NCBI RefSeq assembly: GCF_030408675.1
Contig: NZ_CP047200.1
Coordinates: 1,798,001 to 1,862,000, forward strand
From: Corynebacterium durum
Lineage (GTDB): Bacteria; Actinomycetota; Actinomycetes; Mycobacteriales; Mycobacteriaceae
DNA length: 64,000 bases
Direction: 5' to 3'
The notes under the pieces were generated by a model. The model did not search any database. It saw nothing but the letters and a program-made list of their open reading frames with translations, and was not told the origin of the DNA. Of the stretch, positions 1 through 64,000 are shown piece by piece. A program made the position numbers and the translations under genes. Every line of letters begins with the position of its first letter. Within the stretch, counting starts at the first letter, position 1.

Positions 1-1048
1 TGATTTGAGCTACGTGGATTCCGCCGCGGAGGCCGTCATCGCAGCCACGGGCACTGCCGACCATAACCCCGTGGTGGTGGGCAAATCCACCGTTCCGGTG
101 GGCACCGCGCAGAACCTTGCCGACCGGCTTGAAGCGCACGGCATCACCCTGGTGTGGAACCCCGAGTTCCTGCGGGAAGGCTTCGCCGTGGCTGACACTT
201 TGCACCCTGACCGGATTGTCTACGGCTTGTCCAATGACCCCGATCGCGCCCAGCTGGGCGAGAATGCACTGGACCAGGTGTACGCCACGATCCTTGCGGA
301 AGACGTGCCGAAAATAGCCACCAACTACCCCACCGCCGAACTAGTGAAAGTGGCCGCTAACTCCTTCCTGGCCACCAAGATCAGCTTTATCAACGCCATG
401 GCTGAACTATGCGAAGCCACCGGCGGGAATGTGACCAAGCTGGCGGAAGCCTTGGGGTATGACGCACGCATTGGGCATCGTTTCCTGCGCGCTGGCGTCG
501 GATTCGGTGGTGGCTGCCTGCCCAAAGACATTCGCGCTTTTGTCGCCCGCGCCGAAGAGCTGGGTGTGCAGGAAGCTGTGTCGTTTTTGAAGGAAGTCGA
601 CTCCATCAACCAGCGCCGCCGAGATCGCGTGGTCTCGGAAGTACTGCGCAGCCTGAGCGGCAACGTGGACGGCGCACACGTCACGGTGCTGGGCGCCGCG
701 TTCAAACCCAACAGCGACGACATCCGCGATTCACCCGCCCTGGAGGTTGCCCAGCGCCTGCATGACCTGGGCGCGGTAGTCACGGTGACCGACCCGAAAG
801 CCCTGGACGCGGTGGCGAAAGTTCGCCCCGACCTGCCCACCGAAGCCGACCCGATCCGCGCGCTCACCGGCGCCGATGTGGTGGTGCTAGTCACCGAATG
901 GGAGGATTTTGTGCAGCTTGACCCCGCGGAAGTTGCTGCAGTGGTGAACCGCCCCGCCATCATCGATGGCCGCAACGCCCTCAACCCGCAGCGCTGGCGC
1001 GACGCTGGGTGGGACTACTCCGGGCTCGGACGATACAACCACCACTAG
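1..1048 (+). CDS. UDP-glucose 6-dehydrogenase family protein (5' truncated by window edge)
   Basis: NAD-dependent oxidation of a UDP-sugar (UDP-glucose to UDP-glucuronate, or a related nucleotide sugar) for cell-envelope polysaccharide. The reading frame is open to the first base, so the N-terminal Rossmann domain lies outside the window. Visible parts are the end of the NAD domain (GKSTVPVGT, WNPEFLREG), the central helical domain, the catalytic-cysteine loop GVGFGGGCLPKD, and the C-terminal UDP-binding domain with AAFKPNSDDIRDSP. About 347 residues remain of a family length near 430-440. A TTG at position 5 is only an internal codon. The stop at 1046-1048 directly abuts the stop of smc on the other strand. 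UDP-glucose versus UDP-ManNAc specificity cannot be decided, but the GGGCLPKD loop fits the UDP-glucose/GDP-mannose dehydrogenase group. Confidence 0.9.
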   Translation, partial: DLSYVDSAAEAVIAATGTADHNPVVVGKSTVPVGTAQNLADRLEAHGITLVWNPEFLREGFAVADTLHPDRIVYGLSNDPDRAQLGENALDQVYATILAEDVPKIATNYPTAELVKVAANSFLATKISFINAMAELCEATGGNVTKLAEALGYDARIGHRFLRAGVGFGGGCLPKDIRAFVARAEELGVQEAVSFLKEVDSINQRRRDRVVSEVLRSLSGNVDGAHVTVLGAAFKPNSDDIRDSPALEVAQRLHDLGAVVTVTDPKALDAVAKVRPDLPTEADPIRALTGADVVVLVTEWEDFVQLDPAEVAAVVNRPAIIDGRNALNPQRWRDAGWDYSGLGRYNHH

Positions 1049-4000
1049 TTAGGTCTCGGCGGAGGTGGGTGCGGCCGCCACCGGACTCATGCGCTGGCTG
1101 ATCACACGCGTCACACCATCGCCGCGCATGGTCACACCATAAAGCACATTGGCCACATCCATGGTGGGCTTCTGGTGCGTGATCACAATCAACTGGCTGG
1201 TCTCCCGCAGATTCTCAAACAACGCGATCAGCCGACGCAGATTCGTGTCATCCAAGGCGGCCTCTACCTCATCCATCACATAAAACGGGCTGGGCCGTGC
1301 CTTGAAAATAGCCACCAGCATGGCCAACGCCGTCAGCGACTTTTCCCCACCAGACAGCAATGACAGGCGCTTGACCTTCTTACCCGGCGGCCGCGCCTCC
1401 ACTTCAATACCAGTGGTGAGCATGTCCTCCGGCTCGGTCAACACCAACCGTCCTTGCCCGCCCGGGAACAAAGTGGAAAACACCTCCGGGAACGCAGCCT
1501 CCACATCGTGCCAGGCATCGGTGAACAACTGCAGGATCTTCGCATCCACATCCTCAATCACATCGTTGAGGTCGCGCCGGGCCTGCTCCACGTCGTTGAG
1601 TTGGTTGGCCAAGAACTCGTAGCGTTCCTCCAGTGCCTTGTATTCTTCCAATGCCAAGGGATTGACTTTGCCCAGCGCTGCCAAGTCTTTTTCCGCCTGT
1701 TTCAGGCGTGCCCGCTCGGCGTCCCGATCGAAATCCTCACCAGGGGCATAGTCAGCCATCAGGTCTTCGGCGGGCATGCCCAGCTGCTGTACCACCCGTT
1801 CTTGGGCTTCCTCGATGCGCACCTGCGCCTGGCTGCGCGCAATATCGGAGGCATGAGCGCTGTCGGTAAGCTTATTCAGCTGCATCTGCGCCGCATGCAC
1901 GGCGTCTTTGGCCTGCGCAAGGCGCGAGGCAATGTCGTTTTTCTGGGCGTTCACCTCGTCACGATGCCGCGCTGCCTGCTCCGTCGCCTGCTCCACCCGC
2001 GTTGCGACGTCCCGCGCTCCCAGCTCTACGGTTCGCGCCAGCTCTGCCTGCGCCCGACGCTTGGCCATGGCCTGCTCGTGCCGCGCTCTAGCCTGCCGCT
2101 CATACTCAGCCTGCCTGCGCAAACTATCACCGCGCCCGCGCCGCTGCCCGGCGCGCTCCTCGGCGGTGCGCAGTGCTAGGCGCGCCTCCACGTCCATGGC
2201 TTTCGCCTGTGCGAGTGCCGCAGCGGTGGTATCGCGGGCTTCGGTGGAGGGCTCATCATCTTGAGCGTCGTCATCAACCCGGGCAAGGCGGTCAAGAGTA
2301 TCCTCAAGCTGGGTTGACGTCTCTTCCACGCGGGCTTCCGCAGTGGCGACACGCCCCATCATCTTTTGTTGGTTCGTCTCTGCGTAGCGCACTTCCCTGT
2401 CGAGCCGTGACGCTTCGGCGTCAAGGGTGCGCGATAGTCCGTCGTGGTCGCGGAGAGCGGCGGTGGTGGCTGCGGCATGGACGCGGGCGTCGTCAGCCGC
2501 CTGACGTGCACCTTCGAGGGTGCCGGACAATTCGGACAGTTTAGTTGTCAGCTCGTCAAGTTCGGTGCGGGAGGCTGCGATCTGTGCGGCGTTCTCCACG
2601 GGGCTGGGCGCACCAGTGCCCAGGCTGATCCACCCGGCCCCCACGAGGATGCCGTCGAGTGTGACGGCTCGCAGTCGGGGGTCGGTGTCCACCAGGGCAC
2701 GCGCGGTTGTGAGGTTGGGTGTGAGCGCGACGTCGACAAGCAGCCGGGTGAGCGGTGCCTGCACTGAGGCATCGAGTATGAGGTGGTCGAGCAGCCAAGT
2801 GCAGCCGGTGGGGAGGGTGGCGTCGAGACGCCACGGGTCGGCGGTGGTGCCCTGGTGGATGAGTGTGGTGCGGCTGATGGTGTCCGCCGTCAGCGCTGCG
2901 GTGAGGTCGTCGGTGATGTGCCCGGCGAGTGCGGTGGCGGCCTCCTCCAACGCCGCCGTGACGGCTTGTTCCGTGCCGGATTCCACCTGCATGAGGTCGG
3001 CGATGCCGGTGAACGTCCCGAATTTTTCCACCACCTCAGCCGCATCGGCAACGGGTGCTGTGTTCTGCAGGGTGTCGATGCGGGATTCCACCCGGGAGAT
3101 GGCACGCTCCAGGTCTCGCTCCTCAGCCCGCAGCTGCTCGAAACGCTGCTCAGCGGCCTGCGCTTCCTGGTCTGCGCGGTCCGATGCCTCGGCAAGCGGC
3201 TCGCGCTCATCCTTCAGCGACTGCTGCTTCGCCGCAACCTCCGCAGACTCCCCCTTCACGCGGGCCAGCGTTTCCGCCGTCTCCTCCAGTTGCTCCGATA
3301 GCTGCTCAACCTCCGTCTGCGCGGCGCTCAACTGTGCACGCAGGGATTCCTCGGCGGCCAGCAGGCGAACCACTCCCTCACGGCGGTCCGCAATGGCCCG
3401 GACCTGGGCCAAATGCTCACGGTCGGCCTCGCGGGCAGCGGCTTCCCGCTCTTCCACTTCCTCCCTGATGGCATCGAGGCGTTCGCGAGCCACCTCAACG
3501 GCCTCATCCAATTCCCGCTGCTCCTCGTCGGCGGCATCGGCCTGGCGTTCCAGGTCATCCGGGTCAGGGCCCTGGTAGGCGGGCTCGGTCCCCTGACTCG
3601 ACGCGCGATCAGCAGCAATACGAATGGTGGCGCTGACGCGCTCCGCCAACGCCGACAATTCAAACCACAGCTTCTGCGCCGCCTCTGACTCAGCAGTAAT
3701 GGCGGTCAACGCAGCATCTAATTCCAGCTGTGTCTCCGTGGATTCTTCCAACACCTGCGTCACCGATGTGACCTGCTCGGCCAGCATCTCGGCTTTCGAC
3801 GTCGCGGAGCTCAGCGATTCCGACAAGCGCACCAACTCATCCGCCGCCAGCTTCAGGCGCGCATCCCGCAGCTCGGCCTGCACTGTCTGTGCCCGGCGCG
3901 CCGCCTCAGCCTGGCGTGCCAGTGGCTTCAACTGGCGGCCAAGTTCCGTGGTGAGGTCCGTCAGACGATCCAGGTTCGCCTGCATGCCCACCAGTTTGCG

Positions 4001-4534
4001 CTGCGCCTTTTCCTTACGACGGCGGTGTTTGAGCACGCCAGCCGCCTCTTCGATAAAAGCGCGGCGTTCCTCAGGGCGGGATTCCAGGATTTGCGACAGC
4101 CGCCCCTGCCCCACAATCACATGCATTTCGCGGCCAATACCGGAATCGCTCAGCAATTCCTGAATGTCCATCAGGCGAGCACGGGCGCCGTTAATTTCGT
4201 ATTCGCTGGCTCCATCGCGGAACATGCGGCGCGTCACCGAAACTTCGGAATAATCAATGGGCAGAGCACCATCGGAGTTATCGATGGTCAACGTCACTTC
4301 CGCTCGTCCCAGAGGTTTGCGATCCCCCGCACCGGCGAAAATAACATCCTCCATTTTGCCGCCGCGCAGTGTTTTCGCGCCCTGCTCCCCCATCACCCAC
4401 GCCAAGGCATCCACCACATTGGATTTGCCAGACCCATTCGGCCCCACCACGGCGCAAATGCCCGGCTCGAATTTCAGAGTCGTTGACGACGCAAAAGACT
4501 TAAATCCCCGCAGCGTCAAAGATTTCAAATGCAC
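1049..4534 (-). CDS. smc: Chromosome segregation protein SMC
   Basis: Structural-maintenance-of-chromosomes ATPase that organises and segregates the nucleoid together with ScpA/ScpB. The protein has 1161 residues, normal for bacterial SMC. Walker A is GPNGSGKS at about residues 31-38. Two long coiled coils rich in E, A, R and Q flank a hinge of lower coil propensity around 490-660. The C-terminal head carries the ABC signature LSGGEK (about 1060-1065), Walker B FYVMDEVEAALDD and the switch histidine in ITHQKP. It ends exactly against the UDP-sugar dehydrogenase stop. Acylphosphatase lies just upstream on the same strand, the arrangement commonly seen for acyP-smc in actinobacteria. Many long open frames on the opposite strand here are shadows of its GC-rich codons. 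Confidence 0.98.
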   Translation of the reverse strand: MHLKSLTLRGFKSFASSTTLKFEPGICAVVGPNGSGKSNVVDALAWVMGEQGAKTLRGGKMEDVIFAGAGDRKPLGRAEVTLTIDNSDGALPIDYSEVSVTRRMFRDGASEYEINGARARLMDIQELLSDSGIGREMHVIVGQGRLSQILESRPEERRAFIEEAAGVLKHRRRKEKAQRKLVGMQANLDRLTDLTTELGRQLKPLARQAEAARRAQTVQAELRDARLKLAADELVRLSESLSSATSKAEMLAEQVTSVTQVLEESTETQLELDAALTAITAESEAAQKLWFELSALAERVSATIRIAADRASSQGTEPAYQGPDPDDLERQADAADEEQRELDEAVEVARERLDAIREEVEEREAAAREADREHLAQVRAIADRREGVVRLLAAEESLRAQLSAAQTEVEQLSEQLEETAETLARVKGESAEVAAKQQSLKDEREPLAEASDRADQEAQAAEQRFEQLRAEERDLERAISRVESRIDTLQNTAPVADAAEVVEKFGTFTGIADLMQVESGTEQAVTAALEEAATALAGHITDDLTAALTADTISRTTLIHQGTTADPWRLDATLPTGCTWLLDHLILDASVQAPLTRLLVDVALTPNLTTARALVDTDPRLRAVTLDGILVGAGWISLGTGAPSPVENAAQIAASRTELDELTTKLSELSGTLEGARQAADDARVHAAATTAALRDHDGLSRTLDAEASRLDREVRYAETNQQKMMGRVATAEARVEETSTQLEDTLDRLARVDDDAQDDEPSTEARDTTAAALAQAKAMDVEARLALRTAEERAGQRRGRGDSLRRQAEYERQARARHEQAMAKRRAQAELARTVELGARDVATRVEQATEQAARHRDEVNAQKNDIASRLAQAKDAVHAAQMQLNKLTDSAHASDIARSQAQVRIEEAQERVVQQLGMPAEDLMADYAPGEDFDRDAERARLKQAEKDLAALGKVNPLALEEYKALEERYEFLANQLNDVEQARRDLNDVIEDVDAKILQLFTDAWHDVEAAFPEVFSTLFPGGQGRLVLTEPEDMLTTGIEVEARPPGKKVKRLSLLSGGEKSLTALAMLVAIFKARPSPFYVMDEVEAALDDTNLRRLIALFENLRETSQLIVITHQKPTMDVANVLYGVTMRGDGVTRVISQRMSPVAAAPTSAET

Positions 4535-4607
4535 CGGTAAATACTAACATTGATGTGACTTGACACCGGGGAGGCGTGAAGAGGCTTTCACGGCTGATTG
4601 TGATCCG

Positions 4608-4892
4608 TCAACGAACCTCAAACCCTGACACACCGCGCGCCGTCGACCACTGGTCAATCACCGAGGTCACGTGCCCCGGCCGCCCGGTTGATGACGGGTT
4701 TTCCATCAATAATCCCAACATGGCCACACATTGCGGGCGGTCTCCCTCCACCACCACGCATACCCGGCCATCTGGGTAATTTGTGGCCGAACCGGAAAGT
4801 CCGAGTTCCAGTGCCTCGCTGCGCACCCACCAGCGGAAACCCACATGTTGCACGGTGCCGTGCACCCAGGCTGTCATTCGAAGTGTCTCCAT
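4608..4892 (-). CDS. acyP: Acylphosphatase
   Basis: Small cytosolic enzyme that hydrolyses the carboxyl-phosphate bond of acylphosphates. From the ATG at 4892 the product is 94 aa, the typical family size. A longer frame reaches 5006 but has no family similarity. The signature [12 protein letters not shown] carries the catalytic arginine (the R after GF) and SATNYPDG carries the catalytic asparagine. It lies 73 bp upstream of smc on the same strand and is probably co-transcribed with it. The ribosome-binding site is weak (GGGA). Confidence 0.93.
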
Positions 4893-5011
4893 AGTCCCAG
4901 TGTAAGCAACCTCAGCGTAGGCAAGCACCACATGAGCAACTGCAAGCCTATGATCGAAAGTGAACCCCCACGTTCCTTTTGTTGGGCACACACCAGAAAG
5001 GCCCACCCCTC

Positions 5012-5689
5012 ATGTCACGCACTCATCTCCTTGCCACCGGCCGCGCCTTCCTCTTTGATATGGACGGCACCATCCTCGATTCCAACGCCATTGTGGAAAA
5101 ACTATGGCGGGTATTTGCCAAGCGCCACAACCTCGACGCCGACGACATTCTCAGTTTTTCCCACGGGCGCCCCTCCATCACCACCATCGCACATTTCCTG
5201 CCGGACCTATCGGCGGATGAGCACCAACACCTCAGTGACGAACGCACAGCTGAGGAAATCCGCATCACCAGCGGCATCGTGGCAATTCCTGGTGCCGTGG
5301 CGTTCTTTCAACAGCTAGACCAGCTGGGCGTGCCGTACGCGGTGGTCACCAGCGCCACCGCCGACCTGGCGCGAACCCGCATCGTGGCGGCGGGGCTTCC
5401 CATCCCCGACGTGTTGGTCACCCCCGAGACGATCACCCAAGGTAAACCCAACCCCGAGGGTTACCTCACCGCAGCATCGCAGCTAGGGGTTGCCCCTAGC
5501 CAGACTGTTGTTTTCGAAGACGCCGACGCGGGCATTACCGCAGGCATTGCCGCCGGGGCTCAGGTGGTGGTTGTGGGGTCTGCCACGCGGCATGACGACC
5601 GCATGCAGGCGCATCCGCATATCCCCGACTTCCGTGGTGTTACTGTCGACGCCCTCGGCGACGGTACGTTCACCGTCGCCACCCCGTAG
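5012..5689 (+). CDS. HAD-superfamily phosphatase (GPP/DOG2-like, subfamily IA)
   Basis: Cytosolic phosphatase, most like glycerol-3-phosphatase or 2-deoxyglucose-6-phosphatase. HAD motif I FDMDGTILDSN has the nucleophile Asp near residue 16. Motif II is VVTSATADLA, motif III lysine is in QGKPNPEGY, and motif IV is FEDADAGITAG. The cap between motifs I and II is helical (IA type). The start at 5012 is chosen because GAAAGG precedes it at a sensible distance and the extra upstream codons (from 4979) add nothing conserved. The product is 225 aa. It is divergent from acyP and ends 5 bp before the stop of the convergent symporter gene, so no space is left for a classical terminator. C. glutamicum has a gpp enzyme of this kind, but the substrate here is an inference. 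Confidence 0.85.
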   Translation: MSRTHLLATGRAFLFDMDGTILDSNAIVEKLWRVFAKRHNLDADDILSFSHGRPSITTIAHFLPDLSADEHQHLSDERTAEEIRITSGIVAIPGAVAFFQQLDQLGVPYAVVTSATADLARTRIVAAGLPIPDVLVTPETITQGKPNPEGYLTAASQLGVAPSQTVVFEDADAGITAGIAAGAQVVVVGSATRHDDRMQAHPHIPDFRGVTVDALGDGTFTVATP

Positions 5690-5694
5690 CGCAT

Positions 5695-7173
5695 CTAGGC
5701 GCTGGTATCGGCCGATGTTTCCTTATCACGCCAGGTGATGGGGTCCGTGCCGTCCCAGCATTCCATGCCGTCCCAGCCCTTCAGCCCCGGAACATCATCA
5801 CGATGGAATACCGGGTTGATACCCTGGGCGCGCTGCTTGGAGAAATTCCGCAGCACGGCAATGGCCACCCCGCCCAGCGGGATCAACGCGATCAAATTCA
5901 CCGTTGCCATGAACCCGGAGAAGGTATCCGCCAGCGACCACACCAAAGGCACTGACCCGATGGCACCACCGAACACGCACAGCGCCACAACTGCGCGGAA
6001 AATGTTTAGGTACATGCGGTTCCTGGTCAGGAACTCAATATTCGCCTCGCCGTAGTAGTAGTTGCCGATCACGGAGGAAAACGCCAGGAACAAAATCATC
6101 ACCGTGAGGAAGTGCACGCCCCAGCCGCCGACGCTGTCCGCCAGTGCGTTCTGGGTCAGTGCAATGCCGCCTTCAGAATCCGACCCGACCCGATCCGACA
6201 GCAGAATAATAAATGCTGTGACCGAGCACACCACGATCGTGTCAAAATACACGCCCAGCGTTTGGATCAGGCCCTGCTTCGCCGGGTGTGACACCGATGC
6301 CGTTGCAGCAGCATTGGGTACTGAACCCATACCGGCCTCGTTAGAGAACAGTCCGCGCTGCGCCCCCTTCAATACCACTTGGCCCAGCGCCGCGCCCGCG
6401 AATTGTTCAATGCCAAATGCATGCTCCACAATGGTCCCGATCATGCCAGGAACGTGTTGAATGTTCAGCACCACCACGATCAGCCCCACCGCAATATAAC
6501 CCACGGCCATGATCGGCACGATCACCTGGGTCACGGTGGCGATGCGCTGTACACCACCGAAAATGATCAGCGCCGTGAACAGGGCCAACACCACGCCCAC
6601 GATAATCTTGATGCGCATGGCGTTGGTGCCCTCAGGGTCGAAGGAATTAGCAATCGATCCCGCAATAGAGTTGGATTGCACCGCATTAAACACAAAGCCG
6701 TAGGTAACAGTGATCAGCACTGCAAACAGCACCGCCAACCAGCGCCATCCCAGCGCCTTGGTAATGTAGTAGGCCGGTCCACCTCGATAGGAATCCTTAT
6801 CCCGCACCTTGTACACCTGCGCCAAGGTGGATTCCACAAAGGAGGTAGCACCACCAATGATCGCTAACGTCCACATCCAGAACACAGCACCTGGACCACC
6901 CGTCGCGATGGCCAACGCCACCCCCGCAACATTGCCAGTACCCACACGAGATGCAGCTGAAATGGTAAACGCCTTGAACGCGGAAATGCCCTTCTGGCCA
7001 GATTCCAGTTCAGACGGCGGTTCTGCGACCGCCTTGAACATGTCTGGAATATAGCGCAGCTGTACCACCACGGTGCGGACACAGAAGTACAGGCCAGCCC
7101 CCACCAGCAAGAACAGGACAAAAATCCAGTATTTTTCGTTGAACAAATCAATCTTGTCTGTCAGCGCATCCAT
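5695..7173 (-). CDS. Sodium:alanine (glycine) symporter, AgcS family
   Basis: Na+-coupled uptake of small neutral amino acids. The product is 492 aa with about 11 hydrophobic segments. AgcS features visible are FKAFTISAASRVGTGNVAGVA near the N-terminus, GGPGAVFWMW, STLAQVYK, RGGPAYY and QRGLFSNEAGMGSVPNAAATA. The ATG at 7173 is preferred over 7212 because TAAGG lies upstream and the family starts shortly before the first helix. mutM lies upstream on the same strand, its stop overlapping the leader region; the two could be co-transcribed by chance of position rather than function. The alanine versus glycine preference cannot be read from the sequence. Confidence 0.93.
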   Translation of the reverse strand: MDALTDKIDLFNEKYWIFVLFLLVGAGLYFCVRTVVVQLRYIPDMFKAVAEPPSELESGQKGISAFKAFTISAASRVGTGNVAGVALAIATGGPGAVFWMWTLAIIGGATSFVESTLAQVYKVRDKDSYRGGPAYYITKALGWRWLAVLFAVLITVTYGFVFNAVQSNSIAGSIANSFDPEGTNAMRIKIIVGVVLALFTALIIFGGVQRIATVTQVIVPIMAVGYIAVGLIVVVLNIQHVPGMIGTIVEHAFGIEQFAGAALGQVVLKGAQRGLFSNEAGMGSVPNAAATASVSHPAKQGLIQTLGVYFDTIVVCSVTAFIILLSDRVGSDSEGGIALTQNALADSVGGWGVHFLTVMILFLAFSSVIGNYYYGEANIEFLTRNRMYLNIFRAVVALCVFGGAIGSVPLVWSLADTFSGFMATVNLIALIPLGGVAIAVLRNFSKQRAQGINPVFHRDDVPGLKGWDGMECWDGTDPITWRDKETSADTSA

Positions 7174-7216
7174 AAAAACATACCTTAGCTGCCCCCAGTG
7201 ATGAATATGCAAGATA

Positions 7217-8071
7217 TCAATATTCTTTTTGACATGTCGGGCAGAAATGGCTGCCCCTATTCATGAACTCCTCTCGCACAATTGCGTCGCCGCACCGCGG
7301 GCATGGCTTGCCCTGCTGCCCATACGCGTTCAACGACACGTCAAAATACCCCGACTCACCATTGACGTTGACATATAAGTCATCAAAGCTTGTACCGCCT
7401 TGCAGCAACGCATGCTCCATCACCGATTGCCCTGCCTCTAACAGCGACACCAACCGCGAAGTTGCTATTTTCGACGCCCGCTGCCTTCCATGCAGCCCCG
7501 CCTGCCACAGCATCTCATCAGCATAAATATTGCCGATCCCGCTAACCACGCGTTGATCCAACAACACGCGCTTAACCTCTGTGTCCTTCTGCTTTACCGC
7601 GCGCGCCAGGTCGCTCAGGTCCAACGTCGGGTCCAGCAAATCCGGCGCAATGTGCGCAATCGACGCTGGAATGCGCTGATGAGCTGAGGGAACCGGGGCG
7701 TCGATAAGCGGCACTACCGACCAATAACCAAACGTACGCTGATCCACAAACCACAGTTGGTTGCCGTCATCAAGATGAACCCGCGCACGCAGGTGACGGT
7801 GCGTTGCCTCCTCCGGCCCCTTCATCAGCATCTGCCCGCTCATACCCAGGTGCACCAGCAGCGCCTCATCCCCCAAGACCAGCCACAGGAACTTCCCACG
7901 ACGCTCCACGGCCTGCACCACCGCGCCGTCGAGACGCTTCTCGACGTCCCTCGGGGTGGTGTTATGCCGCGCGGCACGGGGATGCAAAACCTCAGGCCCC
8001 ACCAACGTCCTGCCCTGAACATGCTGCTCAAGGCCGCGACGGACAACCTCAACTTCGGGAAGCTCAGGCAT
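7217..8071 (-). CDS. mutM: Formamidopyrimidine-DNA glycosylase (Fpg/MutM)
   Basis: Base-excision repair enzyme that removes 8-oxoguanine and formamidopyrimidines and nicks the DNA. It begins MPELPEVEVVRRGL, giving the catalytic Pro2 and the Glu3 of the family after Met removal. The helix-two-turn-helix holds GIGNIYADE, and the C-terminal zinc finger has cysteines at about 257, 260, 277 and 280 (CPRCGD...FCPTCQ). The product is 284 aa, normal length. The ATG overlaps the end of rnc by 8 bp (GATGCCTGA), so it is translationally coupled to rnc in a DUF177-rnc-mutM operon. Confidence 0.97.
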   Translation of the reverse strand: MPELPEVEVVRRGLEQHVQGRTLVGPEVLHPRAARHNTTPRDVEKRLDGAVVQAVERRGKFLWLVLGDEALLVHLGMSGQMLMKGPEEATHRHLRARVHLDDGNQLWFVDQRTFGYWSVVPLIDAPVPSAHQRIPASIAHIAPDLLDPTLDLSDLARAVKQKDTEVKRVLLDQRVVSGIGNIYADEMLWQAGLHGRQRASKIATSRLVSLLEAGQSVMEHALLQGGTSFDDLYVNVNGESGYFDVSLNAYGQQGKPCPRCGDAIVREEFMNRGSHFCPTCQKEY

Positions 8072-8831
8072 CCGGCAGCGTGGTCACATTATCCCGCAGG
8101 GCATGAAACGCCACACGCGCCGCCTGCTGCTCCGCCTGCTTCTTACTAGGCCCCTTCCCCGTACCCAGCTCAGCTTCATCCACGCGGGCGATCGCCGTGA
8201 ACACCAAATCATGGTCCGGCCCAACCGAGGATGTCTCATATTCAGGCTGCGGCAGCCTCCGCTCTGACACCAAATTCTGCAACGCCGTCTTCCAGTCCGC
8301 ATGCAATCCCTGCGCAGAGGCGTGATCAATCTTGTACTTGAACAAGCGCAAAATCACCTCGCGGGCCGTATCAAACCCATGCTCCAGGTACACCGCGCCG
8401 AAAATCGCCTCGGTGGTGTCCGCCAAAATGGAGTCTTTATCCTGACCATTCGTGGCGCGCTCCCCCTTACCCAACAAAATATGCTGACCAAGGCCAATCT
8501 CTCGGGCAATATCCGCGAGGCCATAACGGCTGACCATGCTAGCGCGCATCTTGGAAATATCGCTCTCTGGGCGATCTGGGTACTGGCGGTACAACTGGTC
8601 CGCCACCGACAAGCCCAAAATGGAATCGCCCAAAAACTCGAGGCGTTCATTGTGCGGCAGCATGCCATTCTCGTAGGCGAAAGAACGATGCGTCAGCGAC
8701 AGCATGAACAAATCCTCGCGGATGCGCACGCCTAGACGCTCAAAAAGTGGCTCATGGTCAACCGACTCAAATGCCTCGCGCAGCACCTGCTGGCCATCAA
8801 CGCGCCTCTTGCTGCCCTTACTCCGGCTCAC
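8064..8831 (-). CDS. rnc: Ribonuclease III
   Basis: Double-strand-specific endoribonuclease for rRNA and mRNA processing. The signature NERLEFLGDSILGL lies at about residues 61-74 and supplies the acidic metal ligands. The second catalytic segment DTTEAIFGAVYLEHG follows. A C-terminal double-stranded RNA-binding domain covers about 180-250 (KTALQNLVSERRLPQPEYE, then GKGPSKKQAEQQAA). The product is 255 aa, normal length. The start overlaps the stop of the DUF177 gene by 4 bp (ATGA) and the end overlaps mutM, so all three are one translational unit. Confidence 0.97.
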   Translation of the reverse strand: MSRSKGSKRRVDGQQVLREAFESVDHEPLFERLGVRIREDLFMLSLTHRSFAYENGMLPHNERLEFLGDSILGLSVADQLYRQYPDRPESDISKMRASMVSRYGLADIAREIGLGQHILLGKGERATNGQDKDSILADTTEAIFGAVYLEHGFDTAREVILRLFKYKIDHASAQGLHADWKTALQNLVSERRLPQPEYETSSVGPDHDLVFTAIARVDEAELGTGKGPSKKQAEQQAARVAFHALRDNVTTLPDA

Positions 8832-9361
8832 TTGAACTTCTCCAAACCAGCCCAGCGGGGATCTACACGATCCTGATTTTCCTCGCCCGAAATGCCATCC
8901 GGCGACGGGACATCATTATCCTCGCACTCCTCGCCGAGAATATCCTCACACGTGGGGTTAAACGGCAACTCCAAGACCGCGGCATCAATGAAGGTCTGCA
9001 GAGTATCCAGGCGATCATTGACGATGGCGGGAACCTCGTCATCCTCAGGGTCAACAGCATCGCCCTGGATAAACGACTCCGATGCGGAAAACACCTCATT
9101 GAACTTGAAGGAACGCTCCGCACTCAAATCCCTCAAGCACCGCGAACATTGCCCCGTCAGCGGGGCGGTCACCGTCGCATCGACCATGACGCCCTCGCCC
9201 AACGGGGTTAACGTGGCATCCACCGTGACCTCGGCACCCTCATCCACGGCGATCATGGGCACGCCAACACGCACCGGCGACTGGCCCGTGTTGGACTCTT
9301 GAACAGGCAAACCAGGGCCGCGCAACAACCCGGCCACATCAAAAACAAAAGGTGAAGTCAT
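8828..9361 (-). CDS. DUF177 (YceD-family) protein
   Basis: A YceD/DUF177 protein of 177 aa. Family members are associated with 23S rRNA maturation in plants and bacteria and commonly sit before rpmF or rnc. The true start is ATG 9361 (MTSPFVFDVAGLLRG). A frame open to 9829 runs inside the neighbouring coiled-coil gene and is not coding there. Conserved features are a central PLTGQCSRCLRD with a Cys pair and the second acidic cysteine region FNPTCEDILGEEC, which together suggest a metal-binding knuckle. It is coupled to rnc by ATGA and lies 4 bp after the upstream DivIVA-like gene. The exact biochemical role is unknown. Confidence 0.85.
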   Translation of the reverse strand: MTSPFVFDVAGLLRGPGLPVQESNTGQSPVRVGVPMIAVDEGAEVTVDATLTPLGEGVMVDATVTAPLTGQCSRCLRDLSAERSFKFNEVFSASESFIQGDAVDPEDDEVPAIVNDRLDTLQTFIDAAVLELPFNPTCEDILGEECEDNDVPSPDGISGEENQDRVDPRWAGLEKFK

Positions 9362-9365
9362 GATT

Positions 9366-10187
9366 CTATGAATCGTACCCGTAATCCTCAGTCTCGTACT
9401 CATCGCGCTTGTAGTCGCTGGAGGAATACTCTTTAGACGAGTACTCGCCGGCGCCACTGTACTCACCAGAGCTGTACTCGCCCTCCTGCATGCCCCGGCC
9501 CGACACACCAGCGCCCCTGCGCAGTGCCGCGCGGTCCTTGGACACAGTGCGAAGTGCCGACGACAACAAATCCTCAAACTCGGAAAGCTTCTGGTCCACG
9601 AACGTATCGCACTCCCCGCGCAGGCGATTCGAGTCCGCATGGGCGGACGACACAATACGGTGAGCCTCCTCGTTTGCGCGGCGCACCACCTCAGCCTCGC
9701 TGACCAGGCGATGCTGCTCCGCAAGGCCCTCATCCACGCTGCGCTGATACGACTCATTACCACTGGACACCAAGCGCTCGGCCTCCGCGCTCGCGCGGTT
9801 AACCATATCCTGGGCGTCACGCTGAGCATTGTGCATCACGCGATCAGCCTCTTCCTTCGCCTTGGCCACCATCGCATGCGCGCGATTCTCCGCGTCCCCC
9901 AACATCACGTCCGCATCGTGGCGGGCACGCTCTAGCAGCTCCTGCGCATCCCCCTCGGCGCGTTCAACCAGGCCATTTGCGTGATCATGTGCTTCTTCGA
10001 TGATCTGGTCCTTGTTATCCAAGACGTCCTGTGCATCGTCGATTTCGACGGGGAGGGCGTCGCGGAGGTCGTCGAGAAGCGCGAGGAATTCATTACGCGG
10101 CACCATACAGTTAGCCGTCATAGGCACGCCATACGCCTGCTGGACAGTTTGCTGAAGTTCATCGAGATTCTCAAAAACACGATACAT
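9366..10187 (-). CDS. DivIVA-like coiled-coil protein (Rv2927c-type)
   Basis: A 273-aa cytosolic coiled-coil protein. The N-terminus (YRVFENLDELQQTVQ, then MVPRNEFLALLDDLRDALP) matches what I recall of the actinobacterial family annotated as cell-division initiation / DivIVA-like (Rv2927c). Residues about 55-215 are a long heptad coil rich in A, E, H and R. The last about 45 residues are low-complexity and tyrosine-rich, with repeated EYSS/EYSG/DY units, possibly a phosphorylatable tail. ATG 10187 is chosen because GGTGAG precedes it and the family starts with MYRVF; the frame continues to 10232. It heads the DUF177-rnc-mutM cluster. The function is not established. Confidence 0.75.
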   Translation of the reverse strand: MYRVFENLDELQQTVQQAYGVPMTANCMVPRNEFLALLDDLRDALPVEIDDAQDVLDNKDQIIEEAHDHANGLVERAEGDAQELLERARHDADVMLGDAENRAHAMVAKAKEEADRVMHNAQRDAQDMVNRASAEAERLVSSGNESYQRSVDEGLAEQHRLVSEAEVVRRANEEAHRIVSSAHADSNRLRGECDTFVDQKLSEFEDLLSSALRTVSKDRAALRRGAGVSGRGMQEGEYSSGEYSGAGEYSSKEYSSSDYKRDEYETEDYGYDS

Positions 10188-10406
10188 GCTCACCAGGCTA
10201 CCCCCGAAAAGGCACTCAACTGCGGAAGACACCCTGGTAGGCGTTTCGCGCAGACAAGAACATGCAAAGTTTGCTTACGTTCAGGCCCAGGAATGCCTTG
10301 TTTTCGAGCTTGAGGATAAGCATACTTTCATGCTTGTTTACACACCTGATGGTAGATCTTCTTCTACGCAAACGTGTCGAGGGCGCCGTGATCTATGAGC
10401 CGCGAT

Positions 10407-10450
10407 CTATGAAATGTACGCTCGGTCCGCCCAACGCGTACATTTCATAG
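10407..10450. repeat. Perfect 15-bp inverted repeat
   Basis: CTATGAAATGTACGC at 10407-10421 is exactly the reverse complement of 10436-10450, with a 14-nt spacer. Neither side has a run of T, so it is not an ordinary intrinsic terminator. The sequence GATCTATGA also occurs just before it (10390-10398) as a partial extra copy. It could be a regulator-binding site, an RNA structure or a mobile palindromic unit. Confidence 0.8.
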
Positions 10451-10480
10451 ACCACACCGTTGTTCAAAGCATAAAAGAAA

Positions 10481-10510
10481 ACCTGCCGTCCAGCGCACCG
10501 GAAGGCAGGT
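10481..10510 (-). terminator. Intrinsic terminator of gdhA
   Basis: ACCTGCC (10481-10487) pairs with GGCAGGT (10504-10510). On the reverse strand the hairpin is followed by a TTTTCTTTTAT tract. It sits 20 bp after the gdhA stop. Confidence 0.85.
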
Positions 10511-10531
10511 AATGCGAATGTCTTCTAAAGG

Positions 10532-11959
<1,428 letters not shown>

Positions 11960-12117
11960 TCAACAGTTTGGGGCCGATTTATATTTTTCGTTTCCTTCTT
12001 GCCTCATGCAAGTCAAGCGGGCCTGCGGGAACGCACGCACCGACACGAGTTTTCTGTCATTCACTAGTTTTTCGCTGGTGGGGCGCGCGTCATGTCACCC
12101 CAGTAGCAACGCTGTTA

Positions 12118-12137
12118 TATCTATCACATAGTAGAAA
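12118..12137 (-). promoter_or_regulatory. Candidate AmtR operator upstream of gdhA
   Basis: Read on the gdhA strand this is TTTCTACTATGTGATAGATA. It fits the AmtR consensus as I remember it from C. glutamicum (tttCTAT-N6-ATAGat) with one mismatch in the first CTAT. It is about 245 bp before the start codon and overlaps the end of the lipase gene. From memory, gdhA of C. glutamicum has a long leader and is AmtR-controlled, so the distance is plausible. Confidence 0.5.
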
Positions 12138-13176
12138 TATCCACCGGAGTGGGTCTGTCCGTGCCACCCAGTAGCTTGCGCGGAGCGTCGAAAAGCATGA
12201 CGTCCGGCATGGAATACCCCAGCGGGACGGGGGCACAGCGCACGCGGTCGCGGGAAACCGCACCAAGTTCTGAAAGCACCAGGTCAATCACCGTCGGGTT
12301 GTAGGTCATGAACATGTGTCCACCGTGGTTGTCAGGGCACACATCCTGCACCACAATGTTATCTACATCCGCGTTCTGACCAGCGTGAATAGCGGCGTTG
12401 TGACCCTCCGGCATCATCTCATCAAACCGCGTGGAAATGGTCACGTGCCGAACACCAGGAACCGTTTCTGCTGGGGTGTTCAAGCGCTGGTTGAATTCCG
12501 AATCCGTCATCAGCTCGTTCAACGCGGGCGAGAGCAAACCAAAGCTCCCCACCACGTCGTGCAGCCACGGAAACGTCTGGGCAAGGTGCGCCAACCCATA
12601 GAAATTCCCTCCCCGCGTGGGCGACGCCAACCCAATCCACTTGTGGGTTGCCGCAGCATGGGCGGGGTCGCTGTGCATCCAGTAGCGCGTCACCGTCGCA
12701 CCTTGGGAAAACCCCACAAACACCACCGACTCCGCCCCGGAAGAACGCCGTGCCGCCGCAACGGTCTGGTCAAGCTGCTCCGCGGACTGCTCAATCGGCG
12801 CCCAGCCAAAACCCTTATCGGGTGCCGGACCAGCACCGTAATCAAACCCGTACGTACACCATCCCGCCTGAGCAATAGCGGCTCCCAACTGCGAATAATC
12901 CGCGTACATGGTGGTGTCCGTGCCATGCACCAACACGACCGCTTGCTTATGCTGTGGCGTGACCCGGCAATCCGGGTCATTCACCCCCTGCGGTACCACC
13001 GGCTGATCCTTATGCTCCACGCGATACTTATACGCCTCAGCCAGCGTGTGGAACATCGGCCCCTCCACCTGACCCTGAACGTGATGCGGCTGGGCGCGCA
13101 CCAAAGGTGGCATGACCACCGCCGCCACGATCAGCACTGTCACCAGAATCCTTGCAGTCGTCGTGCGCATGAGCAT
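12124..13176 (-). CDS. Secreted lipase/esterase (alpha/beta hydrolase)
   Basis: Exported serine hydrolase probably acting on lipid esters outside the cell. Residues about 1-28 form a Sec signal peptide (basic start, long hydrophobic run, ending VRA-QP). The oxyanion region VVLVHGTDTT lies near residue 81 and the nucleophile elbow is GFSQG with Ser157. An acid and a histidine follow: candidate catalytic His is in DNHGGHMFM. Cys70 and Cys107 may pair. The organisation resembles the Bacillus class-2 / EstA-type lipases found secreted in corynebacteria. The product is 350 aa. ATG 13176 has GTGGGG upstream; an ATG two codons later is also possible. It is transcribed toward gdhA and divergent from the glycerate kinase gene. 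Confidence 0.85.
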   Translation of the reverse strand: MLMRTTTARILVTVLIVAAVVMPPLVRAQPHHVQGQVEGPMFHTLAEAYKYRVEHKDQPVVPQGVNDPDCRVTPQHKQAVVLVHGTDTTMYADYSQLGAAIAQAGWCTYGFDYGAGPAPDKGFGWAPIEQSAEQLDQTVAAARRSSGAESVVFVGFSQGATVTRYWMHSDPAHAAATHKWIGLASPTRGGNFYGLAHLAQTFPWLHDVVGSFGLLSPALNELMTDSEFNQRLNTPAETVPGVRHVTISTRFDEMMPEGHNAAIHAGQNADVDNIVVQDVCPDNHGGHMFMTYNPTVIDLVLSELGAVSRDRVRCAPVPLGYSMPDVMLFDAPRKLLGGTDRPTPVDISTM

Positions 13177-13286
13177 TGCGGTACCCCACTTAATTCATTG
13201 CAGGAAACTAACTACACACCGTCCAGCGTATCGTCACGTATCCTGAACACAACTTTCCCCCACCCCCACGCCCGAGGACCTCCTCC

Positions 13287-14381
13287 ATGACCACAATTGT
13301 TATCGCACCGGACGCTTTCAAAGGAACCGCTACCACCCACGACGCCGCCGCTTACCTCGCCGAAGGCATCGCCGAGGCATTGCCTGATGCCGAGCTGGTG
13401 CTGGTGCCCATGGCCGACGGTGGCGAGGGCACTGCGAGCTGTTTCGACGGTACCCCCGTCACGCTTCCTACCACCGACGCGGCGGGCCGACTCACTGAAG
13501 CCACCTACATGTTCAACGACGGCGACGTGGCGGAAGCCTACATTGACGTCGCCGCAGCCAGTGGCCTGCCCGCCGTTGCCGACCATCCCGTACCCCTCAC
13601 CGGCGACACCTACGGAACCGGCGTGCTTATTGCCGACGCCGTGACACGCGGCGCACAACGCATCATTCTGGGCCTCGGAGGCACTGCCACCGTCGACGGC
13701 GGCACCGGGATACTTGTTGCACTAGGCGCAACTCCGCAGGATAAGGCCGGTCATCCGCTGCGACCAGGCGGAGGTTCACTCACCGAACTCGCGGGTTTTG
13801 ACACTGCTCAACTCAACATTCCCGCCGCGGCCGTCGAATGGGTGCTACTCACCGACGTCACCAACCCCGCCACCGGCCCCGATGGCGCAGCAGCCGTGTT
13901 CGGGCCGCAAAAAGGCGCAACGCCGGAGGACATCACACTTCTCGACGCCGCGCTCACCCAGCTCTGCGACATCTGCGAAGTGGACCCCACCACCCCAGGC
14001 TTCGGTGCCGCTGGTGGGCTGCCCATCGGAATAACGTGGCTGTCCACACTTATGCATGGCAATCATTCCCACATTCATGTGCTGCCCGGCGCACGCATGG
14101 TCGCCGAATCGGTGGGCCTCCCCGAGCTGATCCACTCCGCCGACCTGGTGGTCACGGGTGAGGGAAGGTTTGATAAGCAATCCACGCGCGGCAAGGTGGT
14201 GGGTACGGTGCTCGATATGGCCGTCGCCGCCGATGTCCCAGTGGTCGTTGTGGCCGGGTCATTCCAGGAAAAAATTGCTGGTCAGGGGGTAAGTATGGTG
14301 GAACTCTCCGATAATCCAGATGCGAAAGCGCAGCTTGTTGAGGCCGGACGCCGGATCGCTGCGGCGTTGCCTCAGCAATAG
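13287..14381 (+). CDS. glxK: Glycerate kinase
   Basis: ATP-dependent phosphorylation of D-glycerate (GlxK/GarK family, normally giving 2-phosphoglycerate). The product is 364 aa, typical. It begins MTTIVIAPDAFKGT and has the family motifs PMADGGEGT near residue 46, GDTYGTGVLI, GLGGTATVDGGTG, AAVFGPQKGA, GAAGGLPIG and VTGEGRFDKQSTRGK. The start at 13287 follows a GAGGA site. It is followed on the same strand by the GalT-like and TetR genes with a small gap, possibly one transcript. Confidence 0.94.
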   Translation: MTTIVIAPDAFKGTATTHDAAAYLAEGIAEALPDAELVLVPMADGGEGTASCFDGTPVTLPTTDAAGRLTEATYMFNDGDVAEAYIDVAAASGLPAVADHPVPLTGDTYGTGVLIADAVTRGAQRIILGLGGTATVDGGTGILVALGATPQDKAGHPLRPGGGSLTELAGFDTAQLNIPAAAVEWVLLTDVTNPATGPDGAAAVFGPQKGATPEDITLLDAALTQLCDICEVDPTTPGFGAAGGLPIGITWLSTLMHGNHSHIHVLPGARMVAESVGLPELIHSADLVVTGEGRFDKQSTRGKVVGTVLDMAVAADVPVVVVAGSFQEKIAGQGVSMVELSDNPDAKAQLVEAGRRIAAALPQQ

Positions 14382-14443
14382 ACGCGGTATGGTGCGTGGG
14401 ATCGGGGGCTGTCGGGGCGTCGAGAAGCGATAAGGTAGTGGGT

Positions 14444-15775
14444 ATGTCTGACCATCTCCACGCCCGCCCCACTCCGCTTGTGACCATGGCGGACGGCACT
14501 ATCAAGCAGATCAACCCGTTCAGCGGAACCGAAGTGTGGACCGTGCCTGGTCGTGGCAACCGTCCGCTCTCGGTGCCTGCGGCAACCCCCCAGCCGCTGG
14601 GGCCTGATGCGCACACCGCGACCTGCGCGTTCTGTTCGGCAAACAAGCTGTCCACCCCGCCGGAGAAATCCCGCATGGTGCAGGACGCGCGCGGGACGTG
14701 GAGTATTCAACGCGGGCTGCTACCGGCTGAGTTAGACAACAGCGTCGCGGAATTTCGGCGCGTACCCAACCTGTTTGAAATCGTCTCCTACGACTACTGG
14801 CAGGCCAACTATGGTTTTGAGATGCACCCCGATGTGGCGGAGTTCATGGAGAAATACCTGAGCGATCCACAAGGCCGCGAACATGTGCTCACCATTGTGC
14901 GCACCAAACTCGCTGCTGCCGGTAAAGACAGTAGTGAACTCAGCGACAAGGAACTGCTGGACCAGGCGGGTGGTTTTTTCGCGGGTGGACACGATGTGAT
15001 CATCGGTCGTAGGCACTACGTGGACGGCGCGGAATACGACAACCAACTGGCTTCCTCCGGGACACTCACCCCCGAGGAACATGAACAGTTCATCCGCTTT
15101 ACCCTCGACTCGTTGGAAGACCTCTACGCCAAAAACCGCTATGTTCCGTACGTGGCGGTGTTCCAAAACTGGCTGAAACCCGCCGGCGCATCCTTCGACC
15201 ACCTGCACAAACAACTCGTCTCTATTGACGAACGCAGTGTCCAAGCCGACTTTGAAATCGAACGCCTTCGCGCTAACCCCAACATGTTCAACGAATGGGC
15301 CGTAGATTACGCCGGGTATCACAACCTCATCATCGCCGAAAACGACCATGCTGTTTGCTTCGCCGGGTTCGGGCACCGCTACCCCACCCTGGAGGTCTAC
15401 TCCAAGTCCGCCGCAGCCGAACCGTGGCTGCACACGGCCGAGGAAATTCGCGCCATGAGCGATCTCATCCACGCCTGCCACGCCGCCGCTGGACCCGACG
15501 TACCCTGCAATGAGGAATGGCACCACAAGCCCATCGACCTGGACATTCCCATGCCCTGGCGCGTCATGATTAAATGGCGCGTTTCGACGCTCGCTGGATT
15601 TGAGGGAGGTACGAAAATCTACCTGAACACCGTCTCCCCCTTTGACATTCGCGACCGCATGGTCAGCCAGTTCTACGCGCTGCGTGACGAAGGAGCCATC
15701 TCCCCCAACATTCGCATAGCCACCGAATGCCGCGTTGACCGCAACAGCCTGAAATACAATCCCGTGCTGAGGTGA
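14444..15775 (+). CDS. DUF4921 protein, galactose-1-phosphate uridylyltransferase (HIT) superfamily
   Basis: Product of 443 aa from ATG 14444 (the frame extends to 14396 without support). The N-terminal block ADGTIKQINPFSGTEVWTVP is the DUF4921 hallmark as I remember it in actinobacteria. Near residue 61 CAFC could bind metal. A HIT-like segment ASFDHLHKQLVS occurs near 250 and a second block EEWHHKPIDLDIPMPWR near 365. These suggest a nucleotidyl-transferase or phosphorylase-like active site, but the classical GalT HPH motif is not visible, so galactose metabolism should not be assumed. It overlaps the following TetR gene by 4 bp (GTGA), pointing to co-expression. Confidence 0.75.
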   Translation: MSDHLHARPTPLVTMADGTIKQINPFSGTEVWTVPGRGNRPLSVPAATPQPLGPDAHTATCAFCSANKLSTPPEKSRMVQDARGTWSIQRGLLPAELDNSVAEFRRVPNLFEIVSYDYWQANYGFEMHPDVAEFMEKYLSDPQGREHVLTIVRTKLAAAGKDSSELSDKELLDQAGGFFAGGHDVIIGRRHYVDGAEYDNQLASSGTLTPEEHEQFIRFTLDSLEDLYAKNRYVPYVAVFQNWLKPAGASFDHLHKQLVSIDERSVQADFEIERLRANPNMFNEWAVDYAGYHNLIIAENDHAVCFAGFGHRYPTLEVYSKSAAAEPWLHTAEEIRAMSDLIHACHAAAGPDVPCNEEWHHKPIDLDIPMPWRVMIKWRVSTLAGFEGGTKIYLNTVSPFDIRDRMVSQFYALRDEGAISPNIRIATECRVDRNSLKYNPVLR

Positions 15776-16383
15776 GTGGCATGGTTAAGGACGCAGCCGA
15801 CAACACGGTGGATGGTCGTCGGTCCCGGCGAGCTAAAACCGACGACAAACTCGCAGCGACCGTGCGGGAACAGCTCAACGACATCGGCTTTTCCGCCATG
15901 ACCATCGAAGGCGTGTGTGCGGCCAGCGGCGTGGCCAAAACAACCGTGTACCGCCGGTGGAAATCCAAGGCAGAAATGGTTTTTGAGCTAGTTCTTCATG
16001 GAGCTGAGGATGAGTTTCCTGACACAGGATCTTTGGCTGGCGACGTTCGCGCACTGGCCGAGATGACCGTGAATTTCACCGCCAGCGACATGTCCCAGAA
16101 AGTCCTTCCTGGGTTTTTGGATGCCGTCGCGGCTGACCCCGAGATGCGTCAACGACTCCGCGATGCCTTTGTCACTCCCACCACCGAGCACATCGCGGCA
16201 ATAATTGACCGCGCCAGCGCGCGAGCCGAACTCACACCGGACACCGTGGTGGATGTTGCTGTGCTCCACGCCGCGTTGTTGGGTATCCCCTACGCATCCG
16301 TGCACATGCTGGGAGAGACTGACACTGAGGTGCTAACTAACCAGTTGGCTGAGCACATGCTGCGCTCGCTGGGAGTCGGCTAA
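15772..16383 (+). CDS. TetR-family transcriptional regulator
   Basis: DNA-binding repressor of 203 aa. The helix-turn-helix lies around residues 42-62 (MTIEGVCAASGVAKTTVYRRW). The remainder is a helical ligand-binding domain of TetR_C type. The GTG at 15772 overlaps the upstream stop (GTGA); an ATG at 15781 is an alternative. A perfect 16-bp palindrome lies 60 bp after its stop and just before the oxidoreductase gene, suggesting that this regulator controls that gene. The ligand is unknown. Confidence 0.88.
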   Translation: MSGMVKDAADNTVDGRRSRRAKTDDKLAATVREQLNDIGFSAMTIEGVCAASGVAKTTVYRRWKSKAEMVFELVLHGAEDEFPDTGSLAGDVRALAEMTVNFTASDMSQKVLPGFLDAVAADPEMRQRLRDAFVTPTTEHIAAIIDRASARAELTPDTVVDVAVLHAALLGIPYASVHMLGETDTEVLTNQLAEHMLRSLGVG

Positions 16384-16442
16384 GAGGGCTGCTTATAGGG
16401 GTCAGGCAGGCACAGGGGCTTGCACGCCCGAGCAGATATAGC

Positions 16443-16458
16443 TACGCTACGTAGCGTA
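16443..16458. promoter_or_regulatory. 16-bp perfect palindrome, probable TetR operator
   Basis: TACGCTACGTAGCGTA is its own reverse complement. It sits between the TetR gene and the oxidoreductase gene, 36 bp before the chosen start codon. The sequence TATTTAT directly after it could be the -10 element, so binding would block transcription. The assignment to this TetR protein is by position. Confidence 0.7.
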
Positions 16459-16493
16459 ACTATTTATGGCCTATGAAAGGACACTCTCAAGCC

Positions 16494-17429
16494 ATGCGCG
16501 CAGCACAATTCACCTCCTACAACGGACCGCAGGCACTCCACCTCGGCGACATCACCACACCGAACATCACCCCACGACAAGTCCTCGTCAGGGTTGCCGG
16601 GTCAAGCGTCAACCAGATGGACGTTCTGGAACAGGAAGGAAAAATGAAGCTCTTCACCGGACGCTCCTTCCCCATCGGCACCGGCGTGGACTTTGCTGGA
16701 ACCATCAGCGCTGTCGGGGCGCACGTCAGCGGATATAAGGTTGGCGACCGCGTGTGGGGCTACGTCGGGTTCCGACGCCCCGGCACCAGCCTCGCCGCCG
16801 CCGACTACATCGCCGTCTCCCCACATTGCCTCTCCCCAGCGCCCACCACCATTCCCCTGGTCGAAGCAGCCGCCCTCCCTTTGGCTGGACTCGCCGCACT
16901 CAAAGGGTTCGCTGGGCTAAAAGCTGGTGAAAAAGTACTGGTAATCGGCGGCAACGGCGGCGTGGGATCAACCGCCATCCAGGTTGCCCTGGCATTGGGT
17001 GCCGAGGTTGATGCAGTGACAGGGGCTGAAGAGGGCATCGCAAAGCACGTAGGTGCAGGGCAAACCTTCAGCTATCACATCACCCCACCCAGCTCGATCC
17101 CTGGCAGGTACAGCTTCATCTTGGACACCGCAGGCATCAACCTTCTGCCCTACCGTGCGCTTCTGGCACCCGGCGGGCGCTTTACGACGGTCGCGCCCGC
17201 CGTGATGGATGTGCTCCGGTCGCTGGTGAGGCGCGGGCCGCGCATTCGGATCGTCTCTGCTGGTGCCAACCCCACAGGGCTAGCGTGGCTGGCGCAGAAA
17301 GTTGATTCAGGTGAGATTCGGCCCGTGATCGGCGGCATCTATCCTGCGGAACAAGTACGGGACGCCTACCGTGCCTACAGTGCCGCAGAATCCGCGCACG
17401 GAAAACTGGTTATATCGTGGGAGGATTAA
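16494..17429 (+). CDS. Zinc-less alcohol dehydrogenase / quinone oxidoreductase (MDR family)
   Basis: NAD(P)H-dependent oxidoreductase of the medium-chain dehydrogenase/reductase superfamily, similar to quinone oxidoreductases. The product is 311 aa from ATG 16494 (MRAAQFTSYNG, the usual family start); a frame opens 7 codons earlier at 16473. The GroES-like domain contains GTGVDFAGTISAVG and GDRVWGY. The cofactor-binding motif GGNGGVGSTAIQVA follows near residue 155. No zinc-ligand cysteines are seen at the catalytic site. AAAGGA lies 12 bp upstream. It is likely regulated by the TetR protein just upstream through the 16-bp palindrome. The 3' end overlaps the convergent CPBP gene by 20 bp. 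Detoxification of an electrophile is an inference only. Confidence 0.87.
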   Translation: MRAAQFTSYNGPQALHLGDITTPNITPRQVLVRVAGSSVNQMDVLEQEGKMKLFTGRSFPIGTGVDFAGTISAVGAHVSGYKVGDRVWGYVGFRRPGTSLAAADYIAVSPHCLSPAPTTIPLVEAAALPLAGLAALKGFAGLKAGEKVLVIGGNGGVGSTAIQVALALGAEVDAVTGAEEGIAKHVGAGQTFSYHITPPSSIPGRYSFILDTAGINLLPYRALLAPGGRFTTVAPAVMDVLRSLVRRGPRIRIVSAGANPTGLAWLAQKVDSGEIRPVIGGIYPAEQVRDAYRAYSAAESAHGKLVISWED

Positions 17430-18249
17430 GCGGCTGCCGTGGCTGCTTTGCGGGTAATAAATCGCCGATTTTGAATGTGCGGCCAAGTGCCAGGGCACAT
17501 AAGGCACTCACAATAGTCGCCGCCAGCATTACGACATACGGGTACATCTGCGTCAAATCTGTGCCGGTGGCTTCTATAGAAATATTCACCACAGCATGAA
17601 TAGCCGTAGCAATCAGGACTCTGTGCGTCCACGAACCTGTCCACAGTGCGGCCATAATGACGTCCAACAACACTGCGGAGGCCACAAACAAAATCACCGG
17701 AAGAACGCCTACGTCGAAATACTGAAGGTGGCACAAACCAAAGAACACACCGTTAATAACCACACTTGGCCACGGACCCAACTTCGCCGCCAACGCTCGA
17801 TACATGATGCCACGGAAACCTACCTCCTCACACCACGAGCCAAATATAAAACCAATACACACGGCCACAACTGCTATAGGTTTAGGCCAGTCATGGACAA
17901 CAAACGGGGTATAGCCAGGTGTGGCGAGGAGTACTAGCGTGAGGACATACACAAGGGACGATAACGCGGTGGCGATCCAGGCCTTTTTGGTTAAAGCTGT
18001 GGTGGCTCGGGGCGCATCTGGTGGAAACCACGACGGCACACTGAGTTTACATAAGGCTGCTGCAGCAAACGGGCCAACCATGACCAGCGGCAAGACCTGA
18101 AATGGAATGTTGGTGAACGGCTGAACAGCCCCCAGCAACAAGGTAATCGGAGCCATAATCACAGCCCACAAAAGTGCGAGTGCGTAGGGTTTGGGGTTAC
18201 GAGGTTCCTTCTGATCGTACGTTTCTTGCCAATCGCGCCCTGATGCCAT
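17410..18249 (-). CDS. CPBP-family intramembrane glutamic endopeptidase
   Basis: Membrane protease of the CAAX/CPBP (ABI) family with 279 aa and about 8 hydrophobic segments. The three motifs are all present: EEVGFRG (Glu141-Glu142), FFGLCH (His174) and AIHAVVN (His218). The C-terminus is short, basic and proline-rich. Family members process peptides, act in bacteriocin self-immunity or cleave prenylated proteins; which applies here cannot be told. The gene is convergent with the oxidoreductase, overlapping it by 20 bp. It is preceded by a 10-bp perfect hairpin (18338-18360) that separates it from the upstream unknown genes. Confidence 0.88.
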   Translation of the reverse strand: MASGRDWQETYDQKEPRNPKPYALALLWAVIMAPITLLLGAVQPFTNIPFQVLPLVMVGPFAAAALCKLSVPSWFPPDAPRATTALTKKAWIATALSSLVYVLTLVLLATPGYTPFVVHDWPKPIAVVAVCIGFIFGSWCEEVGFRGIMYRALAAKLGPWPSVVINGVFFGLCHLQYFDVGVLPVILFVASAVLLDVIMAALWTGSWTHRVLIATAIHAVVNISIEATGTDLTQMYPYVVMLAATIVSALCALALGRTFKIGDLLPAKQPRQPLNPPTI

Positions 18250-18337
18250 AATGATCTACCTTTGATTGTCCTTTTCGAGATTCTCCGGCAGCCAAGCTTA
18301 AGGAAGAACAGAGAATCTAAAACCAAAGGTAGAATGG

Positions 18338-18360
18338 GGTCTACCCCGTTGGGGTAGACC
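18338..18360. terminator. 10-bp perfect hairpin, possible terminator
   Basis: GGTCTACCCC (18338-18347), loop GTT, GGGGTAGACC (18351-18360). The stem is strong but has no clear U tract on either side. It may end the transcript of the two reverse-strand unknown genes upstream or be a regulatory hairpin in front of the CPBP gene. Confidence 0.5.
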
Positions 18361-18437
18361 TAGCTTTCCCAGAAAGAATAGAAAACCTTTCTACAGGATC
18401 CGACCATCACCCTATCGTCCTAGCAACTCAACGCAAT

Positions 18438-18632
18438 CTACGCTGCTAGCTTTAGCGACCGCAAAAGCGTAGCTATTTTCAGAACGTTGCACCTTCCCCA
18501 AACATTATCCCGGCAAGGAGGACCATGTTCGATAAGCGAATCAAGTTTAAGAAATAAATCTATATAGTCATCGCCTGGCATCAGCCACCATTTCCGTTTC
18601 CCCCAAAGATCGAAGCCCCCTTGAACTTCCAC
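18438..18632 (-). CDS. Unknown small protein, 64 aa
   Basis: Not recognised. The GTG start at 18632 lies 2 bp after the stop of the upstream 143-aa gene, suggesting translational coupling. The product has a Trp/Gly-rich N-terminus (GGFDLWGKRKWW), an acidic middle and a basic C-terminus. Codon use is AT-richer than in the core genes. It could instead be the end of a longer gene that decayed. No domain is visible. Confidence 0.45.
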   Translation of the reverse strand: MEVQGGFDLWGKRKWWLMPGDDYIDLFLKLDSLIEHGPPCRDNVWGRCNVLKIATLLRSLKLAA

Positions 18633-18634
18633 GT

Positions 18635-19066
18635 CTATGCGTGGCTAGGCATCACATGCACACTCACACTGCGGGGAACAGGAAAACCAGGGGCACCCTC
18701 AACAAACCCATCAGGTGCTACGAACTTTAATGCACCTTCCCCTCGCCACGGCAGTAAATAGCATGTCCCCATTACCCCCTCGGAACCAGGCTCGCTTGAT
18801 GCCTCGACATAAGCGACTTCCAGTCCATTCATCCCTATAGCGATCATGGACTCATAGAAAACATCTGCGACCTCTTCATACTCGTCATAGATGTGAAGAG
18901 ACACAGAACATGTCTCAACATCAGGCATCCCAAGAAACGTGGCCGCAGCGCTAGAAACAGCAACCCCTTCATCTCCCCATTCGGGATACTCGTCTCCCTC
19001 CCCGAAAAACTGAACTTGCCCATACATAGGCACAACGTGAAGATTGATGTCTTTCACTTTAGCCAT
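18635..19066 (-). CDS. Unknown acidic protein, 143 aa
   Basis: Not recognised. It is an acidic, soluble protein without a signal peptide (MAKVKDINLHVVP; many Glu/Asp; HIYDEYEEVADVFYE). The ribosome-binding site GAGGTGA lies about 6 bp before the ATG, so translation is well supported. Composition and size resemble immunity proteins of contact-dependent or polymorphic toxins, but no toxin gene lies next to it; that is only a guess. It lies in the AT-richer patch together with the RCC1 genes and is followed directly by the 64-aa frame. Confidence 0.6.
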   Translation of the reverse strand: MAKVKDINLHVVPMYGQVQFFGEGDEYPEWGDEGVAVSSAAATFLGMPDVETCSVSLHIYDEYEEVADVFYESMIAIGMNGLEVAYVEASSEPGSEGVMGTCYLLPWRGEGALKFVAPDGFVEGAPGFPVPRSVSVHVMPSHA

Positions 19067-19462
19067 GTGAGATCACCTCTATCCTCAATAGCTGGAATAC
19101 AATTGATTAACTTTCGCCTTCTACCAGGAAAAATCAGATCTCTTTCGTTCCTCTATATCTACTGGCCAATCTTTGCAGGCACACCTGTACCCTATCAACA
19201 AAAGCAATATTTCTACAATCAAAAGTAAGCATACCCACCCAGGATGATCAGTTATAGCTAGTTCAGGATCCACCAGTTCAACTACCCCCAAAAGGAGCCT
19301 TAGTTGATGAAAAATTTTTCATGATAGTGGCATCTATTTTGCTAACCATATCAAACGTTCCTCCCAGATGATTATTATCAAATTATCGGAAGCGCTCACA
19401 TGTTTTACCGCTTCTACCAGTCAAAATGACACTTCAGCCAACAGCAACTGCGGAGGTCACAC
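19067..19462. other. AT-rich intergenic region with a 16-bp palindrome
   Basis: 396 bp without a supported gene between divergent unknown and RCC1 genes. A perfect palindrome ATGAAAAATTTTTCAT lies at 19307-19322. An AAAGGAG sequence precedes a five-codon ORF (ATG 19307, stop inside the palindrome), which may be the stub of a lost gene. Promoters for both flanking genes should be here. Confidence 0.6.
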
Positions 19463-20614
19463 ATGACACGCGTACGCATAATAGTCACCATCACTCTTAT
19501 TCTCTTAGGAATACTGACAGCGCCTACTACTTCCCTATTCACTCACCCTGCCCAAGCACAGCAGGCACGAGATGTACCAGCAAACCAATGGGACGATCGA
19601 CTTTCCGTCTCATCTACAACAAAGTGCGCCGTCAACTCTGATAATTCTGTGTGGTGTTGGAGCGACCCTCCAGAAAGGGATGACATCCACTATGTGCCAA
19701 CCCCCCTTTACTCTAAAGTCCCAGAAAAGATTGAGGGCGTAGAAGCTAAAGCAGTGTCAGCTTCCATAGATTCAGTATGCATCATAGCCTTAGATAACGA
19801 GTTGTGGTGCTGGGGAACTAAAAATGGAACAGAAAATGACGACAAGCCAACTATCACTGCGCCAAAAAAGATCGGTATGCAAGCCAAAAAGGTTCAACTT
19901 ATTAATGGGAAAGTCCAGGTGATAGATACTAACGACAATCTATGGGAATGGGGACTGGAACACACCGATCAAGCAATGCAATATCGAAAGAAGATTCCCA
20001 GCATCAAGGTGAAGGATATTCACACGTCAGGTTCTACCAGCTGCGCTGTTGACCTTGGAAACAAAGTATGGTGTTGGGGAAATAATCAAGATGGAATTCT
20101 TGGCTCCTACGAACCAGAGTATTCTGACAGCCCCATTCTCATTCATGGGATCACTGCCCAGAAGGTTGCTGTCGGTCGTTCCGCATGTGCCCTGGATACC
20201 GCGGGTGAAGTTTTTTGCTGGGGAGACAATTACTTTGGCCAACTTGGATCAGACACTCCAGGATCAACAGCAATCCCAACTAAGGTGGAAAAACTACCGG
20301 CCGACGTTACTGATATAACGACTGATGACAATACAAACTGTGTTCTTAATGCTTCTGGGAACAGTTGGTGCTGGGGAAAATTCCGTGACGATCTTGGCGA
20401 AACTACAGATATTAATCATCCCGAAATTCCAAGAAAATCCACTCTTCCATCCGCCCAACTGCTTCGGATAGAAGATAAGGCATGTATTGCAGACAAAGCT
20501 GGTTATACGTGGTGCACAAAGGATTATCATCGGCTTATTTCTCCAGGCGATCCACATGATTTTTCGATGAAGAAGATCGAGAATATTCGCCTTACCAGTT
20601 CGTTTAGCGATTAA
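19463..20614 (+). CDS. Secreted RCC1-repeat (beta-propeller) protein 1
   Basis: Exported protein of 383 aa. The signal peptide covers about residues 1-33 (ends HPAQA-QQ). The rest consists of seven RCC1/BLIP-II-like units ending in a W-C-W-G type signature: VWCWS, LWCWG, LWEWG, VWCWGNN, VFCWGDN, SWCWG and TWCTK. In most units a first cysteine lies about 9-11 residues before the second (CAVNSDNSVWC, CAVDLGNKVWC). The third unit lacks both cysteines at once. The repeat number fits a seven-bladed propeller acting as a surface or secreted binding module. GGAGG lies before the ATG. Codon use is AT-rich, unlike its core neighbours, suggesting transfer. The ligand is unknown. Confidence 0.82.
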   Translation: MTRVRIIVTITLILLGILTAPTTSLFTHPAQAQQARDVPANQWDDRLSVSSTTKCAVNSDNSVWCWSDPPERDDIHYVPTPLYSKVPEKIEGVEAKAVSASIDSVCIIALDNELWCWGTKNGTENDDKPTITAPKKIGMQAKKVQLINGKVQVIDTNDNLWEWGLEHTDQAMQYRKKIPSIKVKDIHTSGSTSCAVDLGNKVWCWGNNQDGILGSYEPEYSDSPILIHGITAQKVAVGRSACALDTAGEVFCWGDNYFGQLGSDTPGSTAIPTKVEKLPADVTDITTDDNTNCVLNASGNSWCWGKFRDDLGETTDINHPEIPRKSTLPSAQLLRIEDKACIADKAGYTWCTKDYHRLISPGDPHDFSMKKIENIRLTSSFSD

Positions 20615-20646
20615 AAACCGACCGCATTGTCAAGAAAGGGAACACC

Positions 20647-21837
20647 GTGCGCACTATTGTCACGAGGATCGTGCGAATCCTCGCTGCGCTGTTTGTCATA
20701 GCTAGCTTTAGCGCAGCTCTCCCCATCTCTACCGCAGCCCCTAAGGCACAAACCGACATAACGGAATCAGTACCGCCTACTGCTCCTGTTCATGAGACAC
20801 CTATGATGGTAATTGACGATATTCCTTCCCAACGTATCGCCGTGAGTGATACCTATACTTGCGCCATTGATGATAATAACAAGGTATGGTGTTGGGGATC
20901 CAATGCTTCCGGCAATCTCGGACTTGGCTATGCCTCCGATGAAATTTTCCCGGAGAGAAAGGTGATACTTGGTTTGAAGGCAACCTCGATTTCCATTACC
21001 TCAGATGGACGCACATGTGTGACGGATGATGCAGGCGGTGTTCAGTGCTGGGGCATAACACGAAGTAATCGAGACGATGCCGACAAAGATAATGTTCCGG
21101 TAGAAAAACATGCCGGGCTGCCTACAGATAAGAAGTTCAAACGCGCTGGCTATGGCTGTTTTGTGGACTCAGACGACCTGCTTTGGTGCGAGGAACAGGA
21201 AGGCATAGCTAAGCGAATGGGGGACATTAAATTCCAGTCTGGTGGTGGGTCCTCAAGCAACGGCTGTGCAGTATCTTTGGATCATTCTCTCTATTGTTGG
21301 GAAACTGGTAACAACTCCAGTATTCCCCTTGATCATCCCAGTGACACCCCCACAAAGGTTGAAGGTATTACTGCTGCCCTGCTCACTACCGGTAGGGGAA
21401 CTAACTGTGTTGTAGAAACCAATGGGACACCTCATTGCTGGGGAATCAATAACCTCGGCCAGACCGGCGAAGATGCTAAAACTGGTAAATCAGTCGATCT
21501 GTCAAAGCTAAAAGTGACCAGTATGGATACAACGTCGCGTCACACGTGTGTGGTGGATGATAGGCAAGTTCCCTGGTGTTGGGGTGGATACTACGGCGGC
21601 ATTGTCGATGGAAATAAACCCCTGCGCGGCTTTGGGATTCCCGCCAATTACAGAAACATTGAGAATTTCAAGGCAGTTACCGTGGCAACCGCCCCTGGCA
21701 GAACCTGCTTCGTGGATACTGAAGGCGCTTTCTGGTGCTGGGGTAGGAACGAAAACGGCGAGCTGGGCAACGGAACCACCACGGATTCGGCTGTCCCCGT
21801 CAAGGTGGAAGGTTTGACGGTAGCCTTAACTCCATGA
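20647..21837 (+). CDS. Secreted RCC1-repeat (beta-propeller) protein 2
   Basis: Exported protein of 396 aa and a paralogue of the preceding gene. A signal peptide spans about residues 1-31 (ISTAAPKA). Seven RCC1-like units follow, each with a cysteine pair about 9-10 residues apart: CAIDDNNKVWCWG, CVTDDAGGVQCWG, CFVDSDDLLWCEE, CAVSLDHSLYCWE, CVVETNGTPHCWG, CVVDDRQVPWCWG and CFVDTEGAFWCWG. The last unit is closest to the classical RCC1 ending (GRNENGELGNGTTTDS). The start is GTG 20647 with GAAAGGGA upstream, 32 bp after the first gene, so the two form an operon. Its stop overlaps the start of the M20 peptidase (ATGA). Confidence 0.82.
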   Translation: MRTIVTRIVRILAALFVIASFSAALPISTAAPKAQTDITESVPPTAPVHETPMMVIDDIPSQRIAVSDTYTCAIDDNNKVWCWGSNASGNLGLGYASDEIFPERKVILGLKATSISITSDGRTCVTDDAGGVQCWGITRSNRDDADKDNVPVEKHAGLPTDKKFKRAGYGCFVDSDDLLWCEEQEGIAKRMGDIKFQSGGGSSSNGCAVSLDHSLYCWETGNNSSIPLDHPSDTPTKVEGITAALLTTGRGTNCVVETNGTPHCWGINNLGQTGEDAKTGKSVDLSKLKVTSMDTTSRHTCVVDDRQVPWCWGGYYGGIVDGNKPLRGFGIPANYRNIENFKAVTVATAPGRTCFVDTEGAFWCWGRNENGELGNGTTTDSAVPVKVEGLTVALTP

Positions 21838-23069
21838 GCACACACGACGCAGGCACCCACGCTGCACACGGCGACGCACACAGTACCCTAGCGGACTTTA
21901 TTAACCACCACGGCGTCGATACGCAGTGGCAGCGAAGGTTCTACGAACACATGCATGCGTACCCGGAGTTGTCTGGTGAGGAAAAGGAAACCGCGGGTTT
22001 TATTCAGGACAAGCTGCGGGAGTTTGACTGCGAGGTCATCACCAACATCGGCGGGCACGGGATTGTTGCTCTTTTCCACAACGGCGAAGGCCCGACGGTG
22101 TTGTTCCGTGCGGATTTTGATGGCCTACCGGTTCAGGAGGCCACGGGTGTGCCGTTTGCGTCGAAAAATGAGGGCCGGATGCACGCCTGCGGGCATGACA
22201 TGCATACCACTGCCCTACTGGGCTTGTGCCAGATCCTCAACGAGTCCCGCGACCGCTGGCAGGGCACGTTCATAGCCCTGTTCCAGCCTGCAGAGGAAAC
22301 AGCAAGTGGCGCGGCCGCAATGGTTGCGGATGGCCTGACCTCCCGCATTCCCACACCGGATGTGTGTTTCGGCCAGCACATTGTGGCAGGCCAAGCGGGG
22401 AAAATTATGAGCATGCCGGGGCCCGCCCTGGCTGCCTGCGACACGATTACCATTGAGCTTTTTGGGCGGTCGGCACACGGCTCAATGCCGCACGACTCTA
22501 TCGATCCAACATTTCTTGCGGCGATGATTGTGGTGCGTTTGCAGGGCATTGTGGGCCGCGAAGTCTCACCCGAACATTTCGCGGTGGTGACGGTGGGCAC
22601 ACTAACCTCGGGCCATACGAACAACACCATTCCTGGCAGCGCCACCCTGGTGCTCAATTGCCGTTTCTACGATGATGATGTGAAGGCCCGCACCTACGCC
22701 GCCATCGAGCGGGTGGTGCGCGGCGAGTGTATCGCCTCCGGATGCGAGAAGGAACCCACGTTCACGTACTCCAACCACGGCGAACTCACCGACAACTCCC
22801 CCGAGGTGTTCGGCAAGGTTCGCCCGCTTTTCGACGCCGTGTTTGACGACGCCTCCGTGGATGCCCAACGCTGGACCGCGTCGGAGGATTTTTCCGAGGT
22901 GCCACGCGCGTTCGGAGTGCCCTACTTTTTCTGGTTGATCGGCGCAAACTCCGATGATGCTGATGCACCGGGCAACCACATGCCCGATTTCCTTCCTGAC
23001 TATGAGCCGGTGGTGTCCGCATCTAATCGCGCGGCGCTGGCTGCGGTGTTGGCCTACCTAGCCGTGTAA
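21834..23069 (+). CDS. M20-family amidohydrolase / aminoacylase-like peptidase
   Basis: Zinc-dependent amidohydrolase of 411 aa, probably removing an N-acyl group from an amino acid or cleaving a small peptide. M20D features are RADFDGLPVQE, ACGHDMHTT (residues about 118-126), FQPAEET (the catalytic Glu pair near 154), a dimerisation domain with GRSAHGSMPHDSIDP, and WTASEDFSEV near the end. There is no signal peptide, so it acts in the cytosol. The ATG overlaps the RCC1-2 stop by 4 bp, so its translation is coupled to a secreted protein of foreign look. A related corynebacterial enzyme is the Nα-acyl-glutamine aminoacylase; this identity is not claimed. Confidence 0.88.
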   Translation: MSTHDAGTHAAHGDAHSTLADFINHHGVDTQWQRRFYEHMHAYPELSGEEKETAGFIQDKLREFDCEVITNIGGHGIVALFHNGEGPTVLFRADFDGLPVQEATGVPFASKNEGRMHACGHDMHTTALLGLCQILNESRDRWQGTFIALFQPAEETASGAAAMVADGLTSRIPTPDVCFGQHIVAGQAGKIMSMPGPALAACDTITIELFGRSAHGSMPHDSIDPTFLAAMIVVRLQGIVGREVSPEHFAVVTVGTLTSGHTNNTIPGSATLVLNCRFYDDDVKARTYAAIERVVRGECIASGCEKEPTFTYSNHGELTDNSPEVFGKVRPLFDAVFDDASVDAQRWTASEDFSEVPRAFGVPYFFWLIGANSDDADAPGNHMPDFLPDYEPVVSASNRAALAAVLAYLAV

Positions 23070-23131
23070 ACAACGTTAGGCTTGAAAGCCCCGCCACACA
23101 GACCGTTGGTCTTTATGTAGAAAGGTAAAGT

Positions 23132-23983
23132 ATGCAGACCGTAACCCTGAATAACGGCGTCGAGATGCCCATCCTTGGTCTTGGCGTGTATCAACTCACC
23201 GAACCCGGCGAATGCGAACGCGTGGTGTCGGAAGCTCTGGAGCTTGGGTACCGCTCCATTGACACTGCGGCCTCGTACCGAAATGAAGAAGCCGTTGGCC
23301 GTGCCATTGCAGCCAGCGGCATTCCCCGCGACGAACTGTTCATCACTAGCAAGGTGTGGATTCAAGACGCCGGCGAGAAACCCGCCCGCGCTGCTTTTGA
23401 GCGTTCCCTGGAACGCTTGGGCCTGGATTACCTGGACCTTTACTTGATCCACCAACCCATGGGTGACGTCTATGGTTCCTGGCGCGCTCTGGAGAACATC
23501 AACAAGGAGGGCCTGTCCCGCGCGGTGGGTGTGTCTAATTTCTACCCAGACCGCCTCGTGGATTTGATCCTGCACAATGAGATCACCCCAGCCGTGAACC
23601 AGGTGGAAACTCATCCCTTCCACCAGCAGGTGGAGGCCCAGAAGGTTATGCAGGAGTACAACGTTCAGATCGAATCCTGGGGGCCGTTTGCTGAGGGAAA
23701 GAACGATTTGTTCACCAATCCCACACTCGCCGCCATCGCTGAGGAGCACGGTAAAAGCGTGGGACAGGTAGTACTTCGTTGGCTGATCCAGCGTGGGGTT
23801 GTGGTAATTCCGAAGTCCGCGCGCCGCGAACGCCTTGAGGAGAACATCAACGTGTTCGACTTCACGCTTTCCGACGCCCAAATGAACACCATCTCCACCC
23901 TGGATACCGGCAGCAGCCTGTTTATCGACCACAATGACGTATCTGCTGTGACGCTTCTTAGCGGAGTGAAGTTCGACACTTAA
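23132..23983 (+). CDS. Aldo/keto reductase
   Basis: NADPH-dependent reductase of 283 aa with a TIM-barrel fold, of the 2,5-diketo-D-gluconate reductase type. AKR signatures are [18 protein letters not shown] (catalytic Asp and Tyr), ELFITSKVW (Lys), [19 protein letters not shown] and the cofactor motif [15 protein letters not shown]. It starts [13 protein letters not shown] with GAAAGG just upstream. It lies 62 bp after the M20 gene. The stop overlaps the convergent NADAR gene by 4 bp. The physiological carbonyl substrate is unknown. Confidence 0.94.
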
Positions 23984-24420
23984 GGTGAGGACAATTCCTC
24001 TCGCACGCGCATGAGGATGCCACCAAGCCGGTTCACACCGGAACCATCACCGCCGTCTCCCCAATAGGCATCTTTGCCGGTGTGCTCAACCAGCATGGCA
24101 TCTCCAGTAGCCAGCAATAGTTCTGCTAGGTCCTTGTTGTGCTGGAACTTTGCCAGGACGGCGGTATACATGACGTCGTCCTTAACCTCCTCCCAGTCAG
24201 CCCGCAAGGGGTTGCTTCTATCGCGACCGATACCAGCGGCTTTCAACGGCGATGGGGTGCGCCTGATTTTTTCGCGGAGTTTTTCATCCTCAAATTTCTG
24301 CGCCTGGAAGTAATGTTCTGCGGTGCGCCAGTAAACGTCATCTTTGTAAAACCCGTAGCGGGCGAAGTTGGATAGCTCACCGTACGGGTCATTTGCTGTG
24401 TAGAAGTAAATTGTATCCAT
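23980..24420 (-). CDS. NADAR-domain protein (YbiA-like)
   Basis: Product of 146 aa from the NADAR (NAD and ADP-ribose associated) family, also called YbiA or RibX-like, known for N-glycosidase activity on riboflavin intermediates and, in some members, for removing ADP-ribose from nucleic acid. Family segments present are [24 protein letters not shown], the glycine/aspartate stretch [16 protein letters not shown] and RVREEL at the end. It is convergent with the aldo/keto reductase and is followed upstream by the ABC transporter operon on the same strand. NADAR genes also occur in phage-defence and ADP-ribosylation loci, but no partner is visible here. Confidence 0.88.
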
Positions 24421-24458
24421 ACCACCGACGGTAGCAGATAAGCTTTTACTCCCTGGCT

Positions 24459-25439
24459 CTACTTTCCGATGAATCCTTTCTCCACCATCCAGTCGTAGGC
24501 GACTTGACCTGGGTCGGCGCCTTCCACATCAACTTTGAGGTTGAGGGAACGCATGGTGTCATCGTCAAGCAACGGAGTGACCTGGGCGAAGCGTTCCGCG
24601 AGTTCGGGGTGTTTGTTCAGGAACTCGGTATTAAACACAGGTGCCGCGTTGTAGGCGGGGAAGAAATGCTGGTCGTCCTCCAGGATCACCAGGTTCAGGG
24701 ATTGGATGCGTCCATCGGTGGTGAATACTTCACCAAAGTTGCAGGATGCGTCTGCTGTTGCCTGGTAGACGGTGCCGGTGTCCATAAGGGAGATGTTTCC
24801 CTCCGGGACACCGTCGGGGGTTCCGCGTGGGATTCCGTAGAGTTTCAACATGGGATTCAGGCCATCAACGCGGGAGTTAAATTCCGATTCCACGCACATA
24901 GTGCGCTCCTCCACGGGAACAGAGGCAATGTCAGAAAGCTTAGAGATGTTGTGCTGTTTTGCGAATTCCGGCCGGACGGCAAAGGCGTAGGTGTTATTGA
25001 GCGGCGCGGGCTGTCCCCAGGTCAGGCCGTTGGCCAGGTCCGCGTCGTGCACAGCCTGCCATTGCTTCTGCTTGTCGGGGATGCCGCCTTCGTGTCCCAG
25101 GTATGCGAGCCAGGCAGTGCCGGTGTATTCGAAAGCCAGGTCAGCCTGCCCTGACACCATGAGGTTGCGTGAGGGTTGAGAGCCCGGCACGTTGGTCATG
25201 TCGGTGACATCAAAACCGGATGCTTTGGCTATGAGCACAGCGATTTTTCCCAGAACAATCTGTTCGGTGAAGTTTTTTGAGGTGATGGTGATAGATTCGT
25301 CATGAGCATTGGCGACTGGCTTGATGGACCCTTCCGTCATGGCGGGCACTGTTGACGTGGAGGGCTGCAGGCCGCAGGCGGACAGCCCCAGGCCAAAGAG
25401 CATGACGCAGCAGAGGGAGATCTTTTTTAGCATTCTCAT
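24459..25439 (-). CDS. ABC transporter substrate-binding lipoprotein (glycine betaine/choline type)
   Basis: Extracellular solute-binding protein for a quaternary amine or similar osmoprotectant (OpuC/ProX family, also related to EgtU). The lipoprotein signal ends in LSAC-G, so the protein is anchored at the membrane. The mature part begins with ITITSKNFTEQIVLG, typical of this family, and contains SGQADLAFEYTGTAW. The product is 326 aa from ATG 25439, which overlaps the upstream permease stop (ATGA); the frame continues to 25484. It is the last gene of a permease-ATPase-permease-SBP operon. The exact ligand cannot be read. Confidence 0.88.
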   Translation of the reverse strand: MRMLKKISLCCVMLFGLGLSACGLQPSTSTVPAMTEGSIKPVANAHDESITITSKNFTEQIVLGKIAVLIAKASGFDVTDMTNVPGSQPSRNLMVSGQADLAFEYTGTAWLAYLGHEGGIPDKQKQWQAVHDADLANGLTWGQPAPLNNTYAFAVRPEFAKQHNISKLSDIASVPVEERTMCVESEFNSRVDGLNPMLKLYGIPRGTPDGVPEGNISLMDTGTVYQATADASCNFGEVFTTDGRIQSLNLVILEDDQHFFPAYNAAPVFNTEFLNKHPELAERFAQVTPLLDDDTMRSLNLKVDVEGADPGQVAYDWMVEKGFIGK

Positions 25440-26191
25440 TGTCCTTTCGGCCGCAGGGTGTGCTCGCAGACGCGGGCCACCCAATCCACAAGCAACGCCA
25501 AGAGCGCCACGAGCAGCGATCCAGTGATCAGTACACGGTCTAACGCCAGGTTCACTCCCGTGGTGATAAGGATGCCCAGCCCGCCACCATCGACGAAGGT
25601 CGCCAGGGTGGCGGTGCCCACAAGCAGCACCAATGCGGTGCGGATGCCCGCCAGCATGATCGGCACGGCGAGGGGCAGTTCGATGCGAAACAGCACTGAC
25701 AAAGCGCTCATGCCCATGCCTCGCCCGGCTTCAATCAGCGCTGGATCGACGGAATCCAGGCCCACCATCGTGTTTTTCAGCACCGGCAGGAACGCGTACA
25801 GGATCAGGGCGACCACGGCGGCGTCGAAACCGAAGCCCAGCCAGAAGGCAAACAACACCACTAGTCCGATGGCGGGCGCTGCCTGGCCAAGGTTAGCCAG
25901 CATCATCACTGGGTTAGCCAACCACCGCAGCGGTTTGCGCGTAAGCACAATGCCCAGTGGAATAGCAATGACGAGGACGACGGCCGCCGCCACCACCGTC
26001 AGCTTCAGGTGCTGCACGGTCAGATCCCATAGGTAAGGAATGGTGAGCGTCACCCGCTCGGTCTCGGTGAGATCGGCACGGGTAATCCAAACCAGCACGG
26101 CACCTATCGCCAACAGCACCAACGTGGGTTGGGCAAGCAGACCCAACCAGCGTCTGGAATCGGGCCGGTCAGAGGTTGTTGTCGTGGTCAT
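25436..26191 (-). CDS. ABC transporter permease (osmoprotectant type)
   Basis: Membrane subunit of 251 aa with six or so hydrophobic segments. The EAA loop reads LIEAGRGMGMSALSVLFRIELPLAVPIM, typical of BPD-type permeases for betaine/choline. It overlaps the upstream ATPase gene by 23 bp (26169-26191) and the downstream binding protein by 4 bp, so the complex is translated as a unit. Confidence 0.92.
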   Translation of the reverse strand: MTTTTTSDRPDSRRWLGLLAQPTLVLLAIGAVLVWITRADLTETERVTLTIPYLWDLTVQHLKLTVVAAAVVLVIAIPLGIVLTRKPLRWLANPVMMLANLGQAAPAIGLVVLFAFWLGFGFDAAVVALILYAFLPVLKNTMVGLDSVDPALIEAGRGMGMSALSVLFRIELPLAVPIMLAGIRTALVLLVGTATLATFVDGGGLGILITTGVNLALDRVLITGSLLVALLALLVDWVARVCEHTLRPKGQ

Positions 26192-27449
26192 CGCTCTCCC
26201 CTGCTTCCTCTACCGCGTCCGCGTTCACACCCACCGGAGCATCCTCTTTCGGCTGGGTTTCCCGCAGCTCAGTGATGGCCTGCATCACTGTTTCCACATT
26301 GATGACGCCCTGAAAGTACTGCCGTGGACCCACAACCAGCGCGGCACCGGTGCTGGCCACCAACATGGTGTCCAGGGCGTCATTAAGCGTGGAGTGGGTG
26401 GATACCACCGGCAGATCGGGGTCGACGTGGCTGGGAATGGACCGTATGGTGTTCAGCTGTTCGCGGGGAATCCACGACAGCGGCCGATGCTTGTCATCCA
26501 GGATCACTACGTGTCCATGCCCCGCCTGGTCGGCGAGGTGCGCAAGTTCCTTCGGGTCCTGGCCCGGGTGCCCGGTGACGGCGGGAAGCAATTCGACGTC
26601 CCGAATATGCGTCAGGTTCAACTGCTTCAGGCCAGCGCCGGAGCCGATGAACTCCTCCACGAACTCGTCAGCGGGTTCCGCCAGGATACGCTCAGGGGTG
26701 TCGTACTGCACAATGCGTGCACCATCGTCGAAAATGGCGATCCAGTCCCCTAGCTTCACCGCCTCATCGAAATCGTGGGTGACGCACACGATGGTTTTGT
26801 GCAGCTCGGACTGGATGCTGATCAGCTCGTCCTGGAGTTTCTGGCGAGTGATCGGGTCAACCGCACCGAAAGGCTCGTCCATGAGCAGCACCGGCGGATC
26901 CGCAGCCAAGGCGCGCGCCACCCCCACGCGCTGCTGCTGTCCGCCCGACAGTTCCTTCGGGTAACGGTCTCGGTACAGATCTGGGTCCAGGGAAATAAGT
27001 TCCAGCAGCTCATCGACACGTTCGGCGATACGCTGCTTGTCCCAGCCCAGCATCTTGGGCACCATGGCGATATTCGCGCCGACGGTCAGGTGCGGCAGCA
27101 AACCACCCGCCTGGATCACATACCCGATGCCACGGCGAAGTTTATCCCCATTCATGTGGGTCACGTCCTCGCCGTTGATCACAATTTTGCCCTCGGTGGG
27201 TTCGATCAGGCGGTTGATCATTTTCAGCGTGGTGGTTTTGCCGCACCCAGAGCGGCCAACAAACATCACCACCGCGCCTGCTGGGATTTCCAGGGTCAGC
27301 TGGTTCACTGCGGCCTTCTTAGCAGCGCCTTTCTTACCGCCGTAACGCTTGGTTACGTTGTCAATCAAAATTGCGGCGCCGCCTTCCTCGGCACCTGTTA
27401 TTTCGGTTACTGCGTTGTCTGTTGTTTGGGAGACAGTTGGGTTAGACAC
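26169..27449 (-). CDS. ABC transporter ATP-binding protein with CBS domains (OpuCA/ProV-like)
   Basis: ATPase of 426 aa that powers osmoprotectant uptake. Walker A is GRSGCGKTT at about 65-73, the ABC signature is LSGGQQQRVGVARAL, Walker B is VLLMDEPFGAVDP, and the switch is CVTHDFDEAV. A second part (about 290-405) holds a CBS pair, the ionic-strength sensor of OpuCA-type ATPases. The N-terminal 30 residues are an unusual acidic Thr/Glu-rich extension. Upstream overlap with the first permease is 8 bp. Confidence 0.95.
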   Translation of the reverse strand: MSNPTVSQTTDNAVTEITGAEEGGAAILIDNVTKRYGGKKGAAKKAAVNQLTLEIPAGAVVMFVGRSGCGKTTTLKMINRLIEPTEGKIVINGEDVTHMNGDKLRRGIGYVIQAGGLLPHLTVGANIAMVPKMLGWDKQRIAERVDELLELISLDPDLYRDRYPKELSGGQQQRVGVARALAADPPVLLMDEPFGAVDPITRQKLQDELISIQSELHKTIVCVTHDFDEAVKLGDWIAIFDDGARIVQYDTPERILAEPADEFVEEFIGSGAGLKQLNLTHIRDVELLPAVTGHPGQDPKELAHLADQAGHGHVVILDDKHRPLSWIPREQLNTIRSIPSHVDPDLPVVSTHSTLNDALDTMLVASTGAALVVGPRQYFQGVINVETVMQAITELRETQPKEDAPVGVNADAVEEAGESDDHDNNL

Positions 27450-28083
27450 GGATACCCCTTGAGGTAGTCAGGCGACCCATAACAATCAAGGCCGCGTCGA
27501 GAAGAAGAGCCAGGATGACAACGGCAATGACACCGGTGGCTACTGACTCGAAGGAATTGGCTCCGCCTAGGCGGGAGAGGCCAGAGAAAATGTAGCCGCC
27601 AAGGCCGGGCCCCAGAGCGTAGGCTGCAACAGCGGCAATACCCATGGTCATCTGGGCGGAAATGCGCATACCGGCGATGACCACCGGCCAGGCCAGTGGA
27701 AGCTCCACCCGAAAAAACGTGGCTACGCGGCTCATGCCGACGCCGCGGGCAGCCTCCACCAGCGCCGGATCCACTTCCGTGAGGCCGACGACGGCGTTGC
27801 GCAAAATGGGTAGCACGGCGAAGAAGGTCACCACGGCCACCGCCGGAGCAACACCGAAGCCCAATGGGATGATGAGCAAACCAATCAGTGCAAAAGACGG
27901 AATGGTTAATCCCACGGCCGAGACATTATTGGCAACAGACGTTAAAAAAGTACTTCGATAACACACTGCAGCAACAACAAGTGCAATAACAGTGGCCAAA
28001 ACAAGACATTGAACAACGAGACTCAGATGCTGCCAACTATTCAGCATTATCTGATTCCACCGTTGCGAAACAAACTGAATCAT
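27442..28083 (-). CDS. ABC transporter permease (osmoprotectant type), first gene of operon
   Basis: Membrane subunit of 213 aa with about six hydrophobic segments. The EAA loop is LVEAARGVGMSRVATFFRVELPLAWPVV, clearly related to that of the second permease, so the importer is a heterodimer of permeases. Its start at 28083 faces a 479-bp intergenic region that must hold the operon promoter. Confidence 0.93.
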   Translation of the reverse strand: MIQFVSQRWNQIMLNSWQHLSLVVQCLVLATVIALVVAAVCYRSTFLTSVANNVSAVGLTIPSFALIGLLIIPLGFGVAPAVAVVTFFAVLPILRNAVVGLTEVDPALVEAARGVGMSRVATFFRVELPLAWPVVIAGMRISAQMTMGIAAVAAYALGPGLGGYIFSGLSRLGGANSFESVATGVIAVVILALLLDAALIVMGRLTTSRGIRV

Positions 28084-28562
28084 GGCATAAGTTCCTGAAT
28101 GATCAGGGAGTATTTCTCACTGATGAAAACGTCGAATGAAAACGTTGGGGGAACAGAAACCAAGGAGGATGAGTCCCCGTCACCCCATACCCGATGTTAA
28201 ACCCCACTCCGCCACACCCCTGCTGCACAATTACTACTTTCGAGTGACAAACTTAACAATTCGCACAATGCCTACATTGTTGAGCAATGAAAAATACGGC
28301 GATTCCAATAAGATTAATTGCAGGTTATCGCAACATTGATAGGCAAGTCTTGTATGACAGCAACTACCTGTCAACCTACCATAAAATCCCAAAATAGAGA
28401 GATGTGTCACATTTGTAGCCTGCTGGTGATTTTTAGGTAACGCTGGTTCCTTTTTCTACGACATAGCATCCCGCGCTCCCCCGCAACACAACCACGCAAA
28501 ACCCCGCCTGATTGTTCATAAATCAGACGGGGTGCAGCAGCACGCTCACAGAGCGTAAGAAA
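28084..28562. other. Intergenic region between ABC operon and glgP
   Basis: 479 bp without a supported gene. It holds the promoter side of the ABC operon and the glgP terminator (28502-28532). A small inverted repeat ACAATG-CCTA-CATTGT lies at 28265-28280. An open frame at 28136-28339 has no coding look. Confidence 0.6.
28502..28532 (-). terminator. Intrinsic terminator of glgP
   Basis: CCCCGCCTGATT (28502-28513) pairs with AATCAGACGGGG (28521-28532) with one mismatch and a 7-nt loop. On the reverse strand TTTTGC follows the stem. It sits 31 bp beyond the glgP stop. Confidence 0.82.
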
Positions 28563-31166
28563 CTACTCGCTGTAGTATTTCACCAGACCCAGCTCGGCCG
28601 GGGAAACCAACAATTCATGGTTCGGAACGACGCGAATGGTGTACCCAAACTCGCCGGGTACATCGCTGCCGATTTCCACTTCATAGCGGCCTTTGCCGGA
28701 ACTGTCTTTCATATCGAAAATCAGCGACGGCTGCACTAATTCCTCAGGATTCTCCGGATCTGAAATACCAATGATGGCCTGCACCAGCACATCCTTGCCC
28801 GCGAGGTCACCCAGGCTCACATCAACGGACAGTCGGATCGGGTCACCCGCAAGTGTCTCACCGGCGTTCGGCGCAGCTTCGCCGTTACACATCAGGTTGG
28901 ACAGCTGAATGCTGTCCCACCCTTCTTGAACGCGCTTGGTCCACTGGACGTACTCCTGAGCAACCTTAGGACTTGCGGTTACCCGGCGGGCACCCTCATC
29001 GGCGGGACGGTAGTACCCTTCCACGTAATCGCGCAGCATGCGGGTGGAAGTGACCATTGGTGAAAGGTCCACCAGGGAACGACGCACCCACTGCAGCCAT
29101 TCACGAGGCAGGCCATCGGCATCGCGGTCGTAGAACTTCGGCGCGATCTCGTGCTCAATCAGGTCGTACAGGGCCTGCGCTTCCAGGTGGTCGCGGTAGT
29201 CCGTGTCGTGGGATTCCACGGTGGGGATAGTCCAGCCGTGGTCTTCTTGCGGCATTTCGTCCCACCAGCCGTCGGAAATGGAGAGGGTGAGACAGCCGTT
29301 CATCACAGCCTTCATACCAGAGGTGCCGGAGGCTTCTTGCGGGCGGATGGGGTTGTTCAACCAAATATCCGCGCCGGAGATGAGGTAGCCAGCCAGTTCG
29401 ATGTCGTAATCGGGCAGGAACAGGAAGCGGTCGCGCAGACCCGCGTCGTCGGCAAAGCGCACGATCTCCTGCATGAGTTTCTTGCCGCCCATGTCGTGGG
29501 GGTGGGCTTTACCTGCAATAATGAACTGCACGGGGCGCTCTTCGTTGAGCAGGATGCTGCGCAGACGCTGCGGGTCACGCAGCATCAGGGTCAGGCGCTT
29601 GTAGGTGGACACGCGACGTGCGAAACCAATGGTCAGGGTGTTCGGATCGAGTACGCGCTTGGTCCAGTGCAGCTGCGCATCGGGCAGGCCACGGTGTGCC
29701 CAGGAATCATGCACAGACTCGCGGGCCACGTTCACCAGGTCGGCGCGTAGCTTGTTGCGAGCCTCCCACAAGGTTTCATCGTTCACGGCATCCGGGAAGT
29801 CCCAGCTGTCTGCCACGGCAAGGTCAGCATTGCCGGAGACCTTCTCAATAATGCTCATCATCTCTGGCTTCACCCAGGTGGGTAGGTGCACACCGTTAGT
29901 GACGGACCCAATCGGCACTTCCTCGTCGACGTAGCCGGGGTACAGGCTGGCGAACATCTCACGCGATACTTCACCGTGCAGCTTAGCGACGCCGTTCGCA
30001 TGCTGTGACAGCCGCAGGCCCATGTGGGCCATGTTGAAGCGATTCGGGTCTGACTCCACACCCAGTTTGATGGCTTCTTCGATGGGGACGTTCGGACACA
30101 GGTGGCGAGATTCCTCATTACCTGCACCCAGGTAGCGGCGGACCAGCTCAATATCAAAGCGGTCAATACCAGCGGGAACGGGGGTGTGGGTGGTGAAGAT
30201 GTTGGTGGCGCGGACCTGAGCCAACGCGGCGTCGTAATCCAAGCCCTCGTTCATGCGTTCGCGGATACGCTCCAGGCCCAGGAAACCAGCGTGTCCCTCA
30301 TTCAAGTGGGCAACGCGCGGACGTGCCAGGCCACGGGCATCGCAGAAAGCGTTGACGGCGCGCACGCCGCCAACACCTAGCACCAGTTCCTGCTTGATGC
30401 GGTGTTCCGAGTCGCCGCCGTACAGACGGTCGGTCACATCCCGCAGGTCAACGGGGTTTTCTTCAATGTTGGTATCCAGAAGCAGCAGCGGCACGCGGCC
30501 AACCTCAGCCACCCACAACGCAATCACAATGTCACGGTGGTCAGGGAAGGCAACGGTGACGGTGATCTGCTTGCCGTCTTTACCCAGGACTGGCGACACG
30601 GGAAGATCGCGAGGATCGTGATACTCGTAGTTTTCTTCCTGCCAGCCATCGCCGGACAGAGACTGCGAGAAATAGCCGTAGGAGTACAAAAGACCCACAC
30701 CGATCAGCGGAATACCTAGGTCAGAGGCGGATTTCATGTGATCACCCGCGAGCACGCCCAGGCCGCCCGAGTAAATCGGCAGGGTGGGGTCAATGCCAAA
30801 CTCCATTGAGAAGTACGCGGCGATGGGGTCGGTGGAGCTGCGGCCTGTGCCGCTGTTCTGTTTGCTGTAGGTCTTTTGGAACCACAAGGGTTCCTGCAGG
30901 TAGTGGTCGAGATTGTCGGCTTCCTTGCGGACATTACCGAGGAAGCCGTCATCGGCGGCGAGTTCACGGAGGCGGTCCACATGCACGCGCTGGAGCAGTT
31001 CCTTGGGGTTATCCCCCAACGCATCCCACAACTCAGGGTCGATGCTACGGAACAGTTCGCGAGTCTCGGGGCGCCATGACCACCGCAAGTTGAGCGCCAG
31101 ACGCCACAACGGACGCAGCGCTGATGGAATATTATGTGCTACTTTTACAGTGCCGGAAGATTTCAC
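28563..31166 (-). CDS. glgP: Alpha-glucan (glycogen) phosphorylase
   Basis: Pyridoxal-phosphate enzyme that releases glucose-1-phosphate from glycogen or maltodextrin. The product is 867 aa with an N-terminal DUF3417 region (PLWRLALNLRWSWRPETRELF) as in actinobacterial GlgP, then SMEFGIDPTLPIYSGGLGVLAGDH and the PLP-lysine segment EASGTSGMKAVMNG. The C-terminal 120 residues form a beta-rich extension. The start is GTG 31166; a TAAATT box lies about 8 bp upstream, so the mRNA may be leaderless. It lies downstream of pyk, separated by a long structured repeat. A glgX debranching gene occurs elsewhere in the window, so both ends of glycogen breakdown are represented. Confidence 0.95.
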   Translation of the reverse strand: MKSSGTVKVAHNIPSALRPLWRLALNLRWSWRPETRELFRSIDPELWDALGDNPKELLQRVHVDRLRELAADDGFLGNVRKEADNLDHYLQEPLWFQKTYSKQNSGTGRSSTDPIAAYFSMEFGIDPTLPIYSGGLGVLAGDHMKSASDLGIPLIGVGLLYSYGYFSQSLSGDGWQEENYEYHDPRDLPVSPVLGKDGKQITVTVAFPDHRDIVIALWVAEVGRVPLLLLDTNIEENPVDLRDVTDRLYGGDSEHRIKQELVLGVGGVRAVNAFCDARGLARPRVAHLNEGHAGFLGLERIRERMNEGLDYDAALAQVRATNIFTTHTPVPAGIDRFDIELVRRYLGAGNEESRHLCPNVPIEEAIKLGVESDPNRFNMAHMGLRLSQHANGVAKLHGEVSREMFASLYPGYVDEEVPIGSVTNGVHLPTWVKPEMMSIIEKVSGNADLAVADSWDFPDAVNDETLWEARNKLRADLVNVARESVHDSWAHRGLPDAQLHWTKRVLDPNTLTIGFARRVSTYKRLTLMLRDPQRLRSILLNEERPVQFIIAGKAHPHDMGGKKLMQEIVRFADDAGLRDRFLFLPDYDIELAGYLISGADIWLNNPIRPQEASGTSGMKAVMNGCLTLSISDGWWDEMPQEDHGWTIPTVESHDTDYRDHLEAQALYDLIEHEIAPKFYDRDADGLPREWLQWVRRSLVDLSPMVTSTRMLRDYVEGYYRPADEGARRVTASPKVAQEYVQWTKRVQEGWDSIQLSNLMCNGEAAPNAGETLAGDPIRLSVDVSLGDLAGKDVLVQAIIGISDPENPEELVQPSLIFDMKDSSGKGRYEVEIGSDVPGEFGYTIRVVPNHELLVSPAELGLVKYYSE

Positions 31167-31234
31167 CCCTCTAATTTATCCAATTCAGTCCCCCGATGCC
31201 ACTTAATAAAAACCTCTCGACGTGAGAAATATCA

Positions 31235-31287
31235 AATCGGCCCATCTTCACTGTTGTGGTGGTTATTACCACAAAGATGGACCGATT
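31235..31287. terminator. Long imperfect hairpin between pyk and glgP
   Basis: Nested arms: AATCGG/CCGATT (31235-31240 with 31282-31287), CCATCT/AGATGG (31242-31247 with 31275-31280) and TTGTGGT/ACCACAA (31254-31260 with 31268-31274). It lies 50 bp downstream of the pyk stop. The reverse strand continues TTTGATATTT, so it may be the pyk terminator, but the structure is longer than needed for that. Confidence 0.6.
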
Positions 31288-31336
31288 CTACTTTGTGCAG
31301 TGATCAACGAAGATCACGTGAATACCAGCGGAATTT

Positions 31337-32848
31337 TTACCTCTTCTTTACCGCAGGCTTAGCCTTTTTGGACTCTTTCTTCGCCGTTTCTTTAGTGGTC
31401 TTATTTAAATCCTCTTTCACATTCCTGTGAAGATCTTCACCCAGTGGGTGAACGTGAATCATGTTGGTATTACCGGTCACTCCGGGAGGAGTACCGGCAA
31501 CAACAACCATCATGTCGTCGCGGTTGTACTCATCCATGGCCAGCAATGCCTCATCAATTTCGCGCATCATCGAGTCGGTGCTATCCACCACCGGGCACAG
31601 GAACGTCTGCGCACCCCACGTCAGGGCGAGCTGCGAACGCACCTCCTGGTTTGGGGTGAACACCAGCAGCGGAAGATGAGTGTGCAGGCGGGCCACTCGC
31701 CGGGCGGTATCGCCAGAGGTGGTGAACGCAACAAGGGCTTTGGCGTTCAGGCGCTCCGCAATATCGCGGGCGGAGTAGGAGATCACGCCGCGCTTGGTGC
31801 GCGGCATGTGGGACAGCTGCGGGACTTCACCGTCGGCCTCTGCGGACTTGACGATGCGGGACATGGTGGACACCACGTTCTGCGGGTCGCGGCCCACGGA
31901 GGTTTCGCCGGAGAGCATCACGGCGTCGGCACCGTCGAGCACGGCGTTAGCCACGTCGGAGGCTTCGGCGCGAGTCGGGCGGGAGTTTTCAATCATGGAG
32001 TCCAGCATCTGGGTGGCCACGATCACCGGCTTGGCGTTTTCACGCGCGATCTGGATGGCGCGCTTTTGAACCAGCGGAACTTCCTCCAGCGGAACTTCCA
32101 CACCGAGGTCGCCACGGGCGACCATGATGCCGTCGAAGGCCAGGATGATGGATTCCAGCGCATCCACGGCTTCCGGCTTCTCCAGCTTGGCGATCACAGG
32201 GACGCGACGCTTCTCTTCATCCATGACCTGGTGCACTAGTTCCACGTCCGCCGGGGAGCGAACGAAGGACAGCGCCACCATGTCCACGCCGAGTTTCAGC
32301 GCGAAGCGGAGGTCTTCAATGTCTTTTTCACTGAGGGCCGGGACGGAAACATCCATCCCCGGCAGGGACACGCCCTTGTTGTTGGAGACGGGGCCGCCTT
32401 CCACAACCTTGCAGACCACATCGTTGCCGTCTACTTCAACGCAGACGAGGCCAACTTTGCCATCGTCCACGAGCAGGCGGTCGCCGGGCTTGGCGTCTTT
32501 GGCCAGCCCTTTGTAGGTGGTGGACACGCGGTCATGGGTACCGGGGACGTCATCAACGGTGATGCGAACAATCTCACCATCGTTCCAGTAGGCTTCCCCA
32601 TCGACGAAGCGCCCCAGGCGGATCTTTGGCCCCTGCAAGTCTGCAAGGATGCCTACGGCGCGACCGGTCTCGTCGGTTGCTTCACGAACCCATTCGTAGT
32701 TTTGCTCATGATCTTTATGGTCGCCATGAGAGAAGTTCATCCGGGCGACGTCCATGCCGGCTTCCACAAGACCGAGGATTCCCTCTTTGCTTGCGACGGC
32801 TGGACCCAGCGTACACACAATTTTTGTTCGTCTATCCACGCCTCCCAC
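31337..32848 (-). CDS. pyk: Pyruvate kinase
   Basis: Last step of glycolysis, phosphoenolpyruvate plus ADP to pyruvate plus ATP. Conserved blocks are RRTKIVCTLGPAV, ARMNFSHGDH, DLQGPKIRLG, VIAKLEKPEAVD, GIMVARGDLGVE and KPVIVATQMLDSM. I choose GTG 32848 (product MGGVDRRTK..., 503 aa), because the C. glutamicum enzyme starts near this residue and AAAGG lies upstream; the frame runs to 32878. A lysine-rich tail of about 30 residues follows the usual C-terminus (KETAKKESKKAKPAVKKR), longer than in C. glutamicum as I remember it. lgt lies directly upstream. Confidence 0.96.
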   Translation of the reverse strand: MGGVDRRTKIVCTLGPAVASKEGILGLVEAGMDVARMNFSHGDHKDHEQNYEWVREATDETGRAVGILADLQGPKIRLGRFVDGEAYWNDGEIVRITVDDVPGTHDRVSTTYKGLAKDAKPGDRLLVDDGKVGLVCVEVDGNDVVCKVVEGGPVSNNKGVSLPGMDVSVPALSEKDIEDLRFALKLGVDMVALSFVRSPADVELVHQVMDEEKRRVPVIAKLEKPEAVDALESIILAFDGIMVARGDLGVEVPLEEVPLVQKRAIQIARENAKPVIVATQMLDSMIENSRPTRAEASDVANAVLDGADAVMLSGETSVGRDPQNVVSTMSRIVKSAEADGEVPQLSHMPRTKRGVISYSARDIAERLNAKALVAFTTSGDTARRVARLHTHLPLLVFTPNQEVRSQLALTWGAQTFLCPVVDSTDSMMREIDEALLAMDEYNRDDMMVVVAGTPPGVTGNTNMIHVHPLGEDLHRNVKEDLNKTTKETAKKESKKAKPAVKKR

Positions 32849-33030
32849 CCTAACCACCTTTGGCCCCACAAGCCACACAGAAACGCCCGCTGAGGGGGAT
32901 AATAATCATGTTTGCCCACCAAACCCATGACCGAAAAACCACATCTTGGCGAAAATAAGCAGGGATAATCAAAAATAAACGGGCATAAAGATGGGATGCG
33001 CAGTGAGAATTCCGCCACACGCGATACTGG

Positions 33031-33903
33031 TCACACTGTGCTTGTATCGCCTGTAACGCCCGTATTCTTCTCCCCTCGTCGCCGGGTAATCACCAGATAC
33101 GCCACCCCCGCCAGCAGCACCACGGCCGACACGATGGTGTTCACACGTAACCCCAGGATGAGTGTTGCGGCGTCGGAACGCATCAGCTCAATCCAGAACC
33201 GACCGAGGGTGTACCCCACCACATACAGGGCAAACAGCCGCCCGCGATCCATGCGGAAGCGGCGATCCACCCACAACAACACCGCGCAAATCAACAGGTT
33301 CCACAACATCTCATAGAGGAAGGTGGGGTGCACCACCGCCAGCACCTCGCCGGTGGAATGCCCGGTCATGGGCGCAACCTTGCCCGCATCATCCACGCGG
33401 TTGTAAATCTCCAGGCCCCACGGCACGCTCGTGGGCCGACCATACAGCTCCTGGTTAAACCAGTTGCCCAGCCTGCCGATGGCCTGCGCGAGAATGATTC
33501 CGGGAGCTGCGGCGTCGGCAAGCGGGGCGAACGGCAGCTTTTTCACCCGCATCATCACCGCCACGGCCAGGGTGCCCAGCGTCACCGCGCCCCAAATGCC
33601 CAAACCACCGCTGGCGATGTTGAACACCTGCATGGGGTTGCAGTCGGAGCAAAAATACTGGTCACTGTCGGTGATCACGTGGTAGAGCCGCCCGCCGATA
33701 ATGCCAGCCGGAACCAGCACCAGCGTCGCATCCATCACCACTTCAGGGTCGCCGCCCCGCGCCACGTATCGACGCCGCGACAACCACACCGCCGCGATAA
33801 TGCCAGTGATGATGCACAGCGCGTAGGCGCGGATCGGAATCGGGCCGAGGTACCACACACCTTGCGGGGGTGACGGAATGAGGCTCAGATTTTCCACAAT
33901 CAC
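33031..33903 (-). CDS. lgt: Prolipoprotein diacylglyceryl transferase
   Basis: Integral membrane enzyme that transfers diacylglycerol to the lipobox cysteine of prolipoproteins. The product is 290 aa with about seven hydrophobic segments. Signature features are [22 protein letters not shown] and [16 protein letters not shown]. It starts at GTG 33903 (an in-frame GTG lies two codons later). Its substrates in this window include the lipobox proteins at 51326, 57867 and 24459. It is followed by pyk and preceded by the trpC-like gene. Confidence 0.95.
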
Positions 33904-33925
33904 AGCAGATATGCCTTTTCTGGAA

Positions 33926-34735
33926 CTAGTTCATAGAAGGGCAAGCCGGATGCTGCCCAGCGGCCACAAGTTTACGGCACGCCTCCCTGGGGTTCGCAGC
34001 CGTAACAAGCTCCTCCCCCACAATCACCGCATCTGCCCCCGCCCCCGCGTACCTCATCAAATCTGCCACCGTACGCACCCCCGACATAGCAACCCGAACA
34101 GTCCCCGACGGCAACCCGGGGGCAATCTCTGAAAACGTGTCACGATCTACCGTCATTGTGTGCGCATTGCGGGCGTTAATCCCCACCACGCGAGCCCCGG
34201 CACTGATCGCGCGGGTGGCGTCCTCAGTGGTGTGTACCTCCACCAGCGCCGTCATGCCCAACGACTCCACACGGTCCAACAACGATTCCAACCGAGACTG
34301 GTCCAGCACCGAAGCCACCAACGCCACCATGTCCGCCCCGAAATATCGGGCCTCGTGCACCTGGTACGGGTCAATAATCAAGTCCTTACACATCACCGGC
34401 ACCCCCACCGCCGATTTGACCACATCCAAATCCTGGAACGATCCGCCATAACCATGACGCCCCGTATGGCAACTGATGACCTGCGCGCCCCCCGCCTCGA
34501 ACTGCACAGCCACATCCTTAGGTGAATCAAACCATGCAATAGTGCCCTTCGCGGGTGTAGCACGCTTAATCTCCGCGATCACCCCACAACCACGTTGCAG
34601 CAGCGCACCCAAGGCGTCACGCGGCGGCGGCACAGATGCGGACAACGCCTTTATGTCCTGGAAGGACAGCCGCGCCTCACGGGCGTTGATGTCTGCCCGC
34701 ACTCCGGCCAGGAACTGGTCAAAAACTGTGGTCAT
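33926..34735 (-). CDS. Indole-3-glycerol phosphate synthase family protein (TrpC-like)
   Basis: TIM-barrel protein of 269 aa. Several synthase residues are kept: Glu and Lys in [13 protein letters not shown], Lys in [16 protein letters not shown], Glu in LVEVHTTED and Asn in INARNAHT. Two positions differ from the usual enzyme: the ESG motif is AMSGV (Glu replaced by Met), and the usual LTE segment reads ISCHTG. The gene sits among his genes and lgt rather than in a trp operon; corynebacteria carry a separate fused trpCF, as I recall. It may therefore be a paralogue with reduced or changed activity. ATG 34735 has GGGGTGAG upstream; the frame extends to 34759. Confidence 0.8.
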
Positions 34736-34880
34736 GGAACATCTCACCCCTTTACGCATTGGGCTTAGGCGACCTTGGCCGCATTTAACAACGTCGTGCT
34801 AATACGTTCCAGGCTATAGGCCACACCCGCCATTCATAAAATCAGGCCGCTGAAATCACAGATTATTATCTAATTTGCTA

Positions 34881-35558
34881 TCAGCTTGTGGGGGCGTCCT
34901 CGGAGGCGCTACCCGCCCCACCCGTCATGTCCGTCGGATCAATCCCCTCATCCAACGCATCCCACATCACCCGCCCCGATTCGGGGGCATCCGCCAAGTC
35001 CTCCTCCAGTTTCTCCCGGCGCGCGGCCTTCGTCTCATACTGGTTGCGCTTGGGCGTATCTTCACCTGGGCGCATGGCCACCACAATGCCGCCCACCAGC
35101 GCCACAGCGCAGCCCAGCAACGCCAACGACGGCCCAAGGGCGTTCACGTGCAGGTCAGTCACCTGCGCCCAGTCCGACAGGGTGGTGGGCGCGGAGGAAT
35201 TCTGGGTGGCCACGCCCGACGTGAGCAGACTTTTCGCCCGCGCCGGGTCGGGTTCGCCGGCAAGCAACCCCAGTGGTGCCCAGCTGGCGGCTGCCGCAGC
35301 CACCGCGCACACGATTCCCACCACGCGACGCCCCGTTTTCCGCAGCACCAGTGATGCCACGAACCCCGCCAGCAACAGGAGGCTGAGCGCCATGATCTCG
35401 GTGGACCATGTGGCTCCCACGAGGGGTTGGGTGCTTTCCCCGGATTTATCATCACTGGCTGTGACGTTGATCCAGGTCAGTCGGGACGACACCCACAGCA
35501 CCCCCGCCCCTACGGCAACAAAAGCTTTTGCCATGAATGAAATTCGTTTTTTGGTCAT
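34881..35558 (-). CDS. Trp-operon-associated actinobacterial membrane protein (TIGR02234-like)
   Basis: Membrane protein of 225 aa. Hydrophobic segments lie near residues 8-24, 55-72, 78-98 and 143-160. The N-terminal part FVAVGAGVLWVSSRLTWINV resembles the family recalled as trp-operon-associated or TIGR02234. The cytosolic tail is charged and acidic. The gene starts 4 bp after the hisI stop and lies before the trpC-like gene, as expected for this family. The function is unknown. Confidence 0.75.
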   Translation of the reverse strand: MTKKRISFMAKAFVAVGAGVLWVSSRLTWINVTASDDKSGESTQPLVGATWSTEIMALSLLLLAGFVASLVLRKTGRRVVGIVCAVAAAAASWAPLGLLAGEPDPARAKSLLTSGVATQNSSAPTTLSDWAQVTDLHVNALGPSLALLGCAVALVGGIVVAMRPGEDTPKRNQYETKAARREKLEEDLADAPESGRVMWDALDEGIDPTDMTGGAGSASEDAPTS

Positions 35559-35562
35559 AACA

Positions 35563-35931
35563 TCACCCCAACAGGTCCGCGTCGAAGCACGTGCGCGTCC
35601 CAGTGTGGCAGGCCGCGCCGGTTTGGTGCACCTCCATCAGCAGGGTATCCCCATCGCAATCCGCGCGAATACCTACCACTTCCTGCACATGACCGCTGGT
35701 CAGGCCCTTAATCCAGTATTCGTTGCGGGAGCGGGAAAAATAGGTGCCGCGTCTCGTTGCCAGACTGTAGGCCAGGGCATGCTGGTCCATCCATGCCATC
35801 ATGAGCACTTCTTTGGTGCCCGCAGCTTGGACAATGACTGGTATGAGGCCAGCGTCGTTGAAGCGCAGGCGCTGCGCGATCGTGGGGTCCAGTTCGTAGG
35901 TACTGGGATCATCGGGCGTCTGTGAGCTCAT
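35563..35931 (-). CDS. hisI: Phosphoribosyl-AMP cyclohydrolase
   Basis: Third step of histidine biosynthesis, hydrolysing PR-AMP to ProFAR. The product is 122 aa from ATG 35931 ([10 protein letters not shown]). The catalytic zinc/magnesium motif [13 protein letters not shown] and the [14 protein letters not shown] block are intact. The open frame extends far upstream inside hisF but is not coding there. ATGA overlap with the hisF stop shows translational coupling. Confidence 0.96.
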
Positions 35932-36707
35932 AGTCGGACCTCGTATCCTGCGTTGGCGATGGCGTGTTTGCAGTCGGTGATGGCTACTTCCCCGAAGTGG
36001 AAGATGGTGGCCGCGAGGGCGGCGTCGGCACCCGCAGCCACGGCGGGCGGGAAATGCTCCACTGCGCCCGCGCCCCCGGAGGCAATGATGGGCAGGTGCA
36101 CGGCTTCCCGGACTTTGCGAATCAGTTCCAGGTCGAAGCCTTCTTTCGTGCCGTCGCCGTCCATGGAGTTCAGAAGGATCTCCCCCACGCCCAGTTCCTG
36201 GCCGGTGCGGGCCCACTCGATGGCGTCGATGCCTGCGGAGCGGGAACCACCGTGGGTGGTCACCTCGAAGCCGCTGGGCATGTCATCAGCGTCGGGTCCG
36301 GTGGCGCGGCGGGCGTCGACGCTCAGTACAATGCACTGCGCGCCGAAGCGTTCGCTGAGTTCCCGCAGCAGTTCTGGGCGGGCAATGGCGGAGGTGTTCA
36401 CGCTCACTTTATCCGCCCCGGCGCGCAGCAGCTGGTCCACGTCTTCCACGCTGCGCACCCCGCCGCCGACGGTGAGTGGAATGAACACCTGCTCGGCTGT
36501 GCGGCGCACCACGTCCAGCATGGTGCCGCGCCCCGCCTTGGAAGCCGAGACGTCGAGGAAAGTGAGTTCGTCGGCCCCCTCGGCGTCGTAACGCGCGGCG
36601 AGTTCCACCGGATCGCCCGCGTCGCGCAGGTTTTGGAAATTGACTCCCTTGACCACGCGGCCATTGTCCACGTCCAGGCAGGGGATGATGCGCACCGCAA
36701 CGCTCAC
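35928..36707 (-). CDS. hisF: Imidazole glycerol phosphate synthase cyclase subunit
   Basis: Cyclase half of the HisHF complex; it forms imidazole-glycerol phosphate and AICAR from PRFAR. The product is 259 aa, TIM barrel. It begins with [17 protein letters not shown], with the catalytic Asp of DVD; a second catalytic Asp lies in [16 protein letters not shown] start with AAGGAG upstream. Overlaps hisI by 4 bp and lies 27 bp after impA. Confidence 0.97.
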
Positions 36708-36734
36708 GAGACAGCGCTCCTTACATAGAAAGGC

Positions 36735-37526
36735 TTAACCAGACTGTTCAATCGTACTCATCAGGGCGTGGTGCACCAGCGGGGTGCCCGCGATCACGCC
36801 GTGCGAGCGCGGGCCCCAGGTGTTGCCGTCCAGGTCGGTGACCACGCCACCCGCTGAACGCACCAACAGCACCCCGGCGGCGTTGTCCCACACGTGTGGG
36901 CTGAAGCTAATCGATCCACCAAACGTGCCTAGGGCGGTAAAGGCCAAGTCCACACCCACCGACCCCGTCACCCGCAGCCGCGGATACAGGTCCGCCAGCA
37001 TGCGCATGAGCGCCTGCCTACGCATCGTGGGGAACCGGGAATCCACCGCCGACACAATCGAACCGAACCCCACCTGAGCCACCAGCGGCGACGACTCCTC
37101 CAGAGTTTTTTGCGCCACGCCATTGACATACAGCGGCGAACCATGCACCGCCGTGAGCCGTTTGCCCAGCATGGGAAGGGAAATCACTCCCACCACCGGC
37201 GTGCCGTAGTGCAGCAGGCTCACAATGGTGGAACACATGGGGTTACCCGCCGAAAAGTTCGATGTCCCATCCACCGGGTCCACCACCCACACCGTGTCTT
37301 CGTCCAGGCTGCCGCCGCCTTCCTCCCCGAAGACCGGCAGGCCCGTCCTTTCTGCCAGGGTCTCACGGACGCGCTGCTCAATCTTCATGTCGGTTTCCGT
37401 GGCGAAATCCCCCACGCCCTTAGTAATCATCGGCTCCGCGCCAATGCTTGACCGGAACACCCGCTCCGCGTCACCCACCACCGCCTCGGCGACGGCCAGC
37501 AGCTCCCTGGTCCACATGTCGGTCAC
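36735..37526 (-). CDS. impA: Inositol monophosphatase family protein (ImpA)
   Basis: Mg-dependent phosphatase of 263 aa. Metal-binding motifs are [23 protein letters not shown] and [16 protein letters not shown]. It lies between hisA and hisF, as impA does in C. glutamicum from memory; a histidinol-phosphatase role is possible but not shown. The start is GTG 37526, overlapping the hisA stop (GTGA), with an ATG three codons later as an alternative. Confidence 0.88.
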
Positions 37527-38278
37527 CGAGGCTTCATCACTTCTACAGAATCCACAGCCTTCAATGCCTCAGCCAGGGTGAACCTGCCCTCGTACAGAGC
37601 CTTACCGATAATCACCGAATCAATCCCCTCCTCCACAAACTGCGCAATATCCACCACATCCTGCAGCTTAGCGACGCCGCCCGATGCCACAATCGGCGCA
37701 TCCGTCGCCGCCGCCACCTCCCGCAGCAAGTCAATATTAGGGCCATCCAACGTGCCGTCCTTAGACACATCCGTGACCACGAAACGTGAACATCCCTGCG
37801 CATCCAAGCGCTCTAGGATTTCCCACAAATCCCCGCCGTCGGACACCCAGCCGTTGCCTTTAGCGCGCCACTCCCCGTTTTCTTCACGCACATCCAAACC
37901 AACCGCGATGCGGTCGCCGAAGCGTTCAATTGCGCGCCTGCACCAGTCGGGATTCTCCAACGCTGCGGTGCCGATATTCACGCGCCGCGCGCCCGTGGCA
38001 AGTGCGCGCTCCAGGGAAGCATCATCACGAATGCCGCCGGTGAGCTCCACGTTAATATCCAGTGCGCCCACCACCTCGGCCATGAGCTGATAATTAGAAC
38101 CCCGGTTAAACGCCGCATCCAGATCCACGAAATGCAGCCACTGTGCCCCCTGCTCCTGCCAATTCAACGCGGCTTCAAGGGGAGTTCCGTACACTTTCTC
38201 ACTCCCCGCCGCGCCTTGGTGCAATCGCACAGCCTTACCATCAACGACATCAACAGCGGGAAGAAGTGTGAGACTCAT
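37523..38278 (-). CDS. hisA: ProFAR isomerase (HisA)
   Basis: Isomerises ProFAR to PRFAR in histidine biosynthesis. The product is 251 aa, TIM barrel, starting [19 protein letters not shown] with the catalytic Asp. The second catalytic Asp is in [14 protein letters not shown]. Corynebacterium is expected to use a HisA-like enzyme; a PriA-like dual function cannot be excluded by eye. The ATG at 38278 is preferred; the open frame starts at 38323. 150 bp separate it from hisH. Confidence 0.95.
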
Positions 38279-38428
38279 AGGGGCAAGTCTAGCTGGTCGG
38301 TGAACCGCAGCGCTGAGGGTCACCCAATAGTGTGGTTCACATTGTGATCGATAAAAACGCTGTTCAAGTGGGGGCTGGGTGGGGCTTTGGGTTTTTAGAG
38401 GGCAGCTGTAACTGAGACTGTTTAAGGG

Positions 38429-39064
38429 CTACAGCGACCCCACCCAGTTCTCCAGCAGCTTCAACCCCATCTCCCCCGACTTTTCCGGGTGGAACTGCGT
38501 GGCCCACAACGGGCCGTTCTCCACGGCCGCCACGAACCGGTCCCCATAGTGCTGCGCCCACGTGACCAGCGGTGGCGTGGTCAGATCGTCCCCCTCAAAC
38601 ACCCAATCCCGCACGCCGTAGGAATGCACAAAATAGAAGCGATCAGTACTGCTGAATCCCGCGAACATCTGCGAATTTTCCGGGGCATCCACCGTATTCC
38701 ACCCCATGTGCGGCAGCACCGAAGCGTGCAGACGCTCCACCACGCCCGGCCACTCCCCACAGCCCTGCGCATCAATGCCGTGCTCCACGCCATGCTCAAA
38801 CAGCACCTGCATGCCCACGCAAATCCCCATGACGGGCCGACCACCAGCCAAACGCTCCCCGATCAGGCGCGGACCATTCACAGCACGCAGCCCATCCATA
38901 CACGCCGCAAACGCCCCCACGCCGGGAACAAGCAGGCCATCGGCGGCGAGAACCGTCTGAGGATCACTGGCCACCGTGACCTCAGCCCCCACGCGTTCCA
39001 CCGCGCGCTGCGCTGAACGAAGGTTGCCAGATCCGTAATCAAGAAGCGCCACTGTTTTAGCCAT
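38429..39064 (-). CDS. hisH: Imidazole glycerol phosphate synthase glutaminase subunit
   Basis: Class-I glutamine amidotransferase that feeds ammonia to HisF. The product is 211 aa. The nucleophile cysteine lies in [13 protein letters not shown] and the His/Glu pair in FHPEKSG. ATG 39064 ([17 protein letters not shown]) is the family start; the frame opens earlier at 39103. Upstream of it the histidine locus is interrupted by the island that ends near 46850. Confidence 0.96.
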
Positions 39065-39286
39065 AGTGCGAAGTCTAGCGCCTGCGTAACGACGCCCCGG
39101 CACTCGCCGTTGGCGGTAGGTTTAGGGCTCGATTCTGGGCGGGGTGAGTGTGAGCATGCACGAAGGCTGCCGTTACAGCAATCCCTCTCAAACAATCTCA
39201 GTATAGAGCTATCCACTTGTTGTGAGATTTATCGGATTCTCCCCACCCCATAAAAGGTAGAAGCATGGTGCTACAGCACTGCAAAG

Positions 39287-39904
39287 TTATCCTAGACCCC
39301 CTTTGTAAAGACCCTCAAAGAAAGCAGCCCATTCTTCATCACTCTTTTCAGGAACTTTCGCGAAATACAGGTCTGGATTCAATTTTTTCATGCCCCCAAA
39401 TAAGATAGGAATGCCCTCCATCTCTATAAAGTTTTCCAGACCCTCATAATTGAGCATTGACTCAGAAATTGGAAGTTGGGAACTGTCCGAACTTTTACTC
39501 CATTCCCACTCATCTATAGAAAGCCCTTTTTGCATAAATTCAAGCTTCCCATCAGCCGGATTATAGACCCCGAAATAACAACCTATATAAGCAGCGCCGC
39601 TCCGAAACTTTATATCATTTTCTTTCCTTACATAAAAAACATAGGCAACGCTATCGAGAAAATCCCTAGACACACTAAGCAAATCATAAAGTATGAAGCT
39701 GTCCGCCGAAAGCTCTTCAATCACACACCAACCATTCTGCTCTTGTACTATCCACGAGCGTTGACCATTATTGAACACAACATCCAATGAGTCAGTTTTG
39801 ACCAGGTCAACAACAAGCCCTTCATACATTTTTTCCAACATCTGGGCAGCAGTCCGCTTCGCTCCTTTAAAAACGATAGCCTGGTTACCTACTGTAACAT
39901 TCAT
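39287..39904 (-). CDS. Unknown 205-aa protein beside a toxin-like remnant (immunity candidate)
   Basis: Not recognised. A soluble, acidic-ended protein without signal peptide or membrane segment. Start ATG 39904 is favoured; a GTG at 39922 lies in the same frame but overlaps the end of the decayed fragment upstream. Residues 40-120 look globular (SWIVQEQNGWCVIEEL, YVFYVRKENDIKF); the C-terminus is SDEEWAAFFEGLYKGG. AT-rich codon use differs from the his genes. Its place directly behind a toxin-like C-terminal fragment suggests an immunity protein, which is inference. It is the first island gene next to hisH. Confidence 0.6.
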   Translation of the reverse strand: MNVTVGNQAIVFKGAKRTAAQMLEKMYEGLVVDLVKTDSLDVVFNNGQRSWIVQEQNGWCVIEELSADSFILYDLLSVSRDFLDSVAYVFYVRKENDIKFRSGAAYIGCYFGVYNPADGKLEFMQKGLSIDEWEWSKSSDSSQLPISESMLNYEGLENFIEMEGIPILFGGMKKLNPDLYFAKVPEKSDEEWAAFFEGLYKGGLG

Positions 39905-39909
39905 TTCCA

Positions 39910-40193
39910 CTATCCCATCCACATAATCACAACAACTAAACTTGGATCATTAGACCGTGCACGACTTTCATGATTCAACCCACGGCTAGATGACATTCTA
40001 TCAAACTCAACAGCATAGCGTTGACTATCAAAAAAGTATACTGACTATCTGGACGATTTACATCAACAAGTTTACCATCATTATTGATTTACCATCGATC
40101 AGCACAAATAACTTTAACACCAAGTTTCTCAACATATTCACTATGCGCTTTAAGTGACTTGTGATACATCGATGTTTCATCGATGAGGGTTAT
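39910..40193 (-). pseudogene. Decayed toxin-like C-terminal fragment
   Basis: The reverse strand encodes a continuous protein-like trace broken by an in-frame TAA (40089-40091) and a frameshift at a run of six A (40030-40035). The trace runs MYHKSLKAHSEYVEKLGVKV, then CADRW, NDGKLVDVNRPDSQYTF, and after the shift FDSQRYAVEFDRMSSSRG and NHESRARSNDPSLVVVIM, ending at a TAG 6 bp before the ATG of the next gene. Short, polar and located directly before a candidate immunity gene, it looks like the end of a polymorphic toxin or transfer-associated protein. No nuclease motif is certain. Confidence 0.5.
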
Positions 40194-40707
40194 TCAGCTG
40201 CTAGGGAAAGATCCCAGCCCGCTTTTCGTCGCCGGTAATAGCACCCCCAATAAGACCATATGCACTCTCATCAACGCCCTCAACCACGCACTCGCAACGC
40301 CACCGGTACCGGCAGACCTTCATCCTTCATCCTCGACTCCACGGCGTGATCAACGGGACGTTCGTACCGTGCTGTTTTGGGCTGACAGGCTAGAACTCAG
40401 CATAAGAAAACACAAAGCCACCGGGCACAACGTATGGATTATCACCGATCGAAGCGGCAACATTGTCGTCATCTTTAAGCCGTATATCGGCCGTGTCTAC
40501 GATCTGACGGCTTTACACGAAGCGGGGCGGGTGCTGGATGCCTTGGATCCAAAGCATCTGACTGCCAATAAAGACTCGTGGGGGGCAGGGTGTGGCATGC
40601 CAGGCAAAAATAATCTGGCAAAAAGCAGTTGGAGTACTGGCAGATATGGTGTAACCGTAGGATTAGCCAGGTTCGTTGTGTGGTGGAACAAGCAATCGCG
40701 AGCGTGA
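40183..40707 (+). pseudogene. Fragment of an IS5-like DDE transposase
   Basis: The ORF has 174 codons. Its middle (KATGHNVWIITDRSGNI, then RVYDLTALHEAGRVLDAL) resembles the DDE core of IS5/IS1647-type transposases, where HGMNVQV...PGSVHDLTAAR is usual, and KDSWGAGCGM corresponds to the ADKGYQGAG region. The first catalytic segment and the C-terminal third are missing, and the N-terminal 60 residues look unrelated, so it is a remnant, possibly fused to other debris. A pair of CATCGATG repeats lies at its start (40167-40174, 40178-40185). Confidence 0.5.
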
Positions 40708-40795
40708 AGACATAGCGTATTGTACATACCGATTACAGAATGCCAAAAGAGAAAGTTGCCATTCTTCAATAAACCCTGAAAAACCCTCAGTGATG

Positions 40796-41437
40796 CTAAT
40801 ATTTGACAATATGCTTACCTATAATTTCTCCCCAATCAATAAAAGACTCATCTAAATCACTGCCAGAATAGAAAAGTAAATATTCAGAGCGTTCTGGCGG
40901 AGCCATCTCACCTTCATTATCGTTATCAAAATCCACCAAAGCCCAACCATTAAATAATTCTCTGCGGAAGACTTTGTGCTTTTCCAGTTTTAGATCAGAT
41001 TTAAAAGTCTCTTCATAGAGTTCAATGGCTTTTTTCGGAAGATCAGAGTTTCGCGCAATCATCAGATTTCCAGATGGACGTCCATCTGCGAGAGTGTACA
41101 GGGAATGCAGCTCTTCAGGGGATATAGACGACGATACCTCAAGTATCCCTCCGAAATTAGGTTTTACCGGATCAATAGCCTGAACAAATATGGAGAGTGG
41201 GTCTGTTCCTGGTGTCGGTGTCGTATCCTTCCACCAATGCACCGTGACATGCTCATTATCAAACCATGTATCAACATCCTCTTCAGTGCAACGCTTTGCA
41301 AAAATAAAGAACTGGGTTTCTGGATGATCATTCACATACTGAACAAGACGTTCAAACGGCACAACCTCGGGCTCCCCCATCGCATCCACCTCATAAAAAT
41401 AGTATATGAACCTACCATCAGATTCTTGCAAGACCAT
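40796..41437 (-). CDS. Unknown 213-aa protein, paralogue A of an island family
   Basis: Not recognised. It is clearly paralogous to the 225-aa gene at 42111: PFERLVQYVNDHPETQFFIF and CTEEDVDTWF followed by VHWWKD match PFDRIVKYLKNNPGTRCFI, CTKEDIDMWL and VYWWEN. Both end with FIDWG followed by a short tail. Soluble, acidic, no signal peptide. The gene is preceded by a coupled 27-codon ORF and a 106-aa gene. The acidic, compact look and duplication fit an immunity family, but this is inference only. Confidence 0.65.
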   Translation of the reverse strand: MVLQESDGRFIYYFYEVDAMGEPEVVPFERLVQYVNDHPETQFFIFAKRCTEEDVDTWFDNEHVTVHWWKDTTPTPGTDPLSIFVQAIDPVKPNFGGILEVSSSISPEELHSLYTLADGRPSGNLMIARNSDLPKKAIELYEETFKSDLKLEKHKVFRRELFNGWALVDFDNDNEGEMAPPERSEYLLFYSGSDLDESFIDWGEIIGKHIVKY

Positions 41438-41450
41438 CGAATACCCTCTC

Positions 41451-41534
41451 TTATTTCAAGCCTCGAGTGATAAATTTAACTGCTTTCTGAATAAGGTTTT
41501 TATCACCAGCGACCATTTTTATCTCGTCAGTCAC
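41451..41534 (-). CDS. Coupled 27-codon ORF, remnant of a 53-aa gene family
   Basis: GTG 41534 overlaps the stop of the 106-aa gene (GTGA). The product MTDEIKMVAGDKNLIQKAVK... aligns with the C-terminal half of the 53-aa protein at 42807 (EEVVKFLKESKDIKKKL...). It may be a truncated duplicate or a short functional peptide. It ends 13 bp before the next gene. Confidence 0.35.
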   Translation of the reverse strand: MTDEIKMVAGDKNLIQKAVKFITRGLK

Positions 41535-41851
41535 TCATTCATGACACGATCACATAGCTGGTAAGCATGCACCATTCCGTCCTCCACAATATCTTTTACT
41601 GCATCAGACACGTTTGAAGGGCAAGCATCAATATTGTTCACTTTCGCATAATCTAACAACTTCTGCCCAGCATGAAGATACAAGCGCCCACGCCAATCGA
41701 GCCCCTTTAACTCTATCGAGTCACCCAAAGTAACGATATCCAGGCCAGGGTAATCCGCTGGATTCAAGGTTATGTGCAGCGCCTGAAGCGAAGTACAGAT
41801 TGTCATATCCATCATACCCACAACGTTAAAAATATCCCGTAGGCTTTTCAT
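41531..41851 (-). CDS. Unknown 106-aa protein of the duplicated island unit
   Basis: Not recognised. Soluble protein (MKSLRDIFNVVGMMDMTICT; YLHAGQKLLDYAKVNNIDA). A decayed homologue lies at 43016-43276, where the same pattern RVFNVASMVDMNG and LDYVNARNID can be read across a frameshift. It stands in front of paralogue A, so the two form one half of a tandem duplicated unit. AT-rich. No domain or motif recognised. Confidence 0.6.
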   Translation of the reverse strand: MKSLRDIFNVVGMMDMTICTSLQALHITLNPADYPGLDIVTLGDSIELKGLDWRGRLYLHAGQKLLDYAKVNNIDACPSNVSDAVKDIVEDGMVHAYQLCDRVMNE

Positions 41852-42110
41852 CAGAGTTCCTAATGGAATGCGCCTCGCCGATCATTTCTGAAATAAGAAT
41901 GGAGTAACTAGGGTACACGTTGATTGCATATGGTTCTATCAAGGAGGCGTGTACAGAAGACGCTGCAATTACTGTTCAAAATAATCTGTAACCTAACGAC
42001 ATTGAAGATAGACAAACCTCCCAACAGCAAAACATGGAAAGCAGATCACAGCAACCCCTGGCAGGCCTGTGGAAGGAGCTCAGGTATCAGGGTGACGGCA
42101 GGCATCACGA
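41852..42110. other. Gap between duplicated units with a small C-terminal-looking trace
   Basis: 259 bp. The reverse strand has a 49-codon open stretch without a good start (SLIEPYAINVYPSYSILIS) ending just inside the start of the 106-aa gene. It may be debris from an older gene. No other signal. Confidence 0.3.
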
Positions 42111-42788
42111 TTAAAATGCCGTACGACTTGAACTCAGCAGGACTCCCCAGTCAATAAAATAACCATCCACATTACTATACGTTGGTATTAGAACAGTTTC
42201 CCATCTCTCGTCAGCATTCAAGCCACTTTCAAGACTTACTGCGTATGTAAATTTTGCCCAACCACTAAATACATCTTCCAGATATTTAGAAATAGCTTCC
42301 GATCGCCTATCAATATCATGCGCATTACCATCAACCGCGGCTTTAAAATTTTCAATAAATCCTGGATTGGGGTCTTGATCGCATGTCACCAGCAGCTCAC
42401 CCGTGGGGTGACTGCTTGTTGGGTAGTATAATGAGCATAACTTTTCAGCATCGACAGGAGGAAAAACTTCTAGCAGTGCAGCAAAGTTAAGTCTCTTTGG
42501 AGAAGCAGCGAGAGACAACAATTCAATTACATCATAAGAATCTAGAGTCTCAGGGTCTATATCTTCAATGGCAGGTAATTTGGCTAGATTTTCCCACCAG
42601 TATACGTTTACTTTATCGTCATTCAACCACATGTCGATGTCTTCTTTCGTGCAGTGGTTTGCGGCGATAAAACATCTAGTTCCAGGATTATTTTTCAAAT
42701 ATTTTACGATTCGATCAAACGGAATCAGACTTTGTTCAAAAGGTACACGCACCTCGTAGCCATAATATTCTATTTTTTTCACACCCAC
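42111..42788 (-). CDS. Unknown 225-aa protein, paralogue B of an island family
   Basis: Not recognised. Paralogue of the 213-aa gene at 40796, sharing PFDRIVKYLKN, FIAANHCTKEDIDMWL, VYWWEN, the EKLCSLYYPTSSHPTGELLV region, FSGWAKF and the end YFIDWGVLL. Soluble. It follows a 53-aa gene by 18 bp. Codon use is AT-rich. Tandem duplication with divergence is the pattern of immunity genes, but no toxin remains here. Confidence 0.65.
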   Translation of the reverse strand: MGVKKIEYYGYEVRVPFEQSLIPFDRIVKYLKNNPGTRCFIAANHCTKEDIDMWLNDDKVNVYWWENLAKLPAIEDIDPETLDSYDVIELLSLAASPKRLNFAALLEVFPPVDAEKLCSLYYPTSSHPTGELLVTCDQDPNPGFIENFKAAVDGNAHDIDRRSEAISKYLEDVFSGWAKFTYAVSLESGLNADERWETVLIPTYSNVDGYFIDWGVLLSSSRTAF

Positions 42789-42806
42789 ACCTCTCTAATT
42801 GAAATT

Positions 42807-42968
42807 TTATCGTATTGTCAACTTTATAACTTCAAATAATTTCTTCTTTATATCTTTGCTTTCTTTCAAGAATTTTACTACTTCTTCCGATATGTATAAT
42901 TTATTATCAAAATAGACCACTGTTAAATAAGGAAAGTTCGCACGTTTTAAAAACTTTATAGATGCCAT
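42807..42968 (-). CDS. Unknown small protein, 53 aa
   Basis: Lysine-rich, AT-rich small protein (MASIKFLKRANFPYLTV; ISEEVVKFLKESKDIKKKLF). A strong Shine-Dalgarno GGAGG lies 7 bp before the ATG at 42968. It precedes paralogue B by 18 bp and its C-terminal half resembles the 27-codon ORF before paralogue A, so both halves of the duplication carry it. Function unknown. Confidence 0.6.
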   Translation of the reverse strand: MASIKFLKRANFPYLTVVYFDNKLYISEEVVKFLKESKDIKKKLFEVIKLTIR

Positions 42969-43015
42969 TTACCGCCTCCTTCACCTTGCTCAATTGCCGT
43001 CCGTTTGGGCATCCT

Positions 43016-43276
43016 TCAATTTAGGTGCAGGTAGGTGTATATCGCTTCTACATCAATGTTGCGTGCGTTCACATAGTCCAGCAGCCTCTGTTCAGAATGA
43101 AACGGCAAACACTCATGCGGAGCAAGATTTTAACCATGTGAAGGTCACCTAAGCTATCAGTATTCAGTCCAGAATAACGCGACGGATCCAGGTTATGCAT
43201 AGCCCCTGATGCAAAATAGATATTGCCATTCATGTCCACCATACTCGCAACATTGAAAACACGTCATAATGAACTC
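43016..43276 (-). pseudogene. Decayed copy of the 106-aa island gene
   Basis: Reverse strand, aligned to the gene at 41531-41851: the start codon is lost, the fifth codon is TGA, and a frameshift occurs near 43120. Before the shift RVFNVASMVDMNG and SGLNTDSLGDLHM match DIFNVVGMMDM and PGLDIVTLGDSIE; after it LPFHSEQRLLDYVNARNIDV matches YLHAGQKLLDYAKVNNIDA. This establishes a third (dead) gene of the family and the order small gene - 53 aa - 225 aa. Confidence 0.7.
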
Positions 43277-43361
43277 TCTTTCACCTATAAGAATATCGTC
43301 ACTATGACAAATCATCGCGAGGGTTGCGCGCGCCCCCCTCTAACGCCCAGTCATACCTCGA

Positions 43362-44291
43362 GTGCATCAGGACCAAACGACCAGATCGAGTTGCCGACAT
43401 ACCTACACAGGGTCGCCAGATTCAGCACCGTCTCTCGCGGATCCTGTGAGCCGTACGCCCAGAGCCAGGTGGCATATAAAACCCGAGCCAGTTAAATACA
43501 CACCCAGTTCCAGGTTCTGCACGCTTCCAGGGCACGAGTCAACGGAAACCAGCGACCCTGATGAAGCCAAGCTTTTCAACATCATCATCAACGACACAAG
43601 CGACGAGGTAAAGGTGTGTCGCAACACAGCAACAGCACTGATCACGGTACTTACCCGCCCGTTACGTCTCATCGCTGAGCTTCCCGACCGCAGGACACTT
43701 CCCCTCTTGCCACAGCGAAGCAGTAAACAAAGCCAATTTACCAGCGCACGACTGCTCGAAGCCGTTGAACCGCTGGCTAATGCCCTCAACCCGATCAGGA
43801 ACAACCTAGATAGCGATACCACAGTCACCACCATCGCACCCGAAGGCTACGACACTGACATATACGTGCGTACTCTGCGCTGGCTCCTCAACGACGACGA
43901 GCATCTACTAGCTATCGCATTCCCATACCAGATGGACTCAAACAACCCTCTGACCATGGTTTCTGCTGCTTTCGATCTAAGAATGGACACATCATGGAAC
44001 TTACTGAGACTGGAAAAGAAAATCGGTACCGTCTCTAAAACAGCAAGTGCATCGTTCATCGCGGTTGCCGACGCCCGCATCATCACCACCAATCCGCACG
44101 ACTTCCGCAATCACGACACAACCAAAGGCGAAATCCCCCGTTCAGAAGTTCGTCACATTCAGTTTACTCCAACCGACAACGATAACTCGCGAACAAAAAT
44201 CGACGTAACAACGGAGAAAATCGACCTTCACTGGACTTTTCCCGCAGCCGCCAACAATGACGACAATCAATGCCCTAGCCAAAATTCTTGA
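43362..44291 (+). CDS. Unknown 309-codon ORF
   Basis: Not recognised. The only open start is GTG 43362; the first about 65 codons look unlike protein and the real gene may begin later or have lost its 5' end. The rest looks like a soluble mixed alpha/beta protein (KLFNIIINDTSDEVKV, DTDIYVRTLRWLLNDDEHLL, ARIITTNPHDFRNHD). No motif recognised. It is the only forward-strand gene of the island's left half. Base composition is between island and core. Confidence 0.45.
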   Translation: MHQDQTTRSSCRHTYTGSPDSAPSLADPVSRTPRARWHIKPEPVKYTPSSRFCTLPGHESTETSDPDEAKLFNIIINDTSDEVKVCRNTATALITVLTRPLRLIAELPDRRTLPLLPQRSSKQSQFTSARLLEAVEPLANALNPIRNNLDSDTTVTTIAPEGYDTDIYVRTLRWLLNDDEHLLAIAFPYQMDSNNPLTMVSAAFDLRMDTSWNLLRLEKKIGTVSKTASASFIAVADARIITTNPHDFRNHDTTKGEIPRSEVRHIQFTPTDNDNSRTKIDVTTEKIDLHWTFPAAANNDDNQCPSQNS

Positions 44292-44665
44292 AAAAACCCC
44301 AGAAGTTGACGCACATCAACATCCCGAAATGGAAAAATGACAGCAAACAACAGCAACGCGCCATTCCACCCGCAACGAAAGAGGGCGTTGCTCCCCATTT
44401 ACACCGTTTAATCATGTTACGGTGATAGTAACCATGATGAGACGTCCCCTATCTTCCCTGTTCAAGCCCACTTTTGAACGGAGTTAACGTGTGGGGGTAC
44501 AAAACCGGCTTGAGAAAACTCGATACCGGCGTTTGGTGTGTAGTGGGTTGACCTGGTGTTTTTATCGTGATTTAAGGAAGCAAATGTGGGAATGTGATCT
44601 ATTCGACGGGGGGTGTGTAAACCGTTTCCTCCGCCGCTGGTCAGAGGGGGTGTTTTTCTGGTAGG
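44292..44665. other. Region before the CRISPR array (possible leader)
   Basis: 374 bp without a convincing gene. An inverted repeat GTTAC-N7-GTAAC lies at 44416-44432. An 80-codon reverse frame (44462-44704) runs into the first CRISPR repeat and is not considered coding. If the array is read on the plus strand, this is where its leader and promoter should be. Confidence 0.5.
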
Positions 44666-44848
44666 GTCAGATACCAAGTACCGCGATATAGCGGATGGAA
44701 ACATGTGCTCATGTTTGGGTTGTCGTCATCATGATCGTCAGATACCAAGTACCGCGATATAGCGGATGGAAACAGCACACAAAAGCCGGAGTTCAAACAC
44801 TAGATTCACCAGTCAGATACCAAGTACCGCGATATAGCGGCTACAAAT
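44666..44848 (+). CRISPR. Orphan mini CRISPR array, 3 repeats, 2 spacers
   Basis: Repeats are 37 bp: 44666-44702, 44737-44773 and a terminal one at 44812-44848. The first two are identical; the third matches over its first 29 bp and then degenerates, typical of the leader-distal repeat. Spacers are 34 bp (44703-44736) and 38 bp (44774-44811) and are unrelated. The repeat starts GTCAGATACC, has a CCGC-GATATA-GCGG hairpin and ends ATGGAAAC, which resembles the 8-nt crRNA tag of type III systems (the M. tuberculosis repeat ends ACGGAAAC, from memory). No cas gene is in the window. Confidence 0.85.
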
Positions 44849-44917
44849 CAATTGCCGAGAGAGAAACTCCTTCATGTAAGGCAATTTTCTCGCACGATGA
44901 CTGATTAAATAAAAAGA

Positions 44918-44939
44918 GGGTCCGCGTAATCGTGGACCC
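44918..44939 (-). terminator. Intrinsic terminator of the small secreted peptide gene
   Basis: GGGTCCGCG (44918-44926), loop TAAT, CGTGGACCC (44931-44939). On the reverse strand it is followed by CTCTTTTTATTTAA. It sits 21 bp after the stop of the 80-aa gene. Confidence 0.85.
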
Positions 44940-44960
44940 CACTTTTCTGGTTAAATTTCG

Positions 44961-45203
44961 TTAGATAAATTCACACGAAGCGTCATTACCCGCAATGCAC
45001 GATGACACCGATGGGCCAAACAGCCTAAAAAGGAATAACGTAGCGATGGAATTCTTGATGCCATCCACAATGCCTTCGCTGGATCTTGTCACTTGATTGT
45101 TTGTTTGCGGCTTTTGGTCAGCCGCGTGAACTGCGGGAACAGCGAGACCACTCGCAAGCATGCTGGTCGCCACAACCACTGCAAGACGGCGTTGAAGCTT
45201 CAT
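44961..45203 (-). CDS. Small secreted peptide, 80 aa (bacteriocin-like?)
   Basis: Sec signal peptide of about 27 residues (basic start, hydrophobic run, VPAVHA-AD). The mature part would be about 53 residues: a polar Gln/Asn/Ser stretch, then a hydrophobic helix-like segment (IATLFLFRLFG) and a C-terminus with two cysteines (SSCIAGNDASCEF). GAGGA lies upstream of the ATG and a strong terminator follows. Size, secretion and hydrophobic cysteine-containing end are compatible with an unmodified bacteriocin, but no export or immunity gene is proven. It lies just after the CRISPR array. Confidence 0.65.
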   Translation of the reverse strand: MKLQRRLAVVVATSMLASGLAVPAVHAADQKPQTNNQVTRSSEGIVDGIKNSIATLFLFRLFGPSVSSCIAGNDASCEFI

Positions 45204-45676
45204 AATTCCTCCTCTGGTCGGCTTCTAACCTTCTGATAGAAGTCAACTTATCACTAGATTGATGACGTGTCATTAATTAAATTCAAAATCGTCTGGCCAG
45301 TTAAAACAACGAATCACCAGAGAAATAACATACAAGATTGCATTCGGCCTCTATCCAGAAATGTTATCCCCTCAAACGACCACTGTCACACAAAAGCATT
45401 ACAACATTCATCAGTTTGATGTAGAAAAGCCCTCACTGCGGACACCAAGCAACAGCTTGTTGAAGTCGGCGAAATCCACAAAGAAGGTTTTCAATCCCAC
45501 ACACCTCCCCACTTTCCAGCGCTGATACTGGTACGGACGATGCAACACCAATGACGGCACCCCACCTTAAGGCCGCAATCCGTATCGTTCCTGCAGCCTA
45601 TAGGTGTTAAAATTAAAGTAACACCATACAGCAACCGGACTTGCAGCAGGAAGGCAGGAAAAAGGAGGGTTGCCAC
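45204..45676. other. Intergenic region with no supported gene
   Basis: 473 bp. Promoter of the secreted peptide lies at its left side. A stretch at 45420-45530 has two overlapping open frames in forward direction without starts, perhaps debris of an inactivated gene. Nothing else recognised. Confidence 0.5.
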
Positions 45677-45946
45677 ATGTCTGACATGGTTAAATGGCGG
45701 GACCGTTGGAAAACAATCACCGCCTGGGTTCTCATAGTCGTGGTGTGGGTGTGTACGCCATTCATAGGCGATAGGATCCCCACATGGGTTGCATGGGCAT
45801 ATTGCTTGTTCTCCCCCGCAGCGGTGATATTCGGACTTTATGTCGCGTGGACGAAGCGCAGCGTCTTCCTAGGGATTGCCTCTATCCTCACCATTTTCTC
45901 CTGGTTGATTATCCTGGTGGTTGGTTTAGCGCTGTTTGGTATTTAG
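45677..45946 (+). CDS. Small membrane protein, 89 aa
   Basis: Three hydrophobic segments: about residues 14-30 (TAWVLIVVVWVCTPFI), 36-55 and 62-88, with a basic N-terminus. ATG 45677 is chosen because AAAGGAGG lies 10 bp upstream; the frame opens at 45641. The function is unknown; small three-helix proteins of this sort occur as immunity proteins for bacteriocins, and a secreted peptide gene is nearby on the other strand, but that link is speculation. The stop overlaps the end of the convergent HxlR gene. Confidence 0.7.
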   Translation: MSDMVKWRDRWKTITAWVLIVVVWVCTPFIGDRIPTWVAWAYCLFSPAAVIFGLYVAWTKRSVFLGIASILTIFSWLIILVVGLALFGI

Positions 45947-46317
45947 ACTGTACCCGCAGCCTGCTCATCGTAGTGGGCGCGGGCTGCAAGTATGTCATCA
46001 AAGTGTGTTTCGGTCCATCGAATGAGCACAGTGAGAGGTTTCAGAAGCGTACGCCCAAGCGGGGTGAGTTCGTAGTCCACACGTCGGGGCATGGTGCTCA
46101 TCTCATGGCGGGCAACAATGCCGTCGCGTTCCAAGTGTCGGAGTGTATCGCTGAGTGTTTTCCTGCTGATCCCGCCAACAGCAGCCTGAAGGTCGCTGAA
46201 CCGCTGGCGCTTCTCCCCTAGCGCAAGCAGAGTCAACGCGGTCCACGTACTGGTGATTTTGGTGAGTGCCGTGCGTGATGGGCAGGTTTGTTTGAGTACG
46301 TCCCAGTTGCGTGCCAC
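45943..46317 (-). CDS. HxlR-family transcriptional regulator
   Basis: Winged-helix DNA-binding protein of 124 aa. HxlR features are the N-terminal CPSRTALTKITSTWTALTLLAL (in place of the usual C-P-x-x-x-x-L-x-x-I-x-x-K-W), FSDLQAAVGGISRKTLSDTLRHLERDGIVAR and RVDYELTPLGRTLL. The cysteine near residue 12 is the redox-sensing position in several HxlR proteins. The GTG at 46317 with GGAGG upstream is preferred; the open frame extends to 46350 through a 15-bp tandem duplication. It is divergent from the SnoaL gene, with a palindrome between them. Confidence 0.85.
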   Translation of the reverse strand: MARNWDVLKQTCPSRTALTKITSTWTALTLLALGEKRQRFSDLQAAVGGISRKTLSDTLRHLERDGIVARHEMSTMPRRVDYELTPLGRTLLKPLTVLIRWTETHFDDILAARAHYDEQAAGTV

Positions 46318-46326
46318 TGCTTCCTC

Positions 46327-46356
46327 CAAGCACAATTCGGTCAAGCACAATTCGGT
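46327..46356. repeat. 15-bp tandem duplication in the HxlR upstream region
   Basis: CAAGCACAATTCGGT occurs at 46327-46341 and again at 46342-46356 without a gap. It is located just before the HxlR start, in the promoter region. Confidence 0.9.
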
Positions 46357-46380
46357 GATTTCAGTTACCTTTTCCCAGTT

Positions 46381-46396
46381 GTTACGTTGACGTAAC
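46381..46396. promoter_or_regulatory. Palindrome between HxlR and SnoaL genes, probable HxlR operator
   Basis: GTTACGTTGACGTAAC: the 7-bp arms are perfectly complementary around a TG centre. The site lies between the divergent genes, 20 bp before the SnoaL start. It fits autorepression and control of the SnoaL gene by the HxlR protein, by position. Confidence 0.65.
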
Positions 46397-46415
46397 CGCA
46401 GGTGGGGTTGTGAAG

Positions 46416-46841
46416 ATGATACCTATGACTATTCATGATCCCATTGCGGTTGCGCAACACTATTTCGCTGCAGTCTCACAAGGCGATATGGAGACGGTAG
46501 CAGCACTCCTCGACCCGAACGTGGTCTGGCACCAGCCTGGCAATAACCGTTTCTCCGGCGCACACGAAGGCATCGCCGCCATCGCCCAATTGATTGGCGG
46601 CATGATGGAGGTGAGCGAGGGTACGTTCACTCTCACCGTGACTGGCCCGATGATGCGCAACGGCGACGATGTTGCAGTTCCCGTGCGTTTCCAGGGCCAA
46701 CGTCAAAGCACCCCACAAGGCACACTAACAATGGACATGACGGGCATCGACCTCCTGACCGTCACGAACGGAAAAATCACCGCCGTCAGGCTTTTCTCGG
46801 AGGATCAACCTGGCGAAGATCAATTCTGGGGAACACCCTAG
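46416..46841 (+). CDS. SnoaL-like / NTF2-fold protein
   Basis: Product of 141 aa with the NTF2-like (alpha+beta barrel) pattern: DPIAVAQHYFAAVSQGDMETVAALLDPNVVWHQPG, a central HEGIAAIAQLIG, a TVTNGKITAVRLF strand and an ending LFSEDQPGEDQFWG. Such proteins are small hydrolases, isomerases or binding proteins. ATG 46416 follows AGGTGGGG; GTG 46410 and ATG 46425 are alternatives. Its last 56 bp overlap the 3' end of the convergent MFS gene. Probably controlled by HxlR. Confidence 0.8.
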   Translation: MIPMTIHDPIAVAQHYFAAVSQGDMETVAALLDPNVVWHQPGNNRFSGAHEGIAAIAQLIGGMMEVSEGTFTLTVTGPMMRNGDDVAVPVRFQGQRQSTPQGTLTMDMTGIDLLTVTNGKITAVRLFSEDQPGEDQFWGTP

Positions 46842-47922
46842 CCCACACGATGGCAAGCCCCACCCCCACCAAAAAAGTGGCAACAACAAAAGTCTCTGGA
46901 TAGGCCACCCTCACAGCTACCACGCCCAGAATAAGAGACCCCACCCCGGTGCCACCATCAAAGGCCATGTTCCAGATCGCGCTGCCGTCGGAGAGCCTGG
47001 TACGTGGCAGTGAACCAAACAGGAGCAGCAGGGTTTCGTTTTGAATGGCCCCGAATCCGCTGCCAAATACCAGCGCGCCCACCAGTAGCACCCAGGCTGG
47101 CCACCCGAGCAGCAGTGCCAACGACACAATCACAAGCCCGGCAACGCCGCAGGCCAGCGACGGGATGAGAAGCAGCCCGGGGCCACCCACGCGGTCGGCA
47201 GTCACGCCCGCCAGGTAGCGCGCGATCATTTGCGCACCACCCACCACGGCAAGAATCAGCCCGGCAACCACGCCGGAAGAAGAAGCTGCGGGCAAGAAGG
47301 ACGAGACTGCGCCGAATCCCATGGCCACGGTGGTGATTCCTACGCAGGGCACCACCACGGCACGCCACGGAATAGAGTCGCCACTGCCGCTACTTCCGCC
47401 TTCGGCCACGGTCCAGGGAATGAAAATGCACGCGACCGCGGCGAGCAGCCCCACCACGGCACCGAGGATGTACGCAGAAGCGAAAGAGTATTCCGTGGCC
47501 AGCCACACCCCCAGCGGCAAGCCAACAAGTTGCGCTAACCCGATAGCCAACCCCAACAGCCCAGACGCCCGGCCCAAAAAGCGCTTGGGCACCAGTTCGG
47601 CTACCAGCGCGGATTCAGCGACGGTCAAAGCACCGAATCCAATGCCCCGGAAGGCGGAGAGGGCGAGCACAAACGGGGCGTCGTCAAGCATGATGTGCCC
47701 CAGTGCGGGAACGCCCAGCATGATGGCGGCGAAGACCATCACGGGTGTGTAGCCGAAGCGGCGCAGGGCGCGGGGCGTGTTCCATTGGGTGAGCACGGAG
47801 CAGCCCATGAAGATGGCGGTGGTGGAACCGGCGAGGGCGTCGGAACCCCCGTTGGTGAGTACGCCCAGCGGTACCACCGGCAGGAGCACAGCCCAGCTCA
47901 GAAACGCCGCAGCCACCGCCAC
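46786..47922 (-). CDS. MFS transporter in the his locus
   Basis: Membrane transporter of the major facilitator superfamily, 378 aa, with about 11-12 hydrophobic segments, and RRFGYTPVMVF and LVPKRFLGRASGL at loop positions. In C. glutamicum an MFS gene sits beside hisB, from memory, so this one belongs to the conserved locus; a role in histidine-related transport is unproven. The only standard start found is GTG 47922; family members usually have a few more residues, and coding similarity (LKTPGFIATL) continues upstream to a TGA, so a non-standard start is possible. The C-terminal end overlaps the SnoaL gene by 56 bp, which marks the junction with the island. Confidence 0.85.
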   Translation of the reverse strand: MAVAAAFLSWAVLLPVVPLGVLTNGGSDALAGSTTAIFMGCSVLTQWNTPRALRRFGYTPVMVFAAIMLGVPALGHIMLDDAPFVLALSAFRGIGFGALTVAESALVAELVPKRFLGRASGLLGLAIGLAQLVGLPLGVWLATEYSFASAYILGAVVGLLAAVACIFIPWTVAEGGSSGSGDSIPWRAVVVPCVGITTVAMGFGAVSSFLPAASSSGVVAGLILAVVGGAQMIARYLAGVTADRVGGPGLLLIPSLACGVAGLVIVSLALLLGWPAWVLLVGALVFGSGFGAIQNETLLLLFGSLPRTRLSDGSAIWNMAFDGGTGVGSLILGVVAVRVAYPETFVVATFLVGVGLAIVWARVFPRIDLRQVDPPRKA

Positions 47923-47948
47923 CAGGGTGGCTATAAAACCTGGGGTTT

Positions 47949-48113
47949 TCAGGACATTTCACCTATCATCCACAGCACCGCGGCGGTGAAGGCAACGGCC
48001 GCGCCGATGGCGGCGATGTAGGTCATGGCGCGGTTTTCCGCCTGATACGCCGACCACGCGCCACCTACCAGCAGCCCCGCGACGGCAAACAGCAGGTACA
48101 CCAGCCACGTCAT
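47949..48113 (-). CDS. Small membrane protein, 54 aa, in the his operon
   Basis: MTWLVYLLFAVAGLLVGG... then AYQAENRAMTYIAAIGAAVAF, two transmembrane helices. Its ATG starts directly after the hisB TAG (no gap), and it ends 26 bp before the MFS start, so it is tightly coupled in the operon. Small proteins at this place are known beside hisB in corynebacteria as I recall. Function unknown. Confidence 0.75.
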   Translation of the reverse strand: MTWLVYLLFAVAGLLVGGAWSAYQAENRAMTYIAAIGAAVAFTAAVLWMIGEMS

Positions 48114-48731
48114 CTACAGGCTGCCTTTCGTGGAGGGCACACCCTGGACTCGGGGGTCGGACTCGGTGGCTTCCCGCAGCGCACGGGCCACGGCCTTATA
48201 TTCCGCCTCGGTGATGTGGTGTGGGTCGCGCCCGTAGTGGCAGCGCAGGTGCAGGGCGATGCGGGCGTTCAGCGCCAGGGTTTCAAAGAAGTGTTCGTTG
48301 ATCACGGTGGCGTAGTGCCCGCCGATGACGGTGGTGAGCATCTGCTCGGGTTCGCCGGTGATCACAAAGTAGGGGCGGCCGGAGACGTCCACAATGGCCT
48401 CGCATAGTGTTTCGTCCATGGGCAGCTGGCAAGACCCGAAACGGCGAATGCCGGACTTATCCCCCAGCGCCTGGTCCAGCGCCTGCCCCAGCACAATGCC
48501 CGTGTCCTCCACGGTGTGGTGCGCATCAATATTGATGTCACCATTGGCGTGCACAGACAAGTCGAAGCTGCCGTGCGCGCCGAAGGCGGTGAGCATGTGG
48601 TCGAAGAACGGCAGCCCCGTGTTGATGTCCGTGCGCCCCGTGCCGTCCAGGTTGATGCCCACGGTGATGCTGGATTCCCGGGTGGTGCGCTCCACGCGTC
48701 CGACGCGGGCGTTGCGTTCTATCTCAGGCAC
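48114..48731 (-). CDS. hisB: Imidazoleglycerol-phosphate dehydratase
   Basis: Sixth enzymatic step of histidine biosynthesis, manganese-dependent. The product is 205 aa, monofunctional as in actinobacteria. Signatures are [15 protein letters not shown] and [17 protein letters not shown] (metal-binding histidines), and a second [21 protein letters not shown] near the end. hisC ends 15 bp upstream. Confidence 0.97.
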
Positions 48732-48746
48732 GGGTGGCCTACCTTT

Positions 48747-51223
<2,477 letters not shown>

Positions 51224-51325
51224 GAGAAAAACCACATCCCAACATTTGTGTTTCGATTCGTCCATTCTAATGCAGGAACGTACCAGTGCTGAGATGTGGT
51301 TCTGGGGGTTGTAGCGGTCTCCGGT

Positions 51326-51739
51326 TTAGTATCCAGCGTGTCCGCCGCCACCGCCGGGCAGTTCAGGGGCGGGAGCCGCCGGAGCGGGTGCTTCAGCTGG
51401 TGCCGGGGCAGCCGGGGCGGGCGCTTGTGCCGGAGCCTGCTGAGCTGGTGCTTGCTGTGCAGGAGCCTGCTGGGCTGGTGCCTGTCCTCCAGGAGCAGCT
51501 GGGGCTGCGGGTGCCTGCTCTGGGGCCTGTGCCGGAGCGGAGGCATCAGACGGTGCTCCCATTGGTGCGGAGCTCTCCATGGCGGGTGCAGAGGTCGTGG
51601 GGGCAGCGCTGGAGGAGGTGGTGGCCTTGGTGCTCGCGGTGGAACTTTCTCCGGATTTCCCGTCGTTGTTGCAGGCGGTCAGAGTGCCAGCGACAGCGAC
51701 AGAGGCCAGGGCCATAGCAACAAACTTACGATCAAACAT
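51326..51739 (-). CDS. Pro/Ala/Gln-rich lipoprotein
   Basis: Membrane-anchored lipoprotein of 137 aa. Lipobox LTAC-NN near residue 22, then a Ser/Thr linker and a low-complexity region with repeated APAQQ and APAPA units, ending GGGGGHAGY. The extended disordered region suggests a wall-spanning spacer. ATG 51739 is used (MFDRKFVAMAL); the frame opens at 51769. It lies between the acyltransferase and hisD. No enzymatic domain is seen. Confidence 0.75.
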   Translation of the reverse strand: MFDRKFVAMALASVAVAGTLTACNNDGKSGESSTASTKATTSSSAAPTTSAPAMESSAPMGAPSDASAPAQAPEQAPAAPAAPGGQAPAQQAPAQQAPAQQAPAQAPAPAAPAPAEAPAPAAPAPELPGGGGGHAGY

Positions 51740-51784
51740 GATTATGTCTCTCTTTCTCCGTATCAACATACGGTCAATGTGCGG

Positions 51785-53080
51785 TCACCGCGTGCGTGTG
51801 GCCGCATGGGCTGGTCGGCGTGCCGGTTTGCGGGCTGTTGCGCGCATCAGGGGATCATCAACAAAGGTGAACAGCACCCACGCCAGTGCGACGGAAAGTA
51901 CGAAACTCCCCACGGCGGCTAGCAGCCACCCAAAGAATCCGTATTCTCCACCGGCGACGAAATAGCGCTGTACAAACACCATCACCGGGAATTGCACCAT
52001 ATAAAACGCGAACGAAATGTTGCCCAGCAGTACCGAGCGAGGGCTTGCAATAAACCTCGACACTCCTTCGATGTCCCGCACAGCCAACGTAGCAATCACA
52101 TACGTCATGGGCAATGACATCAATACCGACATTTTGAACGCTATCGGTACAAACCACGTTGTGCCGTAGGACATGCCCAACAGAATCAACGGCAGTGTGA
52201 GGTCAGTGTTGTGGAACTGTTTTTCCCACACAAGCTTCGCCGCAAACACGCCCAAATAGAACTCCACCAGGCGAGTCAGCGGGAAATAATAGGACAGCCA
52301 ATAGGATTGCAACACCGGAATGTGGTCTTGGGAAAACCACACTGGGTCTGCATGCACATCCGCTACGGGCGATACATCCTGGGGCCAGAGACGCGGAACG
52401 AAGAAGTTCTCGGTGGTTTTCGGGCCGTCGGCAAGCAAGTGCACAACGGTGATGATGCCCAGCGACACCGCAAACATCGCACCCAATGCCCACCAGTTTC
52501 CCCGCCCACGGACGCGGCGAACCAGCGGCACAAACAGGGGAAACGTGAGGTAGAACAGCATTTCCGCGCACAGCGACCACGACGGCACGTTCATCCCGCC
52601 CAGCACTGCCCAATCCGGGTTCCAGGTGTGAATCAGCAGGGCGTTGGGGAGCCACACCTTCAAACGATCAAAGGACAACGCCCAGGTGATGCTGCTGGCC
52701 GTGACCGTGGCCGAGGCCAGGACGAACATCACCAGCGTGATCAGGTGCATGGGGAAAATTTTGGTCAGGCGGCGTCGGCAATAGTAGAGGGCGTCGCTGA
52801 CGCCGCTGACCTCGCTGTTGGACCAGTAGATGAGAAAACCCGACAGGATGAAAAAGAACGTCACCCCGGCCGAACCCAACTGCATGGGAACCACAGTGTG
52901 GATCTGGCGAAACAGCTCCGACTTCTGAAACGGATACACCGGCAAAAACACCAGCGCATGCAGCACATACACCAGCATGGCCGCCCACCACCGAGCCCCC
53001 GTCAACGATGGGAGGTTCGGTCGGCGCGACGGCGACGGAGTGGACGACGGTGGAGATGACTTCAGCTGACCAACAGCCAT
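51785..53080 (-). CDS. Acyltransferase-3 family membrane protein
   Basis: O-acyltransferase (OafA/YrhL type) that acetylates or acylates surface sugars. The product is 431 aa with about 10 hydrophobic segments and the AT3 pattern: GARWWAAMLVYVLHA (first helix with H), then GVTFFFILSGFLIYW and NLHTW-like WNPDWAVLGGMNVPSWSLCAEMLFY. ATG 53080 is used because the GTG at 53095 overlaps the upstream stop. The upstream SGNH hydrolase gene is only about 14 bp away, so both likely act on the same polymer. Confidence 0.87.
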   Translation of the reverse strand: MAVGQLKSSPPSSTPSPSRRPNLPSLTGARWWAAMLVYVLHALVFLPVYPFQKSELFRQIHTVVPMQLGSAGVTFFFILSGFLIYWSNSEVSGVSDALYYCRRRLTKIFPMHLITLVMFVLASATVTASSITWALSFDRLKVWLPNALLIHTWNPDWAVLGGMNVPSWSLCAEMLFYLTFPLFVPLVRRVRGRGNWWALGAMFAVSLGIITVVHLLADGPKTTENFFVPRLWPQDVSPVADVHADPVWFSQDHIPVLQSYWLSYYFPLTRLVEFYLGVFAAKLVWEKQFHNTDLTLPLILLGMSYGTTWFVPIAFKMSVLMSLPMTYVIATLAVRDIEGVSRFIASPRSVLLGNISFAFYMVQFPVMVFVQRYFVAGGEYGFFGWLLAAVGSFVLSVALAWVLFTFVDDPLMRATARKPARRPAHAATRTR

Positions 53081-53094
53081 GTCACGCCCCACCA

Positions 53095-54147
53095 CTACTG
53101 GCGGACATACTGGGCGATGATGTCACCCGTGATCTCTTCAGCATGTACTGATGGGTGCCACACGCCGCCCATCATGGTGGCGCGGGCATCGCCAACGCCG
53201 TTCACCCATGGATCCGCAGAGCAGGAGCTGTGTCCTGCACTGGCTGTTTTCAGGTCAATGAAGCCCAGTTTCAGCTGTTCAGCGGCCTCACGCTGGGCAC
53301 GGTCAATGTTATTGACTGCCTGTACCAATGCCGGGGCATCGGCCTTACGTGCCTGTTGTCCCGCGACGTTGGTGCACACCTCGCCGCCTGACGGGGGTAC
53401 CATCTCCTGGTACCCCACCAATGTGATCTTGGCCTTTGGTGCGTAGTACTTCAGGTAGTCCACAACCTGGCGAACTCGGTCCGCATAGTGCGTGCCCGTG
53501 ATGGCAGCCGGATCCTGCATAGCACCAGCGCGAACGGCCTCATCACCACAACCGTGTGCAACGTCAAAGAGGCAGTGCTTCACTGAGTCCTTCATGGTCA
53601 CTTGAGTGCCCCATGCATCATTGAAACCCAGCTGAATAAAAATGTGCTCGGTGCGCTGTCCCAAAGCCCCACGGGCAGAGGCGCTTCGAACCTGATCGGA
53701 GAAGTGAAGATTCGGACCAGAGTTGATAGTGCTGCCCCAGCAGGAGGAATCAATCAGATCGCCGGGTGCCAGCCCCAGCTTACGTTGCAGTTGCATGGGC
53801 CAGGCAGTGTTGCTGCGGAAACAGCCACGGTCATCGGCCCACAGAGGTGCGTTGGTACCTGCTGTGTGGGAATCACCAAACACCACCACCTTGGCACCGC
53901 CTTCAGGGGCGCGGGTATCCGTACCCTGGCTGGAGGTCAGTGCCTTAGCAACATCAGGACTACTCTGCGCTTCCGCCTGAGGTGCTTGGGGGGACATACC
54001 TGCGCAGAGGGCCACGGCGAACACGGCACTTGCGGTCGCGGTCGCAATTTTCACGGCTTTCCTGGTGGCTCCTGTTGGGAGCGTGCGCGAGGGATTGGTC
54101 AGGGCAGCCTGTGGTGCCCTGCGCTGTGATCGAGCATGAAACATCAT
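53095..54147 (-). CDS. Secreted SGNH/GDSL hydrolase
   Basis: Exported esterase or acetyl-transferase-like enzyme. Block I VVVFGDSHTAG carries the nucleophile Ser, block II SSCWGSTINSG the oxyanion Gly, block III QLGFNDAWG the Asn, and block V GGVWHPSVHAEE the catalytic His. The start is ATG 54147 with GGAAG upstream; a hydrophobic segment near residues 29-51 is a long signal peptide ending near AQAEAQ. Several paired cysteines suggest an extracellular fold. It is followed directly by the acyltransferase-3 gene, so a joint surface O-acetylation role is likely (inference). Confidence 0.85.
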   Translation of the reverse strand: MMFHARSQRRAPQAALTNPSRTLPTGATRKAVKIATATASAVFAVALCAGMSPQAPQAEAQSSPDVAKALTSSQGTDTRAPEGGAKVVVFGDSHTAGTNAPLWADDRGCFRSNTAWPMQLQRKLGLAPGDLIDSSCWGSTINSGPNLHFSDQVRSASARGALGQRTEHIFIQLGFNDAWGTQVTMKDSVKHCLFDVAHGCGDEAVRAGAMQDPAAITGTHYADRVRQVVDYLKYYAPKAKITLVGYQEMVPPSGGEVCTNVAGQQARKADAPALVQAVNNIDRAQREAAEQLKLGFIDLKTASAGHSSCSADPWVNGVGDARATMMGGVWHPSVHAEEITGDIIAQYVRQ

Positions 54148-54706
54148 CAAATAACTTCCGGGGTGTGTGAACGTAGTAGGTACGTAATAGGTATCGGCAT
54201 GCATACACAATGCGTTTCATCAGGGTTCATCAACTAACCCCAACTAACACATCAGCTATTACCTATGTTGATACTTAAATGCTCATGCTAAAAAAATAAA
54301 TTTTTTCAGTCAAGCACAAGGGGCTGGTTTTCTGATCGAAATATTTTGCTGACCTGTACGCAAACTGCCTACAATGTAGCATCTAAAGGGCGCTTTTACA
54401 GCAAAGTCCACGGTAAAGCGTCGGATTGTTACATATCCCACAAACAAATATAAATGCATATACACATTTATCTGAATTGATAAACCCGGCTTCACATTAT
54501 CTACATTGTTACACATGCATTACCCAGACTCAGGTGCCCTCATTCAGGGTGAATATTATACGTAACTCAAAAAAGTTCCGTACACTCAAAGTGGTATCAG
54601 CGTTGCGCTACCGGCACGTGCCATATCAGCAATGCCGGGTGGTCATGACAGCGCAGCGCTCTCTGCCCCAATTCCCCGCCAGAGGCAGAGGTAAGGAGGA
54701 TCAGCA
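54148..54706. other. AT-rich intergenic region between divergent genes
   Basis: 559 bp without a supported gene between the SGNH hydrolase and the YbjN gene. A palindrome-like CTACAATGTAG lies near 54369, and AT-rich runs lie at 54287-54306. A reverse frame at 54310-54516 has no coding look. Promoters for both sides are expected here. Confidence 0.6.
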
Positions 54707-55741
54707 ATGGCCGCCGTGGAGCCGCACCTCATCACCCACATCACCATCAACCAAGTCAAATACGCCATTGGTCGGCTTGGCTTCCTACCTATCAGCCCGC
54801 CGGTCAACTCTCCCCACGACGCCCAAGACCGCATCATCATTCCTTGGCAGCATCACCGCACCATGGTGCATTTCGCCGAGGAAGAAGGCAAGCATCTTGT
54901 CGCGCTGTCCACGGTGCGCGGCCAGCTGGATCTTTCCCAATTCAACGATGCCGCACATTTGCTGTCCGAGTGGAATCGGCGCCGCCTCGGCCCCACCTCG
55001 CTTGTGTACATGTCCAACGAGGGCGACTTGGGCTTGGAAATGCGTTCTTCTCTCCTCATCGAAGATGGTGCCTCCCCCGCTCAAATCGTGGCTTTCCTCC
55101 ACGCCGCCCACGAAACCGATATCCTCGCCGTCAATCACTTCCTGGCGGCCTTTCCCGAAATGCGTTCCTCCCTCCCCTTGGATGAGGCAACCACACGGGA
55201 CCAGCTGGCCTTTGCTCTGCCGCTGCCTCACATTGCTGAACGCCCCATCATCCCGCCGCCATCAGCGCAGCGCATCATCCCTGCCCACGACAACACGCTG
55301 TCCACCAACATCACCATTGACCGCATCGCAGCCACACTCAAAGACTTGGGGATTCAGCAGTATGACGACGATGATCCCCACCACATCACCACCGGATTCA
55401 ACGGCGTACCAATCGCATTTTTCATCGAATCCGGCCCCACACTCCTTATCCGCGCGTTCTGGTTCCCCGACCTAGACCCAGACAGCGACTTCATACGCAC
55501 ATTCCTCATCTGCAACGACTGGAACGAAACCTCCACCTGCACCAAAGCCTTCCCCACCACTGACGACTACGGACTCCAAGTCCACGTCGATTATGTCGCC
55601 CCCATGAGTCTCGGCCTCACCCACCACCAACTCAGCCACAGCATCATCAGTGCCGTCCAACTCCTCCTCGAAGGACTCCACAGCATCAGCGTAGACACCT
55701 GCGGAACTAGCGCCGTGCACTGGCCACCGCCACCCCCCTGA
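54707..55741 (+). CDS. Tandem YbjN-domain protein
   Basis: Product of 344 aa with two YbjN-like modules, about residues 10-150 and 205-335, joined by a Pro-rich linker. Module features are INQVKYAIGRLGFLP and VNHFLAAFPEMRS in the first, IAATLKDLGIQQYDDDD, VPIAFFIESGPTLLIRAFW and ICNDWNETSTCTKAF in the second. YbjN proteins are chaperone- or secretion-like in size; their role is unclear. AAGGAGG lies 7 bp before the ATG. The C-terminus ends in a run of five prolines. Confidence 0.8.
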   Translation: MAAVEPHLITHITINQVKYAIGRLGFLPISPPVNSPHDAQDRIIIPWQHHRTMVHFAEEEGKHLVALSTVRGQLDLSQFNDAAHLLSEWNRRRLGPTSLVYMSNEGDLGLEMRSSLLIEDGASPAQIVAFLHAAHETDILAVNHFLAAFPEMRSSLPLDEATTRDQLAFALPLPHIAERPIIPPPSAQRIIPAHDNTLSTNITIDRIAATLKDLGIQQYDDDDPHHITTGFNGVPIAFFIESGPTLLIRAFWFPDLDPDSDFIRTFLICNDWNETSTCTKAFPTTDDYGLQVHVDYVAPMSLGLTHHQLSHSIISAVQLLLEGLHSISVDTCGTSAVHWPPPPP

Positions 55742-55759
55742 CGCTTGTAGGGTTGATGC

Positions 55760-56434
55760 TTAGCTGACGACGCCCGCCTCTTCTTCCTGGCCTTCTTCCT
55801 CTTCTTGGCCTTCCTCGGCCAACGCTTCCTCCTCGACCGGGCTATACACCAGCCAAACAAGACGCAGCCAGCACAACACGGTGGTAACAAGACCCGCCAC
55901 AATCAAACCATGCAGGCCAGAGACCTCCACCACCACATCAAACGAATCCCCCGGGTGCAAGCTCTCCGCATCAGGAATAGGCCACCGCCATCGCGACACC
56001 AGCTCCACGCACTGACTAAACATCACCACCCCCAGCAGGCCATTAGCCAGCAGCAACACAGGCACTACCCCACGGAACCATCGCACCGCACGCGCCCACG
56101 ACATGTCGGGGTAAAACCGCCCAAAGATCCATAGGCACAGCACCACCACCACTGCGGCAAAGACGGCCACCGTACCCAAATACGAACAAAACGCCCCAAA
56201 CTCCCGTGACGACGCCGACTGCTCAGCCACCTCCACAGTGCCCCCCTCCAGCACGTTCAGCGTATATCGCGGACGCAACAACCCCCACACAGCGCCCACC
56301 ACGCCAAACACGAGCACACTCACGCTCAGCCACACAGCCTCTAGGCGCATGAGTGTCACAGGTTTAGCCTGACGACGCTCGCCCCCATCACTCGCATCAA
56401 CAGAGGCATCAGGGGCATCAACAAAAGCACTCAC
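55760..56434 (-). CDS. Membrane protein with acidic C-terminal tail
   Basis: Not recognised. Product of 224 aa with hydrophobic segments near 31-53, 85-105, 118-137 and 175-195. It ends with a run of glutamates (EEEALAEEGQEEEEGQEEEAG). It is convergent with the YbjN gene (18 bp between stops) and lies downstream of bsaP by 17 bp, so it may be co-transcribed with bioB. Confidence 0.65.
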   Translation of the reverse strand: MSAFVDAPDASVDASDGGERRQAKPVTLMRLEAVWLSVSVLVFGVVGAVWGLLRPRYTLNVLEGGTVEVAEQSASSREFGAFCSYLGTVAVFAAVVVVLCLWIFGRFYPDMSWARAVRWFRGVVPVLLLANGLLGVVMFSQCVELVSRWRWPIPDAESLHPGDSFDVVVEVSGLHGLIVAGLVTTVLCWLRLVWLVYSPVEEEALAEEGQEEEEGQEEEAGVVS

Positions 56435-56451
56435 AGTATGGCAACACTACA

Positions 56452-56709
56452 CTAGCGCTGCCCCAGGTACGCCGAATCTACCCGACCATGACGCGAACAC
56501 GACGCATCCCAGCCATCCGGTCGGACCTGCACCACCATTCTTCTCCCACACAACTGGCAAAACCGTGGGGCCTCCAACCCGGCGCGCGCCGACGGCGACA
56601 GCTTAATCACCGTGCCCTCCTCAATGCGCTGACCAGTATTCGGATGAAACACTGGGGAGTCACCGCACAGCAGCGCCGTCAGCAGCTCATCACTTGTGAC
56701 TTCGCGCAT
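56452..56709 (-). CDS. bsaP: Biotin synthase auxiliary protein (BsaP)
   Basis: Small 85-aa cysteine protein that follows bioB in actinobacteria and is reported to support biotin-synthase turnover. Cysteines lie at 15, 51, 54 and 71 ([25 protein letters not shown]), suggesting an iron-sulfur or metal site. The start ATG 56709 lies 1 bp after the bioB stop; an in-frame ATG at 56724 inside bioB is less likely. Confidence 0.85.
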
Positions 56710-56710
56710 G

Positions 56711-57721
56711 CTACACCGTGGCATTCAAGGCTTTGATCGGCAGACGCAGCTTGCCCATCATGTCCAAATCCTGCTCCTGCGGGCGGCCTAACGTGGTCAA
56801 GTAGTTGCCGACGATAATGGCGTTGATGCCACCCTGCAGCCCCTGCTCCGCACCAAGATCGCCCAAGGTCAACTCGCGTCCACCAGCGAATCGCAGAATC
56901 GTTTTCGGCAGCGCCAAACGGAACGCGCCGATGGCACGCAGGGCGTCGGAAGCCTCCATCACCTCATAGTCCGCAAACGGGGTGCCCGGGCGCGGATCCA
57001 GGAAGTTCATGGGTACCTCTTCGGGTTGCAGTTCCTGCAGGTCAGCGGCAAACTCGGCACGCTGCTCCAGGCTCTCCCCCATGCCGAGAATGCCACCGGA
57101 GCACACCTCAATCCCGGCTTCCTTGATCATACGGAGGGTTTCGCGCCGGGACTCCCAGGTGTGGGTGGTTACCACGCTGGGGAAGAATGACTTGGCTGTT
57201 TCCAGGTTGTGGTTGTAGCGGTGAATGCCAGCGGCCGCGAGACGGTCAACCTGTTCCTGGGTGAGAATGCCCACTGAGGCGGCGACGTGAATGTCCACTT
57301 CTGCTTGGATGGCGGCGATGGCTTTTTCCATCTGGGACATGAGGTTTTCGTCTGGCCCTTTGACGGCGGCGACGATGCAGAATTCCGTGGCCCCGGTTTT
57401 TGCGGTTTGTTTGGCTGCTTCCACCAGACCAGGGATGTCCAGCCAGGCGGCGCGCACGGGGGATTCAAACAGGCCGGATTGCGAGCAGAAGTGACAATCT
57501 TCGGGGCAGCCGCCGGTTTTGAGGGAGACGATTCCTTCTACTTCCACTTCTTCACCGCACCAGGCCAGGCGCACTTCGTGTGCCAGGGCGAGGAGGTCTT
57601 GGAGGTTGTCGTCGGGTAACTGGAGGACCTGAAGAATTTCTTCTTTGGATAAACCGATGCCCTGTTTCAGAACTTTTTCGCGGGCAAGCTCAAGGATGGC
57701 AGGTAGTTGGGTGGTGGTCAT
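56711..57721 (-). CDS. bioB: Biotin synthase
   Basis: Radical-SAM enzyme that inserts sulfur into dethiobiotin. The product is 336 aa. The [4Fe-4S] motif is [11 protein letters not shown]. Later blocks are [22 protein letters not shown] and [14 protein letters not shown]. The ATG at 57721 has AAAGGAG upstream. Directly downstream is bsaP. The region before the gene carries a GAAC-N3-GTTC motif inside a hairpin, listed separately. Confidence 0.97.
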
Positions 57722-57797
57722 GGTTGCGGTGTGCTCCTTTGTGGGTTGGGTCAGATCGCAGGTTGGGCTGGAAACCTTGCATTAAAAACCCAAAATA

Positions 57798-57829
57798 CCC
57801 CGCACCTAGAACAGTGTTCAAGTGCGGGG
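57798..57829 (-). terminator. Hairpin between lipoprotein gene and bioB, with a possible BioQ-type motif
   Basis: CCCCGCAC (57798-57805) pairs with GTGCGGGG (57822-57829); inside, GAAC-AGT-GTTC (57809-57819) forms a second inverted repeat. The reverse strand then has a T-rich stretch (TATTTTGGGTTTTT), so it is likely the terminator of the lipoprotein gene. The inner motif resembles the BioQ-type operator recalled as TGAAC-N3-GTTAC, and bioB starts 77 bp away. Confidence 0.5.
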
Positions 57830-57866
57830 CTAGCCTGCGGGGTGTTCCCGCAGCAAACGCGCTATT

Positions 57867-58511
57867 CTATCTGCACATCTTCCAAGCGCCGTTTTCCCTC
57901 TGGAAACGCATCACGCCAGTTTCAGTCTTGCCGTTTGATGTGTGAGTCACAGACGCAGAAGCGGATTCACCATTCACGCGGACATCTTCCACGGAATCCA
58001 CCGTCGGCTTGGCCTTCTGGTAATCCGGGATGGACTCCAGCGGCAGGTCCGGAACTTCGTTCAAATCCGGTGCGCCGCCGCCCTCTTCAATCAAGCGGGC
58101 GCACGTGTTATTGACCGTGGTAGCCATGAACTGACGCAAGGTTCCGGTGGGCACCATGCTGCGCACCACGTTAGTGATCGCATCCTTATCACCTGCACTT
58201 GCGGGCTGCCCCTCAATCGGAGCAAGTTGCTGCGCCTGGATGGGGTTGTCCAGATTAACCTCAGGCGGCACTGCTGGCTCACTTGCCGGCGCCGGGGCCT
58301 CCGACGTGGGAGCCGCCGACGACGTAGCTGCGGAAGTGGACGCATCGGATGACGACGTAGCCTGCTTGGCCACAGCACTCACACTGCTGGCGCTACTCGT
58401 GGAACCCTCAGCCTTGTTTTCTTCTTTATTAGAACCACAGGCACCAAGGACCAAAGGGGTCACACAAACACCCACGATCATGGCCTTTTTCAACACTGAC
58501 ATGGTCTGCAC
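57867..58511 (-). CDS. Secreted lipoprotein, 214 aa
   Basis: Lipoprotein with lipobox LGAC-GS near residue 25 and a Ser/Ala/Thr-rich linker to about residue 78, followed by a globular part (DKDAITNVVRSMVPTG, ARLIEEGGG, RFQRENGAWKMCR). The end WKMC is seen in small NTF2/SnoaL-like extracytoplasmic domains. GTG 58511 is used because AGGAG lies 9 bp upstream; the ATG three codons later has poor spacing. A small hairpin (57835-57853) lies just after its stop. Confidence 0.75.
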   Translation of the reverse strand: MQTMSVLKKAMIVGVCVTPLVLGACGSNKEENKAEGSTSSASSVSAVAKQATSSSDASTSAATSSAAPTSEAPAPASEPAVPPEVNLDNPIQAQQLAPIEGQPASAGDKDAITNVVRSMVPTGTLRQFMATTVNNTCARLIEEGGGAPDLNEVPDLPLESIPDYQKAKPTVDSVEDVRVNGESASASVTHTSNGKTETGVMRFQRENGAWKMCR

Positions 58512-58931
58512 TACGAAATGCTCCTACCTCAAACATTTGCGACTCTTTGACGCCAACGGCACTCAAACTTACACCACCCTACCAAGGACACCACGCTTTG
58601 TGAGAACCCTTCACGCAAAATAGGCGGTTTTTTCGGCGCACCTCACAATTGCCGCATTTTTCTTCGCAGCACACAACAACCCGCACTCGTGCTACCAGCA
58701 GGCTGCATGCGTCTACCAAGGTCACATCAAATCAGCAGTTCAGGTACATTCTTTTTAGCACGTATGCAACCTAGCCCCATTCCCCACCTCACACGCAGAG
58801 GTAGCACGTCAGACATGCCAGCATTGTGTGAATTAAAACCCACCGGCGCCACCCCCATAATGAACCAGTTTGTAACGATCTAGCGGGAAACCGTGGGGAA
58901 CACCGTCAAATAGCGCGTACACTAACAAAGT
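58512..58931. other. Intergenic region before the TetR gene
   Basis: 420 bp without a supported gene between the lipoprotein and TetR genes. It holds the TetR promoter (TACACT at 58918-58923). An ORF at 58689-58883 is not convincing. Confidence 0.55.
58918..58923 (+). promoter_or_regulatory. -10 element of a likely leaderless TetR transcript
   Basis: TACACT ends 8 bp before the GTG start at 58932, with no Shine-Dalgarno in between; the mRNA is probably leaderless. Confidence 0.45.
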
Positions 58932-59606
58932 GTGCAGTTGACTCAACACAGTATCACCGTTGCAGGCGTCCACATCCTGGACGAGTATGGCCTTGCCGAC
59001 ATGACCATGCGCCGACTGGCCAAACGTCTTCACGTCGCACCCGGCGCGTTGTACTGGCATTTCCCCAACAAGCAGGCACTCATTTCTGCGATTAGTCAAT
59101 TCATCCTCTCGGAAGTTGTCGGACCACCAACCCCACTGGACAAAGATGCGGAGCCTACCAAGGCGGATGCGGACGAGGCGACGTCGACACGTGAGGATGC
59201 TGTGCCACCAGCGGAACTGTGCGCCACTATCCGTACGTTGATGCTCGCGCACCGCGACGGTGCTGAATTGGTTAACGCCGCACTGTCAGACAACGGACTG
59301 CGCGAAACCCTTGAGGGTCACATCACCCGGGCGTTGGTGCACTCCTTCAGTAAGGATACGGAGGCGACATCGCACCCATCACAACCTTTACTGGAAACCG
59401 GTGCGACGACATTGCTTCATTTTGTCATGGGCGCAACTATGAACGAACAGTCCGCATTACAGCTCATGCGGGACACCAATCCGGGTGGGGCGGATGTTGA
59501 TGAAAAGCTCACTACCGCTAGCAATGCGTTTCAAATAACTTTCGAAAACGGAATTGAGATAATTCTCAACGGTTTGGCTACAACAATGGGGACAGCCAGC
59601 CTATAA
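58932..59606 (+). CDS. TetR-family regulator (BioQ candidate)
   Basis: DNA-binding protein of 224 aa. HTH near residues 24-46 (MTMRRLAKRLHVAPGALYWHFPNK). The C-terminal part is TetR_C-like (TLMLAHRDGAELVNAAL; LLHFVMGATMNEQSAL). In C. glutamicum the biotin repressor BioQ is encoded directly before glgX, from memory, and here the gene lies directly before glgX and close to bioB, so BioQ is the best candidate. GTG start, probably leaderless. Confidence 0.75.
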   Translation: MQLTQHSITVAGVHILDEYGLADMTMRRLAKRLHVAPGALYWHFPNKQALISAISQFILSEVVGPPTPLDKDAEPTKADADEATSTREDAVPPAELCATIRTLMLAHRDGAELVNAALSDNGLRETLEGHITRALVHSFSKDTEATSHPSQPLLETGATTLLHFVMGATMNEQSALQLMRDTNPGGADVDEKLTTASNAFQITFENGIEIILNGLATTMGTASL

Positions 59607-59607
59607 A
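59602..59607 (+). promoter_or_regulatory. -10 element of a likely leaderless glgX transcript
   Basis: TATAAA at 59602-59607, ten bp before the glgX ATG, with no Shine-Dalgarno. It overlaps the TetR stop codon, so glgX may have its own promoter. Confidence 0.45.
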
Positions 59608-59617
59608 ATACTCCAGT

Positions 59618-62023
59618 ATGAGTAGCACCTACGAACATAGCTTTCAGGTTTGGCCCGGTGAGGCGTACCCCCTCGGCTCTACTTATGACGGCGCGGGAAC
59701 AAACTTTGCGCTTTTCTCCGATGTGGCAGAACGCGTGGAACTGTGCCTTCTAGATCGTGAAGACAACGAAACCCGCATCAACATCGAAGAAGTCGATGCC
59801 CACATCTGGCACTGCTATATTCCCGGGATTCAACCAGGCCAACGCTATGGCTACCGTGTCTACGGCCCCTACGACCCCGCAAATGGCCACCGTTGTGACC
59901 CCAACAAACTGCTCGTAGACCCCTACGCAAAAGCCTTCGACGGTGAGTTCGACGGGCACCCTTCCCTTTTTAGCTACGACATCACTGACCCCGGCAACCC
60001 CGAGGGCCGCAACACCGAAGACAGCTTGGGGCACACCATGAAGTCCGTGGTGATTAACCCCTTCTTCGACTGGGCCAATGACCGAGCGCCCCGGACCCCT
60101 TACCACGAAACCGTAATCTATGAGGCGCACGTCAAGGGCATGACCATGACCCATCCGGACGTACCCGACAACCTCCGCGGAACCTACGCAGGGCTTGCAC
60201 ACCCTGCGATTATTAGCTATTTGAAGGATTTAGGTATAACGGCGATTGAGCTAATGCCGGTGCACCAATTCCTTCAGGACGACCGGCTCCGCGAATTGGG
60301 GTTACGCAATTACTGGGGCTACAACTCCTTCGGATTCTTTGCCCCCCACCAGGAATACGCCGCCGCCCGCAAACCCGGCGGGGCCGTCGCCGAATTCAAA
60401 AACATGGTCCGTGCCTTCCACGAAGCAGGCATCGAAGTCATCTTGGACGTGGTGTACAACCACACCGCCGAAGGCAACCACATGGGCCCCACCATTGCTT
60501 TCCGCGGCATTGACAACGCCGCCTACTACCGGCTGGTGGACGGCGATAAATACCACTACATGGACTACACGGGCACCGGAAACTCCCTCAACGTCCGTGA
60601 CCCGCACACCCTGCAGCTGATCATGGATTCCCTGCGGTACTGGGTGCAGGAAATGCACGTCGACGGCTTCCGTTTCGACCTGGCCTCCACACTCGCCCGC
60701 GAACTCCACGACGTGGATCGTCTCGCCGCCTTCTTCGACCTGGTGCAGCAAGACCCGGTGGTTTCCCAAGTCAAACTCATCGCTGAGCCTTGGGACGTCG
60801 GCGAGGGTGGCTATCAGGTGGGTAACTTCCCACCCCTCTGGACCGAATGGAACGGCAAATACCGCGACACCGTGCGCGACTTCTGGCGCGGCGAACCTGC
60901 CACCCTCGGCGAATTTGCCTCCCGCCTCACCGGCTCCTCCGACCTTTACGCCAATAACGGACGACGCCCCACCGCCTCCATCAACTTTGTCATCGCCCAC
61001 GACGGCTTCACCCTCAACGACCTGGTCAGCTACAACGAAAAGCACAACATGGCCAATGGTGAAGGCAACCGCGACGGCGAAAGCCACAACCGATCCTGGA
61101 ACTGTGGTGTGGAAGGCCCCACCACCGACCCGAGCATCCTGAAACTCCGCGCCCAGCAGCGACGAAACTTCCTCACCACACTGCTGCTCTCCCAGGGCAC
61201 ACCCATGATCGCCCACGGCGACGAAATGGCCCGCACCCAAAGCGGCAACAACAACGTCTACTGCCAAGACTCGCCACTCAGCTGGATCAACTGGAACCAA
61301 CTCGAAGAATTCGACCCCCTAGTCAAATTCACCCGGCGTTTGCTGCGCATCCGCGCCAACCACCCCGTTTTCCGACGCCGCCGCTTCCTTGCCGGCGGTC
61401 CCCTCGGCGAAGACATGAAGCAACGCGACATCGCGTGGCTGGTCCCCTCCGGCAAACTCATGACCCAAGCCGACTGGGACTTCTTCTTTGGCAAATCCCT
61501 CATGGTGTACCTCAACGGCGACGCCATCGCCGAGCCCGACAGCCGCGGCCAACGCATCGTCGACGACTCCTTCATCCTCTGCTTCAACGCCCACCACGAA
61601 AGCATCGAATTCACCCTGCCCGACAAACGTTTCGGCCAGCGGTGGAAACTCATCGTGGACACCACTGAAGACACCGGATACCCCCTCACCGCCGAAATTA
61701 TCGACGCCGACGGCACCATCGAAGTCCCCGCACGCTCCACCATGCTGCTCAAGCAAATCGAGCCGCCCGTCTACGACGATGCCGACTCAGGGGAAAGCTC
61801 CGCTGAGGTTGCCGAAAGCACCACGACTGATGCGTCAGCTGAGGAGACTGAGGCCAGTGCTCCCACGCCGCGCACACCCGCCGTGATGAATCCACCCAAG
61901 CACGTGGATGCCACCCCGCCACCCACGAAGGCGGACATGCAGCAAGCTGCGGAACCCTATGTTGACGAGTACTCTGATGACTACTCCAATGACGCCAGCG
62001 GCGCCGTTGACGATTACAGCTAA
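59618..62023 (+). CDS. glgX: Glycogen debranching enzyme
   Basis: Alpha-1,6-glucosidase of the GH13 family that cleaves the limit branches left by glycogen phosphorylase. Product of 801 aa. The N-terminal CBM48 (YPLGSTYDGAGTNFALFS) is followed by the barrel with VVYNHTAEGNH, the nucleophile region DGFRFDLAST, the acid region AEPWDVGEGGYQVGNFPP and IAHDGFTLNDLVSYNEKHN. The last about 90 residues are acidic and disordered (Ser/Glu/Thr, then DEYSDDYSNDASG), longer than usual. The TetR gene directly precedes it. Confidence 0.96.
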   Translation: MSSTYEHSFQVWPGEAYPLGSTYDGAGTNFALFSDVAERVELCLLDREDNETRINIEEVDAHIWHCYIPGIQPGQRYGYRVYGPYDPANGHRCDPNKLLVDPYAKAFDGEFDGHPSLFSYDITDPGNPEGRNTEDSLGHTMKSVVINPFFDWANDRAPRTPYHETVIYEAHVKGMTMTHPDVPDNLRGTYAGLAHPAIISYLKDLGITAIELMPVHQFLQDDRLRELGLRNYWGYNSFGFFAPHQEYAAARKPGGAVAEFKNMVRAFHEAGIEVILDVVYNHTAEGNHMGPTIAFRGIDNAAYYRLVDGDKYHYMDYTGTGNSLNVRDPHTLQLIMDSLRYWVQEMHVDGFRFDLASTLARELHDVDRLAAFFDLVQQDPVVSQVKLIAEPWDVGEGGYQVGNFPPLWTEWNGKYRDTVRDFWRGEPATLGEFASRLTGSSDLYANNGRRPTASINFVIAHDGFTLNDLVSYNEKHNMANGEGNRDGESHNRSWNCGVEGPTTDPSILKLRAQQRRNFLTTLLLSQGTPMIAHGDEMARTQSGNNNVYCQDSPLSWINWNQLEEFDPLVKFTRRLLRIRANHPVFRRRRFLAGGPLGEDMKQRDIAWLVPSGKLMTQADWDFFFGKSLMVYLNGDAIAEPDSRGQRIVDDSFILCFNAHHESIEFTLPDKRFGQRWKLIVDTTEDTGYPLTAEIIDADGTIEVPARSTMLLKQIEPPVYDDADSGESSAEVAESTTTDASAEETEASAPTPRTPAVMNPPKHVDATPPPTKADMQQAAEPYVDEYSDDYSNDASGAVDDYS

Positions 62024-62054
62024 GCCCAAGCTCAGCCCGCGAAAGGACACCCTT

Positions 62055-63440
62055 GTGATCTCCGCCCACGGCGCGACCATTGACGTCACCTCCCGGACCG
62101 TCACAATCACCTACAGCCCACTCCTCGCGGCGCTGCAATCAACCCACGGAGCTGCGGAAGGCGGGGCGTCGACAAGCACCCGCCTCAGCATCAGCGACAT
62201 TACTGATATTGACACGCGGCACCCCACCGCCGTTGACCTCGGGTGGGCGCGGCTCGGCGGGGTGAACCACACCATCCGATTCGCCCCCAACCAAGAAAAC
62301 GAACTCGACACGCTGCTCGCCATGATCGACAGCGCTCGCAACGGCGAACTCCCTGACGAACCCGCCGCCTTCATTCCCGGGTTCAACTTCGTGGCCATTG
62401 ACGTGGAAACCGCCAACGATGACTGGGGGTCCATCTGCCAAATCGGTGTCGTCCGCTACACCAACGGCCAGGCCGGTGCTAGTGACTCCTGGCTCTGCAC
62501 GCCCCCTCCCGGGCTCGAACGTTTCGACGCCCTGAATATCGGCATTCACGGCATCACACCCGACGACGTAGCCGACGCGCCCGCCTTCGGAGACGTTCTC
62601 GGGGACGTTGTCGCAGCCGTCGGGGAACTTCCCGTGGTCGCCCACAACGCCCAATTCGACATGACTGCCTTTTCCCGCGCCTGCGCCGCCGCCGGGCAAC
62701 CCGTTCCCCACTGGACATTCGGCTGCTCGCTGGCCCTCGCGCGGGCCGCCAAACTCGGCATCAGCAACCACCGGCTCCCCACCGTCGCTGCACATTTTGG
62801 CGTTGAACTGACGAAACACCACGATGCGCTTTCCGACGCCCGCGCGTGCGGCGACATCATCGTCGGGTTGGCGTCGACTGGAGTTTCTGGTGGTTCGGGC
62901 GCATCAGGTGACGAAGGTTTTGCCGGGTTCTTCTGGGCCTCCGGCTTCACTCTTGGTGAACTCACCCCTGATAAAGTGCTTCCCGTACTGCGCGCTGATG
63001 CGCGCGGACTCAACATCGCGGCGCAACGTAACCGTCTTTTCCCTGGGACTATGGTTGAAGCTGCTGCTGAGGTACCGGAAGAAAAGCCACGACGCAGGCA
63101 ACGGCCGGCCTGGGAAAAAGCCGCCACACCCAGCGTCATTCCCGAGACCAACACCGAGGCCGACCCGGAAGGCGCGCTCTACGGCCACAATGTCACACTC
63201 ACCGGCGACTTCGAGCCATACGATAAATCCATGCTCTGGTCCGGCATCGCGGAGCGCGGCGGCGTGATCGGCAAAAACGTCACCAAAAAGACCACCCTGC
63301 TTGTGTGCGGGCCGTGGCACACCGTCACGTCCAAGCAGAAACGCGCCGAAGAACTCATCGAAAAAGGCCAGGACATCACGCTCTGGACCGCCGACCAGCT
63401 TTACCGCGAACTGGGGCTGGACGAGGACCCACCGTTTTAG
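62055..63440 (+). CDS. DnaQ-type 3'-5' exonuclease with C-terminal BRCT domain
   Basis: Product of 461 aa. Residues about 112-285 form a DEDDh exonuclease: FVAIDVETAN (Asp116, Glu118), VAHNAQFDMTAF and HHDALSDARACG. The C-terminus has a BRCT-like domain (LYGHNVTLTGDFEPYDKS, GGVIGKNVTKKTTLLVCG), as in actinobacterial DNA-polymerase-epsilon-like proteins. An N-terminal beta-rich part precedes. GTG 62055 is used because AAAGGA lies 8 bp upstream and glgX ends at 62023; the frame is open from 61908. It is likely a DNA repair or mutation-avoidance nuclease rather than the replicative proofreader. Confidence 0.85.
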   Translation: MISAHGATIDVTSRTVTITYSPLLAALQSTHGAAEGGASTSTRLSISDITDIDTRHPTAVDLGWARLGGVNHTIRFAPNQENELDTLLAMIDSARNGELPDEPAAFIPGFNFVAIDVETANDDWGSICQIGVVRYTNGQAGASDSWLCTPPPGLERFDALNIGIHGITPDDVADAPAFGDVLGDVVAAVGELPVVAHNAQFDMTAFSRACAAAGQPVPHWTFGCSLALARAAKLGISNHRLPTVAAHFGVELTKHHDALSDARACGDIIVGLASTGVSGGSGASGDEGFAGFFWASGFTLGELTPDKVLPVLRADARGLNIAAQRNRLFPGTMVEAAAEVPEEKPRRRQRPAWEKAATPSVIPETNTEADPEGALYGHNVTLTGDFEPYDKSMLWSGIAERGGVIGKNVTKKTTLLVCGPWHTVTSKQKRAEELIEKGQDITLWTADQLYRELGLDEDPPF

Positions 63441-63482
63441 GGGACCTCTCCCCCGTGTTCCCTTGTTCGTTAGTCTGGCGCC

Positions 63483-64000
63483 TCAGCCATCAAGATGATT
63501 CAACAGCGTTGGAACAAATTCCTGGTAGTACTGGAACACCCCTCCGTGACCAGAGTTGGGGTAAATCACCAAGGTACTGTTGGGAATACGCTGATGCATG
63601 TCTTCAGACAGTGGGGTGGGAACCATACGGTCATAATCACCATTGGCAATTAACGTAGGGGCAGTGATCGTGCTCAAGTCCTGTGGCTCCTGGCTACCCC
63701 ACGCCTTGATTGCGGCAAGTTGCCTACGAAAAGCGCCGAGCGTAATAGGTTTATCTCGATCCATGACACGTTCATGAATTCGCGCAAGATAGTCACGAGC
63801 TGCGGTTTTGCCGGTAGGTGTACGCGGGAAAAAGAGGAATTCCTTGGCATCAGTGCGAGCGAGCACGCCACGCAACATATCGACATAAACATAGGCCGCT
63901 CCGGTGGGACGATTGATGCCGTGACCTCCGGCTGGGCCCGTACCGGCAAGAACAAGCCGTCGAACCAAACTGGGGTTGTCCAGGGTAACTTGCTGGGCGA
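63483..64000 (-). CDS. Alpha/beta hydrolase (5' truncated by window edge)
   Basis: The C-terminal about 172 residues of an alpha/beta-hydrolase; the reading frame is open to the window end. Visible are RRLVLAGTGPAGG (just after the expected nucleophile strand), the cap region with YVDMLRGVLAR, and the acid/histidine part ITAPTLIANGDYDRMVP and YPNSGHGGVFQYY with the catalytic His. It resembles chloroperoxidase- or BioH-like hydrolases. The nucleophile Ser lies outside. Confidence 0.85.
   Translation of the reverse strand, partial: AQQVTLDNPSLVRRLVLAGTGPAGGHGINRPTGAAYVYVDMLRGVLARTDAKEFLFFPRTPTGKTAARDYLARIHERVMDRDKPITLGAFRRQLAAIKAWGSQEPQDLSTITAPTLIANGDYDRMVPTPLSEDMHQRIPNSTLVIYPNSGHGGVFQYYQEFVPTLLNHLDG

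Follow-up and report, generated by a model that had tools for sequence, protein, structure and literature searches.

A short CRISPR array in the his locus of Corynebacterium durum is probably one of three dispersed remnants of a type III-D array family

Three copies of a 37-bp sequence stand close together in the his locus of Corynebacterium durum, which raises the question of whether they form a genuine CRISPR array and, if so, to which type of system the array belongs. We analysed a window of 64,000 nt (G000:C1:1798001-1862000) from the single-contig host genome of 2,786,863 bases. The original prediction had described three 37-bp repeats and two spacers of 34 and 38 bp on the plus strand, a degenerate last repeat, a hairpin CCGC-GATATA-GCGG and a type III-like repeat end. 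All of these were found again at the same coordinates, as listed here together with the flanking elements.

44383..44665, + strand: leader, about 280 bp long, its approximate start set at the point of fading homology; it has homologues at two other host arrays and is best conserved in its last 120 bp
44666..44702, + strand: repeat 1, 37 nt, with the hairpin at 44681-44694 and the 8-nt tag ATGGAAAC at 44695-44702
44703..44736, + strand: spacer 1, 34 nt; no convincing protospacer
44737..44773, + strand: repeat 2, 37 nt, identical to repeat 1
44774..44811, + strand: spacer 2, 38 nt; no convincing protospacer
44812..44848, + strand: repeat 3, the trailer-end copy, kept to position 29 (44840) and degenerate at its 3′ end
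44918..44939, + strand: terminator-like hairpin downstream of the array; the one found does not exceed shuffles (mean 1.4)

The element is a genuine CRISPR array. Its direct repeats are nearly identical and separated by unique spacers of similar size, a leader adjoins the first repeat and the trailer-end repeat is degenerate. Repeats 1 and 2 are identical across 38 nt, and the start-to-start spacing of the repeats is 71 and 75. The longest exact repeat within 150 bp thus measured 38 nt, compared with 14 nt at most in 40 first-order Markov copies of the window, and the array is the sole exact 20-mer direct repeat of the whole 64 kb. A search of the region against curated Rfam returned two matches far below the gathering score, neither of them CRISPR. 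The array is flanked by a class-I GATase gene (38429-39103), presumably hisH, and by the IGPD gene hisB (48114-48731). Because PF00977, aminotransferase and histidinol dehydrogenase genes lie outside this pair, the his locus is interrupted, and the array does lie, as predicted, in an island with his genes on both sides. In Corynebacterium, hisB and hisH are often separated by other genes.

Within the repeat, the hairpin occupies positions 16-29 and the ATGGAAAC end positions 30-37. When ten repeats were compared in one shared register, 40 of 40 cells of the hairpin were paired, a proportion that fell to 15-42.5% when the partner was slid. There is little covariation: of the four pairs, three are invariant, and the only double change (UA to CG) occurs in no repeats but the three of the host and therefore counts as one event. 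The observed count of doubly changed pairs was attained in 358 of 500 shuffles. The folding energy of the window repeat was better than that of most shuffles (z -2.25), whereas the repeats of two relatives, G036 and G271, did not stand out (z -0.77 and -0.69).

The same repeat occurs elsewhere in the genome. The repeat core GTACCGCGATATAGCGG has six exact occurrences, all on the + strand: three in the window (copy A), two at 2.535 Mb (copy B) and one at 73.5 kb (copy C). The same leader stands upstream of each of the three loci. Identity among its copies is 91-96% over the last 120 bp and 64-78% from -320 to -120, and it fades beyond about -280; over the last 40 bp, the copies have 0-1 mismatches in 40 positions. 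On the downstream side of the last repeat, no sequence shared by the three loci was seen. Their last repeat is degenerate in every case, as it also is in the related arrays of three genomes of the genus (G036, G178 and G127). The first repeat of copy B differs from that of copy A at 3 of 37 positions, copy C consists of a single repeat with an altered tag, and the three host spacers (two in the window, one in copy B) are all different. A search for the upstream leader in 61 genomes, comprising the host and 60 relatives other than G036, G178 and G127, found the three host copies only. The prediction had proposed looking for the repeat elsewhere and had named its absence among the findings that would count against its reading; two further leader-bearing loci answer this point. 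It had overlooked both of them, which lie outside the window, as well as the leader itself. By eye, the distal leader of copy B (L002, about 1208-1272) opens with an inverted repeat AGGCGTGTC...GACACGCCT, which is weaker in copy C and lost in the window copy.

To which type, then, does this repeat belong? A tandem array-pattern search of 401 family genomes gave five matches: three were followed (G418, G271 and G268), G040 is treated below and G351 was left out. The repeats of these three have the form GTC...TCGC(loop)GCGAATTGAAAC. Rhodococcus sp. 14-2483-1-2 (G418) carries, between two arrays, genes for Cas10, a Csx10-type protein, Cas7, Csx19, a TIGR03986 RAMP, a weak-SAVED protein, Cas6, reverse transcriptase and Cas1. 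By its predicted gene content this locus is a type III-D operon, and its gene order resembles that of the Synechocystis III-Dv operon, as far as the available part of that report describes it (PMC11026444). Cas10, III-D Cas5/Cas7, Csx19, SAVED and Cas6 adjoin the arrays of G271. In Millisia brevis (G268) a long array lies on a 5.5 kb contig, and its putative III-D typing rests on a Cas10 located on another contig.

From the last 62 leader bases and the first repeat of these arrays (two from Rhodococcus, one each from Millisia and G271) we built a covariance model, R2, that contains no host sequence. The model (99 nt) matched the window at 44606-44702 with E 1.2e-13. Across 242 genus genomes, a search with strict filters in which 17 of 788 first-look candidates were scored, the three host arrays were recovered at E 1.7e-12, 6.1e-12 and 9.5e-11, with no further place in the host genome at E <= 0.1. 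The other genus matches accepted were G036 (E 9.0e-13), G127 (1.7e-5) and, as the weakest, G178 (0.011). In total, 24 of the 242 genomes matched at E <= 0.1, and the 20 besides the host (G000), G036, G127 and G178 were rejected, their E values of 0.004-0.097 being about chance level for 242 genomes; repeats were absent from the five such loci inspected (L098, L099, L100, L102 and L103). An earlier model, R1, also matched G178 (E 0.004); its matches to the host and G036 are circular because it was built with those sequences. Against 11 other public arrays, R2 matched three of three actinobacterial arrays and none of the eight others. These 11 come from 20 stretches of genome_contigs, of which five were left unscanned and four (Millisia, two from Rhodococcus, and Corynebacterium sp. 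ES2730-CONJ) are arrays already described here; a strict repeat pattern matched no stretch of genome_contigs. The likeness of the G271 III-D repeat to the window repeat beat all 2000 shuffles. The host arrays thus match a host-free model of leader and repeat from arrays that, in Rhodococcus and G271, adjoin III-D effector genes, which bears out the prediction's "type III-like" and, through these relatives, allows it to be narrowed to III-D.

The wider family shows how such arrays are accompanied. A Tessaracoccus array, in which R2 matched the repeat part only, adjoins III-D Cas7, Cas10 and Cas5. In Propionicicella and an uncultured actinobacterium the leaders match R2 and the arrays adjoin RT-Cas1, Cas6 and SAVED/CARF genes, with no effector genes among the proteins scanned. 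Reverse transcriptase goes with the array family (L086:2124-4010, L079:2820-4811, L070:6593-7123); it is fused to Cas1 in the uncultured actinobacterium and Propionicicella, and in Rhodococcus a short frame of 176 aa adjoins Cas1.

Within the genus, G036 has an array of 10 repeats and nine different spacers whose repeat and leader are related to those of the host. Seven of its repeats are identical and two have one change each. No cas gene was present among the eight neighbouring proteins scanned. Against Rfam, this array reached CRISPR-DR54 at E 2.5 and 17.4 bits (gathering score 39), and against phages and plasmids the best E was 0.2, the others being 8. G178 (Corynebacterium sp. ES2730-CONJ) and G127 have four and two repeats in the same register and are weaker cases. 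The arrays of G036 (L022:9220-9906) and G178 (L039:9595-9858) both lie between rplE and further ribosomal protein genes, on the L15 side. A formate/nitrite transporter gene adjoins the G036 array; the G178 homologue is about 9 kb off, on the far side. A short array-like element in G040 of the same genus (L040:1465-1658), with three copies of a repeat that has a palindrome and ends in GATAGAAAC, was rejected as a member of the family, as its repeat is unrelated and R2 did not match it.

We then asked whether the host encodes the proteins of a III-D system. RAMP (PF03787) was found in 0 of 242 genus genomes, host included, of which four carry such arrays, and PF10040, the one Cas6 family searched, was likewise found in 0 of 242; among 14 named control genomes, the RAMP family was positive in only four and PF10040 in only two. 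PF03787 does detect the Rhodococcus III-D Cas7 and Csx10-type proteins, and PF10040 the Rhodococcus Cas6. Cas10 was found in none of the four array-bearing genus genomes at E <= 1, in a search that matched three control genomes; G418 and G271 were the sources of the query, which leaves Millisia (E 8.5e-66) as the one independent control. The host therefore shows no match to Cas10, to the RAMP effector subunits (Cas7/Csx10) or to PF10040 Cas6. For the window itself, the four families searched (Cas1, RAMP, PF10040 Cas6 and Cas10) gave no match, which for these families agrees with the prediction that no cas gene lies there. The term "orphan" also stands, as no III-D gene of these families was matched anywhere in the host genome. 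The proposed search for cas6, cas10 and csm elsewhere in the genome came back empty for RAMP, PF10040 Cas6 and Cas10. Service in trans by a remote system finds no partner among these proteins either, and the sole Cas1 lies in a type I-G-like locus whose repeat and leader are unrelated to those of the window array.

The spacers did not reveal a target. By blastn against phages, the best E values were 4 for spacer 1 and 6 for spacer 2, which is chance level; the nearest to a full-length match was spacer 1 with Mycobacterium phage Weiss13 (82% over 33 of 34 bases, E 4, likewise chance level). Six exact 19-20-mer scans of viral_contigs with the host spacers and one with the repeat core gave no match, and neither did the stretch 44400-45000 when compared by blastn with plasmids at E <= 1e-5 and with phages at E <= 1. 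When the 184-nt window array was used as a query against the host, the two window spacers had no self-target at E <= 0.001. Spacers that match nothing had been named among the findings that would count against the prediction, and for phages, plasmids, viral_contigs and, for the two window spacers, the host chromosome, this is so far the case.

Taken together, the host element is probably one of three dispersed, leader-bearing remnants of an actinobacterial type III-D CRISPR array family. The prediction had left open whether the array is served in trans or is a remnant; the second is the better of the two, the III-D proteins searched for not having been found. Since they were not found in the genome, the arrays are most likely what is left of a defence system that has been lost. 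Some members of the array family carry a reverse transcriptase with Cas1. An ancestor would have had, or received, a III-D system. Cas6 would have cut the repeat at the hairpin, giving crRNAs with the 8-nt tag AUGGAAAC, and these would have served a complex of Cas10, Cas7, Csx10 and Csx19. The effector genes, now missing from the assembled genome, would have been lost after the arrays were in place, and the copies with 3, 2 and 1 repeats persist and diverge; mature crRNA would presumably no longer be made. The 3 of 37 repeat differences of copy B and the altered tag of copy C are signs of decay, and the steep gradient of leader conservation would be expected of arrays that diverged during use. 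However, the leader copies are almost identical in their last 40 bp (0-1 of 40) and the G036 array is well preserved, more so than is expected of a long-dead relic, and therefore the loss would be recent or incomplete, or the arrays are still used. The tally within the genus, with arrays alone in four genomes and RAMPs in none, is also lopsided for simple sequential loss.

Because four of 242 genomes carry arrays and none has RAMP, three copies are dispersed in one genome and the leader-proximal sequence is kept, there is an outside chance that III-D leader-array units survive, and may even spread, as Corynebacterium elements without cas genes. They may still act as RNAs and be processed by host RNases or by incoming mobile-element machinery, and if this is true the arrays would be stand-by guides. 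We regard as unlikely that the arrays are in use with III-D cas genes that are patchily distributed, on a plasmid or island of other strains, and missing in this assembly. The good preservation of the leader-proximal sequence and complete repeats, the three different host spacers and a search that covered one genome per species agree with this reading. The lack of RAMPs and PF10040 Cas6 across the 242 genus genomes argues against it, as does a tblastn search of 72,556 plasmid records with the G271 Cas7, which gave five matches, all cyanobacterial (four Synechocystis, one Nostoc); the array region itself matched no plasmid.

By analogy with RliB of Listeria, the arrays could instead have been retained as regulatory or defence RNAs that need no cas genes and are trimmed by RNases of the host, which we consider quite improbable. 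In the available part of the report, this cas-less RliB-CRISPR is a single locus throughout Listeria that is expressed and processed with PNPase (PMC3886909), and thus a precedent; the leader gradient (91-96% proximal, 64-78% distal) would also suit such a role. However, arrays are found in only 4 of 242 genomes and at different loci, whereas RliB occupies one locus across Listeria in that account, and a sigma-70 consensus scan, a weak test, found 0 promoter-like sites against 1.2 in shuffles.

It is very unlikely that a resident type I-G-like system acts on the arrays in trans, either to process or to extend them. The single Cas1 match of the host is a Cas4g/Cas1g-like fusion adjoining Cas3g-like genes at 2.22 Mb, in the following locus.

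L020:13360-19501 (G000:C1, about 2.218-2.224 Mb): host type I-G-like cas locus (Cas3g, Cas3-extension family, Cas4g/Cas1g), with a 36-nt repeat in 17 copies

Its Cas3g frame extends to the end of the stretch examined, and the I-G typing follows NCBIfam best matches below curated cut-offs. The host and G036 both have such a locus, and the Rhodococcus III-D Cas1 also has a Cas4g/Cas1g model as its best NCBIfam match, below cut-off. The I-G repeat, however, resembles the orphan repeat no more closely than shuffled sequences do (314 of 2000 score as high or higher), and R2 was silent at E <= 5 in the I-G array stretches of the host and G036, the only two compared (L020, L021, L024). The window array thus shares neither repeat nor leader with the resident I-G array, and service in trans by this system was dismissed. 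An ordinary dispersed intergenic repeat, which three dispersed copies of 1-3 units each might suggest, can safely be dismissed, as leader and repeat match arrays adjoining III-D genes and the 10-repeat array of G036 has nine different spacers.

If the arrays are expressed, they would be a natural example of guides outliving their effector. The array is ordinary in kind, and its dispersed, leader-intact, array-only pattern is mildly interesting: an orphan mini-array could be typed through its leader and relatives, leaving putative traces of III-D immunity in a genus with RAMPs in 0 of 242 genomes. The host array shares with the Rhodococcus and G271 type III-D arrays a 37-nt repeat in the same register (hairpin at 16-29, AT.GAAAC end), spacers of similar size and a homologous leader, most visibly in GGTGTGYA and a TAGG/GTC-like junction. 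The host differs from these in showing no match to Cas10, RAMP or PF10040 Cas6, in having 1-3 repeats per array and in the tag AUGGAAAC instead of AUUGAAAC. In Methanocaldococcus jannaschii, dispersed long-repeat/short-repeat families have a long leader that precedes anything from a few to many short repeats. The host arrays resemble them as a leader with few repeats scattered over the genome, whereas M. jannaschii has RAMP genes (a control match for the RAMP family) and the host shows none.

A literature search, too thin to be proof of absence, brought up no account of III-D arrays in Corynebacterium, including in the available part of a review (PMC12231136). RliB of Listeria, as far as the available text goes, is likewise a CRISPR element lacking its own cas genes. 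Isolated CRISPR arrays are well known, as in Streptococcus pyogenes (PMC5294841) and M. avium 104 (PMC10333696), where the available parts of the reports describe arrays without companion cas genes and, for S. pyogenes, a further CRISPR type in the same genome whose repeat differs. Compared with these accounts, the host is distinguished by three dispersed, leader-bearing copies and by a missing type that was identified through relatives.
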